From the NCBI GenBank assembly GCA_029936315.1, contig JAPYTD010000005.1:1-35171 (forward strand): 35,171 nt of DNA, given 5' to 3'. How positions within the stretch are numbered: the first letter of the stretch is position 1; the number at the start of each line of letters is the position of its first letter. The notes below the pieces were generated by a model. That model ran no database searches. It worked only from the letters and a program-made list of their open reading frames with translations, and was not told the origin of the DNA. The translations under genes and the position numbers were made by a program. This document shows positions 1 to 35,171 of this stretch, piece by piece. The DNA comes from Planctomycetota bacterium (lineage in GTDB: Bacteria; Planctomycetota; UBA1135; UBA2386).

Positions 1-667
1 TGTAGCCACCCTGTGACTCGACGTAGTTCGCGCCGCCCTGGATGCGGGCGTTGTCAACATCCTCTTCCGGCGCCGACCAGCGGTCGATCCACAGCACTTC
101 ATCGAAGCCAGCGGCTTCGAGCAACTGCGGACCGGTCAGCGTGACCGTGAACAGCAGACTGCCGGTCTGCTCGTTGTCGATGACCCCGCCGATCGCCGTG
201 ATCTTGTTGGCGAGCGACGGCTTGTCGGTGTGCTTGTCGGCGACGACGATGTTGAAGCGAACCGGCTGGTTATTGCCCCACGCCTGCATCTTGATCAGTT
301 CCGGCTCGAGGCGGAACGCCGGGTGGTAGCCACCAATCCAACGCACGGTTTTGTGCGCCTGCAGCGCGTTCGCCTGGTTGGCGTTCATGCGCACGACGTA
401 CGCATTGACCGGCAGGTAGCCGATCACCTTGCCGCCAGCCGCTGCGATCGCATCGCGATCTGCTTGCGTTGGCACCGAGGCAAACTGCACGATGCGCAGT
501 TGTCGCTGCTCTTGAAGACGGAGTGCTTCGGGCACTTCCAACTGGCTTGCGAGTGGATCGAACGCGCCAAAACGCAGATCAATCAGGCCCGCTCGGGGAG
601 CCTGGGCAGAAACGGAAACAGCGACGGCGCACGCGAGCACCGCTGCTCTGGAAAGAGTAATCAGCAT
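1..667 (-). CDS. Secreted S8 (subtilisin-like) peptidase precursor, N-terminal part only
   Basis: The gene starts at ATG 667 and runs off the left edge; 222 residues are visible. Residues 1-23 form a signal peptide (hydrophobic AAVLACAVAVSVSAQA). The next part resembles the propeptide and linker found before subtilisin-like domains in Planctomycetota: a segment reading RIVQFASVPTQADRDAI, then GGKVIGYLPVNAYVVRM, then a second alpha/beta unit. The visible end, NARIQGGANYVESQGGY, is the type of sequence that in this family comes just before the strand carrying the catalytic Asp. The Asp/His/Ser triad itself lies outside the window, so the protease call rests on the prodomain-like region only. 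It lies downstream of the HEAT/VWA gene on the same strand, separated by 211 bases that contain an inverted repeat, so it is probably transcribed separately. Confidence 0.6.
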   Translation of the reverse strand, partial: MLITLSRAAVLACAVAVSVSAQAPRAGLIDLRFGAFDPLASQLEVPEALRLQEQRQLRIVQFASVPTQADRDAIAAAGGKVIGYLPVNAYVVRMNANQANALQAHKTVRWIGGYHPAFRLEPELIKMQAWGNNQPVRFNIVVADKHTDKPSLANKITAIGGVIDNEQTGSLLFTVTLTGPQLLEAAGFDEVLWIDRWSAPEEDVDNARIQGGANYVESQGGY

Positions 668-728
668 GGAATCGTGGAGGTGGAAAGTGTCAAGCTCGGT
701 CTTCGGGGGACAGACGAGCCTCCGAAGT

Positions 729-775
729 GTACCAGACATGGGACAAACGTGCATGACTCTGTCCCACTACGGTAC
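729..775. repeat. Nested inverted repeat between two minus-strand genes
   Basis: Perfect 7-base arms (TGGGACA at 739-745, TGTCCCA at 760-766) flank a 14-base loop. An outer 5-base pair of arms (GTACC at 729-733, GGTAC at 771-775) extends the stem after a short internal loop. No T-tract follows on either strand. It lies downstream of the HEAT/VWA gene (stop at 879) and upstream of the protease gene (start at 667), so it may end the first transcript. It could equally be a dispersed REP-like palindrome or an operator. Confidence 0.5.
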
Positions 776-878
776 TGCGCAAACCTCTGTTGCCGTCAGC
801 GGGATGCCGGCCATGCCAACGACGCCCGCGGGATCCCAACGGCGCGAGCGGGGTCCACAGCCTGCGCCGCCCGGCAGC

Positions 879-3008
879 TCAGCGCATCTGTCGGTAGGTG
901 CCGCCGGCGTCCTTGGCCAGCCACTCAAGCACTTCCAGGTTGCCGCCGATCGCGATCGTGTTGATCTTGATCTTGCGGTATTTGTTCCACTTCGCCACGT
1001 CTTCGCGGATGCGGAACGGGTCAATCTCATCGCCGACCGTTGGCTCACCGTCTGACAGGATGAAGATCGTGTCGACGTCCTTGTCCTCGAAGCCCTCGCG
1101 CACCGCATCGTAGAGGTTGGTGCCGCCACTGGCGCCGAGTCGCTCGATCCACGTCAACGCTTCCTGACGGGTCGTCGAGCTGTTGGCGCCAATGCCCTTC
1201 GGGTCCCAGCGCGCCACGCCATTGGAGAACGCATAGATGTTGAACAGCGCGCCGGGGTCGAGGTTCTTGACCGCTTGCGCGAGTTCCTTCTTGGCGATGT
1301 CGATACGAGCGGCACCACGACCATTGATTTCGCGACCGTACATCGCCTCCATCATCGAGCCAGAGACATCGAGGATGAAGAGCACGCGGTGCGATTCGAC
1401 CTTGATGCCGAAGAACTTCGCCTTGCTGACGGTGCGTTGCGTCAAGCGTCGCTTCTCACGCCCGACCTCGGCCTTATCGCGTTCCTTCTCTGAGGCGACC
1501 TTGAACTCACTCTTGGCGACCTTCCACCAAGCCGCCCACTTCTGCTCATCCTCGCCGAACGACTGTGCCGTCAGTTGCCACAGGGCATCGGCCAGGTGCT
1601 TCTTCATGCGGCCCTTCTCGATTGCCATGCGCTCGATGAGCTTGGCAACCGGCGTTTCCTTGCGCAGCTTGGCAATGCCGATGATCGCCAGGAATCGCGT
1701 CGACCAGTCTTCGTGCTCCAAAGCCGTCATTAACGCCGGCAAGTGCCGCTTCTCGCGCGCTTCGGCGAGCACCGCGACCGCTGCATTGCGAACGTCGCGG
1801 TCTTCGTGCGTGGCGTAGCCGGCGATTTCCCGGAGCCACTTGCTCATCGGGCCCTTGATCTGGTTGATCGCTTCGAGCGCGATGCGAATATCCTCGGGCA
1901 CCTTCGGCTTCTCGAGCAGTACACGCAGCAATGGCACCGAATCCTCGTCCAAACGAATGGCAAGCGATTCGGCGGCAGCCCGGCGCACGTTGATATCCTT
2001 GTCCTTGAGGCCTTTGCGCACCAGCTTCAGCACCTTGTCGGACTTGATCTTGATAGTCGCCCGCAACGCAAACACCTTCTGGTGCGACTGCCCCTTGCCG
2101 AGCAGTGCGACCGCGCGCTTTTGTGTTTTCGCATCCGTCCAGGTAGAGATGATGCGCGCCATTTCGATGCGCAAATCCTCCTGCGTGACCTCGCCCTTCT
2201 TGGCCAACTTGACGAACGTCGAGAACGCCTTGGTGCCCTTCGATTCGGCGATCAGGCCGGCCGCCACGCAGCGCTCCGGCCCCTGAAACATCACGCGCTG
2301 CAGGACCATCGTCGCCATCGCGTCGGTCTTCGACATGCGCTGCTTGGCCATCCACTCAAGCGCCCTACGCCGAATCTTCGGATCGGCTTCGCGCTTCAAG
2401 GTCAGGACCAGGTCGGCCTCCCGCATGAACGGCAGCAACGCGCCGAACGCCAACAGCCGAATCGAATTGTGCTCCGGCGGCATGATGTCGCCGTCCTTGT
2501 TCTTGCGCTGCTTCTTCTCGAGGTTCCAGACCAAGCGCAACCAATCCTCGTCGGCCGCCGCGACCAAGCGCACGAACGCCTGCATGGCTGGCTCGCGGAT
2601 GTCGTCCGAAGCCTGGGACTCCAGAATGCCGCGCAGCAACTGCTTGCCTACCGTGCGCGATTCCCCCAAACCCTTCAACGCCAAGAGGCGCAACTCCGCT
2701 TCCTCGGTCATGCCGGCGATCTCCGCCAACTTGTCGAGTGCCGGTTGCTGGCTATCCGCCAGGTTGGCGAACCAGCCCAACGTCTTGACAATTTGGCGAC
2801 GGAACAACAGCGTGACGCACCTGTCGTAGCCCTTGATCAGCCCCTCCGCAGCCTCACGCGTGCGCACCTTGCCGATCTGCTCAACCAGCGCCAACTCGGC
2901 GTCGTCACGCTCGTTGTGCAGCTTTCGGATCAGCTTCTGGACGTCACCTTGCGCCGCAAGCGTGCCCGCCAGGAGCATGATGGACAACAACACAGTTCGC
3001 ACGAACAT
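879..3008 (-). CDS. Secreted HEAT-repeat protein with C-terminal von Willebrand factor A domain
   Basis: A protein of 709 residues starting at ATG 3008. An in-frame GTG lies three codons upstream, but GAGGTG sits six bases before the ATG and is better read as the ribosome binding site. Residues 1-20 form a signal peptide ending LAAQG. Residues 25-490 are largely helical HEAT-like repeats with recurring patterns such as INVRRAAAESLA and RDVRNAAVAVLAEA. A charged linker precedes a VWA domain (about 540-709) with a complete MIDAS metal site: DVSGS (547-551), the Thr of GGTN (about 630) and the Asp of LSDGEP (about 653). The likely role is adhesion or protein-protein scaffolding outside the cytoplasm; the partner is unknown. 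HEAT plus VWA secreted proteins are common in Planctomycetota. Confidence 0.85.
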   Translation of the reverse strand: MFVRTVLLSIMLLAGTLAAQGDVQKLIRKLHNERDDAELALVEQIGKVRTREAAEGLIKGYDRCVTLLFRRQIVKTLGWFANLADSQQPALDKLAEIAGMTEEAELRLLALKGLGESRTVGKQLLRGILESQASDDIREPAMQAFVRLVAAADEDWLRLVWNLEKKQRKNKDGDIMPPEHNSIRLLAFGALLPFMREADLVLTLKREADPKIRRRALEWMAKQRMSKTDAMATMVLQRVMFQGPERCVAAGLIAESKGTKAFSTFVKLAKKGEVTQEDLRIEMARIISTWTDAKTQKRAVALLGKGQSHQKVFALRATIKIKSDKVLKLVRKGLKDKDINVRRAAAESLAIRLDEDSVPLLRVLLEKPKVPEDIRIALEAINQIKGPMSKWLREIAGYATHEDRDVRNAAVAVLAEAREKRHLPALMTALEHEDWSTRFLAIIGIAKLRKETPVAKLIERMAIEKGRMKKHLADALWQLTAQSFGEDEQKWAAWWKVAKSEFKVASEKERDKAEVGREKRRLTQRTVSKAKFFGIKVESHRVLFILDVSGSMMEAMYGREINGRGAARIDIAKKELAQAVKNLDPGALFNIYAFSNGVARWDPKGIGANSSTTRQEALTWIERLGASGGTNLYDAVREGFEDKDVDTIFILSDGEPTVGDEIDPFRIREDVAKWNKYRKIKINTIAIGGNLEVLEWLAKDAGGTYRQMR

Positions 3009-3178
3009 TTCAGGCACCTCGTGATTGGGGCGGAAGGGGGGTCACATCCGCACTGTGGATCATCGAAGCCGCAGCGACTGCGGTCAAGGCAACCCACGAA
3101 GATGACTCCGGATCGAGGCGGAAGACCATTCCAAGATGCCCGCGCGGGTGCATTCGGTTATGCCATTGCCTCCACTCG

Positions 3179-4978
3179 ATGACTGCCGCCTCCATCTACC
3201 TAGCCGTCGTGCTGCTGCTGGCGCTCGTGTCGTTCTATACGCAACGACTGCGACCCGACGTGACGGCGCTACTTGTCATGCTCTCGCTGCTCGTGCCGTG
3301 GCAGCCCGGCGACGATGGCCTGACGGCAATCCTGACGCCGAGCCAAGCGTTCAAGGGCTTCGGTAGTCCGGCGCTGCTGATGGTCGCGTCGATGTTCGTG
3401 TTGTCCGCGGCCATGGTTCGCACAGGCGCGGCAATGATGCTCGGCGGCCGCTTGCTCGCAGCAGGCGCAACCAGCGAACTGCGGTTCCAACTGACCGTGC
3501 TGACGCTGGTCACCGGTTTCAGCGCCATCGTCAACGACACGACGACCGTGCTCGTCTGGATGCCGCCGGTCATGGCGATCTGCCGCGAACGCGGCTACGC
3601 GCCGTCGCGTATCCTGATGCTGCTCGCATTCGCTTCGCTGCTCGGCGGCAAGTGGACGCTGATCGGCACCCGCAGCAACGTCATCCTGTCCGACTACTTG
3701 CTGGAGAACACCGGCGAAGGCCTCGCGTTCTTTGCCTTCGCGCCGATCGGCGCCGCCGTGTTCGTCGCGTGCATGGCGTGGTTCTTTCTCGTCGGCCGCC
3801 GCTTCCTGCCGAAAGCGGAAGCAAGCCCATCGCTCGAGAGCCGCTACGAGGTCGCCGAGTTTCTGACCGAGACGATGGCCGAACCGGGCTCCGACATCGT
3901 CGGCAAGACGCTCGGCGAACTCGACCTGCCGGGCAATGACGTCACGGTGCTGCAGATCATCCGCGGCAAAGAGTTCTTGCCCCCCAATCCATGGCTCACA
4001 GTTCACGCCAAAGACGTGCTGGTCATCCAGGGTCGCATCACCGCGATCACCGACGCCTTGCAACAGGGGCTCAGCGTCAAAGAAGAACTGAAGATCGACG
4101 ACAAGACGCTGCGCTCTGCCGATCTGCGCATGGTCGAAGCGATCCTGCCGCCCGACAGCGAACTTGTGAATCACAGTTTGCGCGACCTCGACTTCCACCA
4201 CCGCTACGGCGTCAGTCCGTTGGCAATCAGTCGCCGTGGCCGTTCGTTGCGCGATCGCCCACTGGCCGAACCGCTAAAGAGCGGCGACTCGCTACTGCTC
4301 GTCGGCCACGAAGCCGAACTGCAACGCCTGCGCCGCAACCCCAACCTGTTGCTACTCGAGTCGCAGCTACTGCCAACTGCGAGCAAGCAGCACGCATTCG
4401 TGGTCATCGCAATCATGGCCTTGATGGTCATCACCAGCGCCACCGGCATCATCTCCCCCACCGTCGCGATTCCGTTCGCCGCGATGGCCGCCATCCTGAC
4501 CGGCACGGTCGGGATGCGTCACGCCTACGAATCGATCGACATGCCCGCGCTCGTCATCGTCGGCGCCATGATCCCATTCGGCGCGGCCCTGCAAATAACC
4601 GGCACCGCGCAGTGGTTCGCCGAAGGCATGGCCAGCTTATTCGCAGGTTCCTCGCCGCAAACCCTACTAGCCGTATTGCTCCTGCTGGCCGTCGTGATGA
4701 CGCAACTCATCGAGAACGCCGCCGTAGCCGTGCTCCTGGCCCCCATCGCCTTCGCCGTGGCCAAGGCCGGCAACTGCCACCCCGCCCCGTTCCTGCTAGG
4801 CGTCGCCATCTGCGTCTCCTCAGCCTTCGTCACCCCCTTCGCCCACGAATCCACCATCCTGGTCATGGGCCCCGGCCGCTACCGCTTCCGCGACTACGTC
4901 ATCCTCGGCGCCCCCTTCGCCATCATCACCTGGCTGGTAACCACCATCGTGCTTCCCATCCTCATGCCCCTCCAATAA
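3179..4978 (+). CDS. SLC13/DASS-family anion transporter with two internal RCK_C (TrkA-C) domains
   Basis: A 599-residue inner-membrane protein. N-terminal helices (1-210) carry the first substrate/sodium-binding half with NDTTTVLVWMPP (119-130) and the family-typical TLIGTRSNVI (160-169). Two soluble RCK_C domains follow: one about 228-295 (GKTLGELDLPGNDVTVLQI) and one about 318-395 (HSLRDLDFHHRYGVSPLAI). C-terminal helices (403-599) hold the second half, IENAAVAVLLAP (511-522) and FVTPFAHESTILVMGPG (550-566). This SLC13-TrkAC-SLC13 architecture belongs to bacterial DASS permeases annotated for sulfate, dicarboxylates or other anions; the substrate cannot be read from sequence. The RCK_C domains probably bind a cytosolic ligand that gates transport. 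It is divergent from the HEAT/VWA gene, and the 170-base gap between them should hold both promoters. Confidence 0.88.
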   Translation: MTAASIYLAVVLLLALVSFYTQRLRPDVTALLVMLSLLVPWQPGDDGLTAILTPSQAFKGFGSPALLMVASMFVLSAAMVRTGAAMMLGGRLLAAGATSELRFQLTVLTLVTGFSAIVNDTTTVLVWMPPVMAICRERGYAPSRILMLLAFASLLGGKWTLIGTRSNVILSDYLLENTGEGLAFFAFAPIGAAVFVACMAWFFLVGRRFLPKAEASPSLESRYEVAEFLTETMAEPGSDIVGKTLGELDLPGNDVTVLQIIRGKEFLPPNPWLTVHAKDVLVIQGRITAITDALQQGLSVKEELKIDDKTLRSADLRMVEAILPPDSELVNHSLRDLDFHHRYGVSPLAISRRGRSLRDRPLAEPLKSGDSLLLVGHEAELQRLRRNPNLLLLESQLLPTASKQHAFVVIAIMALMVITSATGIISPTVAIPFAAMAAILTGTVGMRHAYESIDMPALVIVGAMIPFGAALQITGTAQWFAEGMASLFAGSSPQTLLAVLLLLAVVMTQLIENAAVAVLLAPIAFAVAKAGNCHPAPFLLGVAICVSSAFVTPFAHESTILVMGPGRYRFRDYVILGAPFAIITWLVTTIVLPILMPLQ

Positions 4979-4989
4979 CCCAAGAAGTT

Positions 4990-5000
4990 AGTACGGTGCC
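4990..5000 (-). repeat. Copy C of a short dispersed repeat (core GGCACCGTACT)
   Basis: Read on the minus strand, this copy gives GGCACCGTACTAACTTCTT followed by GGG. It sits in the 53-base gap between the transporter and the next gene, inverted relative to the two copies at 6910 and 6995. Similarity extends beyond the 11-base core on the 3' side. Confidence 0.55.
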
Positions 5001-5031
5001 AAGCACAGAAGTAACCTCTTCGGATCATGCC

Positions 5032-6858
5032 ATGACGACGACTCGCCAGCTGCTTGCCGCGTGCATCGCGTTGCTTCTGAGTTGCGGATTGCGAGCACAA
5101 GAACGCGGCCGCTTCGCTGGCTGGGTTGCCGATGACAACGGCAAACGCGTCATCGGAGCCGACGTCACCCTGATCTCGCGCCCGTTCCCATCCCGACCCG
5201 ACATCGGAATCGCCGACGAACTGCACGTGTGCACGGAAGCCGATGGCATGTTCCGAACGAAACTGCTGCACGGCCGTTCGTACAGCGCATGGGCAGTCTG
5301 GCGCGACGAAGACAACGTGCAGCGCCGCACCGAGATCCTCGAAGGCGCCTTCCCCGGTCCACCGCGCGCCATCAAAGCGGCAGACCTGCAAACCATAAGA
5401 ACCGTTCGCATCAAAGGCGCAGACAAGTGGCGAGCGCGCGCACCACTTCACCTCACTGCCATCACCGCCAGCGAAAACGTCGCCGAGATCCCGGTGCGAC
5501 TCGACGCCAACCTGGTCGCAAAGCTACCGACCCTGCCGGGCGGTCACTGCAGTTTGGAAGTTCGCGGCAAGGACGGCCTGATACTGGGCATGGCGGCCTC
5601 ACTTGCACTCGCGCAGAAGGACAAGCCAGAACTCACGATCGAGCTATCCGAACCACGCGAACTGCGCATTGTGATCGTCGACAAGCAGGGCAAACCCGTT
5701 TCCGGAGCGACCATTCGCCACGCATTTGGTTACCACAAGCGTGATCTCACGACCGTTATTGGAAAGACCGACGAAGGCGGCGTGCTGCAAGCCACCCTGC
5801 CTTCGGTCAATCCTATGTATGTCAAACCGGACAAGGACCTTTGCTCGTTCCAGATTAGCGCGCCCGGAAGACAACGCATGTTCTCGTGGACGCATCTCGA
5901 CAAGGTCGGAGACGTTCTAACCCTGACCATGCCAGCAGGCAGCGACCTGATCGGCCGAGTGCTCGCCAAAAATGGCTCCCCCGCCACTGGCATCACGTTA
6001 CTGCCCGATTGCTACGCGATGGGCGCCGACAACGCATTGAGCGGCAATGGCGTTCCACCACGGGTACTGACACTGGCCCAGGACGGGGGCTTCCGGTTCT
6101 CAAGCCTTCACCCTCAGCATGACTTTCGCCTGCTTGCGCTGATCGAGCCAAAGGCGGCCATCGCGCAGGGCATGCGATTGCGAAACGACATCGCCGTCGC
6201 CCCGGTTGTGTGGCTGGCGGTTGGTGCACCACCGTTCCAAACGCCGCACAAACTCGACGGCATCCGCCTCGATCGAATTGCCATTGCGCAAATTCGCGTG
6301 ACCACGGACACCGGCACACCCGTGCCCGGTGCGCGACTGACGGTGACAACCCAGGACCTCTACAACTCGCCGATCCATTACGTCTGCGACCGCGTTGGCC
6401 GCCTGCAGTTCCCGCTACCGAACGGTACGATCCGCATTGGCGCGTGGTTTCCCGGCGGCGGCGTTGCAACGATGTTGGTGAGCAGCCCGCTAGCGGACGG
6501 CGCCCCGGAAATTGATCCGCTGGTCATCAAACTGTCGGCGACGCAAACCGTTCGCGGCGTCATCGTCGACGCGGCCGGCAAGCCGGTGCAGGGCGTCAAG
6601 GTCTACCAAGGGGGTCGCGGCAAGACCGACGATCGCCAGATCCGCGAACTGTCGTTCTTGGCGCGAGCCACGAGCAACAAAACCGGGCCGGATGGATCGT
6701 TCTCGCTGACGCTACCGCTCGATGACGTGCCGTTTTCGGTGCAGTGCTTCGGCAAGGTGAACGGCGAGACTCTTGTCTCAAAGCAGATCGTGATCCTGCC
6801 AGACGATCCCGACAATGGCCGCCTGCGCATCGCGGTGGCTCCGTTCAAGAAAAAGTAG
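5032..6858 (+). CDS. Secreted protein with several carboxypeptidase-regulatory-like (Ig-fold) domains
   Basis: A 608-residue protein. ATG 5032 was chosen because a signal peptide follows at once (hydrophobic core LLAACIALLLSCGL, ending RAQE). The rest is beta-rich with repeated carboxypeptidase-D-regulatory-like starts: GRFAGWVADDNGKRVIGADV near 24, LRIVIVDKQGKPVSGATI near 210, and VRGVIVDAAGKPVQGVKV near 505. These are seven-stranded modules often found in planctomycete cell-surface proteins. No catalytic domain, cell-wall anchor or membrane span after the signal was seen. It probably follows the transporter in transcription but has no clear functional tie to it, and no Shine-Dalgarno sequence is visible. 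The function is unknown; a structural or binding role outside the cytoplasm is most likely. Confidence 0.75.
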   Translation: MTTTRQLLAACIALLLSCGLRAQERGRFAGWVADDNGKRVIGADVTLISRPFPSRPDIGIADELHVCTEADGMFRTKLLHGRSYSAWAVWRDEDNVQRRTEILEGAFPGPPRAIKAADLQTIRTVRIKGADKWRARAPLHLTAITASENVAEIPVRLDANLVAKLPTLPGGHCSLEVRGKDGLILGMAASLALAQKDKPELTIELSEPRELRIVIVDKQGKPVSGATIRHAFGYHKRDLTTVIGKTDEGGVLQATLPSVNPMYVKPDKDLCSFQISAPGRQRMFSWTHLDKVGDVLTLTMPAGSDLIGRVLAKNGSPATGITLLPDCYAMGADNALSGNGVPPRVLTLAQDGGFRFSSLHPQHDFRLLALIEPKAAIAQGMRLRNDIAVAPVVWLAVGAPPFQTPHKLDGIRLDRIAIAQIRVTTDTGTPVPGARLTVTTQDLYNSPIHYVCDRVGRLQFPLPNGTIRIGAWFPGGGVATMLVSSPLADGAPEIDPLVIKLSATQTVRGVIVDAAGKPVQGVKVYQGGRGKTDDRQIRELSFLARATSNKTGPDGSFSLTLPLDDVPFSVQCFGKVNGETLVSKQIVILPDDPDNGRLRIAVAPFKKK

Positions 6859-6909
6859 TAGCCACGACCTCGGCGAGGGTGTGGCCGCGAAGGAGATTAT
6901 TCTTGTCCC

Positions 6910-6920
6910 GGCACCGTACT
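6910..6920 (+). repeat. Copy A of the short dispersed repeat (core GGCACCGTACT)
   Basis: The core lies within TTGTCCCGGCACCGTACT, followed by CTTGGGAT. It aligns with copy B about 85 bases downstream over roughly 35 bases at an estimated three quarters identity by eye. It lies in the 159-base gap between two secreted-protein genes. Confidence 0.55.
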
Positions 6921-6994
6921 GGCACTCTTGGGATCACGTTGCTCAGGGGGTGTTGCGAAATCGGGAATCTCGGAGATGAGTGAGTTTTTGCCCC

Positions 6995-7005
6995 GGCACC
7001 GTACT
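6995..7005 (+). repeat. Copy B of the short dispersed repeat (core GGCACCGTACT)
   Basis: The core lies within TTGCCCCGGCACCGTACT, followed by AACATCCTCGGG and immediately by the ATG of the next gene at 7018. It would therefore occupy the leader of that transcript or its promoter. Its 3' flank AAC.TC.T is shared with copy C. Confidence 0.55.
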
Positions 7006-7017
7006 AACATCCTCGGG

Positions 7018-7788
7018 ATGATGGATCGTTTTCCGCTGGGCTTGTTGGCGCTGGCTGCACTGGTTGTTGGTGGCTCGGTTGCTGCGCAAGAGATTGCGTT
7101 GCCGTTTGCTAGTGGCAAGATCACGGTGGCGGCGGATTGGACGGTTCTGGGTGCCAAAGAGCTGGCCGAGGAGGCGCGCGATAGCGATCCGGTTGCCGGC
7201 ACGGCGAAGGTGCAACTGCTCGGGCTGGTTGCTGATCTGCGCGCCAAGAACCGCACGGACCAACATCTCATTCTGCACCGCAGCGGCCTGAACCCAGAGC
7301 AGTTGCAGATGATCAATTGCTACTCGATGGATGAGGTACCCAGCAGCGAAGAACTGGTCGCGGAAGAAGCTGCGAGCAAGATGAGCCAGGTGCTGGCAAC
7401 GGAGATCGGCGGGCAAGACCTGGCGATCACGTGCACCGGGCATGAAGTCAGTGAGATGTTCGCGATCAAGTCGCTGTTGATGCACTTCGCCATGACAGAA
7501 CCTGCCTCGGCATGGCGCATGGACGTTCTCGTCGTGCCTAGCGGCGACCGGTTGCAGTATTTTGAGAGCCAGTACCTGGCGGATGACGCGCAGGCGATTG
7601 CGAACATCGACGCGGTGCTGCGCACCTATGACGGCGCCAAAGAACCCGACACCCGCGTCAGCAACTTGCTGATTGGTGGTCTGGCGGGCGCGGTTGCTGG
7701 GATCCTTACCGCACTGTTTCGGCGACGCCGACACATGCGGATCCAAGGGCACCTGACACAGACTGGCAGCGAAGCTGCACCGAGCTAA
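7018..7788 (+). CDS. Hypothetical exported protein with C-terminal membrane anchor
   Basis: A 256-residue protein with two adjacent ATGs at 7018 and 7021, either usable. The signal peptide has the core LGLLALAALVVGGSVAAQE. The middle is a mixed alpha/beta domain without recognised motifs. Near the end, a glycine/alanine-rich helix (LLIGGLAGAVAGILTALF) followed by RRRRHMR looks like a membrane anchor with a cytoplasmic basic tail. The mature domain would therefore face the periplasm. I do not recognise the family. It sits between a carboxypeptidase-regulatory-like secreted protein and a small gene pair, and shares an upstream dispersed repeat. Confidence 0.6.
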   Translation: MMDRFPLGLLALAALVVGGSVAAQEIALPFASGKITVAADWTVLGAKELAEEARDSDPVAGTAKVQLLGLVADLRAKNRTDQHLILHRSGLNPEQLQMINCYSMDEVPSSEELVAEEAASKMSQVLATEIGGQDLAITCTGHEVSEMFAIKSLLMHFAMTEPASAWRMDVLVVPSGDRLQYFESQYLADDAQAIANIDAVLRTYDGAKEPDTRVSNLLIGGLAGAVAGILTALFRRRRHMRIQGHLTQTGSEAAPS

Positions 7789-7845
7789 CGTTGCTGGTTC
7801 GCCGGGGTCAACCGGCGCATCCAAGAGAGCAACAAGAGAGCCTAC

Positions 7846-8055
7846 GTGACTGCCACAATCGAAACGCGCATCGCACGAGAGTTAGAAGTCCGCGAAGACC
7901 AGGTCCAAGAGACCGTCGGCCTGCTCGAAGTCACTCGCGAGCGCGCCAACAAGATGGCGGCATTGCCAACCCATGCCGTGCAGCTAACCAAGCGCGCGAC
8001 CTACCAGGGCATTGCGCAGAATCACGACGATCATCCCCGCGCACTCGAATCGTGA
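7846..8055 (+). CDS. Small protein resembling the extreme N-terminus of Tex, probable remnant
   Basis: A 69-codon frame from GTG 7846. Its first 27 residues (TRIARELEVREDQVQETVGLL) closely follow the start of Tex/YhgF RNA-binding transcription accessory proteins, which are normally about 700-800 residues. The usual continuation with the FIARYRKE motif is missing. The next stretch, LTKRATYQGIA, vaguely recalls the later KRRT segment of Tex, as expected after an internal deletion. Its stop codon overlaps the GTG start of the next gene (GTGA), so it may now serve as a translated leader. Whether it makes a functional small protein or is a degraded gene is open. Confidence 0.45.
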   Translation: MTATIETRIARELEVREDQVQETVGLLEVTRERANKMAALPTHAVQLTKRATYQGIAQNHDDHPRALES

Positions 8056-8684
8056 CCCCGACTCGCGTAGTTCACGAAGCCGACGCAATCGCGTGGCTAC
8101 AAGAAAACGAACTCGCGAGCGATGCTGCGATCGTCACGTCGCTGCCGAATGTCGATGAGTTCCGGCACCAAAACTTCGAGCGCTGGCGCAACTGGTTCTG
8201 TGACGCAGTCGCGCTGATCTTGCAGAAGACGCCGACCAACAGTGCCGCCGTGTTTTTCCAGACGGACATCCAGCAGGACGGCATCTGGATCGACAAGTCA
8301 TTCCTCGTACAGCAGGCGGCAGCGCTTACTGGCACGCCGCTGATCTGGCACAAGATCGCGCTGCGAGCGCCAGTTGGAACCACCACCAACTCACGGCCCG
8401 GCTACGCGCATCTACTGTGTTTGGCACCGACGCTGCGCCTCACCGAACACAACGCCACGCCAGACATCCTGCCGCAACTCGGCAAGATGGCATGGCCGCG
8501 GGCCATGGGGCTCGACATTGCAACAACCGCGGTGCGCTGGCTGCGCGACTACGCTGGTGCGAGGACTATCGTGGCGCCGTTCTGCGGCACCGGAACCGCC
8601 CTGCTAGCGGCCAATCAGCTCGACCTTGATGCGATAGGCATCGAGCGCAGTACAAGCCGAGCCGCAAAGGCTCGCGAGCTGTAG
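8052..8684 (+). CDS. SAM-dependent methyltransferase-fold protein, permuted amino-methyltransferase type
   Basis: A 210-residue protein starting at GTG 8052, overlapping the preceding stop codon by four bases (GTGA), so translation is probably coupled. Motif order matches permuted beta-class DNA amino-methyltransferases. A catalytic-loop-like VTSLPN lies near residue 33, where these enzymes have (T)SPPY or DPPY. The SAM-binding motif APFCGTGTALLAANQLDLDA is near residue 175, close to the C-terminus. The middle has FFQTDIQQDGIWIDKS and LIWHKIALRAP, probably the core strands. No target-recognition domain is evident. The LP in place of PP/PY makes the substrate (DNA, RNA or other) uncertain. It is convergent with the ABC operon. 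Confidence 0.6.
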   Translation: MTPTRVVHEADAIAWLQENELASDAAIVTSLPNVDEFRHQNFERWRNWFCDAVALILQKTPTNSAAVFFQTDIQQDGIWIDKSFLVQQAAALTGTPLIWHKIALRAPVGTTTNSRPGYAHLLCLAPTLRLTEHNATPDILPQLGKMAWPRAMGLDIATTAVRWLRDYAGARTIVAPFCGTGTALLAANQLDLDAIGIERSTSRAAKAREL

Positions 8685-8695
8685 TTCGAACACGA

Positions 8696-8712
8696 CCGGT
8701 GGCAAGTGCCGG
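8696..8712. terminator. Weak hairpin between convergent genes
   Basis: CCGGT at 8696-8700 and GCCGG at 8708-8712 can form a 5-pair stem (one wobble pair) around a 7-base loop. It lies between the stops of the methyltransferase-like gene (plus) and the second permease (minus). No T-tract is present, so this is only a candidate two-way terminator. Confidence 0.3.
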
Positions 8713-8713
8713 G

Positions 8714-9964
8714 CTATTCGTAGCGCAGGGCTTCGACCGGATCGAGGCTCGCGGCTTTCCATGCCGGCCACAATCCGAAGAACAAGCCAACGCCACCGGA
8801 CCCCGCGAAGGCAAATGCGCGCGCCCACCATGGCGTCGCCGATGACAGGTCGGGCAACAGTAGCGCCGTCAGACTAAGCAGGCCTTCGGCGACCAGCAAA
8901 CCAAGCAAACCACCGATCGTGCAAAGCACGACAGCTTCGACCAGGAACTGACCGAGGATGTCACGCCGCCTGGCTCCGACCGCCTTGCGCAATCCGATCT
9001 CGCGGGTTCGTTCGCGAACCGACACCAACATGATGTTCATGACACCTACGCCACCGACCATGAACCCGACGGTCGACAACAAGAACATCACTGCCATGAC
9101 GGCAAACACGATGTCGTCAAAGGACTTGATCAGGCTGTCCGCCGTCGCCATCTCAAAGTTGTTCTCCTCGTTCCACCGCACGCGACGCCGGCGCCGTAGA
9201 ACCTGCGTGATCTCGCCCTTCGCCTCCTCAATCAAGCCAGACTTGCAGCGCACTGCGAGGAACACGTCATCGGCCGTCGGGTAGAAGCGCTGCACGGTTT
9301 CGTAGGGTGCCAGGAATGCTTTGTCATCCTCGTTCTCGCCGCCAAACGGCCCTTCCTTGCGCTTCTCGAGCGTGCCAATGACCTTGTAGACGCGACCGTC
9401 GATGAGCACATCCTTACCGACGGCGCCGCCGTTCGGAAACAGCGCTTCGTCCACCGAACTGCCGATCACCACCACCGCCGTGTTGTGACGGTTCTCCTGG
9501 CTGGTGAAGAAGCGGCCTTCCTTCAGCACTCGGTTGGCCACCTCGAGATCCTCGGGATAGACCCCCTTCAAATCGGGCGTGTCGATCTCCTGGTCGCGGA
9601 AGCTCGCACGGGTAAGGAAGGTTGGTGCGTCCAGAACCGGGGTCAGGATCTCTACGGAGGGACACAGGTCGCGCACGGCCCACGCGTCGTCGACGACGAT
9701 CGGTTTGCGCAGCCGCATCTCGCGCGACAGCCGACCGAGGTTCACGAACGGCCGATGGTGCACATAGATGTTGTTGGTACCGAACTGCTCAACCTGGTCG
9801 ACAACGGATTGCCGAAAGCCATTGAGGATTGACGCCACCATCACCACCAGCAGCACGCCGATGAAGATGCCCAACACGGTCAAGCATGACCGGAAGCGGT
9901 TGCTCATCAGGGTCTCGAAGGCGAGCCGCGTGTTTTCCCAGGCTGATTGTAGCGCGCGTGGCAT
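8714..9964 (-). CDS. MacB/FtsX-type ABC transporter permease (second of a tandem pair)
   Basis: A 416-residue inner-membrane protein starting at ATG 9964, two bases after the stop of its paralogue. It has the MacB-type layout: one N-terminal helix (CLTVLGIFIGVLLVVMVASI), a large periplasmic domain of about 220 residues, and three C-terminal helices. The family signature MLVSVRERTREIGLRKAVGA lies after the second helix. Such permeases transmit ATPase motion across the membrane to a periplasmic adaptor rather than forming a classic channel. With the adjoining permease, ATPase and adaptor it forms a MacAB-like export or lipoprotein-handling machine. Substrate unknown. Confidence 0.88.
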   Translation of the reverse strand: MPRALQSAWENTRLAFETLMSNRFRSCLTVLGIFIGVLLVVMVASILNGFRQSVVDQVEQFGTNNIYVHHRPFVNLGRLSREMRLRKPIVVDDAWAVRDLCPSVEILTPVLDAPTFLTRASFRDQEIDTPDLKGVYPEDLEVANRVLKEGRFFTSQENRHNTAVVVIGSSVDEALFPNGGAVGKDVLIDGRVYKVIGTLEKRKEGPFGGENEDDKAFLAPYETVQRFYPTADDVFLAVRCKSGLIEEAKGEITQVLRRRRRVRWNEENNFEMATADSLIKSFDDIVFAVMAVMFLLSTVGFMVGGVGVMNIMLVSVRERTREIGLRKAVGARRRDILGQFLVEAVVLCTIGGLLGLLVAEGLLSLTALLLPDLSSATPWWARAFAFAGSGGVGLFFGLWPAWKAASLDPVEALRYE

Positions 9965-9966
9965 GG

Positions 9967-11187
9967 CTATTCGGTTCGCAACGCCTCAATTGGATCCAGC
10001 CTCGCTGCGCGCTTGGCCGGATGAATACCAAAGAACACGCCGATGCTGGTGCACACCAAGAACGCCACCCACGGTGCCCAAGCAGGGAACTGTGCCGGCA
10101 GTGGCGTGTAGGTCGCCAACAACTCGGCCGCACCGAACGCGATCGCAATGCCGATCGCACCACCGATGCACGACAGCAGCACCGCCTCAATCAAGAACTG
10201 CTGCACGATGTCCCGCTGACGAGCGCCGACAGCCTTGCGCACGCCGATCTCGCGAGTGCGTTCGATCACCGACACCAACATGATGTTCATGATCACCACG
10301 CCACCGACGACCAGTGAGATTCCGACGACGAACAGCGCGATGCTGAAGATCGTCTGCGTCATGCTCTTCCACAGGTTGTTGATGCCCTCGGAGGTCAAGA
10401 TGTCGAAGTCATCTTCTTGGCCCGGACGTAGGTGATGGCGGGCGCGCAACACGGCGCGCACTTCGTCCATCGTGTAGTCCATATTCGACGAATCCGCCGT
10501 TTGCACGCTGATGCGCAGCGAACGGGTCGTGCCATACAGCTTGCGATGCAGGCTGTAGGGGATCTTGACGAAGTTGTCCTGCGAGAAGCCCATGAAGGCG
10601 CCCTTCTTCTCGGCGACCCCCACCACGCGCACCGGCGTGCCCTTGATGCGGAGTTCTTTGCCAATCGGATCGACGCCGGCGAACAGTTGCTCGGCGACGT
10701 CATTGCCGATGAAGGCAACCGGCACCGCACGCTCATCTTCGAACGGCAACAGGATGCGTCCGTCGGCGACATCGAACGGCTCGATCTCGAGGATGGCCGG
10801 CGTCACGCCACTGACTTCGACACCGAGCAGTTCGTTGCCACGGCGCTTCAAGTCCGCCGTCGAACGCACCTGCCACGCGACTGTCTTGGCGCTGCTGCAG
10901 CGGTCACGGATCGCATGGGCGTCTTCGCGCCGCAGTCGACGATTGCGGCGAATGGCGTCGAGGAAGTCCTGCCGGTTGGTGATGATGCCAAAGCGCTGCA
11001 CGGTGAAGACGCCCTGGCCAAGATCGGAGAGCTTCTCTTCGACGTACTTATTGAGCCCCTGGATCACCGCGGCCGTCGAAACAATCGACGCGATCCCGAT
11101 GATGACCCCGAGCAGCGTCAAGAACGAGCGCAGGCGGTTCGCCCAAATCGATTCGACCGCGAGCCGTGTCGCCTCGATGACGTTCAC
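9967..11187 (-). CDS. MacB/FtsX-type ABC transporter permease (first of a tandem pair)
   Basis: A 406-residue paralogue of the following gene with the same layout: N-terminal helix ([17 protein letters not shown]), periplasmic MacB-like core domain, and three C-terminal helices with [20 protein letters not shown]. It starts at GTG 11187 and overlaps the ATPase stop by four bases (GTGA), implying translational coupling. Two different permease genes with a single ATPase suggest a heterodimeric transporter, unlike E. coli MacB, where ATPase and permease are one homodimeric chain. Confidence 0.88.
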
Positions 11188-11900
11188 GTCGCGCTGGTCT
11201 CCGTGGTTGCCACTGTATTGGGACCATCGCTGGCTACCACACCGTCGCGGATCGTCACGATGCGCTGGGCGTGATCGGCAATCTCGCGTTCGTGCGTAAC
11301 GACGATGATCGTATTGCCCGCTTCGGACAACCGCTGGAACAGCGCCATGATCTCCTTGGACGTCGTGCTGTCGAGGTTGCCGGTCGGCTCATCGGCAAGC
11401 AATAGCGCGGGCCGTGTCACCAACGCGCGGGCGATGCTGACGCGTTGCATCTGACCACCCGACAGCTGATTCGGCCTGTGATCCATGCGGTCTTCCAGGT
11501 CGACTTCACGCAGAGCAACCGCGGCGCGCTCCTTGCGATCACGCGGTTTGATCCCGCCGTAGATCAACGGCAGTTCGACATTGCGCAAGGCTGTCGCGCG
11601 CGCCAACAAGTTGAACGACTGGAACACGAAGCCAATGTCCTTGTTGCGGATGCGCGCCAATTCGTGCTCCGGCAGCTTCGCGACCGACGTGCCGTTGAGT
11701 TCGTACTCGCCTTCGGTCGGTGTATCGAGGCAACCAATCAGGTTCATCAGGGTCGACTTGCCCGAACCCGACGGCCCCATGATCGCCACGTATTCGCCGC
11801 GCTCGATGGTCAGGTCGATGCCGCGTAAGGCCCGCACAATCGTCTGGCCCATCGAGAACGAACGGGTCAGACCCTTGGTGCGAATGACAGGTTCGGTCAT
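11184..11900 (-). CDS. MacB/LolD-type ABC transporter ATPase
   Basis: A 238-residue ATPase starting at ATG 11900, chosen over the longer upstream frame because AGGAG lies about eight bases before it. It has Walker [10 protein letters not shown], the Q-loop region [21 protein letters not shown], signature [15 protein letters not shown], Walker [13 protein letters not shown] and the switch His in VTHE. The length and the NLD after Walker B match the LolD/MacB/FtsE branch. It powers the two permeases downstream; the adaptor gene stop lies 10 bases upstream. Confidence 0.93.
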
Positions 11901-11910
11901 GGAGTAGCTC

Positions 11911-13365
11911 CTACAAACGACGAACGGCGATAGCAGAAGCCTGCTTCTTCTCGTCGATCTCGACCCGATCCCACTCACTGAGTCTCCTCAGCTCTTTGTA
12001 CGGTCCGATGATGACCTCTTCGCCATCCTTGAGTCCGTGCAACACTTCGATGTCCATGTCGCCGGTGATGCCAGTCTTGACCGGACGGAAGCGCGCATAG
12101 CCATTGACGAGCAGGAACACGCCTTCAATTTCGTGCATCTTCGTGCGCGAGATTGTCGTTTCAGCGGCGTAGACCGCCTCGCCTTCGACCGGCTTGTCGG
12201 GCACCTTGACCTTGCCGGCGTCATCGCGCTCGCGATCACGCATCGTCAGCGCCTGCAACGGCAACACCAGACAATCCGAGCGCGTGGCAGTTTCGATTTC
12301 GGCGGTTGCCGTGAAGCCTGGACGCAGTTCTTCGGGCGGTGCGTGCAACCGCACGACGACCTTGAACTCTTTGCCCTTCTGCGCGTCGCTGCTCAGAATC
12401 GGACTCTGACCTATCTCGGTAACGACGCCAATCATCTCAAGGCCGCGGATCGCGTCCACCTCGACGACGGCCGTCGCGCCGATCTTGACGGACACGATGT
12501 CCGCTTCGTCGACTTCGATTTGGGCTTCGATCACCGACATGTCGGCAATCGTCATCAAGGTCGCAACCGGGCTGCTCTGGATACCGGGAACAGCTCGCTC
12601 GCCCTTTTCGACGTTGCATGCGGTAACCAAGCCGGACAGTGGCGACCGCAATATGGTCTTGCTCGCGATGTCTCTGGTGCGCGCCAGCAAGGCCCTTTGT
12701 GCTTCGAGTCTTCGGTCGGACGCGTCCTTCACGGCTTTTGCTGCATCGACTCGCGTGACTGCCGCCCGCAGGTTGGCCGCCGCCTGCTTGATGCGCGCCT
12801 TGGCGAACTCCCAGCGCTGCTCGCCAAGGCGCGCCTCAGCCGCTGAGACCTCGTATGCCTCGCGACCGATCAGGCCACTGTCGAACATCTCCTGCTTGCG
12901 CCTAAACGAGGACGCCGATCGCTCTTTGGATGTCTGCGACTGCAGCGATTCGACCTTGGCGTTGGCGAGCGCAGTCTCTTCCGCGGCTTGATTGGCCTCG
13001 GCCGTCGCCACTCCGACTTCGGCGCTGCGTGCATCGGCTTCACTCGCACCGACCTGGGCGCTCGCCGAATCAACCTCAGCCTGCAACTGCAAGTCTTCCA
13101 GCCGGAGGAGCACGTCACCCTCTTTGACCTCATCGCCTTCCTTGACATGGACTTCGATGATGACACCCGCGACCTCAGCCTGGATGTCGACGAACTCCTT
13201 CGCCTTGATCTCACCAGTCGCCTTCACGACCGAGCGCAGCATCGGCAATCTCACGACCTTGGCGACAAACACCTCGGTCGGATCTTCCGGCTGCATGGAC
13301 TTCCAAACGCCACCACCGACAGCGGCGACAAGGAGAACGAGAACAACTTGGGACGAGCGTTTCAT
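11911..13365 (-). CDS. Periplasmic adaptor (membrane fusion protein) of the MacAB-like exporter
   Basis: A 484-residue HlyD/MacA-type adaptor. ATG 13365 is chosen because an N-terminal membrane anchor follows ([15 protein letters not shown]); the upstream extension of the frame is low-complexity and unlike protein. A split lipoyl-like domain begins with [20 protein letters not shown] near 65. It is followed by a long Ala/Glu/Lys-rich coiled coil (about 90-230) and closes with [20 protein letters not shown] near 250. Beta-barrel and membrane-proximal domains make up the rest, with a charged insert ([17 protein letters not shown]) near 385. It should bridge the ABC permeases to an outer-membrane channel, but no TolC gene is adjacent. 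Confidence 0.87.
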
Positions 13366-13651
13366 GCGGGGCGAAGCACAGGTTGCGGGCCGCAGCGGCC
13401 AACCGCAAGGGGGGAATCGACGCGCTCCAGTGGCCTGGTCGGGTGCTATTCCGCCGCAGCAACCGGATTTAGCCAGCGGCCACAAGCCAACTACGCCCAG
13501 ATCCCCTTGCAATGGGGCAGCCCGCCGCCCAGCCCTGATCCATGGGTCTTCTCCGAGGTGACCGGATGCAATGCTCACATCGCGTGAGATCGCTCAGCGA
13601 ACGAACGGATCCGAATAGTATCGCTGAGGCCACGAACCCGCCCGAGCGTGG
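13366..13651. other. Non-coding upstream region of the export operon
   Basis: About 290 bases between the exporter operon start and the hairpin after the patatin gene. It is GC-rich, with small palindromes (GGCCGCAGCGGCC near 13397, CCCCTTGCAATGGGG near 13504, CTCAC/GTGAG near 13575-13589). The operon promoter should be here. On the minus strand TACTAT near 13616-13621 is a possible -10 box, but no convincing -35 was found. No gene is supported. Confidence 0.4.
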
Positions 13652-13671
13652 CAAAGCCGCCTAGCGGTTTG
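13652..13671 (-). terminator. Hairpin downstream of the patatin-ferredoxin gene
   Basis: On the minus strand CAAACCGC and GCGGCTTTG pair around a TAG loop, with one bulged C. It begins 15 bases after the stop codon at 13686. No long T-tract follows, so termination is plausible but unproven. Confidence 0.4.
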
Positions 13672-13685
13672 GCAGCTGGCCTCAG

Positions 13686-14876
13686 CTACAGGTTGCGCAA
13701 CGTGATCGCGCCAGTCGGGCAGTTGCGTTCGCAAGCCATGTCGCGAGTGCATTCGTAGTTGTGCAGTTTGCGCACGACGTCGCCGAGCGGCACCGAAGCG
13801 TAGCCTTGCGTCGCACAGGTCGCAGCGCAGATGCCGCAGTGGATGCAGGCGTTCATGTCGACATCCAGTTGCACGTGGTCGCGCGGCGCTGACACCATGC
13901 GGTCTTCTTCGGCGACGACTTCAGGATCGCACAGATAGCGCGTCAGCGGATGCGTCGTCAGAGCCTCGATGGCTTCGCGCTCGCCAATGCCCACGACTTC
14001 GTTGACGTTCGGCATGTCGAGCAGCGGCAGGTGCGAAACCTTCGGCTTGATCAACACGGTCTTATCATCAACGAAGCGGTGCAGGTTGTTCTCGTTGAGA
14101 GCCAACCCCATGACCTCGTAGGTCTGGAACAGAATGTGCGGCAACGTCGCGCGGTATGGCGTCGCTTTGTGCAGGTCGCGGTGCGACAGGTCGACAGCAA
14201 TTACCAAATCCGCTTCGCGCGCCCTCGCGATGCGCAGCGCCAACGTCTCGGTCATGCCGCCATCGATGTAGTGGTCACCATCGATCTCAGCAGGTTCAAA
14301 GATCGTCGGCAGGCAGGCACTCGCGTAAACGGCGTCGGCGACGTTCATCGACTTCGAACCGGGCAGCCCGAAGAACCTGGTCGTGCCATCCGTCAATGAC
14401 AGCGCGTTGCAGTAGAACGGCTTCGCCAGTTCTTCAAAGGTGGCCTGCGGGATCCACTCACGCAGCAGTGCTTTGAACGCCTTTCCTTTGTAGACCGATG
14501 CGTGGCGGTAGCCGCGCGTGAAGAACTTGACGAGGTTGAGCCGGAAGTAGTCCTTCAACGACACCTCTTCGGCAGCCTCTTCCATGCGGTAGCTATCAGC
14601 GCCACCGGCCAGCAAGCCGCCCATCACCGCTCCCATGCTCGTGCCGACGATCTCGTCGATGTGCAAACCAAGGCGCTCGATCGCGCGCACGATGCCGATG
14701 TGGCAAAAGCCACGCATCCCGCCACCACCGAGCACAAGCACGGTTCGACGTGGTTTTTGGCGGGCAGAACCGGTTGCTATGGACCCTACCGAACTGGGGT
14801 TCAAGCCATGATCCCCCACCTCGCCGTTCGACGAGTCGTTTCGGGGGCTTTCCGGACGTGGATCTATTTTGCTCAC
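13686..14876 (-). CDS. Patatin-like phospholipase fused to a C-terminal two-cluster ferredoxin domain
   Basis: About 396 residues if started at GTG 14876; GTG 14819 is another option, neither has a clear ribosome site, and the frame is open upstream. The patatin domain (about 43-300) has the oxyanion motif GGGGMRG (50-56), nucleophile GTSMG (Ser 80) and catalytic Asp in DGG (205), so the Ser-Asp dyad is intact. The last 60 residues form a bacterial ferredoxin fold. Motif one is complete (Cys 344, 347, 350, 354). Motif two reads C-x2-D-x2-C-x3-CP (Cys 376, Asp 379, Cys 382, Cys 386), with Asp in place of the second Cys. Patatins hydrolyse acyl esters of lipids. It is divergent from a beta-oxidation operon, which suggests it may release fatty acids for that pathway. 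Confidence 0.82.
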   Translation of the reverse strand: MSKIDPRPESPRNDSSNGEVGDHGLNPSSVGSIATGSARQKPRRTVLVLGGGGMRGFCHIGIVRAIERLGLHIDEIVGTSMGAVMGGLLAGGADSYRMEEAAEEVSLKDYFRLNLVKFFTRGYRHASVYKGKAFKALLREWIPQATFEELAKPFYCNALSLTDGTTRFFGLPGSKSMNVADAVYASACLPTIFEPAEIDGDHYIDGGMTETLALRIARAREADLVIAVDLSHRDLHKATPYRATLPHILFQTYEVMGLALNENNLHRFVDDKTVLIKPKVSHLPLLDMPNVNEVVGIGEREAIEALTTHPLTRYLCDPEVVAEEDRMVSAPRDHVQLDVDMNACIHCGICAATCATQGYASVPLGDVVRKLHNYECTRDMACERNCPTGAITLRNL

Positions 14877-15016
14877 GAGTGTGCTGAGGGCGCCATGCGA
14901 CGGACAGGTAGTGCTCCGCCCATTATCTAGATCGGTTCTTGCAAGAGGTTGCCTGAAGGGCGCAACCCGCGCCGGTCGAAGACTAGTACAGACAACAGGG
15001 AGGATAACTAGTTCCG

Positions 15017-16501
15017 ATGACCGCTTGGCAACGAATGCAGCGCCTGCCGCGCAGCGAACAACGCGCGGCACAGGACGCGCTCTTACAGCGCTACGTGCGC
15101 GAATATCTCTACCCCTTCTCGCCTTACTACCGGGCGTTGTTCGACGACAACGGTATCAGGCCAGAACAGATCAAGACGGCCGACGACCTGCGCAGGATCC
15201 CTCTGTCGAGCAAGCAGGACCTGCTGCCGACGGACGACGATCCGCAGCGGTTCAAGCAGTTCATCCTGCAGCCCGATCCCGCCTCGATCAAAAAAGCGTG
15301 GCCGCTCAAGAAGAAGCTGCCGCTGCTGTGGCAAAAGTGGACACAAGGTGCGAATGCCGTCAGGCAGCGCGTGCGCAGCGAATTTGCGCCGTGCTTCATG
15401 ACCTTCACGACCGGCCGCTCGGCCGAGCCCGTGCCGTTCTTCTACTCGCCACACGACATCCAAAACCTTCACGACACCGGAGCGCGGCTGGTGGATGTAA
15501 TGGGCCTCGACCCCGATTACCGGATCGCCAACGTCTTCCCGTATGCACCGCACCTAGCGTTCTGGCAGGTGTTCTTCGCAGGCCAGGCCACCGGCATGAT
15601 GGCCCTGTCGACCGGCGGTGGCAAAGTCATGGGCTCAAGCGGCGACCTGCGCGCAATCTCGCGACTGCGGGCAGATGCATTGATCGGCGTCCCCGGTTAC
15701 GTCTACCACCTGCTTCGTCGCGCCGTCAGCGAAGGCCTTGACCTGTCCTCGATCCGCTGCGTCGTGCTCGGCGCCGAACGCGTACCGCCCAGTTTGAAGG
15801 GCAAGATCGTGCAATTGCTCGCCGCAGCCGGCGCCAACGACGTGCGCGTTTTTGGCACCTATGGGTTCACCGAAGCACGCATGGCATTTGCCGAGTGCCC
15901 GACCAAGGACAACGAATACACCGGCTACCACCTGTACCCGGACCTCGCAATCTTCGAAGTCATCGACCCCAAGACGGGCGAAGTGCTGCCAGATGGCGAA
16001 GATGGCGAACTGGTGTTCACGCCCCTGCAAGCGCGCGCCAGCACCGTGTTCCGCTACCGCACCGGTGATCGTGTCCGCGGTGGCTTGCAATACGAGCCGT
16101 GCCCACACTGCGGCCGGACGGTGCCACGCATCAGCAGTGACCTGACGCGTGAGTCGAGCCTCAAGGACCTGCAATTGCTGAAGGTCAAGGGCACCCTGGT
16201 CAACCTCGAAGACGCAGCGATGCTGCTCGGCGGCATGGACGAAGTCGAAGAGTGGCAGATCGAGCTTCGCAAGAAGGATGACGACCCGCATGAAGTCGAC
16301 GAGATGGTCGTGCACCTGTCGGTCAAGTCCGGCGCCTGCGAAGACGTCGCGGCTAAACGCGTGCAGGAACTGTTCAAGAGTCGCCTGGAGATCTCACCAA
16401 ACCGAGTCGAGTTCTACGGGCTCGAATCCATGCTGAACAAGATTGGCATGGAAACGGAGATGAAGGAGAAGCGGTTCCTCGACGCGAGGCCGCAGGTATG
16501 A
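15017..16501 (+). CDS. Phenylacetate-CoA ligase-like AMP-forming acyl-CoA synthetase
   Basis: A 494-residue member of the ANL adenylation superfamily, closest in style to PaaK. The N-terminal pattern YYRALFDDNGIRPEQIKT followed by LRRIPLSSKQDLL is typical. A phosphate-binding loop variant FTTGRSAEPVPFFYS lies near 132, FGTYGFTEARMAF near 280, and a PaaK-like EPCPHCGRTVPRI near 359, where the Cys pair may bind zinc. KVKGTLVNLEDA near 392 opens the mobile C-terminal lid. It should activate a carboxylic acid to its CoA thioester; the acid is unknown, but the following genes point to fatty or aromatic-side-chain acids. AGGGAGG lies about 13 bases before the ATG. Its stop overlaps the thiolase start (ATGA). 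Confidence 0.78.
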   Translation: MTAWQRMQRLPRSEQRAAQDALLQRYVREYLYPFSPYYRALFDDNGIRPEQIKTADDLRRIPLSSKQDLLPTDDDPQRFKQFILQPDPASIKKAWPLKKKLPLLWQKWTQGANAVRQRVRSEFAPCFMTFTTGRSAEPVPFFYSPHDIQNLHDTGARLVDVMGLDPDYRIANVFPYAPHLAFWQVFFAGQATGMMALSTGGGKVMGSSGDLRAISRLRADALIGVPGYVYHLLRRAVSEGLDLSSIRCVVLGAERVPPSLKGKIVQLLAAAGANDVRVFGTYGFTEARMAFAECPTKDNEYTGYHLYPDLAIFEVIDPKTGEVLPDGEDGELVFTPLQARASTVFRYRTGDRVRGGLQYEPCPHCGRTVPRISSDLTRESSLKDLQLLKVKGTLVNLEDAAMLLGGMDEVEEWQIELRKKDDDPHEVDEMVVHLSVKSGACEDVAAKRVQELFKSRLEISPNRVEFYGLESMLNKIGMETEMKEKRFLDARPQV

Positions 16502-17799
16502 GCAATAGTCGCAACCGCAGCATGGCGATCATCGCCGGTGTGCGCACCCCGTTCTGCAAGGTCGGTGGCGCGCTCAAGGGTGCTGCTGCCGCGGATCTCG
16601 CCACCCACGCATTCCGCGAACTACTCGACCAGACCAAGATCCGCCGCGAGGACATCGACGAGGTCATCCTTGGCTGCGCCGGCCCGGATGCCCGCGAAGC
16701 CAACGTGGCACGCGTCGCGGCCCTGCGCGCTGGACTGCCCGAATCGACTCCAGCCGTGACCATCATGCGCAATTGCGCGTCCGGCATGGAAGCCATCGCG
16801 ACCGCCAAGCAGAAGCTGTGCGCGGACGAAGGCGAGGTGTTTCTAGTCGGCGGTGCCGAGTCGATGAGCAACTTCCCGCTGATGATGGGCCCGCAACTGG
16901 TGCGCTTCTTCACACGGCTCAACAAAGCTCGCTCGCTACCGCAACGACTGAGTGCGCTGATGAGTTTCCGCCCGAGTGCGCTGAAACCGCGCATCGCGAT
17001 CATGGAAGGCCTCACTGATCCGACCACGGGGTTGATGATGGGCAACACGGCTGAACTCGTGGCGCAGCGATTTGGCATCGACCGCGCAGCGATGGATGCC
17101 TACGCGCTGCAGAGCCATCAACGCGCTGCCGCCGCCAACGCCGCCAACCGTTTCTCACGCGAGATCGCGCCGGTCATCGCACCACCGACATTCCGATCGG
17201 CAATCGCCGCCGATGACGGCATCCGCACCGAGCAGACCATCGAAGCCCTGCAAAAGCTGCGACCGATCTTCGACAAGCGAGAAGGCGACATCACCGTCGG
17301 CAACAGCTGTCAAGTGACCGACGGCGCCTCGGCGCTGCTCGTCACCTCGCTCGCCAAGGCCAAGAATCTCGGCCTTGAGCCACTCGCGATCGTGCGATCC
17401 ACGGCAACCGCGGCACTGCCGCCGGCAACCATGGGACTAGGCCCAGTGCACGCAACTCCGCTCGCGCTCGATCGCGCCGGCATCACCATGCACGACCTCG
17501 ACGTCGTCGAACTGAACGAAGCGTTTGCTGCGCAAGTGCTCGGCTGTATTGAAGCCTTCGCGGATGACGACTACTGCCGCAACGTGGTCGGCCTCGAAGC
17601 GGCCCTTGGCCAACTCGATGCCAGCAAGGTCAACGTCAATGGTGGCGCCATCGCACTCGGCCACCCAATCGCCGCCACCGGCGCTCGCCTCGTATTGACG
17701 CTTGCGCACGAACTGCGCCAGCAAGGTGCGCGCTACGGCCTCGCGACCCTCTGCATCGGTGGCGGCCAAGGCCAAGCCATCGTGTTGGAGGCAGCATGA
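16498..17799 (+). CDS. fadI: Acetyl-CoA acyltransferase (3-ketoacyl-CoA thiolase)
   Basis: A 433-residue thiolase, the length of FadI-type beta-subunits. The nucleophilic Cys lies in NCASGME (Cys 93), the catalytic His in GHPIAATG (His 389) and the second acid/base Cys in LCIGGGQG (Cys 419), so all three residues are present. It cleaves 3-ketoacyl-CoA with CoA to release acetyl-CoA. It overlaps both neighbours by ATGA, so the three genes are probably translated in step. The order thiolase then multifunctional alpha-subunit matches E. coli fadI-fadJ. FadI rather than FadA is chosen on length and order; exact chain-length preference is not visible. Confidence 0.85.
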   Translation: MSNSRNRSMAIIAGVRTPFCKVGGALKGAAAADLATHAFRELLDQTKIRREDIDEVILGCAGPDAREANVARVAALRAGLPESTPAVTIMRNCASGMEAIATAKQKLCADEGEVFLVGGAESMSNFPLMMGPQLVRFFTRLNKARSLPQRLSALMSFRPSALKPRIAIMEGLTDPTTGLMMGNTAELVAQRFGIDRAAMDAYALQSHQRAAAANAANRFSREIAPVIAPPTFRSAIAADDGIRTEQTIEALQKLRPIFDKREGDITVGNSCQVTDGASALLVTSLAKAKNLGLEPLAIVRSTATAALPPATMGLGPVHATPLALDRAGITMHDLDVVELNEAFAAQVLGCIEAFADDDYCRNVVGLEAALGQLDASKVNVNGGAIALGHPIAATGARLVLTLAHELRQQGARYGLATLCIGGGQGQAIVLEAA

Positions 17800-19964
17800 G
17801 CACCGTCGACAAGCAGACCGAAGGCGCCGTCGAGGCGGCTCCCGCAATGCCTACGTCCGGACTTCGCGAAGTCGTTCTCACGTTCGAACAAGGTGTGGCA
17901 ACGCTGCGTCTTGGCCAAGCCCAAGAGACAATGGTGACGCTGACCGAAGCGCGCATCGCGGACATCGAAGCCGCCATTGCCCAGCTGGCCACAACGCCAG
18001 ACCTACACGGTGTCATCATCACCGGCCCAGGTCCTGGCATGTTCTGCGCCGGTGCCGACGTCAATCTGATCCGGGACATCACGGCCGCCGCGGACGGTGA
18101 AGCAGCCGCCGTTCGCGGTCGCTCGGTCTTCGGCAAGCTGCGCGACCTCAAGATTCCGGTCGTCGCCGCAATCGAAGGCCCATGCCTCGGTGGCGGCTTT
18201 GAGTTGGCGCTGTTTTGTGACGTACGCGTCGCCAGCGATGCCAAGTCGACGCAAGTTGGCCTGCCCGAGGTCAAGCTTGGCATCGTGCCGGGCTTCGGTG
18301 GCACCCAGAATCTGACGCGTCTGGTCGGCCTGCCGAAGGCGCTCGAACTGATCCTCGCCGGCAAGCTGCTGCGCGGCCCGCAAGCAGTGCGCGCCCGCAT
18401 CATCGACCGTCTGGTGCCAGCCGCGAAGCTGCTCACCGCTGCGCGGCAAGAGATCGAAAAGCTCAACAAGCAGAAGAAGAAGAGCAAAGTGCGCAAGCTG
18501 CGCGGCATGGCGTGGTGGCTGAGCCGTACGCCACTGCGCGCGCTCGCGGTGCGCGCCGCAAACAAGTCGCTCAACAAGGGGCAGGCACGCTTCTACCCGG
18601 CGCCCAAGCGGGCACTGCAGTGCTGCGTCGACGCGCTGCGCCTGCAACCGGTTGACGGCTTTGCGCGCGAAGCCAAAGCCCTCGGCGACATGATCGTCAC
18701 CAGCGAAAGCAAAGGCCTGGTGCACCTGTTCTTCCTGACCGAGCGCCAAAAGCGCCTTGGCAAGCACAAGCAAGCGAAGCAAGTCGACCGTGCGCTCGTC
18801 ATCGGTGGCGGCGTCATGGGTGCCGGCATCGCGGGTCAGTTCGCGAGCAATGGCGTGGCGACCCGACTCTGCGACGTCGCCCTCGAACCGCTGGCCGGTG
18901 CCAAGGCACGCCTGCAAAAGGGCCTCGACAAGTTGCTCAAGCGGCGCCGCATCAAGTCACACGAGGCGACGGCCATTCAGGATCGCCTCGCGGTGTCCAT
19001 CTCGCCGGGCAACCTGCGCAACACCGATCTGTGGATCGAAGCAGTCGTCGAGAACCTCGAGGTCAAGCAGAAGCTGATGGGCGACGCGATCGCACACGGA
19101 CTTCCAGACGACGCGATCCTCGCCACCAACACCAGTTCGCTACCGGTTACGGCCATGCAGGAGCAGGTCGCCCACCCGGAGCGCGTGGTCGGCATCCACT
19201 TCTTCAATCCACCGGAGAAGATGCCGCTAGTCGAGGTCATTCGCGGCAAGCACACCAACGAGGCAGCCATCGCAACCGCATGCCGACTGGCCGTGCGACT
19301 CGGCAAGTTCCCGATCATCGTGCAGGACTCACCGGGCTTCCTGGTCAACCGATGCCTGTCGCCATACATCAATGAAGCCGCGCGCATGCTGCTCGAAGGC
19401 ACTAGCCCAGAAGCAATCGACAGCGCCATGCTCGACTTCGGTATGCCGATGGGGCCGTGTCGCCTGCTCGACGAAGTCGGGTTCGACGTTGCCACCAAGG
19501 TCAGCGAGGTCATGCACGAGGCGTTCTCCGATCGCATGCAACCGTGCGAGTTGTTCGCCGCAATGGTCGAAGCCAAGGCACTTGGTCAGAAGACAGGCGG
19601 AGGCATCTACGACAAAAACGGCACCGGCAAGGGACCTGGTCGTGCCGTCATCGCAACGCTGCAACAGCAACGTGGTCTACCGGCGCGCGAAGCAACACGT
19701 TCCGAACTGTTGCACCGCCTGATCTACCCGTTGGTCGACGAAGCCTACCGATGTCTCGACGAAGGCTTGGTCGAAGACGAGCTCGATCTCGACCTCGGTC
19801 TGGTCATGGGCATCGGCTTCCCGCCGTTCACCGGAGGCATCACGCGCTTCGCTACCCAAGAGGGGTTGGCAACGATTGTCTCAAAGCTGGACGAGTTGAG
19901 CCGCAGTCTAGCGTCTAGATTTAACCCTTGTGACGGTTTGCGACGCCGCGCGCTGAGTAGCTGA
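17796..19964 (+). CDS. fadJ: Multifunctional enoyl-CoA hydratase / 3-hydroxyacyl-CoA dehydrogenase
   Basis: A 722-residue alpha-subunit of the beta-oxidation complex. The N-terminal crotonase domain holds both catalytic Glu: one in GGGFELAL and one in GLPEVKLGI, followed by PGFGGTQNLTRLVG. A basic linker (QKKKSKVRK) leads to the dehydrogenase half, with NAD-binding IGGGVMGAGIAG near 333 and catalytic His in GIHFFNPPEKMPLVE near 468. Two C-terminal helical domains complete it (FLVNRCLSPYINEA; GGGIYD). It hydrates 2-enoyl-CoA and oxidises the 3-hydroxyacyl-CoA, feeding the thiolase. No acyl-CoA dehydrogenase is in the operon, so that step must be encoded elsewhere. A hairpin overlaps its stop codon. 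Confidence 0.9.
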   Translation: MSTVDKQTEGAVEAAPAMPTSGLREVVLTFEQGVATLRLGQAQETMVTLTEARIADIEAAIAQLATTPDLHGVIITGPGPGMFCAGADVNLIRDITAAADGEAAAVRGRSVFGKLRDLKIPVVAAIEGPCLGGGFELALFCDVRVASDAKSTQVGLPEVKLGIVPGFGGTQNLTRLVGLPKALELILAGKLLRGPQAVRARIIDRLVPAAKLLTAARQEIEKLNKQKKKSKVRKLRGMAWWLSRTPLRALAVRAANKSLNKGQARFYPAPKRALQCCVDALRLQPVDGFAREAKALGDMIVTSESKGLVHLFFLTERQKRLGKHKQAKQVDRALVIGGGVMGAGIAGQFASNGVATRLCDVALEPLAGAKARLQKGLDKLLKRRRIKSHEATAIQDRLAVSISPGNLRNTDLWIEAVVENLEVKQKLMGDAIAHGLPDDAILATNTSSLPVTAMQEQVAHPERVVGIHFFNPPEKMPLVEVIRGKHTNEAAIATACRLAVRLGKFPIIVQDSPGFLVNRCLSPYINEAARMLLEGTSPEAIDSAMLDFGMPMGPCRLLDEVGFDVATKVSEVMHEAFSDRMQPCELFAAMVEAKALGQKTGGGIYDKNGTGKGPGRAVIATLQQQRGLPAREATRSELLHRLIYPLVDEAYRCLDEGLVEDELDLDLGLVMGIGFPPFTGGITRFATQEGLATIVSKLDELSRSLASRFNPCDGLRRRALSS

Positions 19965-19982
19965 GGAGCACGCTTTGCTCCT
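19964..19982 (+). terminator. Hairpin at the end of the beta-oxidation operon
   Basis: AGGAGCA (19964-19970) and TGCTCCT (19976-19982) form a perfect 7-base stem with a 5-base loop, starting at the last base of the stop codon. Only TTGCC follows, so it is not a textbook intrinsic terminator. Confidence 0.45.
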
Positions 19983-20168
19983 TGCCATCGCGATCTACGC
20001 AGACTGTTCCAGATGCCCCCGATTGCCCTCAAAAATAAATGCGAAACCGTATCGAATCGTTGGCATACAATTAGTTACGCGCACAAGAACGACATATATG
20101 GCGGTACTGCGCTGAGTCGATCAATCCTGTGTCGTTCCGCGTGCTTTACAAACTGAGGTAGTTCATTC
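19983..20168 (+). promoter_or_regulatory. AT-rich upstream region of the lipoprotein gene
   Basis: This gap contains one of the few AT-rich stretches in the window (about 20025-20110, with AAAAATAAAT and GACATATATGG). TACAAT at 20066-20071 is a possible -10 box, but no good -35 lies at the right distance. It probably holds the promoter of the genes starting at 20169. GAGGT about ten bases before the GTG start is the likely ribosome site. Confidence 0.35.
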
Positions 20169-21191
20169 GTGAGGTTAGGGCCCGGCATCCGCTCATGCCT
20201 GCTCGGGGCATGCTTGATGGCCGGCTGTGTTACACAGCCGACCACGCCCACCTCCCAAGCCTCGCCGAGTCTGCCGCTCGCCGCCGCCGCCAACCAGCAC
20301 GTGCTGCGCATCGGCCTCGAGTTCCTACCGCCGGACGAACGCTTCGCCAACGCTGAGCCTCTACGCGCCGAGCCACTGCGCTCCGAGACACGCATCCCCA
20401 ACAACCGACCACCATCGGCCAGCGAGCGAGCCATGAGCACTGTTGCATTACGCAACGAACCGTCTCTATCGCTGCAGCTCAACGAAATTGATTTCGCATC
20501 GATCGACGACCCGATCGAGCGCGAAGCCATGCGCTTTTGCAGTGACCTGATCGCAGCTGACCGTCAACGCGTGAAGCGTGAAGTCGGCATTCCGATCTTT
20601 GGCTTCCGCTACGACGAGTTCGACTTCAGCCCGCTGCTGACGAGTGAACGCAGACTCTTGGAAGAGCACGCGCAATGGAGTCAACAACGCGGCCCGCGCC
20701 TGCTGCGACGTCCGCTGCAACAACTCGCCAAGCGTCTACCAGTGGCCCGCGACTTCGACATCATAGTCGAGGACTTCCGTTCTGATCATGTGCCGCTGTC
20801 CGAGCCCTACCGACAAGCCCACGGCGACCGCAAGAAGTTCGGCCGCTTGTCCGTGCGTCTGCACCTCAGCGACCTCAAGGACCCGACCGAACTGGTCTAC
20901 ATCCACCCGTCCGGTGTTCGGGTTGGTTCAAGCCAAGAATACGGCAAGCTGTCGCTCGACTTCGGCCTGACCGATACCATCCGGTTCCAATTGCGCGGCC
21001 GTACCAACTATGATGACGGCACGTCAAACATCCGCAGCGACCTGATCTACCGGCCGAAACAGAACATGAGCGTGCATCTGGCAGCTGGAGACAACATGGA
21101 CTTCTTGTCGACGTCCTCGATCTACTCGTTGTTCGAGTCACCAATGGACGGTTCGCCCGGCCTGGTGCTCTACGCCGTGCACACTTTTTAG
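20169..21191 (+). CDS. Lipoprotein of unknown function
   Basis: A 340-residue protein from GTG 20169, supported by GAGGT at good spacing. The lipoprotein signal peptide ends in the lipobox LMAGC (Cys near 19). A Pro/Thr/Ser-rich linker follows, then a charged helical region (about 110-190), then a C-terminal part rich in short alternating strands (about 215-340) such as LVYIHPSGVRVG and KLSLDFGLTDTIRFQLRG. The protein ends in an aromatic residue (VHTF), as many outer-membrane barrel proteins do. The C-terminal strands could be a partial barrel or surface-packed sheet, but no family is recognised. It may be co-transcribed with the lipoprotein hydrolase that follows 10 bases later. Confidence 0.6.
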   Translation: MRLGPGIRSCLLGACLMAGCVTQPTTPTSQASPSLPLAAAANQHVLRIGLEFLPPDERFANAEPLRAEPLRSETRIPNNRPPSASERAMSTVALRNEPSLSLQLNEIDFASIDDPIEREAMRFCSDLIAADRQRVKREVGIPIFGFRYDEFDFSPLLTSERRLLEEHAQWSQQRGPRLLRRPLQQLAKRLPVARDFDIIVEDFRSDHVPLSEPYRQAHGDRKKFGRLSVRLHLSDLKDPTELVYIHPSGVRVGSSQEYGKLSLDFGLTDTIRFQLRGRTNYDDGTSNIRSDLIYRPKQNMSVHLAAGDNMDFLSTSSIYSLFESPMDGSPGLVLYAVHTF

Positions 21192-21201
21192 TCCGCACGT
21201 G

Positions 21202-22164
21202 ATGCCAGCCATCGGCAACCTGAATAGCCGACAACATGACGCGGTGCGGCGGCATCCCGCCCCACTTCTGATTCTGGCTCTAGGTTGCTTGGCTTCGGCA
21301 TGCGCGCTGGATCCTGGCCCGAACCATCCGCGTCCTGCCCTGATGCGCACACCGCCGGCGATCAAAGCAGCAGAACTGCTTGAACTGGCGCATCACGACC
21401 ATGGCCGTAGCACCGGTATCCTGATCGGCGAAGGCGAACAGGTGCGCTTCGAAATCCGGCGCGCCGATCCTGGCGCGGACGCGGCAACCCGCCCGCTGGT
21501 GCTACTCGTGCCGATTCTCGCCGGCGGCCGCGAACTGATGGGCCTGATCGCGCAGAGACTCGTCGGCCACGACTTTGACGTCGCCTTCTGCGAACGGGCC
21601 GGCCGAGCCCTTTCGCCGCCACAACGCAGCGCCGACCTCGACGACCTCTTCCGTCGAACGGTACTGCACCAGCGCCTGCTGCTGACGTGGCTGCGAGCGG
21701 CTGACGACCCGCCACCTTCGATCCATGTGCTGGGCCTATCGATGGGCGGAATCATTTCGACCGTACTGGCGGCCGTCGATCATGAGGTCAGGAGCGTCGC
21801 GATCTGCCTGGCGGGGTCAGACCTGGCGAGCCTGGTCCTGGCAACCAGCGAAGATCGGGTGCATGACTGGCTGGAATGGCGCCAAAAGATCGATGGCATC
21901 GGCATCGACAGCCTGCACTGGGAGCTGAGCCAGTTTCTCAACTACGAACCGTCGCACTACGCGCCGTTCGTGCCGACCGAGAAGGTGCTGTTCGTCAGCG
22001 CAATGTGGGACACGGTGGTCCCCCGCCGCAACCAAAGTCTGCTCTGGGAGGGTCTTGGGCGGCCTGAGAGGCTGGACATGCCATTTGGGCACTACTCGGC
22101 GGCGATTGCCGTCGACCGCGTAATCAGTGCCGCAGCAACGCATTTTCGCGCACATTGCCGGTAG
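21202..22164 (+). CDS. Lipoprotein alpha/beta-hydrolase
   Basis: A 320-residue protein from ATG 21202 (GTG 21199 is directly before it). The signal peptide has a lipobox-like LASAC near residue 33, preceded by LLILALG. The alpha/beta-hydrolase fold shows a nucleophile elbow GLSMGG, an acid in SAMWDTVVP and a catalytic His in FGHYSA, so the triad appears complete. LLVPILAGGRELMG near 95 is the likely oxyanion-hole region. It should cleave an ester or amide at the cell envelope; the substrate is unknown. It follows the lipoprotein of unknown function on the same strand and is followed by two hairpins before the chaperone gene. Confidence 0.72.
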   Translation: MPAIGNLNSRQHDAVRRHPAPLLILALGCLASACALDPGPNHPRPALMRTPPAIKAAELLELAHHDHGRSTGILIGEGEQVRFEIRRADPGADAATRPLVLLVPILAGGRELMGLIAQRLVGHDFDVAFCERAGRALSPPQRSADLDDLFRRTVLHQRLLLTWLRAADDPPPSIHVLGLSMGGIISTVLAAVDHEVRSVAICLAGSDLASLVLATSEDRVHDWLEWRQKIDGIGIDSLHWELSQFLNYEPSHYAPFVPTEKVLFVSAMWDTVVPRRNQSLLWEGLGRPERLDMPFGHYSAAIAVDRVISAAATHFRAHCR

Positions 22165-22167
22165 GGT

Positions 22168-22200
22168 CGGGTCGATACGGAACGAAGCCGATCCAACCCG
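22168..22200 (+). terminator. Imperfect hairpin after the hydrolase gene
   Basis: CGGGT (22168-22172) pairs with ACCCG (22196-22200), with an inner CGG/CCG pair (22178-22180 and 22188-22190). It starts four bases after the stop codon and directly precedes a second hairpin. Confidence 0.35.
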
Positions 22201-22206
22201 GAGCAT

Positions 22207-22228
22207 CCACAACCCTTGCGCGTTGTGG
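22207..22228 (+). terminator. Perfect hairpin, likely intrinsic terminator
   Basis: CCACAAC (22207-22213) and GTTGTGG (22222-22228) form a perfect 7-base stem with an 8-base loop. A pyrimidine-rich tail containing CCCTCTTT follows. It sits between the hydrolase and the chaperone genes and may separate their transcripts. Confidence 0.5.
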
Positions 22229-22261
22229 GGCGTCCCTCTTTGATCTCTAGCCCAGTTTTCC

Positions 22262-23515
22262 GTGCACTCCCTGATCCAACCAATGTTCCTTCGCATTGCC
22301 GTCGTGGCGCCACTCGCGCTGGCCGCCGTTCTCCCTGCCCAATTGAAGCCCGTGCCGTCGCCAATCTTGCAGGGCAAGCCGGTGGCCGTTGCCCCGGTCA
22401 AGGAACTGACCCCAGCAGAGCAAGCCGCCAAGCTCACCAAAGAGAAGGCGCTGCTCGAAAAGGAAATCAAGTACGCGACGCAGCGAGTGCTAGACGCCAA
22501 GCAACTGCTGGCGGTCAAGATGAGCCGCAAGAAGCCCAACTTCAGGTCGATCGATGCCGGCAAGCCCGCGAGCGCAAAGCCGCTCGCGCCCAAGCGCGTG
22601 CAACGCAAGTTCGCCCGCATCGGCTCGAAGGAAGAAATGGACTACGGCGGCCAGACCGTGATGATCAAGGTCAACGACCGCGCGATCTCACAGGCCAGCT
22701 ACGACGGCGTCATGAACTACCTGCGCGAATCTGCAATCGGTGGCAACGAAGCGCTGCTCGCGCAACGCGTGCTGTATGACATGATCCGGATCGAGGCAAT
22801 CGCCAGCCAATTCATCGAGAACGAAGGCGAGGTCAAGCTTTCGGAAAACCAAGAGAAGATCGCCAGCGGCAAGATGCCGCTAAAGCAAGCGGCCCGCGAG
22901 TTTGGCAGCGTGCAAGGTGCGACCAACGGCATGGTGATCGTCACCCGCAATTCGATCCACGGCCCTTACTTTGAGCACATCGCGTTCTCGACGCCGGCCG
23001 GCAAGATCTCGCGCCCGTTCCGCACAATGAACGGCTACGCGATGCTGATGGTCAAGGAGTTTGAGAAGGGCGCCAAGCCGCAACTCGACAAGGTCACCGC
23101 GCACGTCGTGCAGTTCGCCTACACGGCCGATCCGCAGACGATGTCGACGGCGCATTCCCAGGTAAACTTAGGCCAGACCACCGTGCTCGTTCGCGACCAA
23201 GAGGTCCTGAAGTTGATGCCCGCGCTGTTCAAGCGGCCGGCACCGCGCACGACGCCACGGCAACTGCTGACCAAGCAGATGTCCGACCTGATGAAGGAGT
23301 ATAAGCTAGCTCTGCAGAGCAACCCCAAGAAGGCCGCCGCCCTCAACGTGCAGATCGAAGCGATCCGCGCGAAACTGACCGAAATGGTCCGCGCGACGCT
23401 CGACGCCCAAAGCACGTCGGACGCCACTGACAACGACGCAATCAAGAAGGCCAAGGTCGTACCAGTGAAGAAGGCCAAAGTCGTACCGGTGAAGAAGAAG
23501 AAGGGCGGCAAGTAA
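22262..23515 (+). CDS. Periplasmic parvulin-type peptidyl-prolyl isomerase / SurA-like chaperone
   Basis: Up to 417 residues from GTG 22262; ATG 22283 gives a shorter form whose signal peptide starts at once (AVVAPLALAAVLPAQ). Residues 135-225 resemble the SurA-type chaperone N-domain (IKVNDRAISQASYDGVMNYL). A parvulin-like core follows at about 220-275 (FEHIAFSTPAGKISRPF followed by GYAMLMVKEFEKG). This class assists folding of exported proteins around prolines. The last 24 residues are Lys-rich and contain two tandem copies of KKAKVVPV followed by KKKKGGK, an unusual tail that could bind nucleic acid or anionic polymers. The RdgC-like pair begins seven bases after its stop. Confidence 0.65.
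   Translation: MHSLIQPMFLRIAVVAPLALAAVLPAQLKPVPSPILQGKPVAVAPVKELTPAEQAAKLTKEKALLEKEIKYATQRVLDAKQLLAVKMSRKKPNFRSIDAGKPASAKPLAPKRVQRKFARIGSKEEMDYGGQTVMIKVNDRAISQASYDGVMNYLRESAIGGNEALLAQRVLYDMIRIEAIASQFIENEGEVKLSENQEKIASGKMPLKQAAREFGSVQGATNGMVIVTRNSIHGPYFEHIAFSTPAGKISRPFRTMNGYAMLMVKEFEKGAKPQLDKVTAHVVQFAYTADPQTMSTAHSQVNLGQTTVLVRDQEVLKLMPALFKRPAPRTTPRQLLTKQMSDLMKEYKLALQSNPKKAAALNVQIEAIRAKLTEMVRATLDAQSTSDATDNDAIKKAKVVPVKKAKVVPVKKKKGGK
23444..23491 (+). repeat. Two tandem 24-base units in the chaperone's 3' end
   Basis: Units at 23444-23467 and 23468-23491 differ at two positions and each encode KKAKVVPV. They form the basic tail of the protein, probably by a recent duplication. Confidence 0.85.
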
Positions 23516-23522
23516 GCCCTCC

Positions 23523-24284
23523 ATGGCAGCAATTCGTAAGAGTGGCGGCGTGGTACCGTTCTTCTGGCAGGGCAAGATTGTTGATCCACGCAACGACGAG
23601 TTTGCCGAACACCTGTCCTTGCAGCGCTTCCGCACCATTGAGAACGCGGCCAGCGAAGAGGTCTCGATTGGCTGGGTAACCCCAGCCGATCCGACCGGCG
23701 ACAACTTCAGCCCCGAAGAGCTCGACGGCGGCATCGGCACCTGGCTGCGCTTTCGCATCGACAAGAAGTCGATGCCGATGAAGTGGCTGCAGATCCATCG
23801 CGACGCAGCCGAGAAGGCGCGCGGCAAGAAGCTGTCCGCCAAAGAACGGCGCGAACTGAAAGATGATCTGATGGATCAGCTGCTACCGCGCGTGTTGCCT
23901 ACCATCACGCTCGTCGACGCGTTGCTGTTTGAGGAGCGCAAGACTGTGCTGCTGTTTGCGACCAGCAAGTCAGCGAAGGAAGCGTTCGGCAAGCTGTTCT
24001 TCGAGACCTTCTCGCTGCAACTCGAGCCGGCCGATCCACTGCAGAGTGGTCTGCGCTCGGACTTGAGTGAGGAGGACAAGCGCACCCTCGAACGCGTCAA
24101 CCCAATCCGCTGGCCAAACACCGCGCTGGAGCAGGGCCAGTGGCGACCGGTTCCGGTTGCAGCTGCGGCACCGCCAAACACAGAAAGACCAGTCGAGCAG
24201 AACCCAGGCGAAGCACAATCGCCGCAACCACAAGCGTCGCCTGAGACGGCCACTGCCACAGAGTCGACGGAGCACGAAGCATGA
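23523..24284 (+). CDS. RdgC-like recombination-associated protein (N-terminal type)
   Basis: A 253-residue protein. The early SIGWVTP, then a segment rich in basic helices (ARGKKLSAKERRELKDDLMDQ) and LLPRVLPTITLVDALL with FATSKSAKEAFGKLF, follow the order of E. coli RdgC (GWVPP, LKKTEKDSLKDEV, LLPRAFSRF, ASAKKAEDTL). RdgC is a ring-shaped DNA-binding protein that modulates RecA-dependent recombination. Here the fold's C-terminal portion appears reduced: after about 195 residues it turns into a Pro/Ala/Glu-rich tail (about 210-253). Its stop overlaps the next start by ATGA, so the next protein probably works with it. Lower sequence identity leaves the DNA role inferred. Confidence 0.65.
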   Translation: MAAIRKSGGVVPFFWQGKIVDPRNDEFAEHLSLQRFRTIENAASEEVSIGWVTPADPTGDNFSPEELDGGIGTWLRFRIDKKSMPMKWLQIHRDAAEKARGKKLSAKERRELKDDLMDQLLPRVLPTITLVDALLFEERKTVLLFATSKSAKEAFGKLFFETFSLQLEPADPLQSGLRSDLSEEDKRTLERVNPIRWPNTALEQGQWRPVPVAAAAPPNTERPVEQNPGEAQSPQPQASPETATATESTEHEA

Positions 24285-24799
24285 GTCAGGCCAATCAAGG
24301 CGCCGAAACCCATGGGTTCCTCGGCGAGGAGTTTCTGACGTGGTTGTGGTTCAAGTGGGAGACCGATGGCGGGGAGTTCACTCTGAGCGGCGGCCGCATC
24401 GTCGGCATCGCCCTCGATGACTTCCTGTCGTTCGCCGCGCTGACCGAAGACGAAACCGAACAGACGCTGCGCCGTGGCCTGCCCACGCGCACAGCCGAGG
24501 CGCGCACTGCGCTGCGCCAGGGACATCGCCTGCGCAAGGCTCGCGTGCTGATCGCCGAAGGCGAACGGCAGTGGACGGCGACGATCGACGCCCCCACCCT
24601 GAGCCTGTCCGGAGTGAAGCTCCCCGATGACGCCGAAGAGTGCGAATCCGAAATGGATCGCACCGCCGACCGCGCCGCCAACTGGCTCGCCCTGCACGAG
24701 ATCGTGCAAGCCCTCTACCGCCTCTTCTTGAAGGAACGGCTGCACGACGACTACCAATCGACGGGCGCGGAGAAGCAAGCGAACTGGATGGCCCTCTAG
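24281..24799 (+). CDS. RdgC-partner protein (resembles C-terminal region of long RdgC-like proteins)
   Basis: A 172-residue protein with GFLGEEFLTWLWFKWET near the start, EARTALRQGHRLRKARVLI in the middle and WTATIDAPTLSLSGVKLP after it, ending in a helical part with IVQALYRLFLKERL. This pattern matches, from memory, a region found with RdgC-like domains in non-proteobacterial lineages, where it is either fused or separate. It starts in the preceding gene's stop (ATGA), a strong sign of a joint complex. No catalytic motif is visible. The gene ends 27 bases before a convergent lipoprotein gene. Confidence 0.55.
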   Translation: MSQANQGAETHGFLGEEFLTWLWFKWETDGGEFTLSGGRIVGIALDDFLSFAALTEDETEQTLRRGLPTRTAEARTALRQGHRLRKARVLIAEGERQWTATIDAPTLSLSGVKLPDDAEECESEMDRTADRAANWLALHEIVQALYRLFLKERLHDDYQSTGAEKQANWMAL

Positions 24800-24826
24800 G
24801 GATGAGGCTGTAGGGCCGAGCTGCTG

Positions 24827-25444
24827 CTACTCCTTCTTTTTCGGCAGGCGCTCCATCGCAGAATTGTGGAGCTGGGCTAGCAGCTCTGCCGCATCGCGGA
24901 AACCACGCGGGCCGCGCCCACCGATCGGAACGATCTCTGGCGGCGCGTGGTGCGCATCGAGGCTACGGCCCGGGTCGTAGGTGCCGCGCGCTGTTTGCTG
25001 GTAGCTGCCGTGGTGATGATACGACCACTGCACCCCGTGGCCGCGCGTCGACTCGAGCCGCCACACGAGGTCCCATTGCGCGTGTTGCAGCGCGGTGCCG
25101 CCATCCGCCTCGAACTCGCGCACCTCAAACCTCAGTAGCGCATCCGCCCGCAAGGCGCGGCCGATGTCCGTGTCGGTTGCATTCAGCGCCAACTCCGAAC
25201 CGCCCAGCAACTCGCGCGTAATGCCAGATGTCAGGACCCGGTAACCCCGCCGCCCCAACGCGCTGCTGAGCCCGGCAAACCACACTGCGCTTTCGGGAGG
25301 GACGGCGCCAATCGCGACGGGCCAGACCGCAACTACCTCCGGTACTACACCGGAGATTGGCAGTGGTTCGACGCCACCAATTCGGCAAGCGCCCAACGTT
25401 GTCGCCAGCAATGTCGCCAGCAATAACAGACACGGCAACCGCAT
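24827..25444 (-). CDS. Small lipoprotein, possibly GNA1162/DUF799-like
   Basis: A 205-residue protein with a signal peptide (LLLLATLLATTLGAC) ending in a lipobox, lipidated Cys near 20. The mature part begins with an Arg/Gly/Pro-rich linker and then VVAVWPVAIG, PPESAVWFAGL and ALGRRGYRVL. This resembles the opening of the GNA1162 (DUF799) and related CsgG/LpoB-like lipoprotein folds, where a strand with an L/W-P motif is followed by a helix and an RGY-V strand. LRADALLRFEVREFEADG continues the pattern. The role is probably outer-membrane associated. It lies four bases after the stop of the M28 peptidase gene and is likely co-transcribed. Confidence 0.5.
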   Translation of the reverse strand: MRLPCLLLLATLLATTLGACRIGGVEPLPISGVVPEVVAVWPVAIGAVPPESAVWFAGLSSALGRRGYRVLTSGITRELLGGSELALNATDTDIGRALRADALLRFEVREFEADGGTALQHAQWDLVWRLESTRGHGVQWSYHHHGSYQQTARGTYDPGRSLDAHHAPPEIVPIGGRGPRGFRDAAELLAQLHNSAMERLPKKKE

Positions 25445-25448
25445 CGAC

Positions 25449-27080
25449 TCAGCGCCCTTGGGCCGCGATACGGGGAAGCTTCGCTTCGCGCTGAGCAGTC
25501 TGCCAGACGAACGTCGCCATGATCACCGCGGCCTGTTTGAGGTCATCGGCAACCGCGTGGTCCCAGTTGTCCATGCTCGAATGGTGCGTCATGGTGCTGT
25601 AGCTGACCGCATCCTGGATGAACTGGAAGCCCGGCACGCCAACGCCGTGGAATGCCTGGTGGTCTGTGCCCCCGGTGTTGTCCAACGTCAGCGTCGAGGC
25701 AGCGTGCACGTGAAATGGACGCAACCAAGGGCGGAAGACCTTCGCAACCTCTTGGTTGCCCTGCAGGTAAACGCCACGAATGCGGCCAGTGCCGTTGTCG
25801 AGATTGAAGTAGCCAGAGACGCGCGACGCCCCGGGCTTGTGGTCATCACGACTGCCGAGGTGCTGGCGCACGTAGGCGCGCGAACCGAGCAAGCCCTGTT
25901 CTTCGCCGCTCCAAAGGCACGCACGCACCGTGCGGCGCGGGCGAATGCCCTTCTTTTGGCAGTAGGTCGCGATCAAGCGCGCGGCCTCGATGACCACCGC
26001 GCTGCCAGCACCGTTGTCCGTTGCACCAGTGCCCGACTGCCAACTGTCGAGGTGCGCTCCCATCATGGCCAACTCGTCAGCCTTGTCCGAGCCTTTGAGA
26101 TCCGCAACGACGTTGAAGTCACTCTCGTTCTCGACGTACTGCACGCGCAACTCGATCTCGGCCTGGACCCGAATGCCCTTCGCCAATACGCGGCACATGC
26201 GGTTGTAGTGCTCGACGGCAATCGTCATCTGAGGAATGACCACCGCCTCCGGGTCTCGCGCGCCCTTGCGTTCGCGGCGTGGGGTGTTGGGTGGATTGAC
26301 CGCGCTGGCGCTAGTCGTGAATACGGTGCCATAGATGCCCTTCCGGCCGCGATCGATGATCACGAGTGGGCTCTTCTTTTGCACAATCGCCATCATCTGC
26401 GCGCGCTTCTGGAAGCCGGAACGGAAGCCGTCGCGACTGCGGGCACGACTGGCACGAGTATTGGAACCCATGGCTTCGACACGCTGTTGGTCGGCGAGTC
26501 TCAGCAAGCTGACTTCGTCGTGGCGCTTGCTCAAGCCATCGAATGGCTCGCGCACGTCGCGCATGGAATCGATCAGAACGATCTTACCGTTGAGATCGGC
26601 GGCCTTGAGTTGCTCAGCGGTCATCGCGGCGACGTGCACAATATCTGCCTTGACCCGACCGTTGACGCCCGACGACCACGCCTTGGCGTAGGCGATCACC
26701 GGCCACGCGTTTTGACCGACGACCGACATGCTGACGTGCTCGCAACGCCAACCGCGACCAAAGGGCCCCCACTCTTCGAGTTCGGCCGCCATCCTCAACT
26801 TGGTGAAGCGAGCCATCGACCAACGCTGCGCCTTACGCAGATTCGGCGAGCCAGTCAGGCGAGGTCCATAGACATCACACAGCCAACTCAGGTGCTCCAT
26901 GACCTGCGAACGTTCCAGCCCCTCTTCGAGGAAGAACGCAACGGCTTCGGCATCAACCGAACCGTCCGCACCAGGGATACCAGGTGGCGCCTGTTGCGGC
27001 GCATCTTGTGCTAAGACAGCATGCGCTAGGACAACGGAAGCGAGAGAACTAACGACAAACGGCAGCATCGGGACGCGCAT
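25449..27080 (-). CDS. Secreted M28-family zinc aminopeptidase
   Basis: A 543-residue protein. ATG 27080 is chosen because GGAGG lies five bases upstream and a signal peptide follows (LPFVVSSLASVVLAHAVLAQ). The middle carries a PA-like insertion (about 150-280), commonly seen in M28B enzymes. The di-zinc site is complete by motif: His in MGAHLDSW, bridging Asp in TDNGAG, Glu pair in SGEEQGLLG, Asp in NLDNGTG and His in GTDHQAFHG. It should remove N-terminal residues from peptides outside the cytoplasm; specificity is unknown. It is divergent from the selenoprotein gene, with only 62 bases between start codons. Confidence 0.87.
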   Translation of the reverse strand: MRVPMLPFVVSSLASVVLAHAVLAQDAPQQAPPGIPGADGSVDAEAVAFFLEEGLERSQVMEHLSWLCDVYGPRLTGSPNLRKAQRWSMARFTKLRMAAELEEWGPFGRGWRCEHVSMSVVGQNAWPVIAYAKAWSSGVNGRVKADIVHVAAMTAEQLKAADLNGKIVLIDSMRDVREPFDGLSKRHDEVSLLRLADQQRVEAMGSNTRASRARSRDGFRSGFQKRAQMMAIVQKKSPLVIIDRGRKGIYGTVFTTSASAVNPPNTPRRERKGARDPEAVVIPQMTIAVEHYNRMCRVLAKGIRVQAEIELRVQYVENESDFNVVADLKGSDKADELAMMGAHLDSWQSGTGATDNGAGSAVVIEAARLIATYCQKKGIRPRRTVRACLWSGEEQGLLGSRAYVRQHLGSRDDHKPGASRVSGYFNLDNGTGRIRGVYLQGNQEVAKVFRPWLRPFHVHAASTLTLDNTGGTDHQAFHGVGVPGFQFIQDAVSYSTMTHHSSMDNWDHAVADDLKQAAVIMATFVWQTAQREAKLPRIAAQGR

Positions 27081-27142
27081 GGGACCTCCAATTGGGGAAC
27101 CCACCTTTACGCGGTCGTTATCATCGCGACCAGTCAATCACG

Positions 27143-28489
27143 ATGATCTATTTGTCCCGTCTGTCCTTCTTGCTGGTCGCGCTCGCGGTAGCCACCTCGA
27201 TTTGCGCCCAGCAGTCCTTCGTTGACAGCATGAACAAGAGGTTTGCGGGCCGCTCACCTGCCGCTGGAGACATGCTGCCAGATGCTGAAGGCTGCCACGG
27301 CGACGGCTCGCCGTTCGCGTTGAAAGACACGCGCGGCAAGCTGACCGTGCTAGTCACCGGCTGCCTCACTTGAGTACCGTTCTTACGCAACGTCCCCGGT
27401 CTGGAGACGGTCTACCGCGACTTCCGAAGCAAAGGCGTCAACTTCGTCATCATCTACAAGTCGATCGTGCACCCCGGCACGAACGGCATCGTCGAGGCGT
27501 TCACGAAGCAAGAACGGCTCTTGCAGCTGGCAATGGCAAAGAAGCGACTCGGCACCACCGTGCCGATCGTCAGTGACTCGCTCGATGGCGCGATCGTCAG
27601 GGCACTGAAGTCCGCGCCCAACGCCGAGTTTGTCATCGACAAAGACGGCAAGATGATCCACCGCAAATTCTGGCATGATCCTGCCGCGCTGCGCACGTTC
27701 CTCGAAGAACGTTTCGGCAAAGTTGACAAGCCAACCCGCGTCGAAGACCTCGACATGAAGTTGGTCTTTCCAAAGCAAGGCGCGCCGCGCGGCCTCGTCA
27801 AGCCGCCCAAACTTCCAGGCCGTTTTTCCGCCCTGAAGACAACGCCTGAGTTGCCGAGCGACCAGGAAGCCAAAGAGGGCGCGACGCCGTTCTTCGCCAA
27901 GCTGCGCGCCGAGGGCACGCGCGGCGGCAACGGCAAGCTCTACCTCGGCTTCTACCTTGACCCCGTGTACCAGGTGCACTGGAACAACCCAGCCGGTGGC
28001 TTGTCGTTCTCGATCGAAGACCCCGAGGATCCGGATTTCGAACCGATCGTCGGGCAGACCCCAAAATACGAGCACGAGACAGACGTCGACCCACGCGAGT
28101 TCGTGATCGACTTCGATGCGGAGCGCGGGCAGAAGTTCCGTGTGACCGTGCGCTACACGATCTGCGACGACAACGGCAAGTTCTGCCTGCCCGTGGAGCA
28201 GCACTACTCCCTGGAGATGACCATGGACCGTGACGCTGGTCAGCGAGCCGGTGAGTGGATGCTGCGACTGGTCGGTGACCCGTTGTCGTACGACAGCAAC
28301 GAGGATGGCTTTGCGTCGCGGGACGAACTTCCTAAGGAGCGTGCCCAGATCATCTTGCTGCACTACGACCGCAACCACGATGACCGGATCGACAAGCGGG
28401 AGGCGGCGCTGTTCTACGACATGATCCGCATGAAGCCGAGTGAGCCCGGAGCTCGTCGCACGCCGCCTCCACCCCGACGCGGCCGATAG
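27143..28489 (+). CDS. Putative selenoprotein: deiodinase/thioredoxin-fold domain fused to DsbD-N-like domain and EF-hands
   Basis: Reading TGA 27371 as selenocysteine gives one continuous 448-residue frame from ATG 27143. A signal peptide (LSFLLVALAVATSICAQ) comes first. Residues 40-192 follow the bacterial deiodinase-like thioredoxin fold: LTVLVTGCLT-U-VPFLRNVPG with Cys 74 and Sec 77 (C-x-x-U), FVIIYKSIVHPGTNG with the family HP (110-111), then FVIDKDGKMIH. Residues about 263-363 resemble the N-terminal domain of DsbD (LGFYLDPVYQVHWNNPAGGL), with a Cys pair in CDDNGKFCLP (341, 348). Two EF-hand loops follow: DSNEDGFASRDE (384-395) and DRNHDDRIDKRE (409-420). It is probably a periplasmic thiol/selenol redox enzyme. 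Without readthrough it would be a 76-residue dead product. A nonsense mutation or sequencing error cannot be excluded. Confidence 0.75.
27371..27409 (+). promoter_or_regulatory. Candidate bacterial SECIS element with its UGA codon
   Basis: After TGA 27371-27373, the bases at 27391-27397 (CGTCCCC) and 27403-27409 (GGAGACG) form a stem of six pairs with one C-A mismatch around the loop GGTCT (27398-27402). The first loop base is G, 25 bases after the UGA. Both the spacing and the leading G fit the loose rules known for bacterial SECIS hairpins read by SelB. A competing long-range pairing (ACCGT 27376-27380 with ACGGT 27407-27411) is also possible. Confidence 0.55.
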
Positions 28490-28514
28490 TCGATAGCATG
28501 GGGGCCCCAGGCCC

Positions 28515-29054
28515 TTGACCACTACGGTCCGAATCGCCACAGTCCCAATCGTGCAGCGCATTACCAACACGCACCAGCTGACCAACGTTCCGCGGCGACT
28601 GCTGCTGTGGCTGTGTGGCCTGCTGGCTATCGCGCTGACGATGTCGCACCACTGGGTCATCTGCACGCATGATGACGGGGATGCGCACCTTGAGATCAAC
28701 CACGCGCAAGGCGATCCTCATCAGCATGTCGCATGCGACTGTCATCGCGAAGATGACGGCGAGCGCGATTGTGACGGTGAGCACCCAGAGACCCCGCACG
28801 ACAGTGAGACCCCGCACGACAGTGGGAACCCCCACGACACCTGCAGCCACATCGACCTGCTGGTAGAAGTCGGTCCCGAGCAAGAGCCCGACTCGCTTGA
28901 GCTGCCGCTATTGCTCGCCTTTGAGTTGCCGAGCAACTCCAGGGTCACACCCTTGGGCACCGCGACCAAGCACTCACTGCCGCCACCGGCAACTGGACCC
29001 CCTCGACCTCGAAGATTCCTCGCGGTTCATGCAACTCAGGTCCTGCTGATCTAA
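28515..29054 (+). CDS. Small His/Asp/Cys-rich membrane-anchored protein of the metal-efflux operon
   Basis: Up to 179 residues from TTG 28515; GTG 28551 is an alternative start in the same frame. One transmembrane helix (RRLLLWLCGLLAIALTMSHH) is followed by a segment packed with possible metal ligands: HDDGDAHLEINHAQGD, PHQHVACDCHRED and tandem PHDS/ETPHDS units. The C-terminal third is Pro-rich and unremarkable. No family is recognised, but small metal-binding proteins of this kind often precede CusCBA/CzcCBA genes. It starts 25 bases after the selenoprotein gene and may be co-transcribed with it. A role as a periplasmic metal sponge or sensor is inference. Confidence 0.55.
   Translation: MTTTVRIATVPIVQRITNTHQLTNVPRRLLLWLCGLLAIALTMSHHWVICTHDDGDAHLEINHAQGDPHQHVACDCHREDDGERDCDGEHPETPHDSETPHDSGNPHDTCSHIDLLVEVGPEQEPDSLELPLLLAFELPSNSRVTPLGTATKHSLPPPATGPPRPRRFLAVHATQVLLI
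28788..28838 (+). repeat. Tandem 18-base repeat encoding ETPHDS units
   Basis: Two identical 18-base units (28788-28805, 28806-28823) and a diverged third partial unit (28824-28838) encode ETPHDS-ETPHDS-GNPHD in the His-rich protein. It is a local expansion that adds potential metal ligands. Confidence 0.85.
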
Positions 29055-29133
29055 GTCGACTGGTTCGTCGTTGCGCCTCCGTGCGCTCCGCGCGGCGCCT
29101 ATGGGCGTTGCTGTAGCGAACACCAGTCGACTT
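29053..29133. repeat. 12-base perfect inverted repeat framing the efflux gene leader
   Basis: AAGTCGACTGGT at 29053-29064 is perfectly inverted as ACCAGTCGACTT at 29122-29133, with 57 bases between. The left arm overlaps the stop codon of the His-rich gene and the right arm ends four bases before the ATG of the TolC-like gene. In RNA it would fold the whole intergenic region and could hide the start codon's surroundings. Alternatives are an operator pair or the ends of a tiny non-autonomous insertion. Confidence 0.6.
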
Positions 29134-29137
29134 GTTC

Positions 29138-30454
29138 ATGTACTTCCGAATCAGCTACCTGTCTTTGGCAATCGTCAGCCTTGTGGGCTGCCACTCGTAC
29201 ACGCCAATGCCCGTCGATCTCGACGAGCATCTCGCCGCGTTCCAGCACCGCACGCCGTCAACTTCTCCCGAAGGTGGCCTGCCGCGCGCCGATGCCCGAG
29301 AGATGGCGAAGATGTTCCATCCGGATGCACGCCTCGCCAGGCGGCGCGCCGGGGTGGCCACGGCCCAGCGCGATCACGCCGGCGCCTGGGCCGACCCGCA
29401 ACTGCAAGGCAATCTGCAGCGCATCCTGGAGAGCGTGCCCTACCAATGGATCACGAGCGCGCAGCTTGGCTTCACCTTGCCGATCAACGGCCGCCTGCAG
29501 AAGCAGCGTGATCTCGCCGACCGACGCCGCGATGTCGCACTCGTGGCAGCTTGGGCTATCGAGCAACGCGTGGCCAACGACCTGGACGCGGCGTGGGCTG
29601 CCTGGACCGCGGCGAGCAAGCGCTCGGTCGTATTCGCCGCGACCTGCGACAGCCTTGAACAACTCGAACTGGTTGCCAACGCGCTGGTCGATGCCGGCAG
29701 CTTGAGCAAACCCGGTGCTCGGGTATTCACCCTCGAACGCAGCCAAAAGCAGGCAGCACAGGCGATGGCGCTGGCGACCGTGCAAGCCACCCGGCTCGAA
29801 GTACTGCGCCGTATCGGGTTGCACCCGGGTGCCAAGCTGGACCTGCAGGCGGACCTTGAGGTGAAGCCGTTCGTTGCCGAGGCATCGGCCAGGCGAACCG
29901 CCATACGCAACAGCCCACGGTTGTTGCTCGAGCAGAACGAGTACGCAGCAGCCGAAGCCAACCTGTTGCTACAAGTCCGCAAGCAATGGCCGGACCTGCA
30001 ACTTGCCCCCGGCTGGCAGGAAGAAGAAGGCCAGCCTCGCGCCTCACTCGGCTTCAACCTCAACCTGCCGATCTTCACCGGCAACGATCCGGCGATTGCC
30101 AAGGCGAATGCCGATCGAGAACTTGCAGCGGCTGGCCTGCGCGTAGCGCTCGAGCAACTGACTCAGGAACTCGCGATCGCCGAGGTGCGTCGCACCGCGG
30201 CGAATGATCAAGCCGACCGCTTTGCCGAACTACTGGTGATCGCAAAACAGCAGGTCGAAGACGGGCGGCAGCTCGCTGCAGCCGGACAACTCGACCCCAT
30301 GCTGATCCTCGATGCCTTGCTGCGAGTGCACAACGTGCAAATAACGGCGATCGGTGCCGACGAAGCAGCTGCGCTTGCCGCAATCACGATCAACACCTTG
30401 CTGACAGACCCACAATCCCAAGCACCCGCAATGAGTGCTGGAGAAGAACGATGA
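29138..30454 (+). CDS. TolC/CusC-type outer-membrane efflux lipoprotein
   Basis: A 438-residue protein from ATG 29138 (an in-frame TTG lies two codons earlier). The lipoprotein signal ends in LVGC. The rest is long helical and strand pairs of the outer-membrane efflux family, in two halves: one near 55-210 (AGAWADPQLQGNLQRILES, DLADRRRDVALVAAWAIEQRV) and one near 240-430 (RTAIRNSPRLLLEQNEYAAAEANLL, WPDLQLAPGW, LGFNLNLPIF). It should form the trimeric exit duct for the pump encoded downstream. Its stop overlaps the adaptor start by four bases (ATGA). Confidence 0.85.
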   Translation: MYFRISYLSLAIVSLVGCHSYTPMPVDLDEHLAAFQHRTPSTSPEGGLPRADAREMAKMFHPDARLARRRAGVATAQRDHAGAWADPQLQGNLQRILESVPYQWITSAQLGFTLPINGRLQKQRDLADRRRDVALVAAWAIEQRVANDLDAAWAAWTAASKRSVVFAATCDSLEQLELVANALVDAGSLSKPGARVFTLERSQKQAAQAMALATVQATRLEVLRRIGLHPGAKLDLQADLEVKPFVAEASARRTAIRNSPRLLLEQNEYAAAEANLLLQVRKQWPDLQLAPGWQEEEGQPRASLGFNLNLPIFTGNDPAIAKANADRELAAAGLRVALEQLTQELAIAEVRRTAANDQADRFAELLVIAKQQVEDGRQLAAAGQLDPMLILDALLRVHNVQITAIGADEAAALAAITINTLLTDPQSQAPAMSAGEER

Positions 30455-31875
30455 ACCGCGACAACGAACTGCGATCCCTCTCGGCCCTCTTGTGGGGTGT
30501 GCTGGCGTGCATCTTCCTGTCATCCTGCGGCTCGCCCGACCAGAGCAACACCGGTGGCAGTGCCGCACAGGATCCCCCACCAAGCAATCGCATCGACATT
30601 CCGCAAGCGGTGCGGCAAAACCTCGGCATTGAGTTCATCAAGGTCGAGCGCCGCCAGATCACTTCGACCCTACGCCTGCCTGGGCGAATCGAGTTGCTGC
30701 CATCAGCCACGCAGCACTATCGTGCGCCGCTCGGGGGCCGCATATCGCTCAACGTCGAGCCCCTGCAGAAGGTCAAGCCCGGCGATCTGCTCTACACGAT
30801 CGACTCGCACGAGTGGCGCGCACTGCAACGAGAGCTCGGCAGCGTCACGAATAAGCTGACCGTCACCGAAGCGCGGCTCGATGGGATGAGTCCGCTGGCT
30901 CGCGCGTGCGCAGCGCACGAGTCCAGCCTTCGCGATGCGCTCAAGGTCTCGGCAGACTACGTCGAGAGCCTCGAACGCGCCCAGGCAAGCGTTGGAGGCC
31001 AAGGCGCCAAACTCGCCACGGCCCGCGTCGACCAGTCGCGGTTGTCGGCGCAGATCGCCGAGGCATCCGAGAAGCACACCGAAACGCAGACGCGCATCAC
31101 GGAATTGACCGCCATGCTCGCGTCGCAACGCGAACAGATCGACTTGTTGTTGTCGGGAGCAGCCGCGACCATCGGCATCGACAAGGCAAGACTTGCAGCT
31201 ACGGAATCGGGTAAAGCAGGATGGCGCACGCTGGCAACCATCGAGGTGCGCGCAGCACAAACTGGCGTGGTCAACGAGATCGCCGTCGCCAACGGCAATC
31301 TTGTTGAGGCCTATGGCGCAGTGGTAACAACGGTCGAACCGGGCCGCGTGCGCTGCCATGCGCGCGTGCTGCAGAGCGACATCGATTCGCTCCGCGACGG
31401 CCTGCAGGCCACGATCGTGCCGGTCGGCGCAGTCAATCCGCAACACCGCGTCGCCGCCACCGTACAGATCGGCCCAACCGGCAATCCAAACACGCGCACA
31501 TTCGACGTGTTCGTAACGCCAACCGACAAAGATCTGCGTTTCGTGCGGCCCGGCCTCGCGGTGTTCGTCGAGATCATCACGAAGACCTCGGGGGCCAGCG
31601 AGCTGGCGATCCCAAAGTCGTGCGTGCTACCCGACGGGCTGGATCGCGTGTTCTTCCGCCGTGACCCGAACAACCAGGATCTGGTCATTCGCATCGTCGG
31701 TGACTTCGGCCAGGACGACGGCAAGTGGGTTGAGGTCATGAGCGGCATCACGGACGGCGACGAGATCGTTGCCGCGGGCGCGTTCGAACTCGTGCTCGCC
31801 AGCTCGAACCAAGTTCCAAAGGGCGGCCACTTCCACGCGGATGGCACCTGGCACGCTGGCAAGGACAACGAATAG
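30451..31875 (+). CDS. RND efflux periplasmic adaptor (CusB/CzcB-like), lipoprotein
   Basis: A 474-residue adaptor with lipobox LSSC near 27. The N-terminal barrel region has ITSTLRLPGRIELLPSAT. A lipoyl half-domain reads VEPLQKVKPGDLLYTI. A long coiled coil (about 130-260) with Gln/Glu/Ala-rich heptads follows, then IEVRAAQTGVVNEIAVANGN. The beta-barrel and membrane-proximal domains (FDVFVTPTDKDLRFVRPGLAVFVEI) complete it. It ends with the motif HFHADGTWH, a likely metal site typical of CusB-type tails. It connects the inner-membrane pump with the outer-membrane channel. Both neighbours overlap it by one to four bases. Confidence 0.87.
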   Translation: MNRDNELRSLSALLWGVLACIFLSSCGSPDQSNTGGSAAQDPPPSNRIDIPQAVRQNLGIEFIKVERRQITSTLRLPGRIELLPSATQHYRAPLGGRISLNVEPLQKVKPGDLLYTIDSHEWRALQRELGSVTNKLTVTEARLDGMSPLARACAAHESSLRDALKVSADYVESLERAQASVGGQGAKLATARVDQSRLSAQIAEASEKHTETQTRITELTAMLASQREQIDLLLSGAAATIGIDKARLAATESGKAGWRTLATIEVRAAQTGVVNEIAVANGNLVEAYGAVVTTVEPGRVRCHARVLQSDIDSLRDGLQATIVPVGAVNPQHRVAATVQIGPTGNPNTRTFDVFVTPTDKDLRFVRPGLAVFVEIITKTSGASELAIPKSCVLPDGLDRVFFRRDPNNQDLVIRIVGDFGQDDGKWVEVMSGITDGDEIVAAGAFELVLASSNQVPKGGHFHADGTWHAGKDNE

Positions 31876-34800
31876 TGTTTCGCAGCCTGATTCGATTCTC
31901 GCTAGCGCGACCATTCGTGGTCGTTGCCATGTCGGTACTGATCATCGCCACCGGCGCTTACCTGGTGCCGCACATGCCTGTCGATGTGTTCCCCGAGCTC
32001 AATGCACCGACGGTGGTCGTGCTGACCGAGAGCCCCGGCCTCGCCGCGGACGAAGTCGAGCAGAACGTCACCCTACCATTGGAAACTTCGGTTCGCGGCC
32101 TGCCAGGGGTGCGACGCGTGCGCAGTGCGAGCGCCATCGGTTTGTCCTTGGTGTGGGTCGAGTTCGAATGGGATCAGGACATCTACCGAGCGCGCACGCT
32201 CGTCAACGAGAAGCTAACAGCTATCCGCGAATTGCTGCCTCCGGGCGTGCACTCGGAGATCACCCCGATCACGTCGATCACGGGCGAGATCATGTTGCTG
32301 TCGGTCGCGTCACCGGACGAGACCAACACACCAATGGAACTGCGCAGCTACGCGGAATTCGACCTGCGCAACCAGTTGATGGCCGTGCCTGGTGTCGCGC
32401 AGGTCGTACCGATCGGCGGCGAACTCGCCGAGTACCAGGTGCACGTTCGCCAAGACGATTTGCAACTCTACGGCCTGTCGTTGGCAGACGTCGTCGCCGC
32501 CGCCAAGCGTTCGCACACAACGGCAGGTGCTGGCTACCTCACCAACGTCAATGGTTTCGAGATCCCCATTCGCCAAAGCGGGCGCGTGCGTTCGGTCGAG
32601 GACATTCGCGGCACGGTCCTGAAGCAAGTCGATGGTCATACAGTGACGATCGGCCACGTCGCCGAGGTGCAGTTAGGCGCAACTCCGCCGCGCGGCACCG
32701 CTGCCGAAGGTGGCGGCAGTGCCGTCGTGTTGGCGGTGCAGAAGTCGCCAGGCACCAACACGCTGGCGCTGACGGACGCGATTGATGCCCAGCTGCTCGA
32801 GGCCAAGAAGACCATGCCTGCTGGCATGACGATCAACCCACACGTCATGCGGCAGGCGGACTTCATCCGCATCTCGATCAAGAACCTGCTATCCGTACTA
32901 CTCGATGCTGCGATCTTCGTGGCCATCATCCTGATCTTGTTCCTGCTCGATGTGCGCACGACACTGATCACGCTGACAGCATTGCCGCTCAGCCTCGCGG
33001 TCGCATTCGTCGTCTTGTGGGCTGCAGGCCTGTCAATCAACGTGATGACACTCGGCGGTCTCGCGGTTGCGATCGGCGAACTGGTTGACGACGCGATCAT
33101 CGACGTCGAGAACGTCTTCCGCAGGTTGCGTGAGAACGCCGGCCTGCCGGTTGACGAACGTCGGCCAGTGGTGTCGGTCGTGTTTGACGCCAGCAACGAA
33201 ATCCGCAGCTCGGTGGTCTTCGCGACCGCCATCATCGTGATGGTGTTCGTGCCGCTGCTGTTCCTACAAGGACTCGAAGGCCGCTTCTTCCGGCCGTTAG
33301 GCATCGCCTACATCGTCGCAACGCTGGCCTCCCTGGTTACGGCGCTGACCGTGACGCCAGTCATGTGTCGCTACCTTCTGGGCAATGTCAAAGCTGGCGG
33401 AGCCCATCAAGACGGCTTCCTGGTGCGCTGGATCAAGGCGCGCTACCGGCCGACTCTGCAGTGGGCTATGCGCCGCGGCCGCTCGTTGCTCGCGGTATCC
33501 GCACTGCTGACGGTTTTATCGCTCAGTCTCGCCTCGACGTTCGGATCCAGCTTCCTACCAACCTTCAATGAAGGCACGTTCACCGTGTTCTTGATGGCGC
33601 CACCGGGAACGTCGCTCGAAGAGAGCAACCGCATGGCGATCGGCGTCGAGAAACAGATGACGATGTTGCCCGGGGTGCGTGCGGTCGTTCGGCGCACGGG
33701 ACGTGCCGAGCGCGATGAACACGCCGAACCAGTCAGCAGTTCGGAGATCGAAGTATCTGTGCTGCCTGGTCACGATCGCTCCGAAGTGCGGCGCGCCATC
33801 GATGGGGTCCTGGCGAGCGTGCCAGGCATCAGCACAAGCGTTGGGCAACCGATTGAGCACCGCCTGTCACACGTTCTGTCGGGCACGCCGGCCGCGATCG
33901 CCGTCATCGCCAAGGGCGACGACCTCGCAGTACTGCGCAATTTGGCCAAACGCCTCGAGAGCGCCTTGGGCGACGTGCCCGGCACGCGCGACGTCAACGC
34001 CAACCGCGAGGTGATGATCACGTCGTTGCCGATCCGCTACGACCAGCAAGCACTCGCGGCAGCAGGATTGTCGCCAGCCGACGCCGCCGAGCAAGTGCAG
34101 ACGGCACTCGCTGGCGCGCACATCACCGACGTACTCGATGGCCAAAAGAGGCTCGCACTAACCGTTCGCTTGCACCCCGACGAACGCCGGGATCTCAAGA
34201 GCGTCGGACGCCTGATCCTGCGCGGCATGAACGGTGCCATGGTGCGACTGCGCGACGTCGCCGACATCTCGCTGGAGCGATCCTCCAACCTGATCGCGCG
34301 TGAAGACGGTCGCCGCAAAGCCGTGATCTCGTGCAACGTTGCCGATGGCTACAACCTCGGCCAAGTCGCCGAAGCCGTGCGGATCGTAGCCGAACCCATT
34401 GTCACCGAAGCCGGTTGCTCTCTTTCGGTCGGCGGCCAGTTCGAAGCCCAGCAGTCGGCTAGCCGCACCATTCTGGTGATGGGTGCATTCGTCATCATGA
34501 TCATGCTGATGCTCGTGCACGCCGCCATCGGATCGCTGCGCGCATCGATCCTGGTGATGGTCAACTTGCCGCTGTCGCTGATCGGCGGCATCCTGGCGAT
34601 CTACGTGACCGAAGGGCCAGGCGTGATTACCAACACCCTCGCACTGACTGGCATCAGCGGCGAACGCTACGAGGCTCCGGTCATCTCGATCGCGAGCATG
34701 GTCGGGTTCATCACCCTATTCGGCATCGCGGTGCGCAACGGCATCCTGCTGGTGCGCCACTACTTCGACCTGCTGGCCGAAGGACGTTCGCTCGAAGAAA

Positions 34801-35057
34801 CCGTAATAGACGGGTCGCTCGGGCGACTGGTGCCCATCCTGATGACGGCGCTAACCGCCGCGCTTGGCTTACTCCCGATCGTGTTCGCCGCTGGCCAACC
34901 CGGCAGCGAGATCCTGGCGCCACTGTCGGTCGTCGTGCTTGGCGGCCTGCTGTCGTCAACATTCCTGAATCTGGTGGTTGTTCCGGCCGGGTTCTATCTA
35001 CTCTTCCGTAACCGGCCTCTGCCGACACCTTCCGAACCCCTCGAAGCACTCGAATGA
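31875..35057 (+). CDS. CusA/CzcA-family heavy-metal RND efflux pump
   Basis: A 1060-residue inner-membrane pump starting at GTG 31875, one base inside the adaptor's stop (TAGTG). It has the RND plan: N-terminal helix (PFVVVAMSVLIIATGAYLVP), porter domain with MPVDVFPELNAPTVVVLTE, and helix block with the proton-relay segment GELVDDAIIDVENVFRRL near 400. A second porter region and C-terminal helices with GFITLFGIAVRNGILLVRHY close the protein. The AIIDVEN form is the variant of the heavy-metal (HME) branch. Substrate, monovalent copper/silver or divalent zinc/cobalt/nickel, is not decidable by eye; the operon's His-rich protein supports a metal. Confidence 0.9.
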   Translation: MFRSLIRFSLARPFVVVAMSVLIIATGAYLVPHMPVDVFPELNAPTVVVLTESPGLAADEVEQNVTLPLETSVRGLPGVRRVRSASAIGLSLVWVEFEWDQDIYRARTLVNEKLTAIRELLPPGVHSEITPITSITGEIMLLSVASPDETNTPMELRSYAEFDLRNQLMAVPGVAQVVPIGGELAEYQVHVRQDDLQLYGLSLADVVAAAKRSHTTAGAGYLTNVNGFEIPIRQSGRVRSVEDIRGTVLKQVDGHTVTIGHVAEVQLGATPPRGTAAEGGGSAVVLAVQKSPGTNTLALTDAIDAQLLEAKKTMPAGMTINPHVMRQADFIRISIKNLLSVLLDAAIFVAIILILFLLDVRTTLITLTALPLSLAVAFVVLWAAGLSINVMTLGGLAVAIGELVDDAIIDVENVFRRLRENAGLPVDERRPVVSVVFDASNEIRSSVVFATAIIVMVFVPLLFLQGLEGRFFRPLGIAYIVATLASLVTALTVTPVMCRYLLGNVKAGGAHQDGFLVRWIKARYRPTLQWAMRRGRSLLAVSALLTVLSLSLASTFGSSFLPTFNEGTFTVFLMAPPGTSLEESNRMAIGVEKQMTMLPGVRAVVRRTGRAERDEHAEPVSSSEIEVSVLPGHDRSEVRRAIDGVLASVPGISTSVGQPIEHRLSHVLSGTPAAIAVIAKGDDLAVLRNLAKRLESALGDVPGTRDVNANREVMITSLPIRYDQQALAAAGLSPADAAEQVQTALAGAHITDVLDGQKRLALTVRLHPDERRDLKSVGRLILRGMNGAMVRLRDVADISLERSSNLIAREDGRRKAVISCNVADGYNLGQVAEAVRIVAEPIVTEAGCSLSVGGQFEAQQSASRTILVMGAFVIMIMLMLVHAAIGSLRASILVMVNLPLSLIGGILAIYVTEGPGVITNTLALTGISGERYEAPVISIASMVGFITLFGIAVRNGILLVRHYFDLLAEGRSLEETVIDGSLGRLVPILMTALTAALGLLPIVFAAGQPGSEILAPLSVVVLGGLLSSTFLNLVVVPAGFYLLFRNRPLPTPSEPLEALE

Positions 35058-35171
35058 TCAAGCAAGTACTGCTGTCCCTCCCCCTCCTGATGATAGTTGC
35101 CTGCAGCGCCAAGGAACCGGAGAACACTCCCGACAACCAACCAGCAAACAACGAGACCGACAATGGCTCGG
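35054..35171 (+). CDS. Lipoprotein, N-terminal part only
   Basis: The frame opens at ATG 35054, overlapping the pump stop by four bases (ATGA), and runs off the right edge after 39 residues. The signal peptide (KQVLLSLPLLMIVAC) ends in a lipobox, with Cys at 17. The mature start is a flexible Glu/Asn/Pro/Asp-rich linker (SAKEPENTPDNQPANNET), typical before a folded domain. As the last coupled gene seen in a metal-efflux operon it may be a periplasmic metal-binding or sensing protein, but nothing of the functional domain is visible. Confidence 0.6.
   Translation, partial: MIKQVLLSLPLLMIVACSAKEPENTPDNQPANNETDNGS

What the first reader, a model, noticed from the sequence alone, without database searches (positions are those of the whole stretch)
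27143..28489. Probable selenoprotein: in-frame TGA at the redox position of a deiodinase-like domain
A single TGA (27371) splits an otherwise open 448-codon frame. The two halves are in the same frame, and the TGA falls exactly where deiodinase-like and thioredoxin-like proteins carry Sec or Cys (GCLT-stop-VPF; compare GSCTU-PPF in deiodinases). Downstream family features are intact (VHPGTNG, VIDKDGK) and the rest of the frame is well kept, unlike a decayed gene. The local motif C-L-T-U has Cys at U-3 (CxxU), whereas classical deiodinases have Cys at U-2. Standard gene callers would miss the N-terminal half or start the gene at 27467.
Basis: partly seen in the sequence, partly recalled or inferred. 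Interest (0 to 1): 0.93.

Follow-up and report, generated by a model that had tools for sequence, protein, structure and literature searches.

The report
Two-site redox selenoprotein of planctomycetes
A bacterial gene contains one in-frame UGA "stop" that is very likely read as the selenium amino acid selenocysteine, giving a protein that is predicted to be exported and to do redox chemistry; related genes have UGA or cysteine at the same place, and many database copies lack the part before it.

Summary
Frame 27143-28489 is open for 448 codons except one TGA at 27371-27373, residue 77. The selenoprotein reading is strongly supported. The genome holds tRNA-Sec(UCA), selA, selB and a selD that itself carries an in-frame TGA. 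Of 35 homologous genes read in DNA (window included), 31 have TGA at this codon and 4 have Cys. Of 33 listed database proteins that span it, 32 have Cys. A hairpin behind the TGA keeps 6-7 of 7 pairs in the 31 TGA genes and 2-4 in the 4 Cys genes. In one relative the gene follows selB, selA and tRNA-Sec. "Deiodinase-like" is partly right: VIA-align's best matches are mouse Dio2/Dio3, but the motif is CxxU, deiodinase cut-offs are not met, and the protein continues into a likely DsbD-N-like domain with a second near-invariant Cys pair, and two EF-hand loops. The conserved redox residues are two pairs, C74/U77 and C341/C348; I infer a two-pair selenothiol relay. Parts of this architecture were reported in 2021 (PMC9402790); the combination with CxxU I did not find in my searches.

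The parts
27143..28489 (+). Selenoprotein gene, 448 codons with one TGA, stop TAG
27143..27208 (+). Likely signal peptide or leader anchor, residues 1-22 (judged by eye; no predictor run)
   Evidence: sequence MIYLSRLSFLLVALAVATSICA-QQ; the model has a helix at 2-35
27248..27721 (+). Redoxin / deiodinase-like thioredoxin-fold domain, residues 36-193
27362..27364 (+). Cys74, partner of Sec in the CxxU motif
   Evidence: C in 33 of 33 listed database proteins that span it
27371..27373 (+). In-frame TGA, predicted selenocysteine 77
   Evidence: TGA in 31 of 35 genes read, Cys in 4; Cys in 32 of 33 spanning proteins, Ala in 1
27391..27409 (+). SECIS-like hairpin: stem 27391-27397 with 27403-27409, loop GGUCU 27398-27402
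27470..27475 (+). His110-Pro111, aligns with the deiodinase HP
   Evidence: invariant in alignment A1; aligned with Dio3
27740..28246 (+). All-beta domain, residues 200-368, likely DsbD-N-like
   Evidence: PF11412 20.6 bits in the window (cut-off 25), over the cut-off in P0003, P0004, P0008, P0065; model pLDDT 93.2
28163..28165 (+). Cys341, second pair
   Evidence: C in 118 of 119 listed relatives
28184..28186 (+). Cys348, second pair
   Evidence: C in 117 of 119 listed relatives
28292..28327 (+). EF-hand loop 1, DSNEDGFASRDE (residues 384-395)
   Evidence: EF-hand_5 matches 24 of 32 alignment members at E 1e-3, not the window itself
28367..28402 (+). EF-hand loop 2, DRNHDDRIDKRE (residues 409-420)
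   Evidence: D409 and E420 invariant in A1

Best explanation
This is a gene whose single in-frame UGA is very likely decoded as selenocysteine, probably directed by the conserved hairpin behind it, to make a likely exported redox protein with a predicted CxxU active site. Shown: the UGA, its alternation with Cys among relatives, the Sec machinery in the genome, the hairpin's conservation, and the four conserved redox positions. Inferred: decoding itself, export, and chemistry. The mechanism I commit to: U77 sits at the deiodinase/peroxiredoxin attacking position of a thioredoxin fold and reacts with an extracytoplasmic substrate; C74 resolves it as a Se-S bond; the C341/C348 pair of the fused DsbD-N-like domain exchanges with that bond, so that one chain carries a two-step selenothiol relay; the EF-hands would bind Ca2+ and steady or switch the arrangement. 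The direction of electron flow and the outside donor are unknown.
For: Machinery in G000: tRNA-Sec 69.7 bits (cut-off 47), anticodon TCA; selA 465.6, selB 343, selD 356 bits, all over their cut-offs. Column test: 27 of 27 relatives in A1 that span residue 77 have Cys (4 further rows start behind it); in the wider listed set 32 of 33. DNA: 31 of 35 genes have TGA, 4 have TGC/TGT. 73 of 119 listed database relatives begin at residues 78-90, just after the UGA. Hairpin over 31 TGA genes: 90.8% of cells paired against 35.5-60.8% when slid; the outer pair is C-G 21, G-C 5, A-U 1, U-A 1, unpaired 3. The 3 of 18 genomes without selB over its cut-off (G491, G513, G572) also lack tRNA-Sec over its cut-off, and show no TGA in the gene; selB is over its cut-off in 12 of 12 TGA-form genomes and in the window's genome. 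G412: selB, selA, tRNA-Sec and this gene lie in a row on one strand. Outside the leader the only Cys/Sec are 51, 74, 77, 341, 348, and 51 is Phe in congener L020. C341 and C348 lie at the facing ends of two neighbouring strands (331-342, 348-361), as C103/C109 of nDsbD lie on opposite strands of a hairpin (passages of PMC7347389). The confidence given is for the whole statement with the relay; for Sec decoding alone I hold 0.95.
Confidence: 0.55

Rival explanations
1. It is a selenoprotein, but the CxxU domain works alone (a deiodinase-like or peroxiredoxin-like reductase), and the C341/C348 pair is only a structural disulfide in a binding domain.
For: Mouse Dio2/Dio3 are the closest folds by VIA-align; bacterial deiodinase-like selenoproteins are known (PMC1088965, passages). 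The beta domain has no clear structural match, and nDsbD was not listed.
Against: C341 and C348 are near-invariant (118 and 117 of 119 listed relatives), and the domain carries the DsbD-N signature over cut-off in 4 relatives.
Confidence: 0.4
2. The TGA is a nonsense mutation or a sequencing error in a decaying gene.
For: None beyond the TGA itself.
Against: The same codon is TGA in 31 of 35 genes; the frame is otherwise intact, and dN/dS against L020 is 0.19 before the TGA and 0.28 behind it.
Confidence: 0.01
3. UGA is read by another route: code change to Trp or near-cognate readthrough.
For: Not separable from Sec by the frame alone.
Against: None of 33 listed proteins that span the position has Trp there: 32 Cys, 1 Ala; the genome has tRNA-Sec, selA, selB and selD.
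Confidence: 0.02
4. Two genes: a short 76-residue peptide and a separate protein that starts after the TGA, as databases have it.
For: 73 of 119 listed database relatives start at residues 78-90.
Against: That product would lose the active-site pair and the first strands of the thioredoxin fold; 33 listed proteins are continuous through the position.
Confidence: 0.02

Closest known systems
Bacterial deiodinase-like selenoproteins (PF00837; Sargasso Sea set, PMC1088965)
   Same: Deiodinase-type thioredoxin fold; the window's family aligns its Cys/U column and HP with Dio3
   Different: Two reviews list the motif UxxC for that family (PMC13188914, PMC9312934, passages); the 2008 GOS table gives none (PMC2398784); here CxxU and an extra DsbD-N-like domain
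Deiodinase-like protein fused to EF-hand, and Prx-like (U/CxxC) protein fused to DsbC PF11412 (marine metagenomes, PMC9402790, passages)
   Same: Each has part of the architecture found here
   Different: Described there as two separate fusions; here one chain, with CxxU, carries redoxin, DsbD-N-like and EF-hand parts. The sequences of that figure were not at hand, so identity with one of them is not excluded
ResA/TlpA/SdbA thiol-disulfide reductases
   Different: No Sec, no second Cys-pair domain, no EF-hands (recalled)
DsbD (nDsbD Ig domain with C103/C109 plus thioredoxin-like cDsbD, PMC7347389, passages)
   Same: Pairing of a thioredoxin-like domain with a beta domain that bears a Cys pair
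   Different: Thioredoxin-like part N-terminal, Sec, and no eight-helix membrane part in the 448 residues (by eye)
EF-hand deiodinase-like protein of the same genome (L026)
   Same: In-frame TGA in GSYT-U-PPF; 27% identity over 139 residues, and weaker matches between EF-hand-like stretches
   Different: No Cys at U-3, EF-hand-like part N-terminal, no DsbD-N-like part seen by eye

Membership tests
Bacterial selenoprotein | In-frame UGA aligned with Cys of homologues | tested here: met
   Cys in 32 of 33 spanning proteins; 31 TGA / 4 Cys among 35 genes
Bacterial selenoprotein | selA, selB, selD and tRNA-Sec in the genome | tested here: met
Bacterial selenoprotein | Stem-loop just behind the UGA with a G in a small apical loop | tested here: met
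   Loop GGUCU, 7-position stem with one mismatch in the window; the criterion is in PMC1088965 (passages). Thermodynamic stability alone is not above shuffles
Bacterial selenoprotein | Selenium in the product | not testable with these tools
   needs an experiment
Deiodinase family (PF00837 / NF038285) | Curated score cut-off | tested here: not met
   NF038285 41.5 of 250 bits; PF00837 not reported for the window at E 1e-3, but for 18 of 32 alignment members
Deiodinase family (PF00837 / NF038285) | Fold of the catalytic core | tested here: met
Deiodinase family (PF00837 / NF038285) | Thyroid-hormone deiodination | not testable with these tools
   no assay
Redoxin (PF08534) | Curated score cut-off | tested here: met
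   37.4 of 26.6 bits
DsbD N-terminal domain (PF11412) | Curated score cut-off in the window's protein | tested here: not met
   20.6 of 25 bits; P0003, P0004, P0008, P0065 pass, P0002, P0014 and P0091 do not
DsbD N-terminal domain (PF11412) | nDsbD-like structure | tested here: inconclusive
DsbD N-terminal domain (PF11412) | Active-site Cys pair across a beta-hairpin | tested here: met
   C341/C348 near-invariant, at facing ends of strands 331-342 and 348-361 of the model; that it is an active site is not tested

The most novel reading that the evidence does not exclude
A new architecture of selenoprotein, so far seen here in Planctomycetota, that packs a whole extracytoplasmic electron relay into one chain: a CxxU thioredoxin fold in which Sec holds the deiodinase/peroxiredoxin attacking position and Cys the thioredoxin position, re-reduced by the Cys pair of a fused DsbD-type Ig domain, under calcium control by EF-hands.
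Probability: 0.35. Interest if true: 0.75.

Novelty: new variant of a known kind. Interest (0 to 1): 0.62.

Why it matters
Of 119 listed relatives, 73 are deposited as headless proteins that begin just after the UGA, so that a selenoprotein group is hidden in plain sight, in a phylum that two reviews do not name in their text (PMC13188914, PMC9312934). The family offers natural Sec/Cys forms, with the hairpin lost in the Cys genes read, and in one genome it lies beside the sel genes. If the relay holds, it shows how a deiodinase-type selenol, which in animal Dio2 may be single-turnover (PMC11592359, passages), can be turned into a recycling enzyme.

Full report
What is there. The frame 27143-28489 (+) codes for 448 residues with one TGA at 27371-27373 and ends in TAG. 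The frame is open from 27053, and ATG 27143 is followed by a hydrophobic leader (judged by eye). The list of ORFs of 100 aa or more shows only the 340-residue piece from 27467 on this frame.

Is the UGA decoded as Sec? Four lines agree. (1) Machinery: the 4.98-Mb assembly G000 (92% complete) has tRNA-Sec with anticodon TCA, selA and selD side by side on contig C26 and selB on C116. Its selD has its own in-frame TGA, in SSGUAAK. (2) Column test: of 205 relatives found, 120 were listed, one of them the window's own piece P0001. Among the other 119, 33 span residue 77: 32 have Cys and one (P0105, a DUF3179 fusion) has Ala; 73 start at residues 78-90, 12 later, and P0096 fits neither class. (3) DNA of relatives: 4 of 154 genomes of the order, the window's included, have the gene at E 1e-20, all 4 with TGA; 4 of 392 genomes drawn across the phylum at 1e-40, the window's included, 3 with TGA; 34 of 170 genomes of G491's order, of which 28 show a TGA and 6 do not. 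I read 35 genes at the codon: the window, L020, L023, L024, L033 and 30 of the 37 matches (the other 7 had no locus). 31 have TGA and 4 Cys. (4) The RNA behind the TGA.

The hairpin. Starting 20 nt after the T of TGA, all 31 TGA genes read form 6 or 7 of 7 stem pairs around a 5-nt loop GGUCU, AGUUU or AGGUU: 11 form all 7, 17 have a C-A mismatch in the middle, and in L033, L068 and L069 the outermost pair is open. 90.8% of cells pair, against 35.5-60.8% for slid partners; the outermost pair appears as C-G, G-C, A-U and U-A (21, 5, 1, 1; 3 unpaired). Three of five measures beat all 500 shuffles and two do not (reached in 441 and 159). The 4 Cys genes keep 2, 4, 4 and 3 of the 7 pairs. A GGUCU loop recalls the E. 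coli fdhF SECIS; that is recalled, not looked up. Synonymous codons are better kept at codons 78-90 than around them in 10 of 10 chosen Sec pairs, with p < 0.05 in 3; of 4 Cys pairs, 2 go each way.

Who has the machinery. tRNA-Sec is over its cut-off in 19 of 20 genomes (the exception is G491, Cys form); 13 of the 20 had no match to the gene, so the machinery serves other proteins too. In one search it is over the cut-off in 25 of 34: 22 of 28 TGA-form and 3 of 6 no-TGA genomes. selB is over the cut-off in 15 of 18 tested: 12 of 12 TGA-form genomes, among them all 6 without a tRNA-Sec hit, and 3 of 6 no-TGA genomes; the other three (G491, G513, G572, the last 84% complete) lack both. Of the 6 no-TGA genomes I read Cys in 4; G572 and G642 had no locus. 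In G412 selB (L076 9660-11621), selA (8198-9730), tRNA-Sec (8087-8182) and this TGA-form gene (L033; near 6729-7883 of L076) follow each other on one strand.

How it likely works. Export and Sec decoding are inferred. Sec stands at the column of the deiodinase Sec; Prx selenoproteins have TxxU (PMC2398784, passages), so the third residue before Sec, here C74, is where a resolving partner can sit. The second pair, in a domain that resembles the last carrier of DsbD, is the natural partner for exchange (PMC7347389, passages). That exchange, its direction, the substrate and the role of Ca2+ are untested.

Known or new. Bacterial deiodinase-like selenoproteins have been known since 2005 (PMC1088965, passages). 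A 2021 survey reports a deiodinase-like protein fused to EF-hands and a Prx-like U/CxxC protein fused to PF11412 as separate fusions (PMC9402790, passages). In the passages of the 2026 review that I saw, deiodinase-like is UxxC and no entry has this combination (PMC13188914). PMC4807772 (passages) reports selenoproteins in planctomycetes; its candidate table is a supplement that I did not see. In the listings of searches I saw no paper on this combination beyond PMC9402790; of the papers listed I opened eleven, by passages only: PMC13188914, PMC1088965, PMC2398784, PMC12013277 (no hit for my words), PMC4807772, PMC9312934, PMC4513850, PMC1242214, PMC9402790, PMC1794560 and PMC11592359; PMC7347389 came from one search. 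None of the 4 NCBIfam matches of the window reaches its cut-off, and none of the 6 families listed for A1 is named as a selenoprotein. I therefore call it a new variant of a known kind.

Organism. Relatives P0004, P0018 and P0020 are recorded as Planctomycetota bacteria, and P0086, from a contig of the same length as G491's, as Planctellipticum variicoloris; so Planctomycetota is inferred.

Noticed in passing
L026 (own genome, contig C8 near 40671-41021, minus strand): A second likely selenoprotein of the same genome: EF-hand-like stretches followed by a deiodinase-like domain with GSYT-TGA-PPF, and a 6-bp hairpin with loop GGUC behind the TGA. NCBIfam gave no match for a 119-aa piece of it.
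   Followed up: partly
L018 (own genome, contig C26:27594-28532): selD itself carries an in-frame TGA at SSG-U-AAK, next to selA.
   Followed up: partly
L076 6729-11621: In G412 the family member follows selB, selA and tRNA-Sec on one strand.
   Followed up: yes
window 28515-35057: Downstream on the same strand: a short ORF without an NCBIfam match, then an outer membrane factor, an adaptor and a CusA/CzcA-like RND pump (686 bits, cut-off 701). Congener L020 has a similar ORF layout (by eye).
   Followed up: partly
P0091 and P0105: P0091 has a CusF-like tail just below cut-off; P0105 is fused to DUF3179 and has Ala at the Sec position.
   Followed up: no
G518, G521, G534, G612, G646, G647: TGA-form genomes with selB but no tRNA-Sec hit at E 1e-8: missing contigs or divergent tRNA-Sec.
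   Followed up: no
window 23523-24284: An RdgC-like protein (46 bits, cut-off 25), 253 aa, that matches positions 18-164 of the 298 of the profile.
   Followed up: no
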